Positions 1 through 64,000 of a stretch of DNA of 64,000 nt are shown here, piece by piece (position 1 is the stretch's first letter; every line of letters begins with the position of its first letter). Below the pieces are notes generated by a model. It did not search any database. It was not told where the DNA came from and saw only the letters and a list, made by a program, of their open reading frames with translations. The translations under genes and the position numbers were made by a program. The stretch spans positions 1,798,001 through 1,862,000 of the forward strand of contig NZ_CP132294.1 in assembly GCF_030734285.1 (NCBI RefSeq). Direction: 5' to 3'. Source of the DNA: Natronococcus sp. AD-5. Its GTDB lineage: Archaea > Halobacteriota > Halobacteria > Halobacteriales > Natrialbaceae.

Positions 1-387
1 CACTTCGTCGACTCGAAGGCGGAGAAAAACTACAAGCTCGGCCGCGAACCGCGCGACCTCGAGTGGACCGAAGCCGGTCGCGCCGGCAAGGGTCCCGCCG
101 CCGCCGACACGCCCGCCGGCGAGGAAGCCGACCAGGACGAGGTCGTCGAAGCGGGCGAGGACGAGGACCTCGCGACCGAAGAAGAGGCCGTCGACGAGGA
201 CGAGGGCACCGAACCCGCCGGCGACGAGGACGTCGCCGAGGGTGAGTCCGTCGAGGGCGAAGCCGAGCGCGCCGCCGAGGGCGAACCCGACGACGTCGCC
301 GGCGGCAAGGAAGACGCCGAGGACGAACCGGACGCCGCGGAAGCGGCCGACGCCGAGAACGTCGCCGAGGAGGACGACGCCCTATGA
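1..387 (+). CDS. rpl24e: 50S ribosomal protein L24e, 3' part, with long acidic tail
   Basis: The gene enters from the left edge and 128 codons are visible. The first 28 residues (HFVDSKAEKNYKLGRE, then PRDLEWTEAGR) match the C-terminal half of archaeal L24e, a zinc-ribbon protein of the large ribosomal subunit. The N-terminal zinc-binding half lies outside the window. After GR the protein continues for about 100 residues made almost only of Glu, Asp, Ala, Gly and Pro. The family is normally about 60-70 residues, so the tail more than doubles it. The stop overlaps the ndk start (ATGA at 384-387), so the two genes are translationally coupled, as is common for the haloarchaeal L24e-ndk cluster. 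The identity of the conserved part is firm; the role of the tail is unknown. Confidence 0.9.
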   Translation, partial: HFVDSKAEKNYKLGREPRDLEWTEAGRAGKGPAAADTPAGEEADQDEVVEAGEDEDLATEEEAVDEDEGTEPAGDEDVAEGESVEGEAERAAEGEPDDVAGGKEDAEDEPDAAEAADAENVAEEDDAL

Positions 388-848
388 GCGATCACGAGCG
401 CACCTTCGTGATGGTCAAGCCCGACGCCTTCGCGCGCGGGCTCGTCGGCGAGGTCATCTCCCGGCTCGAAGAGCGCGGGCTGAAACTCGTCGGGATCAAA
501 GTCGAGAACATGCCCCGCGAGCGGGCCGAGGAACACTACAGCGAGCACGAGGACAAGCCGTTCTACGACGACCTCGTGGACTTCATCACGTCCGGCCCGG
601 TCGTCCCGATGGTCTGGGAGGGCCAGGACGCGACCCGCCAGGTCCGCCAGATGATCGGCGAAACCGACCCGCTCGAGGCCGCACCGGGAACGATCCGCGG
701 CGACTACGCGCTCGACCTCGGTCGGAACGTCGTTCACGCGGCCGACCACGAGGACGAGGGCGCCAACGAGCGAGAGATCGCGATCCACTTCGACGACGGC
801 GAACTGATCGACTACGATCAGCACGACGCCGGGTGGCTCTACGAGTAA
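384..848 (+). CDS. ndk: nucleoside diphosphate kinase
   Basis: A protein of 154 residues, the usual length for Ndk. It transfers the gamma-phosphate of ATP to nucleoside diphosphates through a phosphohistidine, balancing cytoplasmic NTP and dNTP pools. The start fold (RTFVMVKPDAFARGLVGEV) and the active-site segment GRNVVHAAD with the catalytic His at residue 118 are intact. The C-terminus WLYE is typical. The ATG overlaps the L24e stop by 4 bp, so translation is coupled to the ribosomal gene. The acidic insert after the active site (HEDEGANERE) is normal for salt-adapted homologues. Confidence 0.97.
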   Translation: MSDHERTFVMVKPDAFARGLVGEVISRLEERGLKLVGIKVENMPRERAEEHYSEHEDKPFYDDLVDFITSGPVVPMVWEGQDATRQVRQMIGETDPLEAAPGTIRGDYALDLGRNVVHAADHEDEGANEREIAIHFDDGELIDYDQHDAGWLYE

Positions 849-1126
849 CGCAGCCGCGGTACGAACCCGGTCGCCGATCGCAGTTGCCACTTCTTCAACG
901 GTACCGTTCGGGAACGCGTCCGACGACGGTGGCGTTTTGCTGTCGTAGCGCCGTCCCGGAGGATGGGAAAGAGCCGTTAGCGGTAGTCTCGGACCGACTC
1001 CCGGTGCTTCCCGTCGTATAGCACTCGCCACACGTGTCGGTTTAGCTAGGCGCAACATCTAATGTGTCGGCTGCAGTAGTAGGTGCTGGTGGTTTCGAAT
1101 GGTAACCAACGGTAGGTGGTTCGCGG

Positions 1127-1507
1127 ATGCGTGAACGGGAGCGAGGGTCGAAACCGATCACTGACGAGACGACGCCGTCACTGGACCTCGTTTTCGACCT
1201 CCTCTCGAACCGACGACGGCGGTACGCGCTGTATTACTTGTACGAACAACCCGACGGCGTCGCGACCGTCGACGAGCTGACGGACAGCGTCGTCACGTTC
1301 GAACACCGAACTGCGGACTCGGAGACCGAGGGAGCGCCGGACGTGCGTCGAGAGACGATACAGACGGAGTTGCAACACATCCACCTCCCGAAGCTCGCCG
1401 ACGCCGGCATGCTCGAACACGACCAGCGAAGCGATACCGTCCGCTACTGGACCCAGCCGTCGCTCGAGGAGTGGCTCGAGCACGCTCACCACAAGGAGCT
1501 CTCGTAA
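1127..1507 (+). CDS. winged-helix protein of the haloarchaeal DUF7344 type
   Basis: A 126-residue protein. The segment SLDLVFDLLSNRRRRYALYY, followed by a short charged stretch and LPKLADAGMLEHDQRSDTVRYW, has the layout of the many small haloarchaeal winged-helix proteins (DUF7344-like): a first helix with LLSNxRRRY, a beta-wing near the C-terminus and no ligand domain. Such proteins are presumed transcription regulators; no target is known. It stands alone between ndk and sod, with 278 bp of non-coding DNA upstream. The ATG at 1127 is the first plausible start. The family assignment is from memory of the sequence pattern; the specific function is not known. Confidence 0.7.
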   Translation: MRERERGSKPITDETTPSLDLVFDLLSNRRRRYALYYLYEQPDGVATVDELTDSVVTFEHRTADSETEGAPDVRRETIQTELQHIHLPKLADAGMLEHDQRSDTVRYWTQPSLEEWLEHAHHKELS

Positions 1508-1710
1508 CCCCGGCAGCGACCACTGGCGGTACCAGAGCGGGGCTACTGTAATAAGGCCCGCTGAAAGGTTTAACACGCGGTTCGTGGTGGGCCCAGTTAC
1601 GGGGCGACAGATCAGCCGACTGCGGTACGGCGCTCCGTGGGGTGTGGTACCATTTCACTCCTCAAAGCTTAACACGGGAGCTAGCGATACGAATCACACG
1701 AGGTGTACTT

Positions 1711-2313
1711 ATGACTGATCACGAACTTCCACCACTTCCATACGATTACGACGCACTGGAGCCGGCGATCTCGGAGCAGGTCGTCACCTGGCACCACGAC
1801 ACGCACCACCAGGGGTACGTCAACGGCCTGAACACCGCCGAGGAGGAACTCGCCGAGAACCGCGAATCGGGCGACTTCGACACGACGCCGGCGGCGATGG
1901 AGAACGTCACCCACAACGGCTGTGGGCACTACCTCCACACGCTGTTCTGGGAGAACATGTCGTCCGACGGCGGGGGCGAACCCGAGGGCGACCTCGCCGA
2001 CCGCATCGAGGAGGACTTCGGCTCCTACGAGGGCTGGAAGGGCGAGTTCGAGGCCGCAGCCGGCGCCGCCGGCGGTTGGGCGCTGCTCGTGTACGACCCG
2101 GTCGCGAAGCAACTGCGCAACCTCAAGGTCGACCGTCACGACCTGCACGCGCTGTGGGGTGCCCACCCGATCCTCGCGTGTGACGTCTGGGAGCACTCGT
2201 ACTACTACGACTACGGCCCGGACCGCGGAAGCTTCATCGAGGGCTTCTTCGACGTCGTCAACTGGGACAAGGCCGCCGAAGAGTACCAGAAGTGCCTCGA
2301 CCACTTCGAGTAA
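1711..2313 (+). CDS. sod: superoxide dismutase (Mn/Fe family)
   Basis: A 200-residue cytoplasmic enzyme that converts superoxide to oxygen and hydrogen peroxide. The four metal ligands are all present: His28 (WHHDTHHQGYVN), His76 (HTLFWENMS), Asp158 and His162 (DVWEHSYYYDYGPDRG). Haloarchaeal members usually carry manganese. The frame is open upstream to 1642, but MTDHELPPLPYDYDALEP is the standard N-terminus, so ATG 1711 is preferred. A TATA-like CTTAACACG at 1668-1676 lies about 40 bp upstream. Single gene, family length normal. Confidence 0.96.
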   Translation: MTDHELPPLPYDYDALEPAISEQVVTWHHDTHHQGYVNGLNTAEEELAENRESGDFDTTPAAMENVTHNGCGHYLHTLFWENMSSDGGGEPEGDLADRIEEDFGSYEGWKGEFEAAAGAAGGWALLVYDPVAKQLRNLKVDRHDLHALWGAHPILACDVWEHSYYYDYGPDRGSFIEGFFDVVNWDKAAEEYQKCLDHFE

Positions 2314-2319
2314 GCAGTT

Positions 2320-2337
2320 GAGCGACGATCGGTTCAC
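2320..2337. repeat. 18-bp direct repeat, copy 1
   Basis: GAGCGACGATCGGTTCAC occurs here and again, without a mismatch, at 2380-2397, exactly 60 bp later, in the 135-bp gap between sod and the following dehydrogenase gene. Confidence 0.85.
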
Positions 2338-2379
2338 CTTCGCATTTTTTGATACCCGTTGCGTAGCGGCGGCGCCGAC

Positions 2380-2397
2380 GAGCGACGATCGGTTCAC
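2380..2397. repeat. 18-bp direct repeat, copy 2
   Basis: Second perfect copy of GAGCGACGATCGGTTCAC. It sits about 20 bp upstream of the TATA-like GTTTAACACG (2419-2428) that precedes the dehydrogenase start, so it could be a regulator site or a leftover duplication. Confidence 0.85.
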
Positions 2398-2448
2398 GAC
2401 TCTGATATCCACGCCACGGTTTAACACGTGTCGTGTCGAATCGCCTGT

Positions 2449-5400
2449 ATGGCCGCCGAGGAGACAACACGGCGTACTCTCGAGACCGATGTGGGAACGG
2501 ACGCGGTGAACGCGAAGCGAGCCGGTGATACCGGCGCCCTCGAAGCCGATCTGCGGGAGGGCTGCGCCGGAGACGTGCGCTTCGACGAGTACACCCGAGT
2601 GCTGTACGCGACCGACGGTAGCATCTACGGCGCCCAGCCCGCCGGCGTCGTCTTCCCGCGAGACGAGGCGGACGTCCGCGCCGCCGTCCGCGTCGCGAGC
2701 GAGCACGGCGTGCCGGTGCTTCCCCGCGGCGCCGGCTCGTCGCTCGCCGGACAGGCCGTCGGCCCCGGCTGCGTCGTCCTCGACCTCTCGAGACACATGG
2801 ACGAGGTCCTCGAGATCGACGCCGACCGACGGCGCGCGGTCGTCCAGCCCGGGGTCGTCCAGGATCACCTCGACGCCGCGCTCGAGCCCCACGGTCTGAA
2901 GTTCGCGCCCGACCCCGCCTCCTCGAACCGGGCGACGATCGGCGGCGGGATCGGGAACAACTCGACGGGCGCCCACTCGGTCCGGTACGGGATCACCGAC
3001 GCCTACGTCGAGGAGTGCGAGGTCGTCCTCGCGGACGGCTCGCTGATACGCACTCGAGACGTCGTCCTCGACAGCCCGGAGTGGGAGCGGATCGTCGAGA
3101 AGGACGACCGCGAGGCAGCTATTTACCGAACCGTCCGGGCCGTCGTCGAGGACAACGCCGACGAGATCGAGGACCGGTACCCGGAGCTCAAGCGGAGCGT
3201 CAGCGGCTACAATCTGCAGAAAGTGTTGCGGACGGATGCCGAAGGCAATCGGATCGTCAACCTCTCGAAGCTGCTCGTCGGCGCGGAGGGCACCCTCGGC
3301 GTCGTCGTCGAGGCGGCCCTCTCGCTCGTGACGCGACCCGAGGAGACCGCCCTCGTCGTCTGCTGTTACGACGACCTGCTCGAGGCGCTGGCCGCGGTTC
3401 CCGAGGCGCTCGCGCTCGAGGCCAGCGCCGTCGAACTCATGGACGACGAGGTGTTCAGACTCGCCGCGAACTCCGCGGAGTACGCCGAGTACGTCGAGTC
3501 GATCCCCGCGGGCACCGAGGCGGCGCTAATGCTCGAGTTCGACGACGAGGTGTTCTCGGATCTCCCCGACGCGATCGATACGGCGACGGACGAACTCGTC
3601 GACGGCGGCGCCGCATTCGATGCGATCGAGGCGTTCAGCTCCGAAAAACGGGACCGGCTCTGGAAGCTACGGAAGGCCGCCATCCCGCTGCTGATGGGCA
3701 TGGACGGCGACCCGAAACCGTACCCGTTCGTCGAGGACGCCTCCGTTCCGCCCGAGGAACTCGCCGAGTACGTCGCCGGCTTCCAGGAGATCCTGGAGGA
3801 CCACGACACGACGGCGGCGTACTTCGCTCACGCCGGCGCCGGAACGTTGCACATCCGGCCCGTCCTGAACCTCAAGACCGAGAACGACGTCGAGACGATG
3901 CGCTCGATCGCCGAAGACGTCACCTCGCTCGCGCTCGAGCACGACGGCTCGTTCTCGGGCGAGCACGGCGACGGCCTCGCCCGTACCGAGTTCAACCCCA
4001 AGCTGTACGGCCCCGAACTCTGGGACGCCTTCAAGGACGTCAAGTCGGCGTTCGACCCCGACTGGCGCATGAACCCCGGCAAGGTCGTCTACCGCGACGA
4101 GGACGGCGAGCGCACCGATATCCGCGACCACCTCCGGTACGGCGCCGACTACGCCTCGCTCGAGCCCCGGACCGGCCTCGACTTCGACGACGACGGGGGT
4201 TTCTCGCACCTCGTCGAACTCTGCAACGGCTGTGGCACCTGCCGCCAGACGGAGGGCGACGTGATGTGTCCGACCTACCGGGCGACCGAGGAGGAGATCG
4301 CGACCACTCGAGGACGAGCCAACCTGCTCCGGGCGGCGATCAGCGGCGAGATCGGCCCCGACGAACTCTACAGCGACCGGTTCCAGTCCGAGGTGCTCGA
4401 CCTCTGCATCGGCTGCAAGGGCTGTCAGAGCGACTGTCCGACCGGCGTCGACCTCGCGAAGCTCAAAGTCGAGGTGAAACACCAATACCACGACCGCGAG
4501 GGCGTGAGTCTTCGGGAGCGCCTGTTCGCGAACGTCGACCGACTCGCCGCGGTGGGCAGCGCGCTCGCGCCGATCGCGAACCGCGCGCCGACGCTTCCCG
4601 GCGCCCGGACGGTCCTCGAACGAACCGTCGGCATCGCCTCGGAGCGCACGCTCCCGACCTTCCAGCGGGAGACGCTCGTCTCCTGGTTCGAAAAGCGAGG
4701 CGGCGCGGCCGCCTCGAACAGGCGAGCGGCGGAGCCGCGAGCAGACCGCGGCTCTCGAGTCGACCCGGAGGCGGCGAGCGCCGGCGTCGTCCTCTACCCA
4801 GATACGGACACGAACTACTCGAATCCCGACGTCGGCAGGGCCGCCGTCAGGGTGCTCGAGGCCGCCGGCGTCCACGTCACCGTACCCGATCTCGGACCGA
4901 CGGGACGGGCGGCCTACTCGCAGGGTTTGCTCGACCGCGCGGCCGCAGACGGGCAGGCGCTGCTCGACGACCTCGAGCCGTACCTCGAGCGCGGCTGGTC
5001 GGTCTGCTTCGTCGAGCCGTCGGACGCCGCGATGGTGACCGACGAGTACCGCTCGCTGCTGGACGACGAGCGAGTCGAGACGCTCGCCGCGAACGCCTAC
5101 GATATCTGCGAGTACCTCGACGAACACCGCCTCGTCGAGGAATTAGACGTCGACGGCGAGAACGAACGGCTGACGTACCACGGCCACTGCCACCAGAAGG
5201 CCCGCGGAACGGACCACCACGCCGTCGGGGTGCTTCGGCGAGCAGGGTACGCGGTCGACCCCGTCGATTCGGGTTGCTGCGGGATGGCCGGCAGCTTCGG
5301 CTACGAGGCCGACCACTACGAACTCTCGAAGGCGGTCGGGTCGTTGCTCGAGGACCAACTCGCGGCGAGCGACGGGACGACCGTCGTCGCTCCCGGTACG

Positions 5401-5487
5401 TCCTGTCGGACCCAGATCGGCGATTTCGATGCGTACGATCGGCCGACCCACCCCGTCGAGCTGCTCGCGCAGGGACTCGAGCAGTAG
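2449..5487 (+). CDS. FAD-binding and Fe-S-binding oxidoreductase (D-lactate/glycolate dehydrogenase type)
   Basis: A fused dehydrogenase of 1012 residues. The N-terminal half is an FAD_binding_4 / FAD-oxidase C-terminal module (VLPRGAGSSLAGQAVG, ATIGGGIGNNSTGAHS) as in GlcD and D-lactate dehydrogenase. The second half is GlpC-like, with two ferredoxin-type cysteine sets (CNGCGTCRQTEGDVMCP and CIGCKGCQSDCP), then CCG-domain cysteines near the C-terminus (SGCCGMAGSFG). By family it oxidises a 2-hydroxy acid such as D-lactate or glycolate and passes electrons via Fe-S clusters towards the membrane quinone pool. ATG 2449 is preferred over the upstream GTG 2428, because a TATA-like TTTAAC lies about 28 bp ahead, as in leaderless transcripts. 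Substrate is not determinable from sequence. Confidence 0.9.
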   Translation: MAAEETTRRTLETDVGTDAVNAKRAGDTGALEADLREGCAGDVRFDEYTRVLYATDGSIYGAQPAGVVFPRDEADVRAAVRVASEHGVPVLPRGAGSSLAGQAVGPGCVVLDLSRHMDEVLEIDADRRRAVVQPGVVQDHLDAALEPHGLKFAPDPASSNRATIGGGIGNNSTGAHSVRYGITDAYVEECEVVLADGSLIRTRDVVLDSPEWERIVEKDDREAAIYRTVRAVVEDNADEIEDRYPELKRSVSGYNLQKVLRTDAEGNRIVNLSKLLVGAEGTLGVVVEAALSLVTRPEETALVVCCYDDLLEALAAVPEALALEASAVELMDDEVFRLAANSAEYAEYVESIPAGTEAALMLEFDDEVFSDLPDAIDTATDELVDGGAAFDAIEAFSSEKRDRLWKLRKAAIPLLMGMDGDPKPYPFVEDASVPPEELAEYVAGFQEILEDHDTTAAYFAHAGAGTLHIRPVLNLKTENDVETMRSIAEDVTSLALEHDGSFSGEHGDGLARTEFNPKLYGPELWDAFKDVKSAFDPDWRMNPGKVVYRDEDGERTDIRDHLRYGADYASLEPRTGLDFDDDGGFSHLVELCNGCGTCRQTEGDVMCPTYRATEEEIATTRGRANLLRAAISGEIGPDELYSDRFQSEVLDLCIGCKGCQSDCPTGVDLAKLKVEVKHQYHDREGVSLRERLFANVDRLAAVGSALAPIANRAPTLPGARTVLERTVGIASERTLPTFQRETLVSWFEKRGGAAASNRRAAEPRADRGSRVDPEAASAGVVLYPDTDTNYSNPDVGRAAVRVLEAAGVHVTVPDLGPTGRAAYSQGLLDRAAADGQALLDDLEPYLERGWSVCFVEPSDAAMVTDEYRSLLDDERVETLAANAYDICEYLDEHRLVEELDVDGENERLTYHGHCHQKARGTDHHAVGVLRRAGYAVDPVDSGCCGMAGSFGYEADHYELSKAVGSLLEDQLAASDGTTVVAPGTSCRTQIGDFDAYDRPTHPVELLAQGLEQ

Positions 5488-5572
5488 CGAGGGGGCGAGC
5501 GGCCATTCTCGCGCGCGTGCTAACGACCCGGGACCGGTGCGGTCTTGTGGCGCCGCGTCGAAAGCAACGCCC

Positions 5573-5842
5573 ATGCCAGTGCCGAAATCCGAGTTCGATC
5601 AGCTCCCACCCTGCGACTTCTACACCCCGGCGGAGCTGTTCGAGGACGACCAGATGTACACCGTCTACGAGATCGCCCGCCTCCTCCAGGGGCTCGAGTC
5701 CGACGCGGACATCGACCGGGAGACCGAGGACATCCTGCTGGACTGGGCGATCCCGTGGATCATGACCAACGCGGACGAACTCGTGGTAGCCGAGCCGCGA
5801 GACGAAGACGAGCCCGGATTCTACGGCCTGAAGGACGAATGA
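5573..5842 (+). CDS. conserved haloarchaeal protein (DUF5827-like)
   Basis: An 89-residue acidic protein, MPVPKSEFDQLPPCDFYTPA and on to GFYGLKDE. I recognise it as a small protein conserved across haloarchaea, probably the one catalogued as DUF5827; I am not certain of the number. No catalytic motif is visible; it is predicted soluble and helical. The frame is open further upstream, but the MPVPKSEF start is the conserved one. Its stop overlaps the next ATG (ATGA at 5839), so it is coupled to the P-loop protein that follows and may act with it. Function unknown. Confidence 0.75.
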   Translation: MPVPKSEFDQLPPCDFYTPAELFEDDQMYTVYEIARLLQGLESDADIDRETEDILLDWAIPWIMTNADELVVAEPRDEDEPGFYGLKDE

Positions 5843-6675
5843 TCCTCCTGGTGGTCGGTTCGGATCGCGTCGACGCCGGCAAGACGACGTTCTCGGTCGG
5901 GTTGCTCGAGCGCACCGGCGCGGTCGGCTCCAAACCGCGGGCCGGTAACGACTACTGGTTCGACCACGACGACTGCCGGCGTGCCCTCGGCGACGGACGA
6001 CTCTACGGCAAGGACGCCGCGCGGCTCGCGACCGCGGAGAGACACGGTCGACCGCCCGAGCGGATCAACCCCGTCCACCGACTGTGGCAGCCCGCCCCCG
6101 GCGGCGGAACCGGGCTACTCGGTCGGGCCGACCGCGAGTTCGTCGTCGACAGGATCGGGCGCGCGGACGGTGACACTGAACCGACATTCGTCCGGAACGC
6201 GACCGTCGACGTCCCCGACGCCGTTTCCGCGGCGCTCCCGCTCGAGGACGCGATCCCGGTCGAGACGGTCGAGGAACTCAACGACGTCGTGACGGACCGA
6301 TACGTTCCGGCCTTCGAGGGCCTCGCGGCCGAACTCGAGGCGACGGAGGTGGCGGTCGTCGAGTCCTACAGCGACATCGCCCAGCCGCTGGCGGCGCTCG
6401 ATCCCGCCGAAATCGCCGCCGTCGCGGCCGTCGAACCCGGACGGGCGCGGATCTACCAAGGAGACCGATACTGCCGAGCCTGTGACGTCGCCAGTTCGAG
6501 TCCGAAAGACGGAACGCTCGAAAAGCGCGTTCCCGCCGTTCTGGACTACCTCGAACCGCTCGGGCGAGTCCAACTTCCGCCGCTCGGCAGCGAGGACCGC
6601 GACGATCCGCGCCGGATCGCCGAGGTCTACGCGGACGCGTACGATGCCCTGCTAGACGCCGCTGGGCGGGTGTGA
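5839..6675 (+). CDS. P-loop NTPase, BioD-like, unknown substrate
   Basis: A 278-residue protein starting MILLVVGSDRVDAGKTTFSV. The DAGKTT element is the deviant Walker A of the dethiobiotin-synthetase/SIMIBI group rather than a classical GxxxxGKT. The middle part (VVESYSDIAQPL) could carry the acidic residue of the second nucleotide motif. A CRAC pair (residues near 213-216) and conserved lysines follow. Homologues are annotated only as ATPase in haloarchaea. It overlaps the upstream small gene by 4 bp. There is no biotin gene nearby, so a biotin role should not be assumed. Confidence 0.7.
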   Translation: MILLVVGSDRVDAGKTTFSVGLLERTGAVGSKPRAGNDYWFDHDDCRRALGDGRLYGKDAARLATAERHGRPPERINPVHRLWQPAPGGGTGLLGRADREFVVDRIGRADGDTEPTFVRNATVDVPDAVSAALPLEDAIPVETVEELNDVVTDRYVPAFEGLAAELEATEVAVVESYSDIAQPLAALDPAEIAAVAAVEPGRARIYQGDRYCRACDVASSSPKDGTLEKRVPAVLDYLEPLGRVQLPPLGSEDRDDPRRIAEVYADAYDALLDAAGRV

Positions 6676-6711
6676 GGGCGAGAACGCGGACGACCGGGAA
6701 GGGGTCGTAGC

Positions 6712-7290
6712 TCAGGCCTGCCGGGCCATCCGGGCGGCGAGTTCGACGTGATCGTAGGGTTGGCTCTCGACGCTCGGGCCGTGGCCCGTGTGCATCTCGG
6801 CGAGTTCCGACGAGATCCGCTCGAGCACCCGGTCGATACTCTCGATCAGGGTCGCCCGGTCGCCCTCCTCGAGGTCCGTCCGACCGAAGCTGCCGTTCTG
6901 GAAGACGAGATCTCCCGCGAAGAGGACGCCCGCATCCGCCGAGTAGAAACAGAGGTGGTCGTCCTTGTGGCCGGGCGTGTGCAGCGCGGCGTACTCGTGG
7001 TCACCCAACCGGACCGTCTCTTCGTCCGCGATCGCGTGGTCGACGCCGTCGATCGACGGATCGTGTCCCCAGGCGTCGACGTCGAACGCCGTCTTCACCG
7101 ACTCGAGGTTCCCCACGTGATCCGGGTGGGTGTGCGTGAGAACCACTGCGTCCAGGTCGTCGACGCGGGACTCGAGACGCTCGACGACGTCGAAGTTCGC
7201 ACCGGGATCGACGAGAACCGTTCGCTCGCCGGCGACGAAGTAAACGTTGCTCGTAAACGCCTGCACGCCCTGCGCGAGATTCGAGATCAT
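6712..7290 (-). CDS. MBL-fold metallo-hydrolase (glyoxalase II-like)
   Basis: A 192-residue zinc hydrolase of the metallo-beta-lactamase fold. All metal residues are present: HTHPDH (His53, His55, Asp57, His58), His108 in TPGHKDDH, Asp127 in FAGDL and His170 in MHTGHGP. The short form without an extra C-terminal domain is typical of the broad haloarchaeal group that includes glyoxalase II and related thioester or lactone hydrolases. It converges on the P-loop gene and is divergent from the membrane winged-helix gene at 7476. Substrate unknown. Confidence 0.88.
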   Translation of the reverse strand: MISNLAQGVQAFTSNVYFVAGERTVLVDPGANFDVVERLESRVDDLDAVVLTHTHPDHVGNLESVKTAFDVDAWGHDPSIDGVDHAIADEETVRLGDHEYAALHTPGHKDDHLCFYSADAGVLFAGDLVFQNGSFGRTDLEEGDRATLIESIDRVLERISSELAEMHTGHGPSVESQPYDHVELAARMARQA

Positions 7291-7475
7291 GGGTGGGGGT
7301 ACAGTATCGGCCGGCTTGTGCGTGTCGACACGGTCGCGACGTCTCCCGGGGCACCATCGAGACCGAGACGAGGTGCTGAGCGTCCGCTTCGGGCGACGAG
7401 CGCGGATGCTCGTTGTTCATTCTCGAGACGTAATATTCACAAGGATTTTTAGCTCCGGCACGTAGTGGAGGACGA

Positions 7476-8690
7476 ATGACTCGGCCGGTCTCCGTCGGAG
7501 TCGTCGTCCTCGTCGTCGCTGTCGTACTCGCAGGGATCAGCGGTCCGATGGTACTGGTCGGGGTTGGAACCGCTAACTCTGCCAGTCCACAGCAGTCGTC
7601 GGAGGAGGACGCGATCTCCGCGACGAATACCTACGCGGCCGACGACGTGGACACGCAGGATTTCGATAACACGAGGTTCGAAATCACCGTCCACGAGAAC
7701 GGGAGCGCAACCTGGACGTTCCGCTACGAGCAGCAGCTCACGGATTCCAACGAAGAACAAAACTTCAAGGCGTTCGCCGAGGAGTTCGAATCCGAAGAGA
7801 CCGGCCTCTACAACCGGTTTACCGACCAGGCAGAGGCGCTGACGGAAACCGGTAGCGAGATGACCGACCGGGAGATGGAAGCGACGGATTTCGATCGGTC
7901 GGCGTCGGTCGAGCACAGGCTCAACACGTGGGGCGTCGTCGAGATGTCGTTCCGCTGGGAAGGGTTCGCCAAGATCGAGGACGACAGGATCGTCGTCGGT
8001 GACGTGTTCCGGAACATGTACCTCAGCGAGGATCAATCGATAGTTATCGCACCGGACGAGAACGAGAACCTCGTGATCACCGACGCGGACCCGGATCCGG
8101 AGGAGAACTACACCGGAAACTCGATGCAGGAAGCCAGTTCGATAAGCTGGGACGGTGAAGAGGAGTTCTCCAACGAGCGTCCTCGAGTCGTCCTTCAGGA
8201 CGCTGACGTCGTCGGCGACAGCAGCCCCACAACCGGCACCTCGAACAGCGGAACCGGGGTTCTGTCGTTGCCGGTGCTGCTCGGACTCGTCATACTCACG
8301 CTCGTCGTCGGCATTGCCGCCGTCTGGTACCGAAATCAGCAGTCGGACGCCGAGACGGCGAACGGGAAGCCGACGGAGACGCCGGCAGCCGCGGCGTCCG
8401 ACCCGGAGCCCGAACCCGAGACGGACGAGCGTCCGGACGCGGACGCCCTCGCCGAGGATGAACTCCTGACGGACGAGGACCGGGTGATCAAACTCATTCG
8501 GGAGAACGGCGGCCGGATGAAACAGGTCAACATCGTCGAGGAGACCGGCTGGTCGAAGTCCAAGGTCAGCATGCTCCTCTCGGACATGGAGAGCGAAGGC
8601 AGCATCAGCAAACTCCGCGTCGGCCGCGAGAACATCATCAGCCTGGAAGGGTTCGAACCCGAGGCGACGAAGTCGCCCTTCGACGAGTAG
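7476..8690 (+). CDS. membrane-anchored winged-helix protein (DUF7345/DUF7343 type)
   Basis: A 404-residue protein with an unusual order: a signal or anchor segment (about 5-33), an exported domain of about 220 residues, a transmembrane helix (about 261-285, LPVLLGLVILTLVVGIAAVW), an acidic Pro/Glu linker and a cytoplasmic winged helix at 330-392 (EDRVIKLIRENGGRMKQVNI, TGWSKSKVSMLLSDMESEG). This matches haloarchaeal proteins that couple an outside domain to an inside DNA-binding domain. By inference it is a one-component transmembrane sensor-regulator. The signal sensed and the genes bound are unknown. It stands alone. Confidence 0.85.
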   Translation: MTRPVSVGVVVLVVAVVLAGISGPMVLVGVGTANSASPQQSSEEDAISATNTYAADDVDTQDFDNTRFEITVHENGSATWTFRYEQQLTDSNEEQNFKAFAEEFESEETGLYNRFTDQAEALTETGSEMTDREMEATDFDRSASVEHRLNTWGVVEMSFRWEGFAKIEDDRIVVGDVFRNMYLSEDQSIVIAPDENENLVITDADPDPEENYTGNSMQEASSISWDGEEEFSNERPRVVLQDADVVGDSSPTTGTSNSGTGVLSLPVLLGLVILTLVVGIAAVWYRNQQSDAETANGKPTETPAAAASDPEPEPETDERPDADALAEDELLTDEDRVIKLIRENGGRMKQVNIVEETGWSKSKVSMLLSDMESEGSISKLRVGRENIISLEGFEPEATKSPFDE

Positions 8691-8815
8691 TCGCGGGACG
8701 AACCGACCGCAGTCACCGCCAGTCCCCGTGTCACCGTTCGACACTGGGGAAACGAAACGGAATCCTTAAACATCAATCCCCACTACGAACGAGTGCAGAC
8801 GAGCACACGAGGCTC

Positions 8816-8890
8816 GCTCCGATAGTGTAGTCCGGCCAATCATATTGCCCTCTCGAGGCAATGACCGGGGTTCGAATCCCCGTCGGAGCA
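8816..8890 (+). tRNA. tRNA-Glu (CTC)
   Basis: 75 nt with acceptor stem GCTCCGA / TCGGAGC plus discriminator A. The anticodon stem TTGCC / GGCAA holds the loop CTCTCGA, so the anticodon is CTC. The TpsiC arm reads CCGGGGTTCGAATCCCCG. CCA is not encoded and there is no intron. A TATA-like CCTTAAA lies about 50 bp upstream. Its 3' end is the left boundary of the inferred insertion (see 8870-14324). Confidence 0.96.
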
Positions 8891-8933
8891 CTTCTCCCTT
8901 CCGCTATCTCCTGGTTTTGAGCTGTGGCGATCG

Positions 8934-9242
8934 GTGTTTGACCATGCCACCCCAGGACAAGCACACCTGGCAGGAGATGCAGCCCATACGCTTCCCCGAG
9001 AGTTGCAGGCGATCAGCGAATACGAGTTTGAGGCTGCCCAATTTGTGGACGTGACCACGCCGACCTTATTGACCGGCAGCGAGAGCCCCTCACTTTACAG
9101 AGGCGCGACAGAAGCGGTTCACGAGACACTTCCGCACAGCCGGTTCGTTACGTTCGAGAGGGAACAACACATGGCGATGCACGACACACCGGATCGGTTC
9201 ATCGACGAGGTAGTCACATTTGTCCAAAATCAAACTAATTGA
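8934..9242 (+). pseudogene. alpha/beta-hydrolase, 3' fragment
   Basis: About 88 residues from roughly 8979 (ELQAISEYEFEAAQF, TPTLLTGSESPSLYRGATEA, REQHMAMHDTPDRFIDEVV) match the C-terminal quarter of haloarchaeal alpha/beta-hydrolases. They include the GSESP turn and the catalytic-His region EQHMAMH. The N-terminal half with the nucleophile elbow is missing: upstream lie only about 90 bp and then the tRNA. This is the remnant of a gene cut by the event that created the tRNA-Glu junction. The ATG at 8934 is probably fortuitous. Confidence 0.75.
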
Positions 9243-9452
9243 TCGCTACTTCTTCTCCTCCCTCTCTGACAACTTATTCGAGATGGATGATTACAGGGCG
9301 GTTGGTGCAGAACGGACTTTCTGAATGAAATTCTCGGGATAGATACTCTCTATTCAGCACGCTGCTTCTGACGACTCTCGTGTGGATTGGTAGAGCCGTG
9401 CAAGATGCCGAGGAGGTACTCCGTAGGCTATGATGCCCCCGATGAGAGCGTG

Positions 9453-10373
9453 TCATCGGGTCAGATCCGTCTTCGCGTCGAGTGGGTTGGAATCCGCCCT
9501 GACTGACGCGTAGACGCGCTCGGCCCACTCACACGCGATCGGCGCATCCGTATCGACGAACACCTGCATGAGGCCAGTGGTCTCGTCGTAGCCGCCGATT
9601 CCGACGCGTTCGTCGAAGAGAGCGAGGCCGTACGGCAGTTCGTCGCGCGTCCGGAGGGCGAGGTGCCCGCGATCGATCGCTTCTTGGGCACGTTCGGGGT
9701 ACGTCTCGAAGAGTTTCTCCACGATGTGAGGGAGGTAGATGATTTCGGTGTCGGTTTCCTCGAATACCTGCTGGTGGAACTCACCGAGGACCAGCGGTGC
9801 CATGTGCGTCGTATTGAACCCCCGAAATGTTTCGGACTCGCCGACGAGCGCGATGAACCGCTCGATCGGCCTATAGGGATCGTCCGATTCGGCGACAGCG
9901 ATCGTCGCGTCCACGAACGGTTCGAGGATGAAGTCACGGTGATCTTCACAGACTGCATCCAGAAGCGGAGTCAGTTTGTGCGCGGTCCGCACGTTCGCCT
10001 CGAACCGGAGGATCTCCTCGGCGATGACCGCGCCGCGCCAGGTCAACCGAAATCGACCACCGACCTTCTCGATGAATCCCTGCTCGTCGAGCCACTGCGT
10101 GTAGCGGTGGCTCGTCGCCCGCGAGACGTCGAGGCGCGCTTCGATCTCCCGGCGGTCGAGCGGTTTCTCCAACAGTACTTCGAGGACTGGGCCGTGTCGA
10201 ACGATGTCGCCGAGCAAATCCGTATCGACGCGGTCGCCCGCGATGTCCAGGCGCTTGCCGAGATAGCGACGCTTCCGTTCGTTTTCCAAGATCGCCTCCA
10301 GGACCGGCGAACCCGGCGGCGGGCGTCGATCGTCACCCGATCGGTCGTCTTGGTCGGGCCCCATGTGACTCAC
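9453..10373 (-). CDS. HTH transcriptional regulator, FilR1-type
   Basis: A 306-residue cytoplasmic regulator. Residues about 50-120 form a winged helix (GPVLEVLLEKPLDRREIEAR, VSRATSHRYTQWLDEQGFIE). Residues about 130-300 look like the FilR1 middle/ligand domain (PF08350), found in archaeal regulators related to the methanogenic filamentation regulator. It is divergent from the FAD oxidoreductase at 10514 with a 140-bp shared promoter region that contains a palindrome at 10394-10412, so it probably controls that gene and itself. Effector unknown. Confidence 0.82.
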   Translation of the reverse strand: MSHMGPDQDDRSGDDRRPPPGSPVLEAILENERKRRYLGKRLDIAGDRVDTDLLGDIVRHGPVLEVLLEKPLDRREIEARLDVSRATSHRYTQWLDEQGFIEKVGGRFRLTWRGAVIAEEILRFEANVRTAHKLTPLLDAVCEDHRDFILEPFVDATIAVAESDDPYRPIERFIALVGESETFRGFNTTHMAPLVLGEFHQQVFEETDTEIIYLPHIVEKLFETYPERAQEAIDRGHLALRTRDELPYGLALFDERVGIGGYDETTGLMQVFVDTDAPIACEWAERVYASVRADSNPLDAKTDLTR

Positions 10374-10393
10374 TAGCTAGACAATCGGTAACG

Positions 10394-10412
10394 GGGGTAG
10401 TAACTCTACCCC
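10394..10412. promoter_or_regulatory. palindrome between divergent genes, candidate operator
   Basis: GGGGTAG, five bases, CTACCCC form a perfect 7-bp inverted repeat 21 bp from the regulator start and about 100 bp from the oxidoreductase start. Position and symmetry suggest the binding site of the FilR1-type regulator; a short hairpin is the alternative. Confidence 0.5.
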
Positions 10413-10513
10413 GTACACACTTCGAAATTCATCTCACCGTCTGAAAGGGTACTCTCGACGTCGAACGCTGCTCGATAGGAGAGGCCAACGACCGTCACGT
10501 CGTACGGGTTGGC

Positions 10514-11947
10514 ATGGCACAACTGCCGATCGGCGACGATCAGATAGAACCGTTCGAGGCGACGTTGCACGGACCCGTGATCCGACCTGACGACGCCGAC
10601 TACGATGACGCGCGTGCGGTGTGGAACGGGATGATCGACAAGCATCCGGCCCTGATCGCGCGGTGTCGTGGTGTCGGTGACGTCATCAACGCGGTACACT
10701 TCGCCCGCGAGAACGACCTCCGCGTGGCGGTCCGCGGCGGCGGGCACAACGTCGCCGGGACCGCCGTCTGCGACGACGGGCTCGTCATCGACCTCTCGGA
10801 GATGAGGGGCGTGCGGGTGGACCCCGACGCGCGTACTGCGTGGGTCCAGGCCGGCGCCACGTGGGCGGACGTGGACCACGAAACCCATACGTTCGACCTG
10901 GCGACACCCGGTGGTCTCGTCTCGGAGACCGGCGTCGCGGGACTAACCCTCGGCGGAGGGTTGGGCCACCTCCGCTGCAAGTACGGCTTGACCTGCGATA
11001 ACCTCGCATCGATCAAGCTGGTCACGGCAGACGGTGATTACCTGACCGCCAGCGAGGACGAGAACGCGGAGCTGTTCTGGGCGCTTCGTGGCGGTGGCGG
11101 GAACTTCGGGGTGGTCACCGGCTTCGAGTTCGACCTTCATCCCATCGGACCCGAGGTAGCGACCTGCCTGGTCTTCTATCCAGGAGATCGGATAGCAGAG
11201 TGCCTGCGAGCGTACCGCGAGTACGTTGCATCCGCGCCCGTGGAAGTCAGCACGCTTGCGCTGGCGGGCGTGATGCCCGATGAGAAACTCTTCCCCGCGG
11301 ACGCCGTGGACGAACCGAAGATCGGAATTGTGGGCTGTTACGCGGGGTCGGTCGCGGACGGTGAACGCGCGCTGCTGCCCCTGCGGGAGATCGACGAGCC
11401 GATCGCCGACTTCAGCGGGCCGATGCCGTACGTGGAGCTCCAGCAGCTCTTCGACGAGGACTATCCCGATGGGGTGCGCTACTACTGGAAGTCGCTGTAT
11501 TTGGACGGCCTGTCGGAGTCCGCCATTGATCGCATCGCCTACTGGACCGATGTGGCCCCTTCCCCGCTCTCGACGGTCGATGTCTGGCAGTTAGGAGGCG
11601 CAATCGCCCAGGTTACCGTCGAGGACAGTGCATTCGCGGGGCGGCACGCTCCTTTCTTGCTGGGCGTCGAAGCGAACTGGGAACGTCCGGAGGACGACGA
11701 CGCGAACGTCGAGTGGGTGCGCGACTGTCTCGACGACATGCGCCAGTTCTCGGATGGCTCGGTCTATCTGAATTTCCCGGGGTTCCTCGAAGAGAACGAC
11801 GACACGATGCGGACCACTTTTGGGCCGACGTACGAGCGATTGGTCGCGCTGAAGGACGAGTACGACCCGACGAACGTGTTTAGCCTCAACCAGAACATCG
11901 CACCGTCAGGAAGCGCTCAAACCGGCGGCGGGGGAAGCTATGAGTGA
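10514..11947 (+). CDS. FAD-binding oxidoreductase (berberine-bridge/6-hydroxynicotine oxidase-like)
   Basis: A 477-residue flavoenzyme. The FAD_binding_4 module spans about 40-180 with RGGGHNVAG; His78 is the residue that in this family carries covalently bound FAD. TLGGGLGHLRCKYGLTCDNL follows and the BBE motif lies at the C-terminus (YDPTNVFSLNQNI). Such enzymes oxidise alcohols, sugars or amines with molecular oxygen or another acceptor. It has no secretion signal and so acts in the cytoplasm. It overlaps the next small gene by 8 bp. Substrate cannot be told. Confidence 0.88.
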   Translation: MAQLPIGDDQIEPFEATLHGPVIRPDDADYDDARAVWNGMIDKHPALIARCRGVGDVINAVHFARENDLRVAVRGGGHNVAGTAVCDDGLVIDLSEMRGVRVDPDARTAWVQAGATWADVDHETHTFDLATPGGLVSETGVAGLTLGGGLGHLRCKYGLTCDNLASIKLVTADGDYLTASEDENAELFWALRGGGGNFGVVTGFEFDLHPIGPEVATCLVFYPGDRIAECLRAYREYVASAPVEVSTLALAGVMPDEKLFPADAVDEPKIGIVGCYAGSVADGERALLPLREIDEPIADFSGPMPYVELQQLFDEDYPDGVRYYWKSLYLDGLSESAIDRIAYWTDVAPSPLSTVDVWQLGGAIAQVTVEDSAFAGRHAPFLLGVEANWERPEDDDANVEWVRDCLDDMRQFSDGSVYLNFPGFLEENDDTMRTTFGPTYERLVALKDEYDPTNVFSLNQNIAPSGSAQTGGGGSYE

Positions 11948-12182
11948 CCACGAAGAATCGGTGGTGGTCTGGAAGCAGTCGCCGGCGGTCCAGACTGCGT
12001 TGGCGAGCATACTCGTAGCTCTACTGGGTATTCTGCTGGTCGCATCAGCACCCAGCGGGTCTAGACCGGCAATTGCCACAGTCGGGCTCGTCTTGACGGA
12101 AGCGCTCGTGTTGTACGTCGGATATGGAGCACTGACGCGAGTCGTCAGTCCGGCCGCCCGTGAACTACTCGGGAGTCACTAA
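11940..12182 (+). CDS. small two-TM membrane protein (DUF7512-like)
   Basis: An 80-residue protein with two hydrophobic segments (VQTALASILVALLGILLVA and IATVGLVLTEALVLYVGYGA). The second half, ending GALTRVVSPAARELL, resembles very small haloarchaeal proteins that I associate with DUF7512 and that often sit before TauE/SafE permeases; the number is from memory. It overlaps the oxidoreductase by 8 bp and is followed after 2 bp by the permease, so it is probably made with it and may be its accessory subunit. Confidence 0.65.
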   Translation: MSDHEESVVVWKQSPAVQTALASILVALLGILLVASAPSGSRPAIATVGLVLTEALVLYVGYGALTRVVSPAARELLGSH

Positions 12183-12184
12183 CC

Positions 12185-13174
12185 ATGGAGATCCTCAATC
12201 TCGGTATCGTAACGATTGGCCTTCTCGTCGGATTCGGCCTGGTGATCGGCATCCTCTTCGGATTCTTCGGGATGGGCGGGTCGTTCCTCGTGACGCCGGC
12301 ACTGCTGGTGGCGGGATATCCGGCAACGGTGGCGGTCGGGAGCGGGCTCGCGTTCGTCTTCGGCACCAGCGTCATCGGTGCGCTCAGACATCGCGATCAC
12401 GACCAAGTCTGCTACAAACTGGCGGCGGTGATGATTCTCGGGATGACGGTCGGTATCGAGGTCGGCAAGCGAATCGTGTTCCTGCTTGAAGAGCTCAGTA
12501 GCGCTGATTTTGCCATCAGCGTAGGCTACGTCGGACTGCTCGGTGCGGTCGGGGTTTTCGTCCTCTGGGATGTGCGTACTGACGATACCCATACGAGACC
12601 GATCGAAATCGCTACCGAGGTTGGGCCTCTCGAATTCTCGCCGGTGCTGTCGCTACCCGGCGGTGCGACCGTCCCGGTCTGGAGCATCCTTGTCACTGGT
12701 CTCGGGATCGGCATCGTCTCGGGATGTCTCGGCGTTGGTGGGGGATTCCTTCTGTTACCCGTCTTGATCTACGGGTTCGGGGTTCCCGCTGGGATCGCTG
12801 CCGGGACGAGCATCGTCCAGATCATGGTTTCGAGCGCGTATGGGACGTTCGTCTACGCCCTGTCGAACGCTGTCAACGTCCCTGTTGTCGCTGCGTTGCT
12901 CGGCGGAAGCGCACTCGGCGCGCGCATCGGCACGGGGGCGACGCAACTCGTTCACGAAGCTGACAGCAAGGGATACTTCGCGGCCGTGCTGCTTGCTGGG
13001 AGTATCGCCACTGCGAGTAAGCAGGTGAGCACCACATACGGTATCGAAGCGCTTGATACGGTGAGCGCGGTCCTCATCTTCGGGACTGCATGTCTAGTCA
13101 GCGGTGCAATCATCTTTGCCTCGGTCGAGACGCTCACGAAGAATCGGGAGCGTCGTTCGCCACTGACTCACTGA
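12185..13174 (+). CDS. TauE/SafE family anion permease
   Basis: A 329-residue multi-pass membrane protein. It shows the two-fold TauE/SafE repeat: GILFGFFGMGGSFLVTPALL in the first half and GCLGVGGGFLLLPVLIYGFG in the second. The family exports or imports sulfite, sulfonates or related organic anions. About eight membrane helices are expected. It begins 2 bp after the two-TM gene in the same operon as the FAD oxidoreductase, which hints at transport of that enzyme's substrate or product. There are no sulfur genes in the window to narrow it down. Confidence 0.9.
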   Translation: MEILNLGIVTIGLLVGFGLVIGILFGFFGMGGSFLVTPALLVAGYPATVAVGSGLAFVFGTSVIGALRHRDHDQVCYKLAAVMILGMTVGIEVGKRIVFLLEELSSADFAISVGYVGLLGAVGVFVLWDVRTDDTHTRPIEIATEVGPLEFSPVLSLPGGATVPVWSILVTGLGIGIVSGCLGVGGGFLLLPVLIYGFGVPAGIAAGTSIVQIMVSSAYGTFVYALSNAVNVPVVAALLGGSALGARIGTGATQLVHEADSKGYFAAVLLAGSIATASKQVSTTYGIEALDTVSAVLIFGTACLVSGAIIFASVETLTKNRERRSPLTH

Positions 13175-13454
13175 CGATCGGTACACGCCATGTATTCGCC
13201 ACTTTCAACAGTTGGATATACTATGGCCCACAGTTCGACGGGAGTTTGTGACTGACCACTCGAGGGTTTCGCTGGCGCGATGTCTCCGTCCACGTTTTTT
13301 ATCGATCAGCGGTACGAGATCGTATCATTGCGGGACGAGTTCGACTGCCTCGAGCACCGAATTGTCTTCTCTCCGTAGTATCTCGGACGTCGAATCAAGC
13401 CGCGCCGAGGTGGGCCGCGCCCGTACAGCAACCGTTTAGGATCCCTGTCGAGGG

Positions 13455-13844
13455 TTAGTCGTCAGTAACGCGATCAACGCCCTCGTGGGGGTCGTGGACT
13501 GACACGCGTCCGCTTCCCAACTCTGACGCCTTCTCCCGTAGCTGCTGGACGAGGTCCTCGCTCGGTTGGCCGTACAGGTCAATAGATTCGAGTTCGATAA
13601 ACTCTCCAATCGGGGGGAACTTCGGGCCCGCAACCTCCATGTGAAACTCTAACGACGTCTGGTCAGCGTGCATATGCATCACCGTCATCCGGTCCTCGTC
13701 GGAACTGAAGTAGACGTTGTACGCCAGTATCTCCGGCTCGTTAGCTTCGACGAACGCTACCAGTTCCGCCATCGCCGGCTTGAGTTCACCCAGTTTCCCG
13801 TCGCGAACCGCACATTGGTCGATATACACGATGGGGTTAGCCAT
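13455..13844 (-). CDS. small dimeric alpha/beta-barrel-like protein
   Basis: A 129-residue protein with MANPIVYIDQCAVRDGKLGE at the start and a middle part reading AYNVYFSSDEDRMTVMHMHA. The layout resembles antibiotic-biosynthesis-monooxygenase (ABM) ferredoxin-like folds, which often oxidise aromatics without cofactor or simply bind ligands. The frame is open upstream to 14009, but ATG 13844 is preceded by a strong GGAGGGAG ribosome-binding site and gives the natural domain start. It is the last gene in the inferred tRNA-Glu insertion. Function not established. Confidence 0.65.
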   Translation of the reverse strand: MANPIVYIDQCAVRDGKLGELKPAMAELVAFVEANEPEILAYNVYFSSDEDRMTVMHMHADQTSLEFHMEVAGPKFPPIGEFIELESIDLYGQPSEDLVQQLREKASELGSGRVSVHDPHEGVDRVTDD

Positions 13845-14461
13845 CCTGCTCCCTCCGCTCGACGACGATACCGCGTTGGTCGCTATTCGTTTTGTCATAG
13901 GTCCCTCCGGACTGCGCGCCGAGCACAACGGAGTCTCCTTCAGAAACAGGACATCAGAGCAGGCGCTACTGCTCGCTACGCCGGCCCTGGTGTTAATTGT
14001 TATCGTCACACAAGGGCTGTTGAGGAGAGTTCCCTGATGTGGTCCGAACAGTCCAGTTTACCTACGAATTCACGGCGGTGAACTCACGCTTCACGAACGG
14101 ATCAGAGGTACTGCTGGTGGAATCGTTTTTAGACGTAGAATCCGATTCCGGGCACCTGAAGACGGCATCGTACAAGCAATACCATCACAGCTCCAGTAGT
14201 CGAAGGCCTTTTCACCCGTTACACAGCGCTCTTTTCGAGATCCTGTACACCGAAGTACGATTGATCAGTTCTCAGGTACAGGAGTCTCACATCTGTTCAA
14301 ATCCTCGCCGGAGCATCCTTCTCCCGGCGCTTTGCGGCGGCCTTTCGTTCTGCAGAAACGCCGCCTGCCCAACGACGTGTAATTATCACGGAAAACCATG
14401 TGTGAGGCAAACATTCGGGGCTGTACGGGACTTTTTAACCCCGGAGACGTACGGCCCTGTG
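13845..14461. other. non-coding stretch with tRNA-3'-like remnant
   Basis: About 615 bp with no convincing gene. An open frame runs into ppc from 14039, but its residues do not resemble the PEP-carboxylase N-terminus. Positions 14294-14314 match the tRNA-Glu 3' end at 18 of 21 bases without any matching upstream tRNA half, so this is a copy of the 3' end only. A TATA-like TTTTTAAC near 14433 lies about 28 bp before the ppc ATG. Confidence 0.6.
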
Positions 14462-17152
14462 ATGACACTTCATAACAGGACCGTCCGTCAAGACGTCCGA
14501 GAGCTCGGAGCACTCCTCGGCGACGTGCTCGAGGGCCAGACCTCTCGGCGGGCGTTCGAGACGGTCGAATCCAGTCGTACCGCGGCGATCGACTACCGCT
14601 CCGGCGACCTCGAGTCTCGCGAACCGCTCGCGACGGAACTCGGGAACCTCTCCCCGCACGAACAGCGAATCGTCGCCCGGGCGTTCACGACGTACTTCGA
14701 ACTGATCAACCTCGCCGAAGAGCGCGAACGGGTACGTTCGATCCGCTCCGGATCCCAGGAGGGGACCCTCGAGGACAGCCTCGAGACGGCCGCGGCCGAG
14801 CTGGCCGAGGCCGACGTCGAAACCGTTCAGGAAGTCCTCGACGACGTCCTGATCGAGCCGACGTTCACCGCCCACCCGACGGAGGCGCGGCGAAAGACCG
14901 TCAAGTCGAAGCTCCGCGCGATCGCGACGCACCTCGAGACGCTCGACGAGCGGCTGCTGACCGACAAGGAGCGCGAGCAGGTCTGGCGGGACGTCGACGC
15001 CGAGGTCACGAGCCTCTGGCAGACCCCGCAGGTGCGAAAGCGCCAGCCGGAGGTCGAAGACGAGGCGCGGAACGTGCAGTGGTACCTCGAGAACACGCTG
15101 TTCGACGTCGTCGGCGAGGTCTACGACGAACTCGCGGACGCGATCGACGAGGAAGTCGGACGGAGCCTCGAGATCCCCAAACTCTTCGAGTTCCGCTCGT
15201 GGGCCGGCAGCGACCGGGACGGGAACCCGTACGTGACGCCTGAAGTGACCGCGAACACGCTCGAGCGCCAGCGCGAGGTCGTCTTAGAGCAGTACCGCAC
15301 CCAGCTCAAGCGGCTCTCGGGCGTCCTGAGCCAGGACGGGAGCCGGATCGACGTCGGGCCGGAGTTCGAGGGCGCCCTCGAGGAAGACCGAGAACGGCTG
15401 CCCGGCAGCGCCCGCACCGCGAAAGACCGGTATCCGGGCGAGCCCTACCGACAGAAGCTCAAGCTCATGCGCGAGCGCTTAGAGCGCGTCGGCGACGTCC
15501 GCCCCGGCGGCTACGACGACGTGGACGAACTGCTCGACGACCTCGAGATCATCGCGAAGAGCCTCCGGAACAACGGCGGCGAGAGCGTCGTCGACGCGCA
15601 CGTCGACCCGATCCGCCGGCAGGTCGCCACGTTCGGCTTCTCGCTCGCGAGCATGGACCTGCGGGACCACCAGCAGAAACACACCGACGCCATCGCGGCG
15701 GCCCTCGAGCGAGAGGGGATCGACTACCACGGCCTGAGCGAGGACGAGCGGACCGAACTCCTGACCGACGCCATCCTCCAGGACGAACCGGTGATCGACC
15801 TCGAGGACACCGAGGGGCTCTCGGAGGATTCGACCCGCGTCCTGACCCTGTTCGACAGTCTCGGCGACTGGCAGACCGAGTACGGCATCCACGCGATCGA
15901 CACCTACTGTATCTCGATGACCGAGGAGCCGAGTCACGTCCTCGAAGTGCTCTTCCTCGCCGACCAGGCCGACGTCGTCTCATTGCCGGAGCACTGCGGG
16001 CTCGACATCGTCCCGCTGCTCGAGACCGAGTACGCCCTCTCGGGCGCCCGCCGCATCATGGGGACGCTCTTCGAGAACGAGGCCTACGTGCAGGCGCTCG
16101 AGGCGCGCGGCCGGACCCAGGAGATCATGCTGGGGTACTCCGACTCGAACAAGGAGAACGGCTTCCTCGCGGCCAACTGGTCGCTGTACAAGAACCAGCG
16201 CCGGCTCGGCGAGATCTGCGACGACCACGACGTGACGATGCGGCTGTTCCACGGCCGCGGCGGCTCGATCTCCCGCGGCGGCGGTCCGATGAACGAGGCG
16301 CTGCTCGCCCTCCCCAACAGTACCGTCACGGGTCAGGTCAAGTTCACCGAACAGGGCGAGGCGATCGCCGAAAAGTACGGCAATCCCCGCATCGCCGAGC
16401 GGAACATCGAGCAGATGCTGAACGCCCAGCTCCGGGCGCGCCTCTACGCGAAGGAACAGCCCGAGGAAGCGGTCGACGACGAGTGGATCGAAGCCATGGA
16501 GACGATGGCCGACGCCGCTCGCCAGGAGTACCGCGACCTCTTGGAGAGCGAGGGCTTCGTTCGGTACTTCGAGCAGGCGACGCCGATCACGGTCATCGAG
16601 AACCTCGACCTCGGCTCCCGACCCGCCTCGCGATCGGGCGAGCGAACCGTCGAGGACCTGCGGGCGATCCCGTGGGTCTTCTCCTGGACCCAGTCCCGGT
16701 GCATCCTTCCGGGATGGTACGCCGTCGCGACCGGGATCGACGCCTACCTCGAGGACGGCGGCTCGGAGGAGACCCTCCAGGAGATGTACGAGGAGTGGTC
16801 GTTCTTCCGGACGACGCTCGACAACGCCGCCCTCTCGCTGTCGCGAACGGAACTCGAGATCGCCGAGAACTACGCTCAGATGGCGGACGACGACCTTCGC
16901 GAGCGCTTCTTCCCGCGGGTGAGCGACGAGTACGAGCGCGCCGCGGACCTGATCAAGACGATCGGACAGCGCGACGAACTCCACACTCGCGACTGGCTCG
17001 GCGAGAACCTGGAGCGGCGCAACCCGTACGTCGACCCGCTGAACCTGCTGCAGGTTTACCTGCTCAATCGCACCCACCGAACCGACATCGAGGAGCGAAC
17101 GCTGCGGCTGACGGTGAAGGGTATCGCCGCCGGGATGAAGAACACCGGGTAA
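14462..17152 (+). CDS. ppc: phosphoenolpyruvate carboxylase
   Basis: An 896-residue enzyme that fixes bicarbonate onto PEP to give oxaloacetate, refilling the TCA cycle. Family hallmarks are present: EPTFTAHPTEARRKTVKSKL with the catalytic His, GYSDSNKENGFLAANW, FHGRGGSISRGGGPMNEAL, the RNIEQM region, RAIPWVFSWTQSR and the C-terminal KGIAAGMKNTG. Length equals the bacterial-type enzyme found in haloarchaea. ATG 14462 (MTLHNRTVRQDVRELG) is chosen because the preceding frame is non-homologous and a TATA-like element is 28 bp upstream. Confidence 0.97.
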   Translation: MTLHNRTVRQDVRELGALLGDVLEGQTSRRAFETVESSRTAAIDYRSGDLESREPLATELGNLSPHEQRIVARAFTTYFELINLAEERERVRSIRSGSQEGTLEDSLETAAAELAEADVETVQEVLDDVLIEPTFTAHPTEARRKTVKSKLRAIATHLETLDERLLTDKEREQVWRDVDAEVTSLWQTPQVRKRQPEVEDEARNVQWYLENTLFDVVGEVYDELADAIDEEVGRSLEIPKLFEFRSWAGSDRDGNPYVTPEVTANTLERQREVVLEQYRTQLKRLSGVLSQDGSRIDVGPEFEGALEEDRERLPGSARTAKDRYPGEPYRQKLKLMRERLERVGDVRPGGYDDVDELLDDLEIIAKSLRNNGGESVVDAHVDPIRRQVATFGFSLASMDLRDHQQKHTDAIAAALEREGIDYHGLSEDERTELLTDAILQDEPVIDLEDTEGLSEDSTRVLTLFDSLGDWQTEYGIHAIDTYCISMTEEPSHVLEVLFLADQADVVSLPEHCGLDIVPLLETEYALSGARRIMGTLFENEAYVQALEARGRTQEIMLGYSDSNKENGFLAANWSLYKNQRRLGEICDDHDVTMRLFHGRGGSISRGGGPMNEALLALPNSTVTGQVKFTEQGEAIAEKYGNPRIAERNIEQMLNAQLRARLYAKEQPEEAVDDEWIEAMETMADAARQEYRDLLESEGFVRYFEQATPITVIENLDLGSRPASRSGERTVEDLRAIPWVFSWTQSRCILPGWYAVATGIDAYLEDGGSEETLQEMYEEWSFFRTTLDNAALSLSRTELEIAENYAQMADDDLRERFFPRVSDEYERAADLIKTIGQRDELHTRDWLGENLERRNPYVDPLNLLQVYLLNRTHRTDIEERTLRLTVKGIAAGMKNTG

Positions 17153-17278
17153 CCGGGCGACGCCACGCGCTCGGCGCCGCCGGGATTCTCAGCCCTTTCT
17201 CGCCCCTCCCGTCGCTCAGTTCGGCGAGCACCAGGGCCGCCCCGAAGAAACCGCCGGTGGAAGCCGGTTGCCCCGCTG

Positions 17279-19372
17279 TTACTCGCGGCGCGAAAGTCGA
17301 ACGACGAAGCCGCCGTTCTCGGAGACGCGAACCGGGATGGTCGCGTCGGCCGTGACGACGCGCTCTTGCGCTTCGAGCGACGAGCCACCCTCGGCGTCGC
17401 GAATGATGCGAGCGTCGTACCGTCGGTCGTCAGAGAGGAACGAAAGCGGGACCGTAACGGTCCGGCCGTCGCCGGCGATGATACTCCCGACGAACCATCG
17501 ATCGCCGTCGCGACGAGCCACCGTCGCTTCCTCAGCGGGATACCCGCCGACGAACGTCGTCTCGTCCCACGCGGCGGACACCTCCCCGAGAAATTCCTCG
17601 GCCAGTGGATAGCTGCGGTAACTCTCCACGCTGTCGGCGAAGTGCTGGAGGTTCGACTGGTAGACCACCGACAGCGCGAGTTCGTGTCCGAGCGACGTCT
17701 CTGCGGCGCGAGGAGCGCCCTCGTAACGCGAGGAGAGCGTCGCCGGGGTGTAATCCATCGGGCCGACGACGTTTCGCGTGTACGGGAGAGCGAGATTGTG
17801 ACTCGGCGGCATCTCCTCCCAGCCGTAGGATTCGGCCCCGCGCACGGCTTCCGTCGTCAGCAGGTGCGGCCACGTGCGCCGTCGCCCCTTCGGAACCGTC
17901 GAGCCGTGGAAGTTCACCAGTAGCTCGTGTTCCGCCGCGGATTCCAGTAAGTCGTCGTACCACTGCATCCGGTCCTGACGGTCGGCGTTCATGTAGTCGA
18001 TCTTGATACCGCTCACTCCCCACGACGCTAGCCGCGAGAGGAGGGTCTCTCTTTTCGTCTCCGTGTCGAGATCGTACCATACCATCCACGCGATGATGTC
18101 GACGCCGCGCCCGTTCGCGTACTCGACCAGTTCGGGCATCCACTCGCGGCGCCAGCCCCGATCGACGAGCGTGTACTCCCACCCCTGCTCCGCGGCGTAA
18201 TCGACGTACTCCTTCTGCGTCTCGAGTTCGCGCGGACTGTCGCCGTCGGACCACCACGACCAGTTGACGATGCCGGGTTCGATCCACGAGGTATCCTCGA
18301 CCTCCGGGGGATCGCTGAGCGCAGCCACGAGGTCGGACTCCACCACGGTCGGCAGGTCGCCGACGATCGCAACCCGCCACGGCGTCGCCAGCGGGAGCGT
18401 CGCGTCGACGACCTGGGGGAGCCCGTACGTGCCCGCGAACCTGAGTTCGAACAGCGTCGAGTTCTCGTCGTAGTCGAACTCCTCGTTGCCGGGGACGATC
18501 TCGTCGCGATCGTCCTCCTTCCCGGGGCGCGGTTCGAAATCGCCCTCGGTCGGCGCGTCGACCGCGACGTGGGACGCGCAGTAGTTCCCGTCCACGTTCG
18601 CCTCGGTGACGAGCGCGTACGCGTCGTCCGCCACCTCGAACAGGCAGGGAAAGCCGAAGTTGCCCGCGGCGGATTCCGCGTCCGTCTCTTCCCAGAGCGA
18701 TTCGTAGTGATCGTCGTACTCGTGGAGCCACGCCGTCGATCCGTCCGGGATCTGGAACGCGCTGACCTCCTTGTCAACGAGCACGTGTCCCTCGCCCGGT
18801 AGACGATAGCGGTAGGCGACCCCTTCGTCGGACGCGACCAGTTCGAGTTTTAGAACGCCGTTCGGCGAACCGAACGTGAGCGTGCTGACGCGCGCGCGTA
18901 GCGTTTGCGTCCCCGACTCGTCGCCGCCGACCGTCTCGTAGTCCCGGGTTACGGTCTCGCTGCGCTGGCCTTCCAGCGAGAGGCTGCTGACGAACTGCCC
19001 CGCGTAGGTGGTGATACCCAGCGGTGAGGGCTCGAGCACCGTCGTACCCCCGTAACACACCGTGAGCGTCGCGACTCGACCCGGCGGCAGATCGTCGTCG
19101 AGTTCGCCCGACGGACCCAGCGCGACGGTCGCCTCGAGTTCCCCATTCGGACTCGATACGGTTACCGACTCGCCGTCTCCGCTCGTGGCCCTCGCCGATT
19201 CGGCGATTTCGTCCGTACTGGCCAGGCCTGCGACCGGTCCGACCGCAGCCGCACCCCGAAGCACCGACCGACGAGTGACCGGAAGTCGATCCGTTTCTCC
19301 CGCCTCTTCGGCGCGATCCGCCGTCCCTTCGCCCGCAGGTGAATTGGTACCGGACATCGTACTGCGAGTCAC
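17279..19372 (-). CDS. exported glycoside hydrolase family 97 protein
   Basis: A 697-residue protein. A Tat signal is visible (VTRRSVLRGAAAVGPVAGL, arginines 34-35), so it is exported folded. The N-terminal beta-sandwich (SSPNGELEATVAL, VLEPSPLGI) is followed by the GH97 barrel (WSWWSDGDSPRELETQKEYV, WMVWYDLDTETKR, GVSGIKIDYMNADRQDRM, NFHGSTVPKGRRRTWPHLLT, EAVRGAE). The family removes alpha-linked glucose or galactose. Asp459 in KIDYM lies where the retaining GH97 enzymes keep their nucleophile, which favours an alpha-galactosidase-like retaining type; this is inference. There are no sugar-uptake genes next to it. Confidence 0.88.
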   Translation of the reverse strand: MTRSTMSGTNSPAGEGTADRAEEAGETDRLPVTRRSVLRGAAAVGPVAGLASTDEIAESARATSGDGESVTVSSPNGELEATVALGPSGELDDDLPPGRVATLTVCYGGTTVLEPSPLGITTYAGQFVSSLSLEGQRSETVTRDYETVGGDESGTQTLRARVSTLTFGSPNGVLKLELVASDEGVAYRYRLPGEGHVLVDKEVSAFQIPDGSTAWLHEYDDHYESLWEETDAESAAGNFGFPCLFEVADDAYALVTEANVDGNYCASHVAVDAPTEGDFEPRPGKEDDRDEIVPGNEEFDYDENSTLFELRFAGTYGLPQVVDATLPLATPWRVAIVGDLPTVVESDLVAALSDPPEVEDTSWIEPGIVNWSWWSDGDSPRELETQKEYVDYAAEQGWEYTLVDRGWRREWMPELVEYANGRGVDIIAWMVWYDLDTETKRETLLSRLASWGVSGIKIDYMNADRQDRMQWYDDLLESAAEHELLVNFHGSTVPKGRRRTWPHLLTTEAVRGAESYGWEEMPPSHNLALPYTRNVVGPMDYTPATLSSRYEGAPRAAETSLGHELALSVVYQSNLQHFADSVESYRSYPLAEEFLGEVSAAWDETTFVGGYPAEEATVARRDGDRWFVGSIIAGDGRTVTVPLSFLSDDRRYDARIIRDAEGGSSLEAQERVVTADATIPVRVSENGGFVVRLSRRE

Positions 19373-19632
19373 TATTAATCACTTTAAGATTACTGGTAAA
19401 TACAACCTGATTGAAACTTATCCTGTACGGGCGTTATAATGCAAATTAGTTGTAAACGCGTAAATACGAACTGTGTCAGAAGAAGTCGGCCCGTACGTAT
19501 CGAGAAAACGCGCCGACGGAGAGTGACGGGTACGAACCGAAGTAATTCGATGAATTCGCGCCGACCGCTACTCGACGCGGGCCGGACTCGCGGACTTCTC
19601 GGCTGCACACGCGTCGCGCAGCGACCGTCTCA

Positions 19633-20583
19633 TTACTCGAGCGTCGGCACCGACACGGACTCGAGAACGCTCTCGATAACCTGGGTCTTGTCGACCTGGT
19701 TGACCGTCGCGTCCGGGGTCAGAACGAGTCGGTGGGCGAGCACCGATTTTGCGACCCGCTTGATGTCGTCCGGGGTCACGTACTCCCGGCCGACGAGCGT
19801 CGCGTAGGCTCGAGCCGCCTCGAACAGCCGCTGGGTGCCGCGCGGCGAGACGCCGACCTCGACGCGGCCGTCCGTGCGGGTCTCGCGGGTCAGCGCGGCG
19901 ACGTACTCGAGGAGGTCCTCGTCGACCCGTACGGTTTCGGGCACCCGTCGAAGCTGATCGATCTGCGTCGGCTCGAGGACGGTCGAGACCGTCGGACTCC
20001 CCGCCTCGCGGCCGGCGCGTCGGCGCAGGAGTTCGACCTCGCCGGCCCCGTCGGGGTAGCCCATCGACGTCTTGACGAGGAACCGGTCGACCTGCGCTTC
20101 GGGCAGCGGGAACGTCCCCTCCTGCTCGACGGGATTCTGCGTCGCGATGACGAAGAACGGGTCCGGCAGCCGGCGCGTCTCCCCGTCGACCGTGACCTGA
20201 CCCTCTTCCATGGCCTCGAGCAGGGCGGCCTGGGTCTTCGGCGGCGCGCGGTTGATCTCGTCGGCGAGCACGATGTTGGCGAAGATCGGCCCCTCGGTGA
20301 ACTCGAAGGCGCGCTCGCGCTCGTTGAAGACGTGCGTGCCGGTCACGTCCGCGGGCAGCAGGTCGGGCGTAAACTGGATGCGCGAAAAGGAGAGGCCGAG
20401 CGCGGTGGCGACGCTGCGGGCGGTCAGCGTCTTGCCGGTTCCCGGGACGTCCTCGAGCAGGACGTGGCCGCGACCGACGACCCCGACGAGGATCTCCTCG
20501 AGAAACGATCGCTCGCAGATGACCGCGCCGCCGATCTCCTCGAGGACGGTCGTACACTCGTTGCTGGCCTGGGTGACGTCCAT
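19633..20583 (-). CDS. MoxR-family AAA+ ATPase
   Basis: A 316-residue AAA+ ATPase with Walker A EDVPGTGKTLTAR, Walker B VLADEINRAPPKTQAALLEA, sensor 1 IATQNPVEQEGTFPLPEAQV, and a lid domain with ISPRG-like sensor 2 (VGVSPRGTQRL). MoxR proteins act as chaperones that activate partner enzymes, usually through a vWA/DUF58 protein encoded next to them. Here no DUF58 or vWA gene follows: the next gene on the strand is the GH97 enzyme 260 bp away. It is therefore an orphan in this window. ATG 20583 gives the conserved MDVTQASNEC start. Confidence 0.93.
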   Translation of the reverse strand: MDVTQASNECTTVLEEIGGAVICERSFLEEILVGVVGRGHVLLEDVPGTGKTLTARSVATALGLSFSRIQFTPDLLPADVTGTHVFNERERAFEFTEGPIFANIVLADEINRAPPKTQAALLEAMEEGQVTVDGETRRLPDPFFVIATQNPVEQEGTFPLPEAQVDRFLVKTSMGYPDGAGEVELLRRRAGREAGSPTVSTVLEPTQIDQLRRVPETVRVDEDLLEYVAALTRETRTDGRVEVGVSPRGTQRLFEAARAYATLVGREYVTPDDIKRVAKSVLAHRLVLTPDATVNQVDKTQVIESVLESVSVPTLE

Positions 20584-20707
20584 AGGGTCGTCGTCGGAGG
20601 CTCGCGTAAAACGTGTTTCGTTCGGCTGTCAGGTTCGTGCGTGATCGAGTCGCAGACGGCGCCGGAATCGAAACCGGTAAAAACGTCACCGCGGTAGGGT
20701 GAGGTGA

Positions 20708-20792
20708 GCCGAGATAGCCTAGCCCGGCCAAGGCGGCAGATTCGAAATCTGCTGTCCTCACGGACTCGGGAGTTCAAATCTCCCTCTCGGCG
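20708..20792 (+). tRNA. tRNA-Ser (CGA)
   Basis: 85 nt, class II with a long variable arm. Acceptor GCCGAGA / TCTCGGC plus discriminator G. The anticodon stem GCAGA / TCTGC holds the loop TTCGAAA, so the anticodon is CGA. The variable arm (TGTCCTCACGGACTCG) and TpsiC arm (GGGAGTTCAAATCTCCC) fold normally. No CCA encoded, no intron. Confidence 0.96.
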
Positions 20793-20797
20793 CTTTT
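20773..20797 (+). repeat. tRNA-Ser 3' end and flank, copy 1 of imperfect repeat
   Basis: 25 bp starting in the TpsiC loop and running five bases past the tRNA (ends CGGCGCTTTT). It matches 20927-20951 at 22 of 25 positions. Confidence 0.7.
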
Positions 20798-20870
20798 CCG
20801 CGAACTACACCGTCGAGCACCGCGTGGCGTGTGCTCGGTATCCGTGAGCGGAACCCGACGAACAGGGAAT

Positions 20871-20931
20871 GTGAACGAGAGAAGACGGAGCATCCGAGTG
20901 AAGCGAGGATGATCGTCTTCGCGTGGTTCAC
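20871..20931 (+). ncRNA. stem-loop downstream of tRNA-Ser
   Basis: Three nested perfect stems fold this 61-nt piece: GTGAAC (20871-20876) with GTTCAC (20926-20931), GAAGACG (20881-20887) with CGTCTTC (20914-20920), and CATCC (20891-20895) with GGATG (20907-20911). Small asymmetric internal loops separate them. The fold is the same-strand continuation of the tRNA transcript, so it may be a processed trailer, a terminator-like element or a small RNA. Whether it is stable in the cell is not known. Confidence 0.45.
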
Positions 20932-20951
20932 ATCACCCTCCCGGCGCTTTT
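20927..20951 (+). repeat. degenerate copy of tRNA-Ser 3' end, copy 2
   Basis: 22 of 25 bases match 20773-20797, including CCCGGCGCTTTT at the end. The rest of the tRNA is absent. The 129 bp between the two copies contain the stem-loop. This resembles an attachment-site remnant. Confidence 0.65.
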
Positions 20952-21301
20952 GCAGTAACAAACCGGTGAGCGACGCGTAGCGGCACGAACTACTCGTCGC
21001 TACAAAACGACTATCCGTCCTCTCGACGCCGCTCTACGACACGGGACGGCAGGCGGACGTAGGGGCTACGCGCTACGGAACAGCGACCGGTAGGGCCGTG
21101 AAGAGTTCGTCCGCCCGCTCGAGACACCCGCCGCTCGCGTCCGATCCGATCAACGCCCCGTCAGTAATCGCGTTCCCCGGCCGGGAGACCCATCATTTGC
21201 AGGGCTGCTTTTTATCGACGCTGGGGTCGGATAACGTGTTACTCCGTGACAATGTCAGTTAGAGAAAATGATGGATCAAGCGGCGGGGGTGAACACCTTC
21301 G
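20952..21301. other. upstream region of the Fe-S protein gene
   Basis: 350 bp without a gene. A TATA-like CTTTTTATCG near 21208-21217 about 85 bp before the start at 21302 is the best promoter candidate and implies an untranslated leader of roughly 60 nt. Confidence 0.4.
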
Positions 21302-22711
21302 ATGAGTTCCGACGAAGACGAGCGACTGAACGACGACCCGTTCCACCCCCTCGGGGAAGCCGCCGAAGAGAATTACAAGGCCATGCTCGAGGAGACCGAG
21401 TACGACGCGGACCTCGGGATGGAGATGGCCAGAGACGCGCTGCGACTCACGAAGGGGGATATCTCGGAGGAGGAGTTCTACGACCGATACCACGAGGACG
21501 TCCTCGAGGAGTTCGGCGAGGACAGCCGTCCGATGGCCGAGCGAATCGAACAGGCCCGCGAAGAAGGGCGGCTCGAGCGGGCGCTGTCTCGCTTCGGCGA
21601 CGACGAGGACTCGCGTCGCGACGTGATGAAGAAGATGGGTGTCGGCGCCGCAGCCGTCGGCCTCGGCGCCTGGGGGACGGCCGAAAGCGGCGGCGAACCG
21701 GAACCCGACGTCGCCGCGGCCCAGGAGGACGGGGGTCACGGCGGGGGCCACGGCGAGGGCGGCGGAACCCAGTGGGGAATGGCGCTCGACCTCGAGGTTT
21801 GCGACGGGTGTCTCGCCTGCGTGGTCGCCTGCAACCAGGAGCACAACTGGAACGAGGGCGCGAACTGGATGTACATTCTCGCCTACGAGGACGGAACCGT
21901 CGAGTCGCCCTCGCCGGACAACTTCGATGATACGCGAGATTTCAACATGCTGATTCGGCCGTGTCAGCACTGCACGGACGCCCCCTGCGAGAAGGTGTGT
22001 CCGACGACGGCCCGCCACACGCGAGACGAGGGCGGGATCGTGCTCACCGACTACGACGTCTGCATCGGCTGTCGGTACTGCCAGGTCGCCTGTCCGTACG
22101 GCGTTAACTACTTCCAGTGGGAAGAGCCCTACGTTGACGCCCCGTCGGACGAACTCAGCGAGGACATGATGTACGACGAGCGCGGGCGCTGGGTCAGCGG
22201 TCGCGGTCCGCGCGGTGTTATGCAGAAGTGCGTCTTCGATCCGGCCCGCCAGGACGGCAACATGGGCGAGGATATGGTCGGAAGAACGGCCTGCGAAGAC
22301 GCCTGCCCGCCGGGCGCGATCCAGTTCGGCGACATGAACGACCCCGAAAGCGATCCGCAGCAGTACCTCGAGAACGTCCCGCTTGCCCGCGCCCGGGAGG
22401 TGGACCCGGACGACCAGGAGCTTCAGGACGCGATCACCACCCTCGAAGAGGGCGAGGACGCGGGCGGGATGAGCGAGGAGGAAGCGGAGCGGCTTCTCCG
22501 CGGCGAGTACGGGAGCGCCGACTCGACCTTCAAACTCCTCGAGGAGTACAACACCAACCCGAACGTGGTCTATATCGGAAACGAGCCGGGACCGAACGCC
22601 AAGCAGGTTCCGGGACCGGTCGCCTACGAAGACGTCGGAATGGTTGACAACGAGAAAAACGTCCTCGAGGATGAGACGGTCAACTACGGACTCGGCGGAC
22701 TGTCTCTGTAG
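21302..22711 (+). CDS. Fe-S electron-transfer subunit (HmcB/PsrB/DMSO-reductase beta-like)
   Basis: A 469-residue protein. An acidic N-terminal helical domain (about 1-105) with an internal SRRDVMKKMGVGAAAVGLG segment precedes four ferredoxin-like cysteine sets: CDGCLACVVAC, CQHCTDAPCEKVC, CIGCRYCQVAC, and a last one split between CVFD and CEDACPPGA. This is the 4x[4Fe-4S] layout of molybdopterin-oxidoreductase beta subunits and HmcB. The internal twin arginine may direct export as a late Tat signal. Its usual partner, an NrfD/PsrC membrane subunit, is not downstream: the next gene converges on it after a terminator hairpin. It is therefore an orphan subunit here. Electron donor and acceptor unknown. 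Confidence 0.85.
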   Translation: MSSDEDERLNDDPFHPLGEAAEENYKAMLEETEYDADLGMEMARDALRLTKGDISEEEFYDRYHEDVLEEFGEDSRPMAERIEQAREEGRLERALSRFGDDEDSRRDVMKKMGVGAAAVGLGAWGTAESGGEPEPDVAAAQEDGGHGGGHGEGGGTQWGMALDLEVCDGCLACVVACNQEHNWNEGANWMYILAYEDGTVESPSPDNFDDTRDFNMLIRPCQHCTDAPCEKVCPTTARHTRDEGGIVLTDYDVCIGCRYCQVACPYGVNYFQWEEPYVDAPSDELSEDMMYDERGRWVSGRGPRGVMQKCVFDPARQDGNMGEDMVGRTACEDACPPGAIQFGDMNDPESDPQQYLENVPLARAREVDPDDQELQDAITTLEEGEDAGGMSEEEAERLLRGEYGSADSTFKLLEEYNTNPNVVYIGNEPGPNAKQVPGPVAYEDVGMVDNEKNVLEDETVNYGLGGLSL

Positions 22712-22729
22712 GACGGAGTTCTCGTCGGG

Positions 22730-22756
22730 CGCTCCGTCATCACCGAAGACGGAGCG
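22730..22756. terminator. bidirectional hairpin between convergent genes
   Basis: CGCTCCGTC, nine bases, GACGGAGCG form a perfect 9-bp GC-rich stem in the 61-bp gap between the Fe-S gene and the beta-helix gene, suiting both transcripts. Confidence 0.55.
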
Positions 22757-22772
22757 GATGGAGCGCCGGGAG

Positions 22773-24425
22773 TTAGACGTTGAAGCCGAAGTTAAAGTCG
22801 CCCTGCCAGTTCGACCGTTGGCCCCTGAAGTTCGTCTGACCGGCGTGTCGGTTTCCGACCCACAACACGTTCGAAAGCGTCGTGCCGGAATCGCTCGTCA
22901 CGGACCCCTCGAAGAACGAATTCGTGACGTTGTGCTCTTCGCCGCTCCCGCCGAACCGGAGACTCGCTCCGTCGGGATCGACGTCGCAGTTGTCGAGCGA
23001 GAGTCTGTCGACGTTCCCTCCGGTCACGTAAATTCCGTGCCGACTCGTATCCGACTGTGACTCGAGGTCGAAGTCGCAGTCGCGGAAGGTGACGTTCGAC
23101 GAACGGACGTAGACAGCGTAGTCCGACCAGCCGGTCGGGCTCGAGCGGTCGACGAGCGTCAGTCCTTCGAAAACCGTCTGCGTCTGGTCGTTATCGTCGA
23201 TGCGCATCGCCCGACCGCTACCCCCGTTGTCGACGATGTTAACGTCCGACAGCCGCGCCCTTCCGTCCTGCGTCAGTCGAACGATTTCCGTGTCTTTTTC
23301 GATCTCGTTTCGGATCAGTACGTTGTCGACGACCTGTCTGTCGCCGCTCTCGAGCCAGAGCGCGGTCCAGGGTCGGCCCGGATGCTCGGTCATCGTCACC
23401 GTGCAGTCCTGGAGGTGATCGTTGTCGCCGATGCGGATGCTCGCCCGCCCGCAGTTCCGAACGTGACTGCCCCTGATGACGTTTCGGCCGCCGCTCGTCG
23501 ACACGTAGAAGCCCGAACCGTAGCCCGTGATCTGACAGCCGTCCCAGATGTTCGTGCCCTGGTTGGGCGGTTCCGAACTGAACCCGATCGCGTAGCCGCG
23601 TTCGGCCACGTCGGGATCGTAAATCACGTGACCGTCCGGGAACAGGCACTGCCTGATAAGGTTCGACGTCTCGGGTTGGACCCCGTTCACCAGGAGCGTG
23701 TGCAGGTCGCCGCCGTAATCGGGATGGAGGCGATCGCGCTTACCTCGCATGACGATGTTCTCTATGCGTCCGTACCCGTACGTGTACCACCGACCGATCC
23801 CGGCATCGTAATCACCGCTGATGTCGATATTCAGATCGCGCATCACCGTTTGCCGGGCCCGCCCGGCCGACGTGTTGATTCGTCCGACGGTCATCAGCCG
23901 GTCGACGTTCCGGTCGTTGACTCTGAGCGTGGCGGACGGCTCTCCGACCAGGCCGAAGAACTGGTGGTCGGGCAGGTCGAGATTGTTCGACCGGACGAAC
24001 CACGTCTCGGCCGGGACGACGTACAGATGGTTCCGGTTTGCGGGCGAAAACGAGTTGTAGTGTCGCTGTATCGCGGCCCACAGGTCGTCCTGTCGCGGGC
24101 GGACGCCGAGATCCACGCGGACGTTGACGACGTTTCGATTCGATGCGCTTTGGATCTGGACGCTGTTACTGTCGTCCTGAACGGCGGGCGAAAGCGATCC
24201 CTCGAAGTCGAGTCGAGTGATACCGTCGCCGACGTCGATCCCCGAGTCGCTTACCGTGATTCCGTTCGCCGTACCGTCGCCGTCGGGAGCCGCCGCGGCA
24301 ACGTCGCTACCGCCGGACGCCGCGTGCGTGCCCGCACCTAGTCCGACGGCGCCGAGCAACTGCATGTACGATCGTCGCGATACGTCACTCTCGTTCGATC
24401 CGATGGGGGATCCGTTCTCTGTCAT
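22773..24425 (-). CDS. exported right-handed parallel beta-helix protein
   Basis: A 550-residue protein. A Tat signal (SRRSYMQLLGAVGLGAGTHA) leads into a long run of short repeats rich in Asn, Asp, Gly and Val, such as RNVIRGSHVRNCGRASIRI, DNHLQDCTVT-like turns and SSNVTFRDCDFDLESQ. These are typical of the pectate-lyase/right-handed beta-helix fold. Such secreted proteins bind or cut polysaccharides. No catalytic residues can be assigned with confidence. The frame is open upstream to 24512, but ATG 24425 (MTENGSPIGSNESDVSRRSY) gives a proper Tat leader. Stands alone. Confidence 0.78.
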   Translation of the reverse strand: MTENGSPIGSNESDVSRRSYMQLLGAVGLGAGTHAASGGSDVAAAAPDGDGTANGITVSDSGIDVGDGITRLDFEGSLSPAVQDDSNSVQIQSASNRNVVNVRVDLGVRPRQDDLWAAIQRHYNSFSPANRNHLYVVPAETWFVRSNNLDLPDHQFFGLVGEPSATLRVNDRNVDRLMTVGRINTSAGRARQTVMRDLNIDISGDYDAGIGRWYTYGYGRIENIVMRGKRDRLHPDYGGDLHTLLVNGVQPETSNLIRQCLFPDGHVIYDPDVAERGYAIGFSSEPPNQGTNIWDGCQITGYGSGFYVSTSGGRNVIRGSHVRNCGRASIRIGDNDHLQDCTVTMTEHPGRPWTALWLESGDRQVVDNVLIRNEIEKDTEIVRLTQDGRARLSDVNIVDNGGSGRAMRIDDNDQTQTVFEGLTLVDRSSPTGWSDYAVYVRSSNVTFRDCDFDLESQSDTSRHGIYVTGGNVDRLSLDNCDVDPDGASLRFGGSGEEHNVTNSFFEGSVTSDSGTTLSNVLWVGNRHAGQTNFRGQRSNWQGDFNFGFNV

Positions 24426-24779
24426 CGCAAAATTACAGTCATGATTTCGCCAAATTGTAGCCCGCATATTACTCGACGTACACCGTCGGTTACCGGAGTT
24501 TCGAAAAAGCAACTAATATACCAATAATGGTAGGATAAAAATAACTAATTTAAATGTTTTTATTATAGTCAAGCGACGAAAATACGCAGTAGCTATTTTA
24601 ATACCTTCTAAATCTGCAGAAATATAGCGGTATACGAGCTGCAAACCTGTTTCAGTGATAGAACGATCTCCAACGTCCTGACGAAACTGCCAGATCACGG
24701 ACGAGACCGAAGCGACGAGTCACTCCGCGTCGATCTCGAGCGCTCTCGGCAGTTCGTTTCGGCGGTAACACCCGGATTC
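24426..24779. other. AT-rich intergenic region
   Basis: About 350 bp without a gene. Positions 24500-24630 are strikingly AT-rich against the GC-rich surroundings (for example AAAAATAACTAATTTAAATG). It probably holds the promoter of the beta-helix gene. Low GC also suggests acquired DNA. Confidence 0.5.
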
Positions 24780-25004
24780 ATGCGTCCCGAGCACGATTCG
24801 GTTCGTATGGACCTTCGTCAGCGACTGGTCGTCGGACTGCTCTGGACCGGCGTCGCGGGGGTGATGGCGCTCACGCTCTATCCGCTCCCGTCCCTGTCGG
24901 CGAGCGTGCTCGTGCGGCTGTTCGTCGCGGCCCTCGCGCTCTTCCTCGCGCTGGTCTACCTGGTCGATCCGCGCGGCGTACTCAGCCGGCAGCCGTTCCA
25001 CTGA
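24780..25004 (+). CDS. small two-TM membrane protein
   Basis: 74 residues with two hydrophobic helices (LVVGLLWTGVAGVMALTLY and LVRLFVAALALFLALVYLV) and a short charged tail (DPRGVLSRQPFH). It converges on the LeuA gene 40 bp away. The internal ATG at 24807 (MDLRQRLVVGLLW) would give a tidier membrane protein and may be the true start. I do not recognise the family; codon use looks genuine. Confidence 0.6.
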   Translation: MRPEHDSVRMDLRQRLVVGLLWTGVAGVMALTLYPLPSLSASVLVRLFVAALALFLALVYLVDPRGVLSRQPFH

Positions 25005-25044
25005 TCGGGTCCGAAACGCGGATCGAACGCGAGCGCCGCCGGAC

Positions 25045-26679
25045 TCAGTCGTCGGCCGGCGCGAGCGGTTGTTCCTCGCTGGCGAGCAGCCGATCGAGCG
25101 CGTCGACCATCGCCTCGACGCTCGCGCGGGTGATGTCGGCCTCGCTCCGGGCGACCGTCACCGACCGGTCGTCGCGGACCATCGTCACCTCGACCGTGAC
25201 GACGGCGTCGGTCCCGCCGGTAACCGCGTCGACGTGGTAGGACTCGAGTTCGGCGTCGGCCATCGAGCCGAGCGCCTCGCGAACGGCGGAGACGGCGGCG
25301 TCGACGGGTCCGGACCCGGTTCCGCTGGCGACGCGCTCCTCGCCGCCGACGTCGAGCCGGATGCTCGCCGTGGGAACGGGACCGCCGCTCGTCGCGGTGA
25401 GGTCGAGCAGCTCGACGACGCGGTCGCGGTCGTCGCCGGTGACGTCCTCGGCGACGGCGAGCAGGTCGGCGTCGGTGACGCGCCGTCCGCGGTCGCCGAG
25501 TTCGGTGACGCGGGTCGCAATCTCCGCGATTTCCTCGCCGCTGGCGTCGACGTCGTGCTCCTCGAGCGTCGCCTTGACGCCGGCCCGGCCGGTGTGCTTG
25601 CCGAGCGCGAGGCGGCGCTCGCGACCGACCGTCTCTGGCGCGTACGGTTCGTACATCTTGTCGTCCTTCAGCGTCCCGTCGGTGTGGATGCCGCTCTCGT
25701 GGGTGAAGGCGTTCTCGCCGATGACGGCCTTGTTCGGCGGCAGCGGTACGCCGGTCGCTCGCGAGACGAGTTGGGCGAGGTCGTACAGCCCCTCGAGATC
25801 GACGGTGCCGACGTCGTAGACGTGCTCGAGTGCGATCGCGACCTCCTCGAGGGCGACGTTACCGGCGCGTTCGCCGAGGCCGTTTACCGTACAGTGAACG
25901 AGATCCGCCCCCGCGGAGACGGCCGACAGCGCGTTCGCGACGCCCAGCCCGAGGTCGTCGTGGGTGTGGGCGCTGACCGGTCCGAGGTCGGCGAGCCGGG
26001 AGACCGCCTCGGTCGTGCGCTCCGGACCGGTGTGGCCGACGGTGTCGGCGAAGCAGGTCCGATCGGCGCCCGCGTCGAGCGCGGTCGCCATCAGTTCCTC
26101 GAGGTAGTCGAGGTCGGCCCGGGAGCCGTCCTCGCCGATGACCTCGACCCAGAGGTCGTGATCGGTGGCGTACTCGACGAGTTCGGCGGTCGCCTCGAGG
26201 TTCGCCTCGCGGGAGGTGCCGACCTTCCCCTCGACGTGGCGGTCGCTCGCGGGAACCACGACGTGGACGCCGTCGACGTCGCAGTCCAGCGCGAGGTCGA
26301 TGTCCGTCGCCATCCCGCGACAGAAGCTGGTGACGCGGGCCTCGAGGTCGAGGTCGGTCACCCGCGAGATGGCCTGGCGTTCGCCCGCGCCGGTGCAGGC
26401 GCTCCCGGCCTCGATGACCGAAACGCCGGTCCGCTCGAGCTCGCGGGCGATCTCGACTTTTTCGTCGGGTGAGAGCGAGACACCCGGGGCTTGTTCGCCG
26501 TCGCGAAGCGTCGTATCGAGAAGGCGGACTGTACGGTCGGCTGCGATCGTCTGCTCCGGAGAAGCGGTCACGAAGGAAGAATTATCTCCGTCCTGGAATT
26601 TCGCGCCCAGCCGGGTTGCCCCGACTTCCTCTATCCTCGGACTCCGGCGTTGAGAACGAATCTCGTACCATCGTACCAT
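25045..26679 (-). CDS. 2-isopropylmalate synthase / citramalate synthase family (LeuA/CimA)
   Basis: A 544-residue acyltransferase of the DRE-TIM superfamily. It condenses acetyl-CoA with a 2-oxo acid, 2-oxoisovalerate (leucine route) or pyruvate (citramalate route). Features: DTTLRDGEQAPGVSLSPDEK from residue 55 or so, THTHDDLG-like SAHTHDDLGLGVANAL metal site, GERAGNVALEE, FTHESGIHTDG, and a C-terminal regulatory LeuA dimer domain (about 410-540). ATG 26679 gives a roughly 48-residue N-terminal extension before the first conserved strand. A TATA-like GGTTAAGTC about 22-30 bp upstream supports it, with GTG 26571 the alternative. No leucine operon follows, so the exact substrate is open. Confidence 0.88.
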   Translation of the reverse strand: MVRWYEIRSQRRSPRIEEVGATRLGAKFQDGDNSSFVTASPEQTIAADRTVRLLDTTLRDGEQAPGVSLSPDEKVEIARELERTGVSVIEAGSACTGAGERQAISRVTDLDLEARVTSFCRGMATDIDLALDCDVDGVHVVVPASDRHVEGKVGTSREANLEATAELVEYATDHDLWVEVIGEDGSRADLDYLEELMATALDAGADRTCFADTVGHTGPERTTEAVSRLADLGPVSAHTHDDLGLGVANALSAVSAGADLVHCTVNGLGERAGNVALEEVAIALEHVYDVGTVDLEGLYDLAQLVSRATGVPLPPNKAVIGENAFTHESGIHTDGTLKDDKMYEPYAPETVGRERRLALGKHTGRAGVKATLEEHDVDASGEEIAEIATRVTELGDRGRRVTDADLLAVAEDVTGDDRDRVVELLDLTATSGGPVPTASIRLDVGGEERVASGTGSGPVDAAVSAVREALGSMADAELESYHVDAVTGGTDAVVTVEVTMVRDDRSVTVARSEADITRASVEAMVDALDRLLASEEQPLAPADD

Positions 26680-26834
26680 GGTCTACTGACGCTCACCGAC
26701 TTAACCCCGCCGGTCACGGCACCATCTGCGCGATGCCGGGAACGAGTCCGTCGGGTCGGTGCCAACCGGCCGGCGATCGGCGACCGGAGTTCGCCGCCCG
26801 AACCTCCATCCGATCCCTCGTCGTAGCCCACGAC

Positions 26835-27395
26835 ATGGACCCGAACCTGGAGCCGCTCGCACGGTCGCTTCGCGCGGCGCCGATCGTCGACCGAGACGGA
26901 TACGAGTACTTCGTTCACGGCGTTACCGACGGGATCCCGCCGATGGAGCCCGACGTACTGGGCACGATCGTCGACGAACTTTGCGAACGGGTCGACTTCG
27001 CGGACGTCGACACGATCGTCGCGCCCGAGGCGATGGGAATCCACCACGCCGCGGCGCTCTCGCTCGAGACCGGCGTCCCGTTCGTGGTCGTTCGCAAGCG
27101 CTCCTACGGCTTTCCGACGGAGGTCTCGGTCCACCAGGAAACCGGCTACGGCGAGAGCGAGTTCTTCCTGAACGGCGTCGACGCCGGCGACCGCGTGGTG
27201 GTCGTCGACGACGTCCTCTCGTCGGGAAACACGATCGAAGCCGTTTGCGAGGCGCTCGAGTCGGCCGGCGCGGAGATCACCGACATCGCGGTCGTCCTGC
27301 GGCGCGTCGACAGCGATCGCGAGGAGTTCTCCAGAACGGTGACGCACCTGCTCGACGTTCGCGTCGAGGACGGTGAACTCGTGGTCGCCGACTGA
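26835..27395 (+). CDS. HGPRTase-like purine phosphoribosyltransferase
   Basis: A 186-residue type I phosphoribosyltransferase. The PRPP loop VVVVDDVLSSGNTIEAVCEA is at about 118-137 and the pyrophosphate-loop region is at VAPEAMGIHHAAALSLETG. Length and sequence match the haloarchaeal HGPRTase-like proteins thought to salvage purines; the precise base is not proven for this group. The frame is open far upstream, but MDPNLEPLARSLRAAPIVDR is the conserved start. Divergent from leuA with about 155 bp between. Confidence 0.88.
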   Translation: MDPNLEPLARSLRAAPIVDRDGYEYFVHGVTDGIPPMEPDVLGTIVDELCERVDFADVDTIVAPEAMGIHHAAALSLETGVPFVVVRKRSYGFPTEVSVHQETGYGESEFFLNGVDAGDRVVVVDDVLSSGNTIEAVCEALESAGAEITDIAVVLRRVDSDREEFSRTVTHLLDVRVEDGELVVAD

Positions 27396-27496
27396 ACGGT
27401 GTACTGCCGGACAGAACGATTCGAAGATCGGTCTCGAATTCGCGGCCGTTGCCACCGGCAACGTCCGCACTCGACCGACCGACTTCTCACTGACGT

Positions 27497-27862
27497 CTAT
27501 CCGGCAGTACAGTCTTCCTCGAGCACGAGCCGATCGCCGGACTCGACGTCGGTCGCCGCGCCGGCGGGGAGTTCGACGATCAGGTCGGCCGTTTCGCGGG
27601 CGAAGCCGCGCCAGGGGCGAAGCCGCTCGACGCGCCGGACGACGTCGTCGACGATCCAGACGACGTCGAGCGGGACGAAGACGAACATTGTGTGCACGTC
27701 GCGGGTCCTGGCCGTCCCGAACCGGAACGCGAGCGCGTAGTCGTCGGGAAGCGATCGACGGAACGTGAGTCCGCGGAACTGACTCGCGATCGAATCCGCG
27801 GTATCGACCGTCGACGCCAGGATCTTCGGCGGTTCGCGCTCCGATTCGTGGACGAGTTGCAC
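27497..27862 (-). CDS. DUF192 family protein
   Basis: A 121-residue protein. SIASQFRGLTFRRSLPDDYA, MFVFVPLDVVWIVDDVV and GFARETADLIVELPAGA are the hallmarks of DUF192, a small beta-rich fold of unknown role, sometimes exported in bacteria. The frame runs up to 27949, but family members begin (M)xLVHES, which fits the GTG at 27862; the longer ATG version would add 29 unrelated residues. It converges on the phosphoribosyltransferase. Confidence 0.82.
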   Translation of the reverse strand: MQLVHESEREPPKILASTVDTADSIASQFRGLTFRRSLPDDYALAFRFGTARTRDVHTMFVFVPLDVVWIVDDVVRRVERLRPWRGFARETADLIVELPAGAATDVESGDRLVLEEDCTAG

Positions 27863-27990
27863 GCCCTCGAGTCGCCGTGGAGCGCTGAAAAAGGTCCCGT
27901 TCGTCCGGTGCTCGTCGCCCGGTCCGCCCGCGCGTCGGGGTCGCGCCATCCGAGAGGTTCAACTTCCCGGCGCTCGAACGCGACCATAGC

Positions 27991-28524
27991 ATGGAGAAGA
28001 CGCCACGGGGAACGTCGGTCGGCGTCGACGACCCGTACGAGTTCGCCGGCGTCTGCGTCCACCTCACCGGCGACGGTCGGTGTCGGTACGCGTTCGACCA
28101 CTACGAGCACGACCCCGAGTTCGCCCGCTCGCGGGCGATCGACGACTACGAGTGTCCCGTCGTCGACCCCGAGCGCGACGAGACGTGGGCCGACTGCCCG
28201 CACTTCCGGTCGCGAAACCGCGACCGCGAGTGCGTCCGCTGCGGCCTCGAGGCAAAGCGGCTGGCCCACGACGACGAGCGGCCGCTGCTCGAGGAACACC
28301 ACCTCTCGTACGCACGCGACGGCGAGGAACTCTCCCACGAGATCACGGTCTACCTCTGTCGGTGGTGCCACTCGAAGGTCCACACCTCGTGGGCGCGGAT
28401 CACCGACGACGCCGCGCCGGACTCCGACGCGATCGCCGCCCTCGAGCAGCGCCGCGGTCGCGAGCAGGAAGAGGCAGCCTTCGAATCCGCCGCCGAACGC
28501 TTCGACCGGGAAGATCGGTCCTAA
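27991..28524 (+). CDS. HNH/zinc-ribbon-like protein (DUF7097-like)
   Basis: A 177-residue protein. The N-terminal part has scattered Cys and His (FAGVCVHLTGDGRC, YECPVVD, DCPHF). A clear Zn site follows with ECVRCG, EEHHLSYAR, YLCRWCHSKVH, arranged as in HNH endonucleases (two CxxC pairs around an HH core). A nuclease or nucleic-acid binder is plausible but the catalytic set is not complete by eye. I think this is the haloarchaeal DUF7097 family, from memory. Divergent from the DUF192 gene; ends 58 bp before the beta-propeller gene. Confidence 0.65.
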   Translation: MEKTPRGTSVGVDDPYEFAGVCVHLTGDGRCRYAFDHYEHDPEFARSRAIDDYECPVVDPERDETWADCPHFRSRNRDRECVRCGLEAKRLAHDDERPLLEEHHLSYARDGEELSHEITVYLCRWCHSKVHTSWARITDDAAPDSDAIAALEQRRGREQEEAAFESAAERFDREDRS

Positions 28525-28582
28525 CCGACACCTTCGAGGCGGACCAGAAGAAACTCACTCCATCTGACACGATCTCTCCCCG

Positions 28583-29743
28583 ATGCCCTCCATCACCCGA
28601 CGACGCGTGCTCGCGGCGGTCGGCGGTATCGGCGCGCTCTCGATCGGCGCCCTCGGGGTCGAGTCGGTCGCCGGCCCCGCGCCGACGTTCCACGAGGCGA
28701 GCGTCCCCGACGGAGACTGGCCAGCACACCGCCGCGACTCGCGGCGAACGGCGGCGGCGCCGAACGCGAGACGGGCTACCGAGGAACCGCACGTCGACTG
28801 GGAGGTCGAGGTGCCGGACCAGTCAGCGCTCGTCGTAGCCGACGGCAGGGCCTACGTCGGCGGAGAACGCGGCGTCGCGGCTGTCGTCCTCGAAGACGGG
28901 TCGGAGCTGTGGACGAGCGACGCCCCCGGAGAAACGCTCTGTCACGCCGGCGACACCGTCTACTGCGGCGAGTCGAGATACGGAACGCTGACCGCACTCG
29001 AGAACGACACCGGCGAGCGCCGGTTCGAACTCGAGGAATCGTTTCACCGAGTTTGGGACCCGCTCGCGCTCGAGGACGTCCTTTTGGTCGGCGACCACGG
29101 GATGCTTCGAGGCTGCGACCCAGCGACCGGGGCCGTCGAGTGGGAACGAAACATCGGCGGCAACGGAGATGTATATCCCGCCGTTGCGGACGAGCGGCTG
29201 TACGTTGGCGGACCGGGACCGCTCGAGACGTACGGTCCCCGCGAGGGATGGGACGCGGTCCGACACGACGGTCCGCAGCAACTCGAACGCGGAATCGGGC
29301 CGGTGTTCGCAACGGCACCGGCTGTCAGCGACGGCGTCTATCTCGGCGGACACGCAGGTCTCAGAGAAACCGCCGCCTTCGAATTCGACCGCGACGGCCG
29401 TCCCGTCTGGGAGGGACCGAGCGGACACAACGTCTCTTCGCCCGCGCTGGCCGGAGATCACGGCGTCCTCTGGAGTCAAAACCGCGAGCGAGAGCCGGAG
29501 TATCAGGTCCACGGGATCGACCTCGAGACCGGTGAGACGAACTGGAGCGAACCGTTCGAGGACGTCCCGGCGACCCCGGTCGTCGCCGGCGGGCTGGCGA
29601 TCGTCGGCGGGCGCGACGGCAGCCTCGTCGCGCTCGAGCCGGAAACGGGCGATTCCGTCTGGGAAACCGTTCTCGAAAACCGGGTCGGTATCGTCGTCCC
29701 GAGTGCTGATCTGTTGCTCACCGTCGGTTGGGACGTCGGTTGA
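28583..29743 (+). CDS. Tat-exported PQQ-type beta-propeller protein
   Basis: A 386-residue protein. The leader ITRRRVLAAVGGIGALSIGA is a Tat signal. The rest is a series of about 40-residue WD/PQQ-like blades with repeated motifs such as GRAYVGGERGVAAVVLEDGS, DPATGAVEWERNIGGNGDVY and DLETGETNWSEPF. Blades of this kind form outer scaffold proteins (BamB-like) or quinoprotein dehydrogenases. No PQQ-binding catalytic residues are evident, so a binding or scaffold role is more likely. Convergent with the DUF5800 gene. Confidence 0.82.
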   Translation: MPSITRRRVLAAVGGIGALSIGALGVESVAGPAPTFHEASVPDGDWPAHRRDSRRTAAAPNARRATEEPHVDWEVEVPDQSALVVADGRAYVGGERGVAAVVLEDGSELWTSDAPGETLCHAGDTVYCGESRYGTLTALENDTGERRFELEESFHRVWDPLALEDVLLVGDHGMLRGCDPATGAVEWERNIGGNGDVYPAVADERLYVGGPGPLETYGPREGWDAVRHDGPQQLERGIGPVFATAPAVSDGVYLGGHAGLRETAAFEFDRDGRPVWEGPSGHNVSSPALAGDHGVLWSQNREREPEYQVHGIDLETGETNWSEPFEDVPATPVVAGGLAIVGGRDGSLVALEPETGDSVWETVLENRVGIVVPSADLLLTVGWDVG

Positions 29744-29766
29744 GGCGGCGTGCTTCGCTGTCTCCG

Positions 29767-29961
29767 CTAGAGAATGTCGCCGACCCGGCGGGGCTCGCCC
29801 TGCAGGTTCGGCTGCTCGGCGACGATCTTCAAGACCTCGTGATCCGTCACGTCGTAGTAGGACTTCTCGGTCGCCTCTTCGATGAGTTCTCGCTCGAGGC
29901 GGAACTCGGTACCTTCGTAGACAACGTCGACGCCGTCGTCGTCGAACGCGAGAGTCGTCAT
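29767..29961 (-). CDS. DUF5800 family small protein
   Basis: A 64-residue acidic protein, MTTLAFDDDGVDVVYEGTEF to GEPRRVGDIL. It matches a short haloarchaeal-only family (DUF5800) of unknown function; no TM helix or metal motif. The frame is open much further upstream, but ATG 29961 is the conserved start. It lies downstream of the two-TM gene with a 92-bp gap. Confidence 0.8.
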   Translation of the reverse strand: MTTLAFDDDGVDVVYEGTEFRLERELIEEATEKSYYDVTDHEVLKIVAEQPNLQGEPRRVGDIL

Positions 29962-30053
29962 GACCGCCAGTAGGTGACGGGGTACTAAAAACCGGACGAC
30001 TGTCTTCGCTTGCGGTGACGGGGGTCGGACGCCGGCGTCGTCGGCGAGCGGGA

Positions 30054-30239
30054 CTACCGAAACGGATCCCACTCGAGTCGGATGATCGCCGCGAGACCGA
30101 CCATCGAGGCGACGATGAACGCGAGGCTGACGATCGTGATCGTCTCCGCAGACGACCCGGGTTCGACGAACGGCCAGGTGAGCGCCAGCAGCGCGAGCAA
30201 CACCGCGTTCATCGTGAACAGGAGGCGCCAGATCGTCAT
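30054..30239 (-). CDS. small two-TM protein coupled to TrmB
   Basis: 61 residues, almost all in two membrane helices (LLFTMNAVLLALLALTWPFV and TIVSLAFIVASMVGLAAIIR) joined by a short acidic loop, ending RLEWDPFR. Its ATG overlaps the TrmB stop (ATGA at 30236-30239), so it is translated together with the regulator at the end of the ABC-transporter operon. Family not recognised. A membrane partner of the transporter or of TrmB is a guess from position only. Confidence 0.72.
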   Translation of the reverse strand: MTIWRLLFTMNAVLLALLALTWPFVEPGSSAETITIVSLAFIVASMVGLAAIIRLEWDPFR

Positions 30240-31303
30240 TCGACCGGTCGGAGGACGATCTCGTTCGCACGCAGGTCCTCGACGAACGCACCTTCGCCGC
30301 CGACGCTGACTCGTTCGCCGTCGTCGGTCTCGATCGTGAGACTGTTCTCGACGGGGAAGGAGTTCGTAAACGGTTCGACGAGCCCCTGTCTGATCTCGAC
30401 GATCCGTCCCGTCACGGATCGGCGCTCGTCCGTGTCGGTCGTGTATCCCGTCACCTCCGCCCGGAGCATTCGGCCGCCGAGCTGCGCGAGCACCGCGTTG
30501 AGCACCGCCGGACGCGACATCGTGTAGGTCGCAGGCAGCGGAGCGGGATCGCCGGTGTAGACCCCCTCACCGGCGGCCCAGAACCCGCCCTGGAAGGCTC
30601 CGAACATCGACCCGACGACGTGCGACTCCGAGACGGCGACGGCTTCCTTGTCGTTGTCGTCGCTTCGGAGGAGGCGCCGCTCGCCGACGATCCCCGACGA
30701 CGCATCCTCCGCGGTTACGACGAACGACATGTCGTGGTGCCACTGACGAACGACGTGCGCAACGCCGTCGAATCGGCGCTCGACGTCCTCGGTCGACTGC
30801 GGCTCGATCGCACCCTCGTGCAACACGATCATCACGCCGCGGTCGAACGCGGCCTCGAGATCGTCCTCGAGCTTCTCGACCGCGTAGTGCGGGAGCGCGA
30901 GGAACGCTTCCTCGTTCGCCGAGTTGATGATCCGTCGGATCTCCTTGAGCGCGGTCTGGCGGCTCTTGATGACGTTGAACGAGGCCGTCTCCTCGGCGGC
31001 CTCGGTGAATCGACTCTCGAGGCCGGGCTGGAGCGAGCGCAGCCGGCTGACGAGCCCCTCGATGGCCTGCTCCGGCGGCACGGCGGCGATCGTCGTCGGC
31101 GCCGCGTGATCCTTCACGATCGCCAGCCCCCGTTCCTCCAGGTCTTCGGCGATCTGGTAGACGTACCGCTGGGAGACGCCGGAGTCGTCGGCGATCGCGC
31201 TCGTCTTCGCCTCGCCGAGCGAGAGCAACGCCAGGTAGGTGTCGATCTCCTTCTCGGAGAGTCCGAACGCCGCCAGCTGCGATCTGAGTGTAGCTTCCTG
31301 CAT
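30236..31303 (-). CDS. TrmB-family sugar-responsive transcription regulator
   Basis: A 355-residue regulator. An N-terminal winged helix (LAAFGLSEKEIDTYLALLSL, SAIADDSGVSQRYVYQIAED, LEERGLAIV) is followed by a phospholipase-D-like middle region and a C-terminal beta-rich sugar-binding domain, as in archaeal TrmB. Family members repress or activate sugar uptake and glycolytic genes according to bound sugar. ATG 31303 is preferred over 31345 because MQEATLRSQLAAFGLSEKEI is the usual N-terminus. It is 28 bp downstream of the ABC ATPase gene and coupled to the small membrane gene, so it belongs to the importer operon and probably regulates it and the divergent alpha-glucosidase. Confidence 0.9.
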   Translation of the reverse strand: MQEATLRSQLAAFGLSEKEIDTYLALLSLGEAKTSAIADDSGVSQRYVYQIAEDLEERGLAIVKDHAAPTTIAAVPPEQAIEGLVSRLRSLQPGLESRFTEAAEETASFNVIKSRQTALKEIRRIINSANEEAFLALPHYAVEKLEDDLEAAFDRGVMIVLHEGAIEPQSTEDVERRFDGVAHVVRQWHHDMSFVVTAEDASSGIVGERRLLRSDDNDKEAVAVSESHVVGSMFGAFQGGFWAAGEGVYTGDPAPLPATYTMSRPAVLNAVLAQLGGRMLRAEVTGYTTDTDERRSVTGRIVEIRQGLVEPFTNSFPVENSLTIETDDGERVSVGGEGAFVEDLRANEIVLRPVE

Positions 31304-31331
31304 ACCGTCCCCTGTATCGAGACGGTGGAGC

Positions 31332-32426
31332 TCAGTGGTTTTCAAGGTGTGTGGATTCGGTCCCCCCGAGGGGGTCGCTGGACCAGTACTCGTGGTCCGG
31401 ATCGTCTCGGAAACACTTCGCGCAGTGGCCCCGGTCGTCCGCCTCGCGCTCCGAGAGCGCGGGCGTTTCGGACGCGCAGACCTCCCGCGCCTCGGGACAC
31501 CGCGGGTGGAACCGACAGCCCGCCGGCGGGTTCACCGGATCGGGGATGTCGATGTCGCGAACGGGCGGCTCCGTGGCGTCCCAGCTATTCGGGTCGACGT
31601 CCGCGGTCGCCCACCGCAACACCTTCGTGTAGGGGTGTTTCGGGTTCTGAAGCACTTCGTCGGCGGGCCCGATCTCGACGATCTCGCCGAGGTACATCAC
31701 CCCGAGGCGGCCGTCCGCGTTCTCCGCGAGGTAGCGGGCGTTCGAGAGGTCGTGGCTGATGAACAGGAACGACGTGCCGAACTCCTCCTGGAGCTCGAGC
31801 AGCAGGTCCATCGTCTCTACGCGCAGGGAGACGTCTAGCGCGGAGACGGCCTCGTCCGCGAGGATGAGATCCGGGTTCATCAACAGCGCCCGGACCAGCG
31901 CGACGCGCTGTTGCTCGCCGCCCGAGAGCTGATGCGGGTAGCGACTCGCGTAATCGCCCGGCGGCTTCATCCCGACGCGTTCGAGCATCCGCAGGACTCG
32001 CGCCCGGCGGTCCTCGCTGTCCATGTCGGGTTCCCACCGGGCCAGCGGGGTCGTGAGGCTCTTCATCACCGTCCGGTTCGGGTTGAGCGCCCCGCCGGGA
32101 TCCTGGTGGATGATCTGCAGAGACTTGCGAATCTGCTCGTAGGGGATCTCGCCGGCGCCGTCCTTGGCCTCCCAGATGTCCTGTCCGCGGTAGCGCACGC
32201 TGCCGCCCGTCGGTCGCTGAACGCCGATGGCGGTCTTGCCGAGCGTGGTCTTTCCGCAGCCGGATTCGCCGACGAGCGCGACGACGTCGTTTTCGGGAAT
32301 CTCGAGCGAGACGTCGTCGACCGCCTTGACGCGGTCGGGGTCGTTGAACAGTCCTTCGACCAGGCTCTGCTCCTTCTCGAAGTGGACCTCGACGTCCTCG
32401 AGGGAGACGACGTGGTCGTCGGTCAT
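31332..32426 (-). CDS. ABC importer ATPase (OppF-type)
   Basis: A 364-residue ATP-binding subunit. Walker A GESGCGKTTLG, signature LSGGEQQRVALVRALLMNPD, Walker B LILADEAVSALD and the C-terminal oligopeptide/dipeptide extension with its cysteines (RFHPRCPEAREVC, GHCAKC), known to hold a metal or Fe-S cluster in OppD/OppF/DppD-type proteins. ATG 32426 overlaps the preceding ATPase gene by 4 bp; longer upstream frames are Arg-rich and non-homologous. Part of the operon 37371-30054. Confidence 0.93.
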   Translation of the reverse strand: MTDDHVVSLEDVEVHFEKEQSLVEGLFNDPDRVKAVDDVSLEIPENDVVALVGESGCGKTTLGKTAIGVQRPTGGSVRYRGQDIWEAKDGAGEIPYEQIRKSLQIIHQDPGGALNPNRTVMKSLTTPLARWEPDMDSEDRRARVLRMLERVGMKPPGDYASRYPHQLSGGEQQRVALVRALLMNPDLILADEAVSALDVSLRVETMDLLLELQEEFGTSFLFISHDLSNARYLAENADGRLGVMYLGEIVEIGPADEVLQNPKHPYTKVLRWATADVDPNSWDATEPPVRDIDIPDPVNPPAGCRFHPRCPEAREVCASETPALSEREADDRGHCAKCFRDDPDHEYWSSDPLGGTESTHLENH

Positions 32427-33523
32427 CGGTTCACCTCCGTCTCCCCGTCGGCCGTCTGCGCTTGCGGATCGAGATCGACCGCCTCGTCTGCGTCTTCCCA
32501 GTGGAAACAGGTCACCGCGTGTTCGCCGCCGTCGTCGACCTCGTGGAAGTGCGGTTCCGTCGTCCGACACTGCTCGTCCGCGATCGGACACCGCGGCGCG
32601 TAGGTACACCCTTGCGGGATGTTCACCGGGTCCGGGGCGGAGCCCTCGATCGGCTGCATCGTCTCGAGCGGCGCGTCGAGATTCGGGACCGCCTTCAGGA
32701 GAGCTCGCGTGTACGGATGCGTGGGATTCCGGACGACGTCCTTGGCCGGACCGACCTCGCGGAGATCGAACGCGTACATGACCGCGATCCGGTCGGCCAG
32801 CCCCGCCACGAGCGGCAGGTCGTGGGTGATGAACACGACCGTCAGGTCGTACTTCTCCTGGAGGTCCGAAAGCAGGCTGAGGATCGACCGCTGCATCAGC
32901 AGGTCCAGGGCGGCCGTCGGCTCGTCCATCACCAGCACTTCGGGCTCGAGGATCAGGCTCAGCGCGATCAGCGCGCGCTGGGACATCCCGCCGGAGAGTT
33001 CGTGTGGGTATGAGTCGAGCACCCGCTCGGCGTCGAGGTACAGGTCCGAGAGCAACTCGCGAGCGCGATCCATTCCCGCTTCGCGGTCGGCGCCGTGCGC
33101 GTCGAGCGTCTCCTCGAAGTGGCCCCGGATCGTCATCGTCGGGTTGAACGAGCGCGAAGCGCCCTGGAAGACCATGGCGACCTCCTCCCAGCGGAACTCC
33201 TTGAGTTCGCGATCCGAGAGCTCGAGGACGTCGATCGGGTCGCCGTCTTCGGGGTGGTAGATCACGTCGCCCGTGAGCCGACCCGGCTCGTCGACGGCGT
33301 CGAGCATCGCGTTCGCGAGCATCGACTTCCCGGAGCCGCTCTCGCCGACGATGCCGACGATCTCCTCGCGGTAGACCTCGAAGTCCACGTCGTCGACGAC
33401 GCGGGACGTGCCGCGGTCCATGTCGAACTCGACGGTCGCGTTCTCGAGCGAGAAGACGACGTCCTTTCGCTCGTCGCCCGGATCGTGCTGTGCCTCTGCG
33501 GTTCGTTGTGTCGCGTCTGCCAT
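32423..33523 (-). CDS. ABC importer ATPase (OppD-type)
   Basis: A 366-residue ATP-binding subunit paired with the OppF-type one. Walker A GESGSGKSMLAN, signature LSGGMSQRALIALSLILEPE, Walker B VLVMDEPTAALDLLMQ, and the family's C-terminal cysteine segment (YAPRCPIADEQC, AVTCFHW). It drives uptake through the two permeases encoded upstream. Its start overlaps the permease stop at 33523 and its end overlaps the next ATPase. Confidence 0.94.
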   Translation of the reverse strand: MADATQRTAEAQHDPGDERKDVVFSLENATVEFDMDRGTSRVVDDVDFEVYREEIVGIVGESGSGKSMLANAMLDAVDEPGRLTGDVIYHPEDGDPIDVLELSDRELKEFRWEEVAMVFQGASRSFNPTMTIRGHFEETLDAHGADREAGMDRARELLSDLYLDAERVLDSYPHELSGGMSQRALIALSLILEPEVLVMDEPTAALDLLMQRSILSLLSDLQEKYDLTVVFITHDLPLVAGLADRIAVMYAFDLREVGPAKDVVRNPTHPYTRALLKAVPNLDAPLETMQPIEGSAPDPVNIPQGCTYAPRCPIADEQCRTTEPHFHEVDDGGEHAVTCFHWEDADEAVDLDPQAQTADGETEVNR

Positions 33524-34518
33524 CAGGAACTCACCTCGTCGGTCTCGTCTCCGCCGATCGTCTTCGCGTGGCGGGCGCGCACCCGCGGGTTGAACAGACG
33601 GTCGGCCGACTGTGCGAACAGCGTCAGCCCCATCGAGAGGAGGATCACGGCGAGCATCGGCATCAACAGCCAGTGGAACGCCGCGACCGACGACGTCGCA
33701 CCGGCCTGTCTGACGGCATCGCTCATCATGACGCCCCAGTTAGTCCGATTGTACGGCAGGATCCCCAGGAAGTAGAGGCCGACGGAGCCGAAGATCACCG
33801 CGCGGGCCTGCTGGACAAAGTTCATCGTGATGTACGGCATCAGGTTGGGAATGATGTCCGCGGAGAGGATCTTCGGCGTCGAGACGCCCATGATGCGGGA
33901 GGCCTCGACGTACTCGGCGTCTCTGAGGGTCAGCACCTGCGAGCGCAGCGCGCGGGCGAGGCCGGCCCACGCGTTGATCGACAGCAGGACGCCGATGGCG
34001 TACGGGTTACCCCCGATGGGCAACACGCCGGCGAGGACGATCACCAGCGGGAGGCCGGGAATCGTCAGCAGCACGTCCGTGACCGTCATCAGGACGCGAT
34101 CGACGACCCCGCCCTTGTAGCCGGAGGTCGTGCCGATAGCCGTCGCCATGACCACCGAGAACACCGCACCTGCGGTGATCATCTGGAGCATCGGCACCGT
34201 GGCGTACGTGATCTGCGAGAGAATGTCGACGCCCGACGCGGTCGTGCCGAGCGGGTGCTCGAGCGTCCGGAACGCGCCGACCAGTCGGTCTCCCTGGTTC
34301 GTTCGCGGTTCGTCGACGAGGCGGACGCCGACGGTCCCCAGGAAGAGGAACCCGGAGATGATGACGACGGCGATACGGGCCCGCCAGTCGTGCCAGACGA
34401 TCCGCGCGGGTGCGAGCACGAGCTCGTCGATCAGCTGGCGATACCGTTCGGACCGCGTCAGCTGCGTCTCCGAGAGCGTCTCGAAGTCGGAGGTCTCAGT
34501 ACGACTCACGGGACTCAC
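33523..34518 (-). CDS. ABC importer permease (OppC-type)
   Basis: A 331-residue inner-membrane protein with an N-terminal cytoplasmic stretch and one helix (IAVVIISGFLFLGTVGVRLV), then the binding-protein-dependent transport core with the EAA loop (EYVEASRIMGVSTPKILSAD). Five to six helices in total. It overlaps the other permease by 23 bp, normal in this operon type. Confidence 0.92.
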   Translation of the reverse strand: MSPVSRTETSDFETLSETQLTRSERYRQLIDELVLAPARIVWHDWRARIAVVIISGFLFLGTVGVRLVDEPRTNQGDRLVGAFRTLEHPLGTTASGVDILSQITYATVPMLQMITAGAVFSVVMATAIGTTSGYKGGVVDRVLMTVTDVLLTIPGLPLVIVLAGVLPIGGNPYAIGVLLSINAWAGLARALRSQVLTLRDAEYVEASRIMGVSTPKILSADIIPNLMPYITMNFVQQARAVIFGSVGLYFLGILPYNRTNWGVMMSDAVRQAGATSSVAAFHWLLMPMLAVILLSMGLTLFAQSADRLFNPRVRARHAKTIGGDETDEVSS

Positions 34519-35503
34519 CTCGTTTGGCGCGGGGGTCGAGTTTGCCGTAGGTCAGATCGGCGACGTAGATGCCGATCACGACCGCCACGGTGATCAGAAT
34601 GAACGCGCCCATCATCACCGGATAGTCGCGCTGGTCGATCGCGCTGATGAGGTAGTAGCCGACACCAGGATACGAGAAGATCTCCTCGATGATCACGGCG
34701 CCGCCGAACATCGTCCCGATGGCGATCATCAGGCCGGTGTACATCGGCAGGATGGCGTTTCGGGCGACGTACCGAAGCGCGATCCGCCGCTCCGACAGCC
34801 CCCGTAGTCGAGCGACGTGCAGGTAATCCGCTCCGAGCACCCGAATGCTGTTGCCGCGCATGTCGAGTGCCCACCCGCCGAACGCGACGACCGTCATCGA
34901 CAGGATGGGAAGGGCGCCGTGGTGGGCCGCACTGAGCAGGAACTCGAGGCTCAATCCGGGATCGATCCCGGAGGCGTAGTGACCGCCGGTCGGGAACACT
35001 CCCCCGCGATAGGCGAGGAACGTCAGTGCGAGGAGTCCGACGACGTAACTCGGCGTCGAGTTCAGCAGTAACGCGACGACCGTCGAAGAGACGTCGAATC
35101 GACTTCCCTCTCGATAGGCCATAAACGCGCCCAGGCTGATCCCGATAACGAACGCGAGGAACAGCGAGACTGACATGATGAAGATCGTCCAGGGTATCGC
35201 ACTCCCGAGAATGTCGACCACCGGGTCGCCGTACCACGTCGACTCGCCGAGATCGCCCGTCAAGATGCTCGCCATGTAGTCGAAGTACTGGACGTACAGC
35301 GGCTCGTCGACGGCGATGTTCGTCTGGGCTTCGATTCGCCGATTGATCTGCTCGGTGGTGAGATCACCGCCCTGCTGGAGCATCTGCGCCCGAAGGTAGT
35401 CGACCGGCCCGCCGGGGAGCAGGCGGACGAGTGCGAACGTCAGCGATATCGTCGCGAAGACGGTGAATATCGCTTGTGCAGTTCGTTTGAGTACGTAACT
35501 CAT
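34496..35503 (-). CDS. ABC importer permease (OppB-type)
   Basis: A 335-residue permease with the typical start (LKRTAQAIFTVFATISLTFA), an extended external loop and the EAA-like loop (DYLHVARLRGLSERRIALRY). Six helices expected. Together with the OppC-type protein it forms the pore of the importer. It lies 26 bp downstream of the binding-protein gene. Confidence 0.93.
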   Translation of the reverse strand: MSYVLKRTAQAIFTVFATISLTFALVRLLPGGPVDYLRAQMLQQGGDLTTEQINRRIEAQTNIAVDEPLYVQYFDYMASILTGDLGESTWYGDPVVDILGSAIPWTIFIMSVSLFLAFVIGISLGAFMAYREGSRFDVSSTVVALLLNSTPSYVVGLLALTFLAYRGGVFPTGGHYASGIDPGLSLEFLLSAAHHGALPILSMTVVAFGGWALDMRGNSIRVLGADYLHVARLRGLSERRIALRYVARNAILPMYTGLMIAIGTMFGGAVIIEEIFSYPGVGYYLISAIDQRDYPVMMGAFILITVAVVIGIYVADLTYGKLDPRAKRGESRESY

Positions 35504-35529
35504 TACTGATATGGAAACGGGTGCGTCTG

Positions 35530-37371
35530 TTACTCGCTCAGGTCTTCGGTGCCGGACAGTGCGAGTTCGTCGATGAGTACGCTCGGATCGATCGATTCGC
35601 CGTCGCGCACACCGTCGTGCAGGACCGGCGCCTCGAACTCGTCCGGGAAGTTTGCCGCGTCCTGAATGCTTCCCTCGCCGCCCGTGTAGAGGTGATCGAA
35701 GTGGTAGTAGGGGTACGCCTGATCGTAGTTCGCCCAGCCTTCGACGCCGGCGACGAAGTCACCGTCCGGGAAATCCTGCCCGAAGTACGTTCCGACGTCT
35801 CGGGTGAGCATCTCGGACTCGATTCCGAACTGATCGAGCTGGTCGACGACGGTTTCGACCGCCGAAACCCAGTCGGAGAAGCCGCTCGGCACCTTGACGG
35901 GCACCTCGATCGGATCGCCGTTTTCGTCGACCCAGGTCTCGTCCTCGAAGGCGTAGCCCGCCTCTTCCAGTAGCTCTTCCGCTCGCCCCTCATCGTCGTA
36001 CGGCTCGAACTCGTCGACGACGCCGTCGAGCCACTCCTCTTCAACGCGGTTCGTGAAGTCCCCGGTGATCCCGCTGGGATACTTCACGCCGAGCTTCGAA
36101 CCGGTTCCGGCCCCGGAGTTCTCGGCGACCAGGTCGCGGTTGATCACGTGCGCAATCGCTTGGCGAACCTCGCGCTTACCGAGGTGCTCGTCGTCGTGGT
36201 TGAAGACCAGTCCCATTCCCCAGTGGCGCGGAATCTCTGCGATCTGAACGTGGTCGGGGAGCTGGTTGACCTGGTTTTGCGGCATAAACAGCGTCGCGTC
36301 GCCGTCGATCTCGTCGTTCTGCAGCGCGCTCCAGCGCGCGTCGTTCGACGGCATGTGCCGGTTCTCGACGTGTTCGAAGTCGATGTTGTCGGCGTCGGGG
36401 TGATCCTCGAACTTCGAGAGCAGCGTCCGCTGAGAGTCCGCACCCTCGAACTGGAACGGACCGCAGCCGATCGGCTCTTCGACGGCCCAGTCCGTGAGGT
36501 CGCCGTAGACCTCGACCTCCTCGTCGCCGTCCTCGGCGTCGTCCATCCGCTCGACGTACTCGCCGTACTCACTGTCTTTGGCGACCAGTCGCGTCGGCTG
36601 GAGCAATCCGAGGATAATCTGGCTGTTGATCGGCTCCGAGAGCGTGAGTTCCGCCGTCGCGTCGTCGACGGCCTCGACGCTGGTCGCTACCTCGTCGACG
36701 AAATCGCGCAGCGTTCCGCCGGCGTACATGTCCAGTTTCAGCTGATTGACCACGTCCTGTGCGACGACGTCGTCGCCGTCGTGCCAGGTGAGTCCGTCCC
36801 GGACCGTGAGCGTGATCGACTCGCCGTCGATCTCCCAATCGGAAATCGCGTACCCCTCGTACTCGGCTTCGACGATGTTGTAGGCCATGAACCGGTCGAA
36901 CAGCATCCGACGCGGTTCGGCGTACTCGACGCCGTTCCACGGGTTGTACTGGGAGTCTTCGGGAACCGCCCACTGAGTAAGCGACAGCGTGTCGTCGCCG
37001 TTTGCCTCCCACTGGCCGAAGCGGGGGAGCCACTCCGTCGGCCAGTAGTACATCACGTCACTGTTGTCGGGACTCGGAACGTCCCACTCGTCCGTCGTCT
37101 GGAACGATTGCGCGAGTTTCTCCATGACCGGCAACACGGGGAGCTCCTGGTTCGTGATCCAGGCCAGTTCCTGGATTTTCTCGAGTTCCTCCTCTCCCAC
37201 GTCGATCGAATCACCGGCCTGGAATCCGTCGTCGTCGCCGTTTCCGTCTCCCGCTTCCCGTCCGCCGCATCCGGCCAGCAGCGCCGAACCGCCTGCGGCG
37301 CCGATCCCTTTCATAAATCGCCGGCGAGCGAGCGCCGGGACTACCGTGCTCTGAATGTCCTTCTCGGGCAT
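35530..37371 (-). CDS. Tat lipoprotein, ABC substrate-binding protein, family 5
   Basis: A 613-residue solute-binding protein. The leader LARRRFMKGIGAAGGSALLAGCGG has both the Tat twin arginine and a lipobox with Cys at the cleavage point, as usual for haloarchaea. The mature part carries the SBP_bac_5 features (DGLTWHDGDDVVAQDVVNQL, EPIGCGPFQFEG, REVRQAIAHVINRDLVA). Family 5 proteins carry peptides but also oligosaccharides such as cellobiose. Since the operon also encodes TrmB and faces an alpha-glucosidase, a sugar substrate is likely, but this is inference. ATG 37371 is preferred over 37386. Confidence 0.9.
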   Translation of the reverse strand: MPEKDIQSTVVPALARRRFMKGIGAAGGSALLAGCGGREAGDGNGDDDGFQAGDSIDVGEEELEKIQELAWITNQELPVLPVMEKLAQSFQTTDEWDVPSPDNSDVMYYWPTEWLPRFGQWEANGDDTLSLTQWAVPEDSQYNPWNGVEYAEPRRMLFDRFMAYNIVEAEYEGYAISDWEIDGESITLTVRDGLTWHDGDDVVAQDVVNQLKLDMYAGGTLRDFVDEVATSVEAVDDATAELTLSEPINSQIILGLLQPTRLVAKDSEYGEYVERMDDAEDGDEEVEVYGDLTDWAVEEPIGCGPFQFEGADSQRTLLSKFEDHPDADNIDFEHVENRHMPSNDARWSALQNDEIDGDATLFMPQNQVNQLPDHVQIAEIPRHWGMGLVFNHDDEHLGKREVRQAIAHVINRDLVAENSGAGTGSKLGVKYPSGITGDFTNRVEEEWLDGVVDEFEPYDDEGRAEELLEEAGYAFEDETWVDENGDPIEVPVKVPSGFSDWVSAVETVVDQLDQFGIESEMLTRDVGTYFGQDFPDGDFVAGVEGWANYDQAYPYYHFDHLYTGGEGSIQDAANFPDEFEAPVLHDGVRDGESIDPSVLIDELALSGTEDLSE

Positions 37372-37593
37372 GAGGGAGAGGAACAAATCGAACCCTAATA
37401 AAAATTAGGTCGAAATATTACTTCCAGATTTTATTTCCTTGTCAAATTATTTAATTTATTAATCACAACTTCCGATAGGGCATAAATATCACTATAGATA
37501 ACCTCGTACGGAACAGAATATCGATCTCTGTGCTGACAGATACACTCATTCGGTGGCGGTACGAGGGTGAGAATCGGTGGCCGGCAGTACCCC

Positions 37594-37609
37594 GTTGAAA
37601 AAATTCAAC
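37594..37609. promoter_or_regulatory. palindrome in front of the alpha-glucosidase gene
   Basis: GTTGAA, AAAA, TTCAAC: a perfect 6-bp inverted repeat 34 bp upstream of ATG 37644, in the 272-bp gap shared with the divergent binding-protein gene. The gap is AT-rich (37381-37510) unlike its surroundings. A regulator site (TrmB is the obvious candidate) or a core-promoter element are both possible. I did not find the TACT-type TrmB site known from Halobacterium. Confidence 0.45.
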
Positions 37610-37643
37610 GTGTTTTTGTCACCCGCCGCCGACTGTGCTGACG

Positions 37644-39326
37644 ATGACTAACACCGACCACGACGACCGCCAGTGGTGGAAAGAAGCGGTCGTCTACCAG
37701 GTCTATCCGCGGAGTTTCAACGACTCGAGCGGGGACGGGATCGGAGACATCCCCGGCATCGTCGAGAAGGTCGACTACCTCGAGGCGCTGGGCGTCGACG
37801 TCGTCTGGCTGAACCCGGTCTACGAGTCGCCGATGGCGGACAACGGCTACGACATCGCCGACTACCGCTCGATCCACCCGCGGTTCGGGACGATGGACGA
37901 CTGGGAGCGCCTGCTCGAGGAACTCCACGCCCGGGACATGCGCCTGATCATGGACCTGGTCGTCAATCACACCTCCGACGAACACGAGTGGTTTCGCCGC
38001 TCGCGCGAAGCGGATGCGGAGTACGAGGACTATTACTACTGGCGCGAGGGCGACGACGGTCCGCCGAACGACTGGGACTCCTTCTTCGGCGGTTCCGCGT
38101 GGAGCTACGACGAGGAACGCGGCGAGTACTACCTCCACCTGTTCGACGAGAAGCAGCCGGATCTGAACTGGCGCAACGAGACCGTCCGCGAGGAGGTCTA
38201 CGAGATGATGCGCTGGTGGCTCGAGCAGGGGATCGACGGCTTCCGAATGGACGTCATCAACCTCGTCTCGAAAACGGAGGGGCTTCCGGACGGCGATCCG
38301 GACGACGGGATGACCGGCGCGGAACACTTCGTCGACGGCCCCCGTTCGACGGAGTACATCGGCGAAATGTGCGACCGCGCGCTCGCGGGGTACGACGTGA
38401 TGACCGTCGGCGAGATGATCGGCGTCGACGCCGAGACCGCCCTCGAGTACGTCGGCGAGGACGGCTGCGGGCTGTCGATGTTGATCCACTTCGAGCACAT
38501 GGGCGTCGATACCGGCGACGGCGGCAAGTGGGACGTCGCGGAGCTCGACCTGCTCGAGCTCAAGGAGATCATCACCGACTGGCAGGAGACGCTCGCGGGC
38601 GAGGGCTGGAACTGCCTCTATCTGAGCAACCACGACCAGCCGCGCGCCGTCTCCCGGTTCGGCGACGACGGCGAGTACCGCGAGGAGTCCGCCAAGATGC
38701 TCGCCACGTTCCTCTTTACGCTCCAGGGGACGCCGTTCGTCTACCAGGGCCAGGAAATCGGCGCGACGAACACGACGTTCGAAACGCCCGACGACATCCG
38801 GGACGTCGAAGCCGAGAACTTCGTCGATCTGAGCCTCGAGTCGGGCGCGTACGACTCCTACGAAGAGGTCCGGCCAATCGTCGAGTCGCGGAGCCGCGAC
38901 AACGCGCGGACGCCGATGCAGTGGTCGGACGAGGAGTACGCGGGGTTCAGCGAGAGCGAACCCTGGATCGACGTCGCGGACGACTACGAGGAGATCAACG
39001 TCGAGGCGGCCCGCGCGGATCCGGACTCCGTCTGGCACTACTACCGCGAGCTGATCGAGTTGCGCGAGGAGCGCGACGTCTTCGTCTACGGCGAGTACGA
39101 CCTGCTCCTGCCCGACCATCCCGAGGTGTTCGCTTACAGGCGAACGCTCGAGGACGAGACGCTGCTGGTCGTCTGTAACTTCTTCGACGACGAGCCGACC
39201 GTCGACCTGCCGCCCCTCGCCGCCGTCGAGGCACCCGAACTCGTGATCGGCAACTACGAGGGAGGCGAGCCGGGAGACGGCGCGCTCGAGCTTCGGCCGT
39301 ACGAGGCGCGCGTATACGTGCTGTAG
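37644..39326 (+). CDS. alpha-glucosidase, GH13 family
   Basis: A 560-residue cytoplasmic enzyme of the oligo-1,6-glucosidase/alpha-glucosidase group. The four GH13 regions are present: DLVVNHTSDEHEWF (I), GFRMDVINLVSK with nucleophile Asp (II), TVGEMIGV with acid/base Glu (III), LSNHDQPRAVSRFG (IV), plus QVYPRSFNDSSGDGIGDI near the N-terminus. It hydrolyses alpha-linked glucose from short sugars such as maltose or isomaltose. Divergent from the importer operon and probably co-regulated by TrmB. ATG 37644 is preferred to GTG 37635. Confidence 0.94.
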   Translation: MTNTDHDDRQWWKEAVVYQVYPRSFNDSSGDGIGDIPGIVEKVDYLEALGVDVVWLNPVYESPMADNGYDIADYRSIHPRFGTMDDWERLLEELHARDMRLIMDLVVNHTSDEHEWFRRSREADAEYEDYYYWREGDDGPPNDWDSFFGGSAWSYDEERGEYYLHLFDEKQPDLNWRNETVREEVYEMMRWWLEQGIDGFRMDVINLVSKTEGLPDGDPDDGMTGAEHFVDGPRSTEYIGEMCDRALAGYDVMTVGEMIGVDAETALEYVGEDGCGLSMLIHFEHMGVDTGDGGKWDVAELDLLELKEIITDWQETLAGEGWNCLYLSNHDQPRAVSRFGDDGEYREESAKMLATFLFTLQGTPFVYQGQEIGATNTTFETPDDIRDVEAENFVDLSLESGAYDSYEEVRPIVESRSRDNARTPMQWSDEEYAGFSESEPWIDVADDYEEINVEAARADPDSVWHYYRELIELREERDVFVYGEYDLLLPDHPEVFAYRRTLEDETLLVVCNFFDDEPTVDLPPLAAVEAPELVIGNYEGGEPGDGALELRPYEARVYVL

Positions 39327-39472
39327 TCGCTCCCCGGCTCGGCTCGTGCGAACGTTCGAGTGCGGACGACGCTCTGTCAGCCGGAACTGTTCACCGGCCG
39401 ACACCGTCATCGACCGACGTCCGTCAGACATCGCGCGAGGTTTATTACCCGGCGTTCACATTGGTTGCGAGT

Positions 39473-40327
39473 GTGGCCTTCAGCAGGGATCCGCTCGACG
39501 AACTCGCCGTCCCCGACGGGACGGAAGCCAAGGAAGTCGCCCTCGAGACCGACGGAGACGTCCTCGTCGGCAGTCGGTCGACGATCGACTTCGGCGTCCG
39601 CGGACGGAACGTCCTCGCAGGTGAGAGCGTCGAGTTCGGCGGCGACATCGAGGCCGAAGGCGATTGTCGGCTCGACATGTGGTGTGACGTCGCGAACAAC
39701 GTCCTGGTCGGCCAGGACGCCTACATCGGCGAGCGCGTCCACGTCGGCGGCGAGATGAAGGTCGCCGGCGACCTGGACATCGGCGACGACGTCGAGATCG
39801 AGGAAGGGTTCGAAGCCAACGGCTGGATCGTCATCCGAAATCCGATGCCGACGATCGTGTTCCTCTTCGTCTACCTCAAACAGCTCCTGCTCATCGGCGA
39901 GGAGGACGCCGCCCAGCGGCTCATCTCCGAACTCGTGGACGAGGACGAGGAGGTCGAGGCCGACCCCCTGATCGTGCCCCGCAACGCGACCGTCAGCGAC
40001 GACGCCTGGCGCGTCTCGACGCCCGCGACGATCGGCGACGACTGCCGACTCCACGGCAACATCCGCGCCGAGACGATCGACGTCGGGAGCGACTGTAACG
40101 TCTTCGGCAGCCTCAGGGCTCGCGACGACGTCTCGGTCGGCGAGGGGACCCGCATCCACGGCGACCTGACGACTCGCAGCGGCGACGTCGTCATCGAACG
40201 TGACGCGCGCATCCTCGGCGACGTCTCGTGCGAGAACCTCGCGCTCGGGCCGGGGGCCGAGGTCGACGGCTCCATCCGCGCCGACGGCGAGATCACGATG
40301 CGGACGACCGAGCGCGAGCGGGAGTGA
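39473..40327 (+). CDS. polymer-forming cytoskeletal protein (bactofilin-like)
   Basis: A 284-residue protein of short beta-helix-type repeats (VLVGSRSTIDFGVRGRNVLA, GERVHVGGEMKVAGDLDIGD, GTRIHGDLTTRSGDVVIERD, ILGDVSCENLALGPGAEVDG) as in bactofilins, which self-assemble into filaments without nucleotide. A hydrophobic stretch in the middle (MPTIVFLFVYLKQLLLIG) splits the repeats into two halves, which is uncommon and might be a membrane-associated loop. GTG 39473 is chosen: TTTATTACC at 39441-39449 sits about 25 bp upstream, as for a leaderless transcript. Function in shape or envelope is by analogy. Confidence 0.8.
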   Translation: MAFSRDPLDELAVPDGTEAKEVALETDGDVLVGSRSTIDFGVRGRNVLAGESVEFGGDIEAEGDCRLDMWCDVANNVLVGQDAYIGERVHVGGEMKVAGDLDIGDDVEIEEGFEANGWIVIRNPMPTIVFLFVYLKQLLLIGEEDAAQRLISELVDEDEEVEADPLIVPRNATVSDDAWRVSTPATIGDDCRLHGNIRAETIDVGSDCNVFGSLRARDDVSVGEGTRIHGDLTTRSGDVVIERDARILGDVSCENLALGPGAEVDGSIRADGEITMRTTERERE

Positions 40328-40431
40328 CTCGAGTTCGGCCGACCGACCGGCGTCTCGGCCGACGCGACCCTCTTCTCCGCGACTGGTACCGATCACGGTC
40401 GCGAGATCTACCCTCGAGCGTCGATTTTTAC

Positions 40432-40463
40432 CCCTATCCTTAATAGCCAGAGTTGCGATAGGG
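40432..40463. promoter_or_regulatory. inverted repeat and TATA box upstream of fixA
   Basis: CCCTATC (40432-40438) and GATAGGG (40457-40463) are perfect inverted 7-mers around the TATA-like CCTTAATAG (40438-40446). Enclosing the promoter between them would let a bound dimer block or loop it. The fixA ATG is 49 bp further. Confidence 0.5.
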
Positions 40464-40511
40464 TGATACGAGAATGGCAAGCGAAACCACATCACACGCA
40501 CAGAGAGGAGT

Positions 40512-41375
40512 ATGCGATCGCTCGTACTGACGAAAGGCGTCCCGGACTTCTCCGAAGGGGCGGTGTCGTTCGACGAGGACGGTCACCTCGAGCGGGGGAA
40601 GACGCCGACGGTGATGAACCCGAACGACGAGTTCGCGCTCGAGGCCGCCCTCCAGACGAGGGTCCGCCACGGCGGTCACGTCAGCGGGGTGAGCATGGGG
40701 CCGCCCGGCTACGGCGACGTCTTACGGGGGGCGATGGAGTCGGTCTACACCGACGACAGCTACCTGCTCTCGGACCGCGAGCTGGCGGCCTCGGACACGT
40801 GGGCGACCGCGATCACGCTCAGCGCGGGTATCGAGAAGTACCGAGAGGAGGTCGCAGACGTCGACCTCGTCTTCGCGGGCTTCAAGACCGCCGACGGGGA
40901 GACCGGCCAGACCGGCCCCCAGACCTGCTGGGCGCTCGACTGGCCGATCGTCACCCACGTCATCGCGCTGGACATCGACCCCGACGAGCGCCGACTCCGC
41001 GCCAAGCGCCTCGTCGAGGGCGACATCGACGAGATCGAGACCGTCGAGGCGCCTCTGCCCTGCATGGTCGTCACCGACCCGGAGTTCGAGCCCGCCTATC
41101 GAAAGGCGTCCCACCGGCTGACGCACAAGCAGCTTCGGGCGGAGACCCAGGAGCGGGCGGCCGAGCACGACGAGCACCTGACGACGTGGGATCACGTCGA
41201 CCTGAGCTTAGATCCCGACTACATCGGGCTCGACGGCTCGCCGACGATCGTCTCCTCCGTCGACCCGATTCCGAAGGCGCCCTCGGAGCGGGAGGCGACG
41301 ATGATCGATCCCGACGACAGCGGCGCGATGGAACCCGTACTCGAGGAACTGCATCCGTTCGCGAGGGGTGACTGA
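40512..41375 (+). CDS. fixA: electron transfer flavoprotein beta subunit
   Basis: A 287-residue ETF beta/FixA subunit: MRSLVLTKGVPDFSEGAVSF, a conserved MNPNDEFALEAAL stretch, and a DVDLVFAGFKTADGETGQTG AMP-binding region. It heads a four-gene operon with FixB, FixC and a small protein. In haloarchaea this set carries electrons between a dehydrogenase flavin and the quinone pool or ferredoxin, and can bifurcate electrons. ETF assignment is firm; bifurcation is inference. Confidence 0.93.
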   Translation: MRSLVLTKGVPDFSEGAVSFDEDGHLERGKTPTVMNPNDEFALEAALQTRVRHGGHVSGVSMGPPGYGDVLRGAMESVYTDDSYLLSDRELAASDTWATAITLSAGIEKYREEVADVDLVFAGFKTADGETGQTGPQTCWALDWPIVTHVIALDIDPDERRLRAKRLVEGDIDEIETVEAPLPCMVVTDPEFEPAYRKASHRLTHKQLRAETQERAAEHDEHLTTWDHVDLSLDPDYIGLDGSPTIVSSVDPIPKAPSEREATMIDPDDSGAMEPVLEELHPFARGD

Positions 41376-41376
41376 C

Positions 41377-42951
41377 ATGGCACTGGATCCGAACGAACAC
41401 ACGGTCGACGAACTGGACGAGGAACTCGAGACGATCGACGACGCCGACGAGCTCCAGGCGGTGCTCGAGGCGGAACAGGCCGGGCGGGATCGCAAAACCG
41501 CACGGGAGGCGATTCACCGGCGACTCGAGATCGTCGACGAGGCGGGCGACGAGCGCGACGGCGTCGAGGAGGGAACCGAGACGGAAGGCGAGTACGAGGA
41601 GACGAAAGAGGACGTCGGCGAGGAGGCGGAAGGTGAGGAAGTGGACGAAGTCGACGAGGCCGACGAGGCAGACGAAGAAGCCGACGAATCGGCGACCGAG
41701 GAAGAAGAAGACGACCTCTCCCACCCGACTCGAGACAAGAAACACGTTCGCGCGCTCGACGGCGGCGATTACGCCGACATGTGGGTGTTCTGCGAGACCC
41801 AGCAGGGCGAGCTGCTCGAGGTCTCGAGAGAGATGCTCGGGAAGGCCCGAGAGCTGATGGACCAGTTCGAGGAGGATTACGGCGCGGAAGAGCGGGTCGT
41901 CGCATTCCTGATGGGCGACGACTGCGAGGGGCTGGCCGAGGAGTGTATCGCCCACGGCGCCGACGTCGCGGTCTACCACGACGACGATCGGCTCGAGCGG
42001 TTCCTCCACAAGCCCTACACCGAGATCGCGGCCCACATGGCCCGCGGGCAGGGAACCGTCGAGAGCACCGACTGGCGCGACTACGACGAACCGCGGTACG
42101 TCCTGTTCCCGGCGACGAACAACGGACGGGACCTCTCGGCGAAGGTCCAGGCGGAGCTGGACTCGGGGCTCGCTTCGGACTGTTCGGACCTCTACATCGA
42201 GGAAAACGAGGTGTCGAACCCGGTCAAGACCGGCGAACCCGGCGTCAAGAAGACCTTCGAGAAGGTCCTGCACATGAAGCGCCCGGACTTCTCCGGATTC
42301 GAGTACTCGACGATCCTCTGTCTCGACAACCCCGGGCGGGACTTCCACCCGCAGGGCGCGTCGATCATTCCTGGCAGCTTCGATCCCCTCGAGCCGGATT
42401 ACGACCGCGAGGGGCTCGTGATCGAGCACGACATGGAACTCGACGAGGACTGGTTCCGCGTCGAGATCACCGAGCACGACCAGCTCGAGGCCGGGATCGA
42501 CCTCGCAGGCCACGAGGTGATCGTCTGTCTCGGCCGCGGCATCGCCGACGATCCGACCGCGGGGATGGAACTCGCTCTCGACCTCGTCGACGCCTTCGAG
42601 GACGCCGAACTCGGTATCACTCGCGGGATCGTCACCTCCGCCTACCAGTTCGAGGGCCATATCGAGGAGTACTCGAAGGAGGAACGCCAGATCGGGGAGA
42701 CGGGACAGGTCGTCGCCCCCGACCTCTACATCGCCGCGGGCGTCTCCGGGGCGGTCCAGCACAAGGTCGGGATGGACGAGTCGGACACGATCGTCGCGAT
42801 CAACACCGACTCCGACGCCCGAATTCGCGACTTCAGCGACTACTTCATCGAGGGGGACCTCTTCGAGGTGCTCCCGCGGCTCACGGCGGCGGTCGAAGCG
42901 GGCGAGACGGAACTCGAGGCGGTCGCCGACGGCAGCGGAGGTGACGACTGA
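41377..42951 (+). CDS. fixB: electron transfer flavoprotein alpha subunit with acidic N-terminal extension
   Basis: A 524-residue FixB. Residues about 1-120 are a low-complexity acidic region (many EEAEGEEVDEVDEADEADE-like runs) absent from ordinary ETF alpha (about 320-400 residues). The ETF domain starts near DYADMWVFCETQQGELLEVS and ends with the FAD-binding module (GRGIADDPTAGMELA, SAYQFEGHIEEYSKEERQIG, GVSGAVQHKVGM). ATG 41377 begins 1 bp after the fixA stop; GTG 41368 is an alternative. The start overlaps the next gene's with TGATG at the other end. Confidence 0.92.
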   Translation: MALDPNEHTVDELDEELETIDDADELQAVLEAEQAGRDRKTAREAIHRRLEIVDEAGDERDGVEEGTETEGEYEETKEDVGEEAEGEEVDEVDEADEADEEADESATEEEEDDLSHPTRDKKHVRALDGGDYADMWVFCETQQGELLEVSREMLGKARELMDQFEEDYGAEERVVAFLMGDDCEGLAEECIAHGADVAVYHDDDRLERFLHKPYTEIAAHMARGQGTVESTDWRDYDEPRYVLFPATNNGRDLSAKVQAELDSGLASDCSDLYIEENEVSNPVKTGEPGVKKTFEKVLHMKRPDFSGFEYSTILCLDNPGRDFHPQGASIIPGSFDPLEPDYDREGLVIEHDMELDEDWFRVEITEHDQLEAGIDLAGHEVIVCLGRGIADDPTAGMELALDLVDAFEDAELGITRGIVTSAYQFEGHIEEYSKEERQIGETGQVVAPDLYIAAGVSGAVQHKVGMDESDTIVAINTDSDARIRDFSDYFIEGDLFEVLPRLTAAVEAGETELEAVADGSGGDD

Positions 42952-44624
42952 TGGCGGAGGATCGCGAACACTACGAGGCCGTCGTCGTCGGCTGCGGCCC
43001 CGGCGGGGCCGCGGCGGCCGCCCGACTCGCGGAGCACGGCATCGAGACGCTCGTCCTGGAACGCGGCGTCGAGGCGGGCTCGAAGAACGTCTCCGGCGGA
43101 CTAATTTACGCCGAGGAGTCGGCTCCCTACACGATCGACGACCTCTTCGAGGGCTTCCGCGAGGAGGCGGCCGAACGACCCGTCACCGACTACCAGATCC
43201 ACAACATCGCGGGGAACAAGGTCAAGACCTACGACCTGACCGACCTCCACGAGCACGACACCGCCTGGTGCGACGCCGTGCTCCGCCGGAAGATGGATGC
43301 CTGGCTCGAAGCCCGCGTCCACGAGAAGACGAGCGAGACGGGCGGCGGCGTCCTGACGAACGTCCGGGTGAACGGCCTCCTCCGAGAGGACGGTGAGATC
43401 GTCGGCGTCACCTGCGACGAACTCGACCCGATCGAGGCGGACCTGATCGTCGCCGCCGACGGCGTCAACTCCGAACTGGCCCGCGACGCCGGCCTCATGG
43501 ACTGGGAGGAGCCCGACGAGTGGTTCCAGGGCGTCAAAGCCGTCGTCGACATGGAGCCCGACGTCGTCAACGACCGGTTCGATATCGACGAGGACGAGGG
43601 CGCCGCCCACCTGTTCTCGGGCGACCTCTTCGAGGACGTCCGGGGCGGCGGCTTCCTCTACACCAACGACGACTCGCTGTCGATCGGGACCGTCTTCCAC
43701 CTCGACAGCCTCGTCGCCGAGCGGGCCGAACCCCACGAACTGCTCGACGCGCTGCTCACCCATCCCGTGATGGCCCACTGGCTCGGCGACGAGTACGAGG
43801 AACGCGAGTACGCCGCGAAGCTCGTCCCCGACTCGAAGAAGGTCGCTCACCGCGAGCCCTACCGCGACCGCCTCGTCCTCGTCGGCGACGCCGCCGGCCA
43901 GATGCAGGCCCAGGGGCCGATCATCAAAGGGATGAACCACGCCGTCACCGCCGGCGCGCTCGCGGCCGACGCTTTTGCCATCACGCGCGGGAACACCGAC
44001 CCGGAGGCCGCCGGTCGCCGCTACGCGAAGCTGCTCGAGGGATCGGGCACGATGGACAAGCTTCGCCCGCGGCAGTACGACCTCGCTCGCGCGGTCGGCG
44101 AGCGAGACGCCATCACGAACGTCGTCGAACGGGTACTCGATTCGCCCGTCGGCAGCGTCGCGATCGGCAATCCGATCGCCGACCGCGTCCTGAAACGGGC
44201 GTACAACTCGCCGTTTCTGGTGTCGATGCTTCCCGACACCCGCACCGGCTACGTCACGGTGCCGGCGATCGTCGGCGAGGAGCACGGTCGGACGATTCAC
44301 TGGGAGAACGAGGTCGAACCGCCGAGTCTCGAGGCTCGCATCGGCGACCTCACCTACAACACCGACGTCGGCAACCCGCACATCGAACTGGTAGACGACT
44401 CCGCGGAGGCCAGCGAGGCCGCCGTCTACGCCTGCCCCGTCAGCGCCGAGGACTTCGGCGGCGGCTGCTACCGCACGGAGCGGGTCAAGGCGAACGGCGA
44501 CGAAGAGACGGTCGTCAGCCTCGACACCCAGCCCTGCGTCGAGTGCGGCACCTGCGCGATCGTCGCCGACACCGCCTGGGAACACCCCCGCGGCGGCAAG
44601 GGCGTCGAGTACCGCGAGGGGTAA
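42951..44624 (+). CDS. fixC: ETF-quinone oxidoreductase-like FixC with FixX-type ferredoxin tail
   Basis: A 557-residue flavoprotein. The N-terminal dinucleotide fold GCGPGGAAAAARLAEHG binds FAD; NVSGGLIYAEE and the DAAGQMQAQGPIIKGMNHAV region are the family signature. The last roughly 65 residues read YACPVSAEDFGGGCY and PCVECGTCAIVADTAW, the Cys pattern of FixX ferredoxin, so FixC and FixX are fused, as in ETF:quinone oxidoreductases. It passes electrons from FixAB to quinone. Its ATG shares TGATG with the fixB stop. Confidence 0.92.
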   Translation: MAEDREHYEAVVVGCGPGGAAAAARLAEHGIETLVLERGVEAGSKNVSGGLIYAEESAPYTIDDLFEGFREEAAERPVTDYQIHNIAGNKVKTYDLTDLHEHDTAWCDAVLRRKMDAWLEARVHEKTSETGGGVLTNVRVNGLLREDGEIVGVTCDELDPIEADLIVAADGVNSELARDAGLMDWEEPDEWFQGVKAVVDMEPDVVNDRFDIDEDEGAAHLFSGDLFEDVRGGGFLYTNDDSLSIGTVFHLDSLVAERAEPHELLDALLTHPVMAHWLGDEYEEREYAAKLVPDSKKVAHREPYRDRLVLVGDAAGQMQAQGPIIKGMNHAVTAGALAADAFAITRGNTDPEAAGRRYAKLLEGSGTMDKLRPRQYDLARAVGERDAITNVVERVLDSPVGSVAIGNPIADRVLKRAYNSPFLVSMLPDTRTGYVTVPAIVGEEHGRTIHWENEVEPPSLEARIGDLTYNTDVGNPHIELVDDSAEASEAAVYACPVSAEDFGGGCYRTERVKANGDEETVVSLDTQPCVECGTCAIVADTAWEHPRGGKGVEYREG

Positions 44625-44625
44625 C

Positions 44626-45024
44626 GTGACTCGGTACGGCCCCAGAATCGCCGCGCTCGCCCGCCGGGCCGAGCGCGACCGGCGGGCGTTCGACCCGCGA
44701 TCCGCGGGGCCGGACGACGCCGTCGAGTACCTGCGCGACGGGGCCGGCCAGGCCGTCTGGCTCTACGTCGAGGCCCGCACCGGCGGCCGGATGGTGCCGT
44801 TTTCCGAGCCCGAACTGACGGCCCTGCGCGAGGCGATGAACTGCTGGTTCGAGCTGTACGCCCGCTGTCACGGCGTCGAGCTCGAGGCCGAGTTCACCGT
44901 CCGGGAGGCGGCCGAACTCCTGCTCGAGACGCGCAACGTCGTCGATACGGCGCAGCTGCTGACGTGCGTGCCCGAACGAAGGAAAACGCGGACGTCCGGA
45001 ACGCATCGCTCGAGCGAGCCGTAA
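44626..45024 (+). CDS. conserved small protein at the end of the fix operon
   Basis: 132 residues, GTG start one base after the fixC stop (44622-44624 then 44626). MTRYGPRIAALARRAERDRR and the centre NCWFELYARCHGVELEAEFT suggest a helical bundle. Two Cys in the central region and one near 114; no known motif. I do not recognise the family with certainty. Its place in the fix operon makes an accessory to the ETF system likely. The C-terminus is basic, Arg/Thr-rich and probably disordered. Confidence 0.65.
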   Translation: MTRYGPRIAALARRAERDRRAFDPRSAGPDDAVEYLRDGAGQAVWLYVEARTGGRMVPFSEPELTALREAMNCWFELYARCHGVELEAEFTVREAAELLLETRNVVDTAQLLTCVPERRKTRTSGTHRSSEP

Positions 45025-45052
45025 CGCCGGCTGAAAACGGGATTTTCCGAAC

Positions 45053-46780
45053 TCAGGCCGCAGCCTGTTCGATCCAGCTCTCGGCGCGTTCCTCGGTCAC
45101 TTTTGCGGCTTCCGCGACGGTCTCGACGTCTGCGTACGCGAGATCGTCGAGCGTGGTGATACCCGCGTCCGCGAGGCGCTCCCGGTACATCGAGTCGAGG
45201 CCGTCGATGAGCTCGAGTCGGCGCTCGAACTCCCGTTCGCGGCCCGCCGATTCCGGCGAGCCGCGTCGCCGTAGCGTTCCGGTATCCGAGCGCGACCGGT
45301 CGGCAGCCTCTGCGGGATCGGGGGCCATCGTCTGGAGCAGCTCGAACCCCTGGCGCTGGAGCGCCATCTGTCCGCGGAGCGCGCTTATCGCGATCCCGTT
45401 GACGTCCCGCTGGACCGCGAGGCTATCCTCGAGCAGTTGCTGGCTCTGCGCGATCGCCGCTTGCTGGGCGTCGAACAGCTCCGCGACCGCCGAGTCGACG
45501 TCACCCCGCTCCCGGCGGCTTCGATCGGCCTCGTCGGTCGCGGGTTCGTCCGTCGTCGCCGGCTCGTCGGTGCGGTGGTCCGGTGCCGGCTCCGCCTCGA
45601 GAGCCGCGTGACTCGCCGGCTCCATCGAACGAGGGCCGGCCGCGCCGATCGTCTCGGTGTCGGTTTGCGGACCCGGGAACGGGTCGGCGTCGACCGCGGT
45701 GTCTCCCTCGCGGTCCGTTTCCGCCGCCGGTTCGACGTCGACCCCCCGGTCCAGTTCCTCGGCGAGATTCATCTCCTCGGTCGGTTGTTCGCCCGCGTTG
45801 CGGTCGGGTGCCGCCGGCGGGGCGTCCTCCTCGATCGCGTCGAAATCGACGCCCCGTTCGATCTCGTCGACGAGATCCACCTCCTCGGTTTCGGGCCGTT
45901 CCGGCGATTCTTCCGTCGGTTCCGCTGCCGACTCGAGGTCGGGGCCCCGCTCGAGTTCGTCGGCGAGATCCACCGCCTCGGGCCCGCGTTCCGCGGCTTC
46001 CGCAGCCGCGGATTCGTCGCCTTCCGCGCGTTCGGATTCCGCGTCGGCGGCGCTCTCGTCCGTCTCGGACGCCTCGTCACCCTTCGGCTCGTCGATCACG
46101 TCCATCGCCTCGGCGTCTCCGGGGCTCTCGCTCCGGTCCAGTTCGTCCGGCTCGCTCCGTTCCGCGGCCGTTCCCTCCGCGGTCGAGTCCGATTCCGGGG
46201 TGTCGCCGTGCGCTTCGCCCGTTTCCAGTTCCTCGGGCACGTCCGTCATCTCGGCCGTTTCGCCGCCGACGGTTTCGGTCGTCTCGTCCATCGTCTCGCG
46301 GACCTCGCTCTCCGCCGGCGGCTCGACCTTCGCTCCGCGGTTCAGTTCGTCTTCGAGATCCTCCGCGGTCGCCGCCGTCTCTCCGGAATTTCCCGGCGCT
46401 TCGGTCGACGCTTCTCGGTCCGCTTCCTCGAGGCGATCGGGGTCGGGTTCCGCGCTCCGCGTCGCAGCGGCGTCGGCTTCGAGCCCCGTATCGGGAGCCG
46501 TTTCGTCCGTCTCGTCGGCCGCGGGCCCCATCGCTTCGTCCAGCGACGCCGTCTCGAGACGAATCTCTTCGTCCGTGATCTCGTCGACCGCATCCGGCCG
46601 GACCGAGACCGTTTCTCGCGCTCGCGTCCACCCGAGCGCTGCCCGGATCGAGTCCATCACGCCCGCCCTGGGTTCGACCTGCGCGACGCCGCCTTCGACC
46701 GCCGTGACGGTCCCGATAGTCTCCCCGTTCGCGTCCTCGACGGTCTTCTCGAGGTCGTCGTCCGTAAACTGTGCGCTCAT
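45053..46780 (-). CDS. acidic repeat protein with C-terminal helix-hairpin-helix domain
   Basis: A 575-residue protein in three parts. Residues 5-50 look like a PRC-barrel-type domain (DDLEKTVEDANGETIGTVTA). Residues about 75-425 are Glu/Asp/Ala-rich and contain four copies of a 16-residue motif, about L-[AV]-[DE]-E-[LI]-x-R-G, beginning at 139, 268, 299 and 335. Residues 430-480 are a likely coiled coil (AVAELFDAQQAAIAQSQQLL), and 520-575 a DNA-binding helix-hairpin-helix (LELIDGLDSMYRERLADAGI, DDLAYADVETVAEAAKV). The family is not recognised. ATG 46780 gives the natural start; the frame extends to 46825. Adjacent to phoU on the same strand but separate by 307 bp. Confidence 0.78.
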   Translation of the reverse strand: MSAQFTDDDLEKTVEDANGETIGTVTAVEGGVAQVEPRAGVMDSIRAALGWTRARETVSVRPDAVDEITDEEIRLETASLDEAMGPAADETDETAPDTGLEADAAATRSAEPDPDRLEEADREASTEAPGNSGETAATAEDLEDELNRGAKVEPPAESEVRETMDETTETVGGETAEMTDVPEELETGEAHGDTPESDSTAEGTAAERSEPDELDRSESPGDAEAMDVIDEPKGDEASETDESAADAESERAEGDESAAAEAAERGPEAVDLADELERGPDLESAAEPTEESPERPETEEVDLVDEIERGVDFDAIEEDAPPAAPDRNAGEQPTEEMNLAEELDRGVDVEPAAETDREGDTAVDADPFPGPQTDTETIGAAGPRSMEPASHAALEAEPAPDHRTDEPATTDEPATDEADRSRRERGDVDSAVAELFDAQQAAIAQSQQLLEDSLAVQRDVNGIAISALRGQMALQRQGFELLQTMAPDPAEAADRSRSDTGTLRRRGSPESAGREREFERRLELIDGLDSMYRERLADAGITTLDDLAYADVETVAEAAKVTEERAESWIEQAAA

Positions 46781-47087
46781 GAGCGGACCTAGCATTCCTC
46801 CGGGGCAAGCGTATGCTGCCTGCATCCGCGGGGAACACGCACCGGCGGCGCTGGCAGTTCGGTGCCGCCCGAAAGCGAGCGCTGCGGCTCGTACGCGATC
46901 GACAGCTCGGAACGACGGGAGTCGGTCTCGTCACCGGTTACTGTCACCGCTGCGGATCGAACGGGACGTGGATCACCAACAGGGGTGCGAACGTGATTGA
47001 CCCGACATACGCTACCCGCGTCTCTCACCACAATCATCCCGTCCGAAAAACGACCGGCGGACCGTCGCGTAACGCAGAACGGAGCGG
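46781..47087. other. intergenic region between repeat protein and phoU
   Basis: About 307 bp. The open frames here have no recognisable content. It must hold the promoter of the repeat protein and the end of the pst-phoU transcript; I see no clear site. Confidence 0.3.
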
Positions 47088-47759
47088 TCAGTAGATGAGT
47101 TCGTCGTCGTTTTCGACCATGTACAGCGTTCGGGCGGCGATGTTCACCGCGTGATCGCCGACGCGCTCGAGGTCGCGAATGGTCAACAGCAGCCGCGAGA
47201 CGTCCTGTAGGAGTCGCTCGACTTCGTCGGGCGACTCGAGTTCGCGCTCGATGAGGTCCCGGACGACGATCTCGCTCGCCCGCTCGGCGAACCGATCGAC
47301 GTCGTCGTCGCGGGCGGCGAGTTCGCGACAGGCGTCGGTGTTCTCGGTGTCGTAGGCGATCATCGAATCCTCGATCATCTCGAGCGTGAGACCGCCCATC
47401 TCCTGGACGTCGACGTCGGGGAACCGGTCGTCCTCGGCGTCGAGCGTGTACTCGCCGAGGTTGACCGCGAGGTCGCCGATCCGTTCTAAGTCGGTGATGA
47501 TCTTGAACGTCGACGCGATAAAGCGGAGGTCGCTCGCGACGGGTTGTTGCAGCGCCAGCAGTTCGATGCACTCCTGCTCGAGATCGAGGTACATTCGGTT
47601 GACCTCGCCGTCGCCTTCGATCACCTCCCGCGCGAGATCCTCGTCCTTCTGCTCGAGTGCGTCAAGTCCCATGCGAAGCCGCTCCATGACGACCTCGCTC
47701 ATGTAGAGGACGTCCTCGCGGAGCGTCGTAAGTTTCTCCTGATACGATTTCCTGGCCAT
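47088..47759 (-). CDS. phoU: phosphate signalling protein PhoU
   Basis: A 223-residue all-helical PhoU with two repeat bundles carrying the metal-binding motif (E/D)xxxD: LERIGDLAVNLGEY (first) and LERVGDHAVNIAAR (second). MARKSYQEKLTTLREDVLYM is the typical start. PhoU inhibits phosphate import by PstSCAB when phosphate is plentiful. It is the last gene of the pst operon, 134 bp after pstB. Confidence 0.96.
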   Translation of the reverse strand: MARKSYQEKLTTLREDVLYMSEVVMERLRMGLDALEQKDEDLAREVIEGDGEVNRMYLDLEQECIELLALQQPVASDLRFIASTFKIITDLERIGDLAVNLGEYTLDAEDDRFPDVDVQEMGGLTLEMIEDSMIAYDTENTDACRELAARDDDVDRFAERASEIVVRDLIERELESPDEVERLLQDVSRLLLTIRDLERVGDHAVNIAARTLYMVENDDELIY

Positions 47760-47893
47760 ATCAGAGACACTTCGTCCCTTCTTGATGTAGTTTGCGCCTG
47801 CTGGTATTTTCTCGGCTATTCGTCCGAAATGTCGTACGAAGAGTTGACGATTGGAGTGTGATACCCGTATCCGAAAGCGAAACCGAACGCGTC

Positions 47894-48640
47894 CTATCCG
47901 AACTTGCCGGTGATGTAATCCTCGACGCGATCGTGCTCCGGATTCTCGAAGATCTTGGTGGTGTCGTCGAACTCGACGAGATTGCCGCCGGTGAGGAAGA
48001 CGGCCGTCTTGTCGGAGATCCGCGCGGCCTGTTGCATGTTGTGGGTGACGATCGCGACCGTGTACTCTTCGGCGAGCTCCTCGACGAGGTCCTCGATCTT
48101 CGAGGTCGCGACCGGGTCCAGCGCCGAGGCCGGCTCGTCCATCAGGATCACTTCGGGATCGGCCGCGATCGCGCGGGCGATGCAGAGGCGCTGTTGCTGG
48201 CCGCCCGAGAGGTCGAGGCCGCTCTCGTCGAGCTGGTCTTCGACCTCGTCCAGGAGCGCGGCGCGCTCGAGCGCGGTGTGGACCTTTTCTTCAATATCGT
48301 CGTCTTTGCCCTGGACGCGCAGGCCGTAGGCGACGTTGTCGAAGATGCTCTTCGGGAAGGGGTTGGGTTTCTGGAAGACCATCCCGATCTTTCGGCGGAG
48401 CGCGACGGGGTCGACGTCCTCGTCGTAGACGTTTTTCCCGCGGAAGTAGAGGTCGCCCTCGACGCGAGCGACGTCGATGAGGTCGTTCATCCGGTTGATT
48501 GAGCGCAGGAATGTGGACTTCCCGCAGCCCGACGGGCCGATGAGCGCCGTCACCTGCTTTTCGGGAATGTCCATCGTGACTCCCTGAAGCGCCCGATCGT
48601 CGCCGTAGAAGACGTCGAGGTCGCGTACCTCGAGGATCGT
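47894..48640. repeat. pstB duplication, copy 1
   Basis: About 745 bp nearly identical, also at silent sites, to 52083-52829 in the same orientation, offset 4189 bp. The region after the ATPase core (towards each N-terminus) is unrelated. Confidence 0.9.
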
Positions 48641-48748
48641 CTCCTCCCGGGGGTCGCCGATTCGATCGGCGGGACCGTCGGTAGTCGCCGTCGATGCGGT
48701 CCGCTGGCCGTCGGTCTGTTCCGTCTCGAGGGTAGCGTGTCGTGTCAT
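47894..48748 (-). CDS. pstB: phosphate ABC transporter ATPase, operon copy
   Basis: A 284-residue ATPase. Walker [22 protein letters not shown]-loop [20 protein letters not shown], signature [20 protein letters not shown], Walker [17 protein letters not shown] and H-loop [13 protein letters not shown] all present. It energises high-affinity phosphate uptake with PstC and PstA. Overlaps pstA by 4 bp (48745-48748). The first about 40 residues are an acidic, non-conserved leader. Nearly identical to the second copy at 52083 over its last about 240 residues. Confidence 0.97.
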
Positions 48749-49680
48749 TGTCCGTTCTTCTGCTGATACTTATTCCGAATGAGGATCGCGATCGAGTTGA
48801 TCGACAGCAGGATGACCAGCAGCGTCACCACGCCGGCCGCGACGACCCCGTACTGGAACTGCATCTCGGGTCGATCCGCCCAGGTGAAGATCTGCATGGG
48901 CATGGCGCTGACCTTACTGAACAGGCTGTTCGGAACGCCGAACACCGCCGTCGGGGCGCCGATCATGATCAACGGAGCCGTTTCGCCGATCGCTCGGCCG
49001 AGGGCCAGGATCGTCCCGGTGAGGATTCCGGGCATCGCTCGCGGCAGGATGACGTTACGTATGGTCTGCCACTTCGTCGCGCCCATCCCGTAGCTGGCTT
49101 GCCGCTGGGAGTCGGGAACCGACCGGATCGCCTCCTGCGCCGAGATGATGACGATCGGCAGGATGAGCAGCGAGACGGTAAAGCCCGCGACCAGCAGCGT
49201 CCCGAACCCGAGGTTCAACAGGCTCACGAACAGGCCGAGTCCGAGCAGTCCGTAGACGACCGAGGGGACGCCGGCGAGGTTGGCGATGTTGAGCTGGATA
49301 AACTGCGTGAGGTAGCCGTCGCTGGCGTACTCCTCGAGGTAGATCGCCGCGCCGACGCCGAGCGGAAACGTGATCAGCGCGATCACGATCATGAGCGCGA
49401 TCGAGCCGACGATCGCCGGGAAGAAGCCGGCGTCGTACGGATCGCTGAAGCTCGGCGGGTTCGTAAGGAACTGCCAGTCGATCCACGGTCCGTGTTGGGC
49501 GTCGAACAGCGCCAGCGCGTCGACGAGGACGTTCACCAGCAGTGCGGCGAGCGCCAGGATCCCGACCAGCGCCGCCGCGAGGGTGAGCCACCGGAACGCG
49601 ACGTCTTTCGTCCGGCTCACCCGGCCGAAGGCCGGCTCCGACGCGTCGGTCAGGTCCGGACGATCCGTTTCCGACGACAT
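48745..49680 (-). CDS. pstA: phosphate ABC transporter permease PstA
   Basis: A 311-residue permease. Six hydrophobic helices and the EAA-like loop ([20 protein letters not shown]) are visible, with [20 protein letters not shown] typical of PstA. With PstC it makes the phosphate channel. ATG 49680 shares TAATG with the pstC stop; the much longer open frame above it reads as pstC in another frame. Confidence 0.95.
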
Positions 49681-50597
49681 TAGCGGTACACCTCCCGATA
49701 GCGCGACGAGACCCACTCGCTGACGAGATTCATTGCAAAGGTGATGACGAACAGCGTCAATCCGACCGCGAAGAGGCTCTTGTACTCCGTCGACTGACCG
49801 ACCACGTCGCTGGCCCCGAGCTGGACCATCGCGGCGGTCATCGTCTGGACCGACTCGAGGAACATCCCGCCGGGATCGGTCAGGTCGATCATGCGCGGCG
49901 TCTGTCCCGCCGCGATCGCGACGATCATCGTCTCGCCGATCGCCCGCGAGAGCGCGAGGATGTACGACGAGAGGATTCCCGACAGCGCCGCCGGCACGAC
50001 GACGGACGTCGAGACCGTGAACTTCGTCGCGCCGAGGCCGTAGCTCGCCTGCCGTAGCGAGTCGGGCACCGCGCTCATGGCGTCTTCGCTGATCGAGGAG
50101 ACCATCGGAATGATCATGATCCCGACCATGATCGACGCCGAGAGCGCGTTGAACGTTCCGATCGGGAGGATCCGATCGAGCACCGGCGTGACGTACACCA
50201 GCGCGAAGTATCCGTACACCACGGTCGGCACGCCAGCGAGCACCTCGAGGGCGGGTTTGAGGTACGCCCGTCGGCGCTCGGTGGCGTACTCGCTCAGGTA
50301 GATCGCCGTCAGCAGTCCGATCGGCAGGGCGATCAGCGCGGAGCCGAGCGTGATGATCAGCGTACCGGAGATCAGCGGCCACACGCCGTACACCTCGTTT
50401 TCCGGCGACCACGTCGTCTCCGTGAAGAACTCCGCGGGGGAGACGGCGGCGAAGAAGTCGACGGCATCGTACAGTAGCGTCGCGACGATCGCGATAGTCG
50501 TGAGGATCGACAGGAACGCACACAGCGCGAAGAGCGCCTTGAACGCGACGCCGCGAGCCGACCTGGCGCTGTCGTGCGTGAAGTCGGGTGCGCTCAT
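49680..50597 (-). CDS. pstC: phosphate ABC transporter permease PstC
   Basis: A 305-residue permease: helix [20 protein letters not shown] near the start, central [22 protein letters not shown]-type loop [20 protein letters not shown]. It pairs with PstA. Overlaps pstS by 4 bp (50594-50597) at its start. Confidence 0.95.
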
Positions 50598-51568
50598 TCG
50601 TCGGTCACCTCGTCGAGTACCGCTTCGAATTTATCGAGATTCTCGTCGCGCTCGTCCTCGGTAAGCGGGACGTAGCCGACCTCGTTGACGAGATCCGTCG
50701 ACGTCCGCTCGAGGTAAAAGCGGACGAAGTCGCGAACTTCGGGTCGCGTCAGCGACTGCTCGGCGACGTAGATGAAAAGCGGCCGGGAGAGGGGCGTGTA
50801 CTCCCCGGCTTTCGCCGTCTCGAGCGACGGTTCGACGCAACCGTTTCCGTCGTCGATTTCGAGAGCCTTGACCTCCTCCGGGTTCTCGTCGTAGTAGGCG
50901 AATCCGAAGTAGCCGACGGCGTACTCGTTGCCCTGGACCCCCCGAACGATCGTCCGGTCGCGCTCGGTGGCGTGGTAGTCGGTTCGGTGGGAGTCGTCGC
51001 CGAGGATCTCCTCGACGAAGTAGTCGAACGTCCCGGACGTCGTGTCCGCGCCGAAGAATTCGATCTCCTCGTCGGGCCACTCGTCGCGGACGTCGCTCCA
51101 GCGTTCGGCGCCACCGTCGCGCCAGAGTTCGTTGAGCTCCTCGACGGTGACGCAGTCGATCCAGTCGGCGTCGGGATTCACGACGACCGTCAGCGCGTCC
51201 GTCGCGACCGTGAACTCGATCGGCGTGACTCCGTTCTCGTCGCACTGTTCTATGTCGGCGTCGGCTATCTCGCGGCTGGCGTTGTTGATGTCCGTCATAC
51301 CCGGACAGAAGAAGTTCGAGAAGCCGCCGCCAGTCCCCGTTTGGCTGATCGAGACGGTGACGTCCTCCCGCTCCTTCGAGAATTCGGACGAAATCACCTC
51401 GGTGATGGGGAATACCGTCGAGCTGCCGGCGATGTTCACCTCCTTCGCCCTGGTCGACATCGAACCGACGCAGCCGGACAGTCCGGCCGCCGCTGCGACG
51501 CCCGTCCCGGCCAAAAAATGCCGCCGCCCGAGTTCGAACGACGGTGGTCCGGTGGTGTCTTTCGACAT
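50594..51568 (-). CDS. pstS: phosphate-binding protein PstS, Tat lipoprotein
   Basis: A 324-residue lipoprotein: [20 protein letters not shown] with Cys of the lipobox next, so it is Tat-exported and lipid-anchored. [20 protein letters not shown] and [17 protein letters not shown] hold the phosphate-binding Ser/Thr/Gly residues. It captures phosphate outside the membrane. ATG 51568 is preferred over GTG 51571. Its promoter carries the shared element at 51598-51623. Confidence 0.96.
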
Positions 51569-52082
51569 CACTGAAGGATCACCAGCAGCCGAATAAGTAC
51601 CCTACTATGATAGCTATATAGACGGATATAGGTCAGGAGATCGGCCGATCGTGTTCGAGAACGCCGCCGTCGACGGCTCGAGACGGGCCCAAACGCGACA
51701 GTACGGGTTGAAAGCGCTACTGAGCGGATCGAATAGCGCGAGCGTATCGAGACAGACAGCGTCCCCGCGAGATAGTATATAGAACGAAGCGCGAGTACAG
51801 CCGTCTCCGTTCGCCGGCCGCTCCGCTCGTTGTCCTGAAAGTCGTACGCACCGATCACCGAGTAGCGGGCGCGAAAACCGAATCGATGGCGGAACCGGAT
51901 ACTGAACGAGACCGACTCGAGCGTTAGGCATCGATGCGCCTCCCCGCCCTCGAGCCGGCGGTGAATCGGTCCGACGCTCGAGGCCAGGACCGGCTCGGGG
52001 GTGCGTTACCGTATCGTACCGATAGACCGTCCGGCGCGTCGGCGACGGTCCGAACGAGCGAGGCGATTCGAGCCGATCGTCG
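51569..52082. other. region between the two pst transcription units
   Basis: About 510 bp without a convincing gene. Near 51598-51623 is the shared promoter element of pstS. The remainder shows no recognisable coding pattern; open frames here look accidental. Confidence 0.5.
51598..51623 (-). promoter_or_regulatory. shared pst promoter element (candidate phosphate box), pstS copy
   Basis: In the direction of the gene it reads CTATATAG, three bases, then TCATAGTAGGGTA, and runs into the TATA-like TACTTATT. It matches the element in front of the second pstB at 21 of 26 positions and has the same distance, 30 bp, to the start codon. Confidence 0.7.
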
Positions 52083-52829
52083 TTATCCGAACTTGCCGGT
52101 GATGTAGTCCTCGACGCGATCGCTCTCGGGATTCTCGAAGATCTTGGTGGTGTCGTCGAACTCGACGAGATTGCCGCCGGTGAGGAAGACGGCCGTCTTG
52201 TCGGAGATGCGGGCCGCCTGCTGCATGTTGTGGGTGACGATCGCGACCGTGTACTCTTCGGCGAGCTCCTCGATCAGGTCCTCGATCTTCGAGGTCGCGA
52301 CCGGGTCCAGCGCCGAGGCCGGCTCGTCCATCAGGATGACCTCCGGATCCGTCGCGATCGCGCGGGCGATGCAGAGGCGCTGTTGCTGGCCGCCCGAGAG
52401 GTCGAGGCCGCTCTCGTCGAGCTGGTCTTCGACCTCGTCCAGGAGCGCGGCGCGCTCGAGCGCGGTGTGGACCTTTTCTTCGATATCGTCGTCTTTGCCC
52501 TGGACGCGCAGGCCGTAGGCGACGTTGTCGAAGATGCTCTTCGGGAAGGGGTTGGGTTTCTGGAAGACCATCCCGATCTTTCGGCGGAGCGCGACGGGGT
52601 CGACGTCCTCGTCGTAGATGTTCTTCCCGCGGAAGTAGAGGTCGCCCTCGACGCGAGCGACGTCGATGAGGTCGTTCATCCGGTTGATTGAGCGCAGGAA
52701 TGTGGACTTCCCGCAGCCCGACGGGCCGATGAGCGCCGTCACCTGCTTTTCGGGAATGTCCATGTTGATCCCGTTGAGCGCCTGCGTATCGCCGTAGAAG
52801 ACGTCGAGGTCGCGGGCCTCGATGATCGC
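52083..52829. repeat. pstB duplication, copy 2
   Basis: Direct copy of 47894-48640; long runs of identical bases, for example the stretch covering the Walker A to Q-loop codons, include silent positions. Confidence 0.9.
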
Positions 52830-53084
52830 GTCGTCGAGCCGGGGCGAACCCAGCGGTTTGTCGGCGCTCGGCATCTCGGCGCCGGTCGTCGATCCCGCCG
52901 CAGTCGATGCGTGTTCAGTCTCCGAATTCCCGACCGTCTCGGATCCCCCGCTGTTCGCAGTCATACCGGTTGTCTTCGAATTGGCTCTGAGCAAGTTACC
53001 TGTTGCGAAACGCCCGCGATCGGAGCCGATCGACGCAACGGTCGATTTCAACCCGCCGAGCCGGCCGTTCGTCTCGTCGCTCAT
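52083..53084 (-). CDS. pstB2: phosphate ABC transporter ATPase, second copy with N-terminal extension
   Basis: A 333-residue PstB with all ATPase motifs ([49 protein letters not shown]) and about 85 extra N-terminal residues ([20 protein letters not shown] and a Ser/Thr/Glu-rich part) unlike the first copy. It has its own promoter with the shared element at 53114-53139, and no permease genes follow, so it must use the PstCA of the neighbouring operon or another permease. The label pstB2 is used only to separate the copies. Confidence 0.93.
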
Positions 53085-53113
53085 TACGTCGTTCGAGGAC
53101 AGGATCGCCTAAA

Positions 53114-53139
53114 TACCGTACTATGTTCCCTATATAGTC
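53114..53139 (-). promoter_or_regulatory. shared pst promoter element, second pstB copy
   Basis: Reads CTATATAG, three bases, then ACATAGTACGGTA, continuing into the TATA-like GTATTTAG. It begins 30 bp upstream of ATG 53084, exactly as in front of pstS. Confidence 0.7.
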
Positions 53140-53236
53140 CTATGCCGACATCTGATATCAATTTATACGGAGAACCCACCCGCGCGGGATGTCGATACGC
53201 AGACCACGAGATCGGCGTCGTGACAACTCCTGACGT

Positions 53237-53260
53237 CTCTATAGAGTTCCGTGCGTTTAT
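53237..53260 (+). promoter_or_regulatory. palindrome and TATA box before the PhoU-like gene
   Basis: CTCTATAGAG (53237-53246) is a perfect 10-bp palindrome and GTTTATA (53254-53260) the likely TATA box, about 25 bp ahead of the start at 53285, so the transcript is leaderless. The CTATAG core resembles the pst element but the spacing differs. Confidence 0.5.
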
Positions 53261-53284
53261 AGCTCCGCAGTCGAAAAGCCGCGT

Positions 53285-54280
53285 ATGGAAACGCGAAAGG
53301 TCCAGGTAACGGGCGGATCCACGTACACCGTCTCGCTGCCGAAATCCTGGGCGACCGAAAACGGCGTCAGCGCCGGGGCGACGGTCGAATTTTACCCGGA
53401 AGAGGACTCGCTGTTGCTCACGCCGACCAGCGAGACCGATCGTCAGGAGGGGACCCTCGACGTCTCGGATCTCGAGGGGGAGCGGCTCACCCGGGCGGTG
53501 ATGACGATGTACGTCAGCGGCTTCGACATCATCCGCCTCGAGGCGACCCGCATCACGACCGACCAGCGCCGAGCGATTCGCGACGCGACCCAGAGTCTCG
53601 TCGGCGTCGAGGTCCTGGAGGAGACGTCCGATAGCGTCGTCATCCAGGATCTGCTCGACTCCTCGGAGCTCTCGATCGTCAACGCCGTCTCCCGGATGCG
53701 CCTGATCGCCCAGTCGATGCTCGAGGACGCCGTCACCGCGCTGATCGAAAACGACGACGACATCGCCCACGACGTCCTCGAGCGCGACGACGACGTCGAC
53801 CGGCTCTGGCTCGTCGTCTCCCGCATCTTCCGGGCGACCCTGCGTTCGCCGCGCGCCGCCGAAGAGCTCGGCGTTCCTCGCGAGGACTGCTTCGACTACC
53901 ACTCGAGCGCCCGTCAGCTCGAGCGCGTCGCCGACCACGCCGCCAAGATCAGCAACCTCGCGCTCAAACTCGAGGAGATCCCGGAACCGGTCGCCGAGGG
54001 GCTCGTCGCGCTCCACGAGGACGCTTTCGACATCCTCGAGAAGTCGCTGGACGCGCTGTTCGCCGACGAGGCCGCCGAGGCGAACCGGCTCGGACACGCC
54101 GCCCGCGAGGCGGTCCTCGAGATCGACCAGCACACCCGGGAGATCGACGACATGCTGCGCGACCTCGACCCCGTCCAGGCCCAGTCGCTGGGGCTGATCG
54201 TCGACTCGCTCTCCCGGAGCGCGGACTACGGCGGTAACATCGCCGAGACGGCGCTCCAGAAGGCCGCGCCGCGACCCTGA
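53285..54280 (+). CDS. phosphate uptake regulator, AbrB-PhoU fusion
   Basis: A 331-residue protein. Residues about 1-50 are an AbrB/SpoVT-type DNA-binding domain (METRKVQVTGGSTYTVSLPK, SAGATVEFYPEEDSLLL). The rest is PhoU-like with helical repeats (SARQLERVADHAAKISNLAL, LSRSADYGGNIAETAL). This domain pairing is common in archaea and is thought to be the DNA-binding regulator of phosphate genes. It is divergent from the second pstB with 200 bp between, so it probably controls one or both pst units. Confidence 0.9.
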   Translation: METRKVQVTGGSTYTVSLPKSWATENGVSAGATVEFYPEEDSLLLTPTSETDRQEGTLDVSDLEGERLTRAVMTMYVSGFDIIRLEATRITTDQRRAIRDATQSLVGVEVLEETSDSVVIQDLLDSSELSIVNAVSRMRLIAQSMLEDAVTALIENDDDIAHDVLERDDDVDRLWLVVSRIFRATLRSPRAAEELGVPREDCFDYHSSARQLERVADHAAKISNLALKLEEIPEPVAEGLVALHEDAFDILEKSLDALFADEAAEANRLGHAAREAVLEIDQHTREIDDMLRDLDPVQAQSLGLIVDSLSRSADYGGNIAETALQKAAPRP

Positions 54281-54443
54281 GCTATTATCCGTCGTCGCCG
54301 TCGTCCCTTGGACGATCGCTCGCGTCGATACGAGACCGTATTGACGGCCTATGACGCCTATAGATCGCTCAATACCACAACTAGCAATCACCTTATTGCG
54401 CCCCCGCGTCGGACGACGTGTGGCACCCAGTGCCAGAACGATC

Positions 54444-54668
54444 ATGCAAGGACGCTCCAGCGGCGACGACGGGCCAGTCCGCGAGCAACAGTCCGGCGCC
54501 GAGTCCGCGGCTTTAGCGCCGGCGGCTCTCGAGGCCGCCGTCGTCGAATACGAGAGCCGACCGAACCGACAGACGATCTATCCGGCCGACTGCGCGGGCG
54601 ATCGGAAGCTCACGGCGTGGCTGAGTGCGAACGCGAGCGCGTTCGTCGACCTCGACGACCGGCGCTGA
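54444..54668 (+). CDS. DUF7511-like small protein
   Basis: 74 residues ending RPNRQTIYPADCAGDRKLTA, WLSANASAFVDLDDRR. I recognise the YESRPNxxTIYPAD and WLSA pattern of a small haloarchaeal family (I believe DUF7511). No motif suggests function. A TATA-like CCTTATTG (54391-54398) lies about 50 bp upstream. ATG 54444 gives the short form; the frame is open earlier but non-homologous. Confidence 0.65.
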   Translation: MQGRSSGDDGPVREQQSGAESAALAPAALEAAVVEYESRPNRQTIYPADCAGDRKLTAWLSANASAFVDLDDRR

Positions 54669-54746
54669 TCGGGTCGGACGATTCGCGAGGCCATCGCTGT
54701 TCGGATTCGCGGAGCGGTCGAAAACGGTTCGTCGGCTACGCGGCGG

Positions 54747-55118
54747 TTACTCGAGGAGAACGGCGTTGACCTGGCCGGTCTGACCGGGTCGGGACGTGAC
54801 GCGCGCCTGTCCTTCGGAGGTCTCGATGACGGCGCCCTTCGTGATGATGTTTCGGCGGACGTAGTTCGGGTTGGCGTCGTTTTCGACGACGTCCTCGATC
54901 TCCGCGGTGACCGTCTCGCCGCCCTCGTTGACGCTCGCCACGTTCGTCGCGAGCGCGCGGGTCTTCGTGCCGTTGCCGCGGACGTCGACGGTCCGGAAGC
55001 GGGGTTCGCCGACCTGCGTCTCCGTCGGCAGTCGGCCGAGTTCGTCCTTTCGGCGCTTGCGTACGTTCTTCAGTCGGCCGCCGGTTCGCTTGCGCGTAGA
55101 GCGTCCCTGGTCTTGCAT
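54747..55118 (-). CDS. rps8e: 30S ribosomal protein S8e
   Basis: A 123-residue archaeal S8e: MQDQGRSTRKRTGGRLKNVR, then VDVRGNGTKTRALATNVASV and NDANPNYVRRNIITKGAVIE, all diagnostic. Part of the small ribosomal subunit. Stands alone in this window; downstream of the beta-propeller gene on the same strand with a 159-bp gap. Confidence 0.98.
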   Translation of the reverse strand: MQDQGRSTRKRTGGRLKNVRKRRKDELGRLPTETQVGEPRFRTVDVRGNGTKTRALATNVASVNEGGETVTAEIEDVVENDANPNYVRRNIITKGAVIETSEGQARVTSRPGQTGQVNAVLLE

Positions 55119-55191
55119 ACTCGGACAACGTCCCGGCGAATACTTGAATGCACGCTTTCACGCCGACCGTTTTTGCGTGATGGGTGAGCGA

Positions 55192-55256
55192 CGAGCGGAG
55201 CGAACCCGAACGGGAAAAATCTCGACCACAAAAGAGCCGCTCACTCACTCCGCTCG
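55192..55256. other. inverted repeat upstream of rps8e
   Basis: CGAGCGGAG (55192-55200) and CTCCGCTCG (55248-55256) are perfect 9-bp arms with a 47-bp spacer between the end of the beta-propeller gene and rps8e. This may be a terminator or just a common haloarchaeal GAGCGGAGCG-type palindrome. Confidence 0.35.
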
Positions 55257-55277
55257 TTCGCGGTGCTACCGGTGGTC

Positions 55278-56696
55278 TCACTCGTCTTCGACGAGGCAGT
55301 ACGCGTGGCCGGGCTCCTCGAGGATCGTCTCCTCGTCGTCGTCCCAGTAGTTCGAGAAGACGCCGCGCTCGGCGTAGTAGATCTGTCCGTCGTGGGGGAC
55401 CGGCGCGCTCGTGACGTGGCCGCGGTTCTCGACCCGCCAGCGGCGCTCGCCGGTCTCCCTGTCGAGCGCGTACAGGTGCGCGTCGTAGGAGCCGACGAGG
55501 ACCGTCTCGGCGGTGGCGGTCAGCGCGCCGATGACCGAGCCGTTGACGTCCGTCGACCACAATTCCTCGCCGGAGTCGCAGTCGATGGCGTAGACGTGGT
55601 CGTCGGTGCTCCCCGTGTAGACGACGTTCTCCTCGGGATCCAGCGCCGGGTTGGCCATGATCCGCCCGTCCGTCTCGAACGCCCACTCCTCGGTGCCGTC
55701 CTCGAGATCTAGACAGTAGAAGTGCTCGTCCCAGGAGCCGACGTAGCCGTACCCGTCGTGGGCCGCGATCGTTCCCTTGATCTCCGCGCCGAGGTTGAAC
55801 TCGCCGCCGGCTTTCGACTCGCCGTCGGGCCCGCCCTCGCCGCCGGTCTGGAACTCCCAGGCGAACTCGAGCGAGGGGAACTCCCAGCAGTAGACGACCC
55901 CGTCGTTGGAGCCGGCGCAGATCCGGCCCGTCTCGAGATCGATCGTCGGCGAGGGATGGGCCTGACCCCAGATGCGATCGTCGCTCCAGGTCGGCTCGCC
56001 GGTTTCGGCGTCGAACGTCCAGAGCGCGCCCGAGGACGGACTGCCGTACTCGGCGATGACGTAGAGCGTCCCGTCGTAGTAGGCGGGACTCGAGCCGATC
56101 GCCAGCGTGCCCTCGAGTTCGTGGGATCGGGTTCGCCAGACGATCTCGCCGGTCCCGACGTCGATCGCGTACAGGTCGCCGTCGTACCCGCCGACGTAGG
56201 CGGTGTCGTCGACGATGGCCGGCGAGCCGTGGAAGCCGAGGTCGGTCGCGCCGGTCTTCGCGAGCCAGCGCGGCTCGCCCGACGGCTCGACGGCGTGAAC
56301 CAGGCCCGTGTCGCCCGCCATCACGATCGTCTCGCCGTCGGGCGTCGGGAGCGGGCTCGATTTCGCCGCGGTGTGTCCGACGTTGTTGATCGGGAACCGC
56401 CAGTTGACGCTGACGGCGTCGGGAACGACCTCGTCCGGGTAATAGCCGAGCCGACGCAGTCCCCGCTGGAACATCGTCACGTCCTCGTTCGGGTGGGTTA
56501 GGTACCCCGAGAGATTATCGATATCGTCGGACGGGACGGTCGTCTGGGACGGGGAGTCGTCCGTCGGCTCCCACAGGGTACAACCTGCGAGCCCTGCGGT
56601 CGCAGCAACCCCCGTCGCGCGGAGGAACTGGCGTCGAACGCGCCCGTCGCTCGCTTCGGGCGAGTCCGAGACCGGGGACCGAGTTCGATGTGGCAT
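55278..56696 (-). CDS. PQQ-type beta-propeller Tat lipoprotein
   Basis: A 472-residue protein. The leader has VRRQFLRATGVAATAGLAGC: Tat motif plus lipobox Cys. The mature part is a chain of blades with TGEIVWRTRSHELEGTLAIG, DPEENVVYTGSTDDHVYAID, DCDSGEELWSTDVNGSVIGA and similar. It is longer than the 386-residue relative at 28583 and, unlike it, is lipid-anchored. Role: scaffold or ligand-binding on the outer face; an enzymatic quinoprotein is possible but no catalytic residues are seen. Confidence 0.85.
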   Translation of the reverse strand: MPHRTRSPVSDSPEASDGRVRRQFLRATGVAATAGLAGCTLWEPTDDSPSQTTVPSDDIDNLSGYLTHPNEDVTMFQRGLRRLGYYPDEVVPDAVSVNWRFPINNVGHTAAKSSPLPTPDGETIVMAGDTGLVHAVEPSGEPRWLAKTGATDLGFHGSPAIVDDTAYVGGYDGDLYAIDVGTGEIVWRTRSHELEGTLAIGSSPAYYDGTLYVIAEYGSPSSGALWTFDAETGEPTWSDDRIWGQAHPSPTIDLETGRICAGSNDGVVYCWEFPSLEFAWEFQTGGEGGPDGESKAGGEFNLGAEIKGTIAAHDGYGYVGSWDEHFYCLDLEDGTEEWAFETDGRIMANPALDPEENVVYTGSTDDHVYAIDCDSGEELWSTDVNGSVIGALTATAETVLVGSYDAHLYALDRETGERRWRVENRGHVTSAPVPHDGQIYYAERGVFSNYWDDDEETILEEPGHAYCLVEDE

Positions 56697-56787
56697 TCTG
56701 GTGAAATTCAAGGAAACGGACCGATAAAAGAATCCCGGTGTCGGAGCGGCTCGACCCGGCGAGCGTCCTGCGAACGCCCGGGATTAT

Positions 56788-59046
<2,259 letters not shown>

Positions 59047-59185
59047 ACCGATGGCACTGTGGGGGAATACTAAAAAGAATGTGAAAGATGGGTTCGACAA
59101 TCGTCGAAATATTCCTTCAAGTACGGCGGCAGCGTCCGTCCGCGGAGTCGACCGTTTTATACGCACTGCGCCAGTGGGATTGGGT

Positions 59186-59680
59186 ATGGACGTCGCGCTT
59201 GGTGGGACGTTCGACCCCGTTCACGACGGCCACCGCCGGCTGTTCGAACGGGCGTTCGAACTCGGAGACGTGACCGTCGGGCTGACGAGCGACGAGCTCG
59301 CACCGCAGACTCGCCACGTCGACCGACACGTCAAATCGTTCGACGAACGAAAGCAGGGCCTCGAGGACGAACTCGAGCCGCTCGCGGACGAACACGACCG
59401 GGAGTTCGAGATTCGTCCGCTGGAGGAGCCGACGGGAATCGCGACCGAGCCACAGTTCGAGTACTTGGTCGTCTCGCCGGAGACGCTCGAGGGCGGCAAG
59501 CGCATCAACGAGATTCGCCACGAACGCGGGCACGGTCCCCTCGAGATCGTCGTCGTTCCGCACGTCCTCGCCGACGACGGCGACATCATCTCGAGTACCC
59601 GGATCGTCAACGGTGAAATCGACGAACACGGGACCGTTCTCGAGGCGGACGCCGAGACGGGTCGGCGGAGCCCCGACTGA
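59186..59680 (+). CDS. coaD: phosphopantetheine adenylyltransferase, archaeal type
   Basis: A 164-residue nucleotidyltransferase: [20 protein letters not shown] with the HxGH-type DGH motif, [12 protein letters not shown], and IISSTRI near the C-terminus. It makes dephospho-CoA in coenzyme A synthesis. Archaeal length and layout. TTTTATACG just upstream (about 59153-59161) is a TATA box 25-30 bp from the ATG, consistent with leaderless mRNA. Divergent from maeB. Confidence 0.95.
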
Positions 59681-59817
59681 GCGGTCGAGACGGTTCATCA
59701 CTTACCGTTCGTTCAGCTTGACTGCCAGCTTCTGGTCACGTTTACGAACGTCGGCACTGTTTTCGTCCGCGTATCGTACACTTACGCCGATCAGGATCGG
59801 AATGTCACCTGAAACGA

Positions 59818-60126
59818 TCACCAGCGCGGCGGCTCGAGCCCGGCGTCCTCGAGTAACGTTTTCCACCGGGACTGGATGGAGAGTCGAGAGACGTCCGCGG
59901 CGTCCGCGACCGCCCCCTGCGTCCGGCCGTCGCCGGCGACGAGCGAGCCGGCGTAGAGGCTGGCTGCGAGCAGTGCTCGCTTCGAGCGGTCGGCCTCCGG
60001 TACGTCCGTCAGGAAGAGTTCCGTCGCACACGACCGCGCCTCGCTCGATAGCTCCAGCCGGTCGGCGGCCTGCTCGAGTTCCTCGAGCCAGGGTTCGTAC
60101 TCGATGCGATCCCGGGCGCTGTGCAT
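59818..60126 (-). CDS. single-repeat TFB (TFIIB)-like protein
   Basis: A 102-residue protein. Residues 45-95 (EADRSKRALLAASLYAGSLV, DAADVSRLSIQSRWKTLLED) match the second cyclin repeat and helix-turn-helix of archaeal transcription factor B. The zinc ribbon, B-finger/reader and first repeat are absent, so it cannot replace TFB at a promoter. It could bind DNA or compete with full TFBs. Family annotated in other haloarchaea as TFIIB-family protein. Convergent with coaD. Confidence 0.75.
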   Translation of the reverse strand: MHSARDRIEYEPWLEELEQAADRLELSSEARSCATELFLTDVPEADRSKRALLAASLYAGSLVAGDGRTQGAVADAADVSRLSIQSRWKTLLEDAGLEPPRW

Positions 60127-60381
60127 ACGACGAGATATCGCCCCGTCCGAGATAAATCCACGGTCCGCACCAGTGTCTCGCGAGCGGGCCAGTAATCGCG
60201 GGCCGGTTCGATCGTCTTACCGTCCAATACTGGGCTAGGATCGGCAACATTCAGCTACGAACGACTCAGCAAACCGGCCGTTCACCCGCGATTTCACTAG
60301 GATACAACTACTAAAGCCCCGTTCCACCGAATCCCGAGTTGACGTCCGTCACTCCCTCCGGGCTGGCGGTTCGCGTTATCC

Positions 60382-60555
60382 ATGAAAGAACCAACATGCA
60401 AGCTGGTGTGTACCGGGTGCGGCCTCGAGATGCCGTACCGGGATCGATCGTTGGCCGAGCAGGCGGCCGAACTCCACCAGCTTCGCGATTCGGAGCATAT
60501 CACCTTCATCGTGCCGCCCGACTGGTCGCCCGAGGAACCAGTGAAACACGAGTGA
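60382..60555 (+). CDS. zinc-finger microprotein
   Basis: A 57-residue protein (MKEPTCKLVCTGCGLEMPYR to SPEEPVKHE) with Cys6, Cys10, Cys13 and His32 or His39 as possible zinc ligands. Short zinc proteins of this kind are common in haloarchaea and bind nucleic acids or other proteins. The frame has good codon use and a Cys/His-rich head; no homologue is named. Lies 46 bp ahead of tRNA-Leu on the same strand. Confidence 0.65.
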   Translation: MKEPTCKLVCTGCGLEMPYRDRSLAEQAAELHQLRDSEHITFIVPPDWSPEEPVKHE

Positions 60556-60601
60556 GACGGATCGACAGGTTCTTACTCGATTCGTGACAAGCGGGGGATG
60601 A

Positions 60602-60686
60602 GCGCGGGTAGCCAAGCTAGGCCAACGGCGCAGCGCTTAGGACGCTGTCCCGTAGGGGTCCGCCGGTTCGAATCCGGTCCCGCGCA
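60602..60686 (+). tRNA. tRNA-Leu (TAG)
   Basis: 85 nt, class II. Acceptor GCGCGGG / CCCGCGC plus discriminator A. The anticodon stem CAGCG / CGCTG holds the loop CTTAGGA, so the anticodon is TAG. Long variable arm TCCCGTAGGGGT and TpsiC arm CCGGTTCGAATCCGG. CCA not encoded, no intron. Confidence 0.96.
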
Positions 60687-60720
60687 TTGCTGTGGCGAGC
60701 AAATTCGCGAGCGACAGCAA
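60687..60720 (+). ncRNA. stem-loop directly after tRNA-Leu
   Basis: TTGCTGT (60687-60693) pairs with ACAGCAA (60714-60720); an inner GCGA / TCGC stem closes a small loop. It begins at the very next base after the tRNA, so the primary transcript will carry it. Confidence 0.5.
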
Positions 60721-60722
60721 TC

Positions 60723-60739
60723 GTCTGCCGGTTCGAATC
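60723..60739 (+). repeat. degenerate copy of the tRNA-Leu TpsiC arm
   Basis: Matches 60658-60674 of the tRNA at 16 of 17 bases (one C to T change), then diverges. Same position after the hairpin as the copy behind tRNA-Ser. Confidence 0.65.
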
Positions 60740-61019
60740 GACGGGTGGCAACGGTATCGAATCGATATTATTCACGTAGTTGGGTATTTCGAAGCAGCGG
60801 TTACGTAGAACTGCGAACGGACTGCTGCGAGCGCTATCAAACAGCGATGACGCTGGGAGAACAGTGCTAATAGAAGGCGCGAGTGCAGTACGCACTGGTG
60901 CTCAGTTAGGGAGGTGTGGCGGGCGAAGAACTGGTGGAGCGGTCCCACCCGAACGGGGAACAAAGGCAACCCGATCTGACCACGAAGCATATACCGATGG
61001 TATCGACGACTAGTACTGT
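60740..61019. other. intergenic region before the 111-residue gene
   Basis: 280 bp. A TATA-like GCATATACC near 60987-60995 lies about 30 bp before the start at 61020 and is overlapped by the short palindrome ATACC-GAT-GGTAT. Otherwise no feature. Confidence 0.4.
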
Positions 61020-61355
61020 ATGGAACGGGGAACGATCTACGTGGGTACGGATGGGCGGTACTACGGGTGCGTGCAAGTCTGGGAGCGATTCGAAGCGAAC
61101 GAGTGGATTCCGTGTTGTTGGGATGCCGAGTCGGGACAGGAGTGGGTGCGAACAGAAACGGACGACCTACTCTCGCTAACGCCGATTTCCCCTTCTGCAG
61201 TTCCTGACGATCTTCAGATCGAATACCGTGAAGAAGGCGTTATCGTGATCGGTGGTCCCTCTAGAAGTCTAGATAAGACGCTGATACGAAATATGACCGA
61301 TGAACGCACTTCTCCGTTCGAGTTGCCGTCCACGTACGACCGACACTCGCGGTAA
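61020..61355 (+). CDS. conserved hypothetical protein
   Basis: A 111-residue protein, MERGTIYVGTDGRYYGCVQV, VWERFEANEWIPCCWDAESG, VRTETDDLLSLTPISPSAV. Two aromatic/Trp-rich segments with CC suggest a small beta-barrel-like fold. I do not recognise a family. It has no secretion signal or TM helix, stands alone and starts 30 bp after a TATA-like element. Codon use is slightly less GC-rich than the neighbours. Confidence 0.55.
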   Translation: MERGTIYVGTDGRYYGCVQVWERFEANEWIPCCWDAESGQEWVRTETDDLLSLTPISPSAVPDDLQIEYREEGVIVIGGPSRSLDKTLIRNMTDERTSPFELPSTYDRHSR

Positions 61356-62025
61356 CTACGCATCCGCGTTCGGCACGCCGCTTTTGACAGCGGCCCGGTA
61401 GGCAGGTCGGGGTCTGCTGGTCAGAAGGCGCGAACGTAGCACGGACGATCCTCCAACGCTCGGCAGAGTGGTCGCTCAGCGGAGGGCGCGCAGGTATAAC
61501 TCGCCTCGGCGAGGAATCGATCGGTTCTCTGCACCGCCGTTGACGATGTCGGATGAACTGCGCCACGTATATGCTTACTACGACTTCGATCACCGATTTC
61601 GACGGTACCGTCTCAGCGAAGTAACGTGCTGATGCACCGCTCGATGTACCTCGCGAACGAGACGGTCGGCGTCCCAGGTAGGTAGACCGGGAGATCGGAC
61701 CGTTCGATCGGAACGTTAGTGATAGGATCTCTGGGTTGGAGTTCTTCCATACGCGAGTTTTGAACCGGGCGTATTTACGTATTCGCAAGTATAGTTTGGA
61801 AATTAGAAATTAATAATCATCATTGTGGAACTCTCGCACGATATCGAGAGCCACCGGGCGTCAGTTACCGTAATCTACTGACGCAAACGAAACGAATAGA
61901 CCGATCCCGGCCCGGATCCGGTCTCGCGCAACCGTTCGCTCTCCGAGCCCCCATGACACGTAGTGGCAAGACGAGCGTCAGACACTCCACAACGCTTATT
62001 CGCGCGGGAAAGACTTGTACGAGCA
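61356..62025. other. gene-poor stretch before dacZ
   Basis: About 670 bp. Apart from one candidate micro-ORF on the minus strand (61613-61750) no gene is supported. AT-rich tract at 61790-61830. The longer open frames here do not look like protein. Confidence 0.4.
61613..61750 (-). CDS. candidate small protein
   Basis: A 45-residue frame, MEELQPRDPITNVPIERSDL then PVYLPGTPTVSFARYIERCI and a short end. It has plausible composition and a TATA-like GTAAATAC about 25-30 bp upstream (near 61773-61780). There is no family evidence, so it may be accidental. Confidence 0.35.
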   Translation of the reverse strand: MEELQPRDPITNVPIERSDLPVYLPGTPTVSFARYIERCISTLLR

Positions 62026-62838
62026 ATGGCCGGGTTAGACGATGTCTTCGGAGACCTCTTCTCGAGTGTCGATGCCGTTGCACTCTTCTCACCGAGTGGA
62101 TCGTACTACGAACGGTTCGTGGCGGTAGACGAGGTCGACGTGATCGTCGTCGGTACCGAGAACGACGTCGGCGCGGAGACGTTCGTCGAACTGCCGCTCG
62201 AATTCGACAACATCTCCGATCGGATCCGCTTCGGGCTCGAGGGCGCGCTCAACCAGGACATCATCGAGGACGGCGACACGCTGGCCTGTGCGACGAGCGT
62301 CTTCAGCGACGACATCGACACGGTGTCTCGTGCGCGGGCGGACGCGGACTCCCACACCGGGATCTACGACCTGTTCGCGCGGTCACGCGCGGATCCGGAG
62401 GTGATCAAGTCGGTGTTGGAGTTGGCGATCGAACTGGGCCAGAAGGGCCAGAAGGGCAAGCCCGTCGGGGCGCTGTTCGTCGTCGGCGACGCGGGCAAGG
62501 TGATGAACAAGTCCCGGCCGCTGTCGTACAACCCGTTCGAAAAGTCCCACGTCCACGTCGGCGATCCGATCGTGAACGTGATGTTGAAGGAGTTCTCCCG
62601 GCTCGACGGCGCGTTCGTCATCTCGGATGCGGGCAAGATCGTCTCGGCGTACCGCTACCTCGAGCCGTCCGCGGAAGGGGTCGACATTCCGAAGGGGCTG
62701 GGTGCCCGCCACATGGCCGGCGGCGCGATCACGCGGGACACGAACGCGATCGCGATCGTGCTCTCGGAGAGTGATGGGCTCGTCCGGGCGTTCAAAGCCG
62801 GTGAGCTCATTCTGGAGGTCGATCCGGAGGCGTACTGA
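62026..62838 (+). CDS. dacZ: diadenylate cyclase DacZ (c-di-AMP synthase)
   Basis: A 270-residue DisA_N-domain protein. The catalytic DGA motif is Asp194-Gly195-Ala196 (RLDGAFVISDAGKIV) and the second motif GLGARHMAGGA is at 224-234. MAGLDDVFGDLFSSVDAVAL is the standard start, so ATG 62026 is used. It makes the second messenger c-di-AMP from two ATP; the haloarchaeal enzyme has been studied in Haloferax volcanii and controls osmotic balance. An upstream GCTTATT (near 61994-62000) fits a promoter. The next gene, an MscS-type channel, starts 2 bp after its stop. Confidence 0.95.
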   Translation: MAGLDDVFGDLFSSVDAVALFSPSGSYYERFVAVDEVDVIVVGTENDVGAETFVELPLEFDNISDRIRFGLEGALNQDIIEDGDTLACATSVFSDDIDTVSRARADADSHTGIYDLFARSRADPEVIKSVLELAIELGQKGQKGKPVGALFVVGDAGKVMNKSRPLSYNPFEKSHVHVGDPIVNVMLKEFSRLDGAFVISDAGKIVSAYRYLEPSAEGVDIPKGLGARHMAGGAITRDTNAIAIVLSESDGLVRAFKAGELILEVDPEAY

Positions 62839-62840
62839 CT

Positions 62841-63608
62841 ATGGTAGACTGGCAGACGCTCATCGACGAGCCGGCGGTTATAGCGACGGCCGTGTTGATT
62901 CTGGGGTTCGTCGTCGGCTACCTCGTCGGCCGCCTCAACGAGGAGTTGTTGACGGCTTCGGGCGTGCCGGAGGCCGTCGAGGGAACGCCGTTCGAGCGGA
63001 CCGCCCAGTCGCTCGGGACGTCGACGGTCGAGATCGTCGCCCGGTTGAGCGCCTGGTTCATCTACGGGATCGCCGTCCTGACGGCGATCCACATCGCCCA
63101 GTTGCTGGACACGGACGCGTTCTGGTTGCGCGTGACGGAGTTCATCCCGCAGGTGTTCATCGCCGTTCTCGTCGTGATCATCGGGTTCATCATCGCGGAC
63201 AAGATGGAACTGGCCGTCAGCGAGTATCTCCGCGGCGTCAAACTGCCGGAAGTAGCGCTCATTCCCAAACTCGTCAAGTACTCCGTTCTCTACGTCGCGC
63301 TGATCATCGCGCTGGGACAGATCGGCGTCCACGTCCTCGCGCTGATGATTCTCCTGACCGTCTACGCCGCGGGCCTCGTTCTCGTCGGCGCCTACGCGTT
63401 TCAGGACTTCCTCGTCTCGAGCGCGGCCGGGATCTACCTCCTTCTCAACCAGCCGTACGGTATCGGCGACCGGGTTCGAATCGGCGAGCAGGTCGGAATC
63501 GTCCAGGAAGTCGACCTCTTCGTGACCAAGATCGAGGACGATTCGGAGGAGTACATCGTGCCGAACCGGAAGGTGTTCAAGGAAGGTATCGTTCGGATGC
63601 GAGAGTAG
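62841..63608 (+). CDS. MscS-type mechanosensitive channel-like protein
   Basis: A 255-residue membrane protein. Three or so helices (IATAVLILGFVVGYLVGRL, FIPQVFIAVLVVIIGFIIAD, VLALMILLTVYAAGLVLVGA) precede the MscS beta domain (GDRVRIGEQVGIVQEVDLFV, EEYIVPNRKVFKEGIV). The usual large C-terminal vestibule is absent, so this is a short form. It begins 2 bp after dacZ, so it is in one operon with the c-di-AMP synthase. Such channels release solutes on osmotic downshock, in keeping with the known role of c-di-AMP. Confidence 0.88.
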   Translation: MVDWQTLIDEPAVIATAVLILGFVVGYLVGRLNEELLTASGVPEAVEGTPFERTAQSLGTSTVEIVARLSAWFIYGIAVLTAIHIAQLLDTDAFWLRVTEFIPQVFIAVLVVIIGFIIADKMELAVSEYLRGVKLPEVALIPKLVKYSVLYVALIIALGQIGVHVLALMILLTVYAAGLVLVGAYAFQDFLVSSAAGIYLLLNQPYGIGDRVRIGEQVGIVQEVDLFVTKIEDDSEEYIVPNRKVFKEGIVRMRE

Positions 63609-63735
63609 CGAGACACCGAAGGTGCCTCGAAAAGTGAGCGGGAACGGAGCGACCCGTTAAGTAGCGAGGCGACGGTACCGTCTGAGGAATGGCGAGCGAG
63701 GCAGCGTGTTTCTCGTCCCTTTCCGAGCGACGGTC

Positions 63736-64000
63736 TTACTCGAGCGAGAGCCCGGCGTGCCAGCGGTCGACGCCCGCCTCGCGTTTGACGGCGTCCATCT
63801 TGGCGAGCAGGTGCGTGGCGAGCGTGGCGGTCTCGGCGGCGCGCGACTCGCCCTCGGTGCTGAACTCGCCGCCCTGTCGGTCGGCGTAGACGGTACAGAC
63901 CGCGCCCGCGCGGAGGCCGTAGACGTTCGCGAGCGTGAGGATGGCGCTCGCCTCCATCTCGATGTTCTTGACGTTCGCCTCGGCGAGCTGATCGACCAGG
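63736..64000 (-). CDS. nucleoside phosphorylase, 3' part
   Basis: The window's right edge cuts the gene; 87 residues of the C-terminus are visible. IEMEASAILTLANVYGLRAG is the substrate/phosphate-binding signature of the uridine phosphorylase / purine nucleoside phosphorylase family, followed by AVCTVYADRQGGEF. It cleaves nucleosides to base and ribose-1-phosphate. Likely uridine phosphorylase (udp-type), but the N-terminus is needed to tell. Confidence 0.85.
   Translation of the reverse strand, partial: LVDQLAEANVKNIEMEASAILTLANVYGLRAGAVCTVYADRQGGEFSTEGESRAAETATLATHLLAKMDAVKREAGVDRWHAGLSLE

Follow-up and report, generated by a model that had tools for sequence, protein, structure and literature searches.

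What follows the tRNA-Leu(UAG) gene of Natronococcus sp. AD-5, where a hairpin is succeeded by a near copy of the tRNA's own T-arm? The gene lies in a stretch of 64,000 nucleotides which we analysed as a whole (the window). A preliminary description of this DNA had noted the order tRNA, hairpin, T-arm copy behind both tRNA-Leu and tRNA-Ser(CGA), and had proposed that it reflects a rule rather than chance. Our analysis, which draws on the 3' flanks of all tRNA genes in the genome and on 30 related tRNA-Leu loci, indicates that about half of haloarchaeal tRNA genes are followed by gene-less units with two hairpins, and points to these units being site-specific mobile DNA of a widespread kind that seems not to have been described. 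No description of them was found in the openly licensed papers that we searched.

The tRNA-Leu(UAG) and tRNA-Ser(CGA) loci

The hairpin behind tRNA-Leu does begin at the base after the tRNA, as first described, although its extent had to be corrected so that it ends at 60720; it is nearly intact, and loci L032-L035 of congeners have it in the orthologous position. The T-arm copy is equally real: GTCTGCCGGTTCGAATC agrees with GTCCGCCGGTTCGAATC of the tRNA (60658-60674) at 16 of 17 positions, and apart from tRNA-Leu itself and this copy there is no match of at least 14 of 17 positions to the T-arm on either strand of the window. Its place was also corrected: it is the inner element (A') of a longer structure rather than a copy of the tRNA's 3' end at the terminus of that structure. 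The identity of the window locus to its congeners stops exactly at the last base of this element, and beyond it we recognise by comparison only a truncated second hairpin and a decayed terminal copy. The example in the window is thus best read, from its aligned sequence, as a decayed copy of a larger composite unit. Just 5' of tRNA-Leu, at 60382-60555 on the forward strand, lies the coding sequence of a 57-residue CxxC protein (MKEPTCKLVCTGCGLEMPYRDRSLAEQ..), whose reading frame is found at the same position in relatives.

The unit behind tRNA-Ser(CGA) is nearly complete (20793-20946; Table 1). The 3' flank of the third tRNA gene of the window, tRNA-Glu(CUC) at 8816, was read and holds no unit. 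The window also carries, at 26593-26645 on the reverse strand, a member of the known cis-regulatory family leuA-Halobacteria RNA (RF03001).

Table 1. Elements of the two tRNA-linked units, in positions of the window.
Feature	Position	Strand	Remarks
tRNA-Ser(CGA) gene	20708-20792	+	T54-N73 at 20773-20792
Ser unit, hairpin 1	20793-20853	+	with an extra nested hairpin
Ser unit, A'	20863-20876	+	CAGGGAATGTGAAC; pairing partner of A2
Ser unit, hairpin 2	20877-20925	+	GAGAAGACG..CGTCTTCGCGTG; covariance-model match at contig C1 1818876-1818925
Ser unit, A2	20926-20946	+	GTTCACATCACCCTCCCGGCG; copy of the tRNA-Ser 3' end
tRNA-Leu(UAG) gene	60602-60686	+	repeated block A1 = T54-N73 at 60667-60686
Leu unit, hairpin 1 (type A), nearly intact	60687-60720	+	TTGCTGT..GCGAGC AAATTC GCGA GC..ACAGCAA
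Leu unit, A' (the T-arm copy first described)	60723-60739	+	T-loop direct in this genus, CCGGTTCGAATC
Leu unit, hairpin 2, truncated remnant	60740-60750	+	inferred by comparison with L032-L035
Leu unit, A2, decayed remnant	about 60752-60765	+	CGGTATCGAATCGA; inferred from the aligned architecture

Anatomy and borders of the intact unit

In an intact unit the 3' end of the tRNA (A1) is followed by hairpin 1, an inverted T-arm (A'), hairpin 2 and A2, a direct copy of positions 54-73 of the same tRNA that is separated from hairpin 2 by a single G. Hairpin 1 begins at most 1-2 bases past the discriminator. Most units are about 75-200 bp long and consist largely of hairpins and repeats, with no space for an ordinary gene. 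The borders are sharp: in 196 copies, identity to the tRNA begins exactly at T54 and ends after N73, which sets the border at G53|T54, and the core at the unit junction is GTTCRAAY. The tRNA specificity of A' is confined to the T-loop and T-stem, which does not support the idea that A' repeats the whole acceptor in inverted form; at tRNA-Leu in this genus, A' carries the T-loop in direct orientation.

Frequency, specificity and distribution

The preliminary description had asked for a scan of haloarchaeal tRNA genes and for a shuffle control, on the grounds that T-arms are similar in all tRNAs. The genome has 49 tRNA matches. With a 27-nt query from each tRNA 3' end, a score of at least 13 and a limit of 200 nt downstream, copies were found behind 22 of 48 tRNAs, a count that includes one second tRNA-Asp gene of a tandem pair, as against 1 of 48 upstream; 20 shuffles of each of these flanks gave none, and so did not reproduce the frequency of near matches. 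When neighbouring tRNAs were masked as a stricter test, 19 of 48 retained a copy, compared with 0/32 and 0/27 (0/59 together) in two non-haloarchaeal genomes of the phylum. Among the tRNA-Leu(UAG) loci that were fetched, 28 of 30 fit the rule. The proposed rule is therefore supported in this genome (19-22 of 48 tRNAs) and in two congeners (24/47 and 29/45), with copies that are specific to their tRNA; it was incomplete in that it did not include hairpin 2, the inverted T-arm or a last copy that reaches the discriminator, nor any evidence of insertion. The reading as an RNA 3' end that it implied is the less favoured one.

A pattern comprising only the 3' arm of hairpin 2 and the start of the T-loop was scanned against 84,980 genomes and matched at least 120 stretches. 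Among the matches listed (128, including three viral), 95 have a tRNA 55-466 nt upstream in the same orientation, and in 88 of these 95 the 12 nt after the T-loop agree with the adjoining tRNA at 9 or more positions, whereas other tRNAs reach such agreement in 7.7%. The bacterial and viral matches among those listed have no upstream tRNA. A covariance model of hairpin 2 has matches in 48 of the 53 genomes from the order, compared with 0 of 242 other genomes of the phylum; since the matches of one genus are partly a different multi-copy sequence, 48/53 is an upper figure for tRNA-linked units. Most matches of this model with E < 0.05 in the genome itself sit behind tRNAs, and a unit is also present on a contig of Natronococcus amylolyticus. 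Chance similarity is rejected by the shuffles, the upstream and other-tRNA controls and the two non-halophile genomes, and membership of a known RNA family by the lack of any Rfam match.

Gain, loss and arrays

Units come and go precisely. In three congeners they stand behind 19/49, 24/47 and 29/45 tRNAs, and the sets of occupied tRNAs differ. Clean pairs of empty and filled sites between congeners, unpolarised as to gain or loss, were found at Leu-CAG, Leu-CAA and Gly-CCC. In the filled allele a single unit separates the tRNA from a flank that adjoins the tRNA in the other species, and this native flank continues immediately past A2. At tRNA-Leu(UAG) the units form arrays of 1-4. We read eight multi-unit arrays by eye: all internal copies but one (12 of 13) are perfect, and the last copy is degraded in every array. 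Such a polarity would follow if each new unit were added next to the tRNA. The presence or absence of units between congeners is thus precise, their borders lie at G53|T54 and N73, and their arrays are polar.

Locus L032 resembles L033 minus the stretch between two A' elements, and at three loci (L150, L155 and L129) hairpin 2 is inverted, relative to the tRNA, between A' and A2. Hairpin-2 modules that stand behind different tRNAs can be as much as 98% alike, each with the local arms, and copies track local variants of the tRNA at L054 and L057. Two units at different tRNAs of one genome resemble each other no more closely than do two units of different genomes, and a recent burst of units within a genome is thereby rejected.

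Fold and strand

In the outer helix of hairpin 2, A' pairs with the part of A2 that holds T-loop and T-stem; a conserved unpaired spacer of 5/6 nt, an inner helix of 7 bp and a variable tip follow. Two inner pairs covary (C-G 19 / G-C 15, and G-C 21 / A-U 14), and the covariation score of the stems, both A'-A2 and hairpin 2, was reached in 0 of 500 shuffles. An inner R-Y pair of hairpin 1 covaries as well (G-C 38, A-T 36, n=87). T54, the border of the copied block, lies where the outer helix meets the spacer.

The fold has a strand: the tip motif GARCGNAGYGA reads in the sense of the tRNA 92 times and in the opposite sense 3 times, and the predicted folds of the top strand are the more stable with RNA parameters, while with DNA parameters this is clear for hairpin 2 only. 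The G-T and A-C mispairs in the units number 69:76 and 190:152, compared with 24:1 in the tRNA acceptor stems of the same genomes. Because the two kinds of mispair are about equally frequent, unlike those of tRNA stems, the evidence leans, though indirectly, towards the sense strand acting as folded single-stranded DNA and away from a conserved RNA.

A model for insertion at the T-loop

The precise insertions, the tRNA-specific arms and the strand bias suggest a tentative model, to which we assign a probability of roughly 0.45: the units would be gene-less, site-specific insertion units at haloarchaeal tRNA 3' ends, which a recombinase would join to the T-loop while their DNA is single-stranded and folded. 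When the tRNA-sense strand becomes single-stranded, A' would pair with A2 and rebuild the T-arm as a duplex recombination site capped by hairpin 2. A putative recombinase of the host or of a mobile element would then connect the folded unit with the tRNA gene's T-loop, at G53|T54. With T54-N73 supplied by the new unit, the tRNA would be preserved, and the former 3' end would be shifted downstream as A2. As the unit would bring its own T54-N73, a tRNA would survive only with a compatible unit. The enzyme would most likely be one of many tyrosine recombinases acting in trans, and any of the 21 tyrosine-recombinase matches in the genome could serve. Some observations fit this model less well: no recombinase was linked to the units, no circular or excised form can be seen in assemblies, and a few copies of hairpin 2 lie away from tRNAs (L202, L217), which a mechanism based on the T-arm alone does not predict.

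The model has a close analogue in bacteria. The core consensus of integron sites is GTTRRRY, with the junction at G|TT. The attC site folds into an R stem, an unpaired central spacer, an L stem and a variable terminal structure (PMC8946536). The unit likewise has two covarying helices with an unpaired spacer between them and a variable terminal part, and its junction lies at G|TT, where outer helix and spacer meet; choice of strand, insertion beside a platform and tandem arrays are further likenesses to integron cassettes. The haloarchaeal units differ in their core (GTTCRAAY), in carrying no genes, in having no attI and in using a tRNA gene as platform, and none of 117 haloarchaeal genomes holds a match over cut-off to the integron integrase IntI (TIGR02249), the only matches being below threshold. 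By this analogy the units may work like attC cassettes, but they are not integrons.

A related layout occurs behind tRNA-Tyr of Escherichia coli. The distal repeats of tyrT/tyrV (RtT), present in 4,680 of 5,426 E. coli genomes, include three exact direct copies of 19 nt of the tRNA-Tyr 3' end (AATCCTTCCCCCACCACCA), and each 178-bp repeat at the locus L352 (E. coli K-12 1285700-1287700) holds an inverted copy of that end (GGGGAAGGATGAGAA, 13/15). A bacterium thus shares the layout A-x-A'-y-A, in the form of tandem units directly behind a tRNA, each ending in a direct copy of its 3' end. The RtT repeats differ in that they occupy a single locus, where the haloarchaeal units stand at dozens of tRNAs, and in their 178-bp length; no common hairpin sequences were noted, and Rfam RtT (RF00391) did not match the haloarchaeal units: even with a relaxed threshold it hit only tRNA and one sequence by chance. 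It is a bolder and, in our judgement, unlikely proposal that haloarchaea possess a genome-wide integron-like system in which gene-less folded cassettes shuttle between tRNA T-arms as platforms, with tyrT/RtT as its bacterial relic.

The DNA 3' of archaeal tRNA genes thus holds a large, structured and fast-changing family of insertion units that is absent from existing libraries of RNAs and mobile elements. The units are ready-made insertion sites that are neutral to the tRNA, and they could mislead the annotation of tRNA ends and small RNAs. If the folded-strand model is true, site-specific recombination of single-stranded DNA, known mainly from bacterial integrons, also acts on archaeal tRNA genes, and the model would in addition account for the long-known repeats of E. 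coli tyrT.

Alternative explanations

The best surviving alternative, which we nevertheless consider improbable, is that the units are miniature transposons whose 20-bp target-site duplication is T54-N73 and whose transposase, casposase-like or of an HUH/IS605 type acting on single-stranded DNA as in the case of haloarchaeal PATEs, is supplied in trans. Exact insertion with a direct repeat, the constant T54-N73 block and two subterminal strand-specific palindromes without a gene would all follow from it, as would the two copies of hairpin 2 at non-tRNA sites, one of them with a direct repeat (CGTACTCATG-CGA). Casposons have terminal inverted repeats, cas1-solo and target duplications of 14-15 bp, however, where the units have a block of 20 nt and no coding sequence, and a duplication does not account for the inverted T-arm that is specific to each tRNA. 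The known gene-less elements of Haloquadratum, PATEs and small mobile repeats of about 110 bp, lend this explanation a precedent (PMC3119063): like the units they are of about 50-200 bp, contain palindromes and are mobilised in trans, as the units would be. PATEs derive from IS605, to an element of which type their near-terminal palindromes are related. The units have palindromes and a 20-nt direct repeat, whereas PATEs do not duplicate their target, have no link to tRNAs and contain no target copy (PMC3119063).

It is distinctly unlikely that the units are structured RNAs, that is, tRNA 3' trailers co-transcribed with the tRNA and processed to small RNAs like RtT, perhaps regulating maturation through alternative pairing of A1:A' and A':A2. 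Strong conserved folds on the tRNA-sense strand, their stability with RNA parameters and a hairpin that begins at the base after the discriminator fit such RNAs, and the E. coli tyrT repeats of the same layout are annotated as the RtT sRNA; yet the mispair frequencies differ from those of tRNA stems, the presence of units varies between congeners, hairpin 2 is inverted at some loci and Rfam has no match.

Least probable, and very unlikely, is that the copies are att remnants of ordinary tRNA-targeting integrative elements or proviruses, whose haloarchaeal members use tRNA 3' ends as integration sites, where partial copies of the tRNA are left (PMC3119063, PMC8371274): although such elements, with tyrosine integrases and a T-loop sublocation, also yield a direct repeat from T-loop to tRNA 3' end and an intact tRNA, and although an integrase gene abuts the unit in L143 and large elements separate tRNA and unit in L109 and L178, they carry kilobases of cargo and an integrase and do not have the architecture of paired hairpins and inverted T-arm, whereas in the units, despite their direct repeat, hairpins 1 and 2 stay together with no cargo between them in the loci read, and both are conserved over families instead of decaying. 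The plasmid, phage and viral collections hold no convincing copy of a unit, the three viral pattern matches looking like chance, and in a comparison with tRNA-Ala/Ile no distal att copies were found at up to 2 mismatches.

Larger elements and copies away from tRNAs

Larger mobile elements lie between the 5' part of the tRNA and a displaced unit at L143 (near 5270-5430), L109 and L178; at L143 the integrase gene ends just before the unit. In the genome of Natronococcus sp. AD-5 a copy of hairpin 2 (L202, C1:307005-307047) precedes a lipoprotein-like gene rather than following a tRNA, and its arms (GGTTCGATTCTCGAA) have 12 nt in common with the T-arm of tRNA-His. A second, strong copy (L217:1460-1570; G258:C1 near 566730) lies at the start of a protein gene, where the direct repeat given above and a short inverted match flank it in the layout of a unit at a non-tRNA target. 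A further genus of the same order (g33; L246-L252, L255, L256, L259, L260) has a multi-copy sequence of a few hundred nucleotides away from tRNAs, without a match in Rfam; a hairpin within it belongs to the hairpin-2 type (CGGAAGTCGCAGCCCGC..GCAGGAACGTCTTCCG), and several copies of the sequence have a TATA-like TTATAAATGG upstream.
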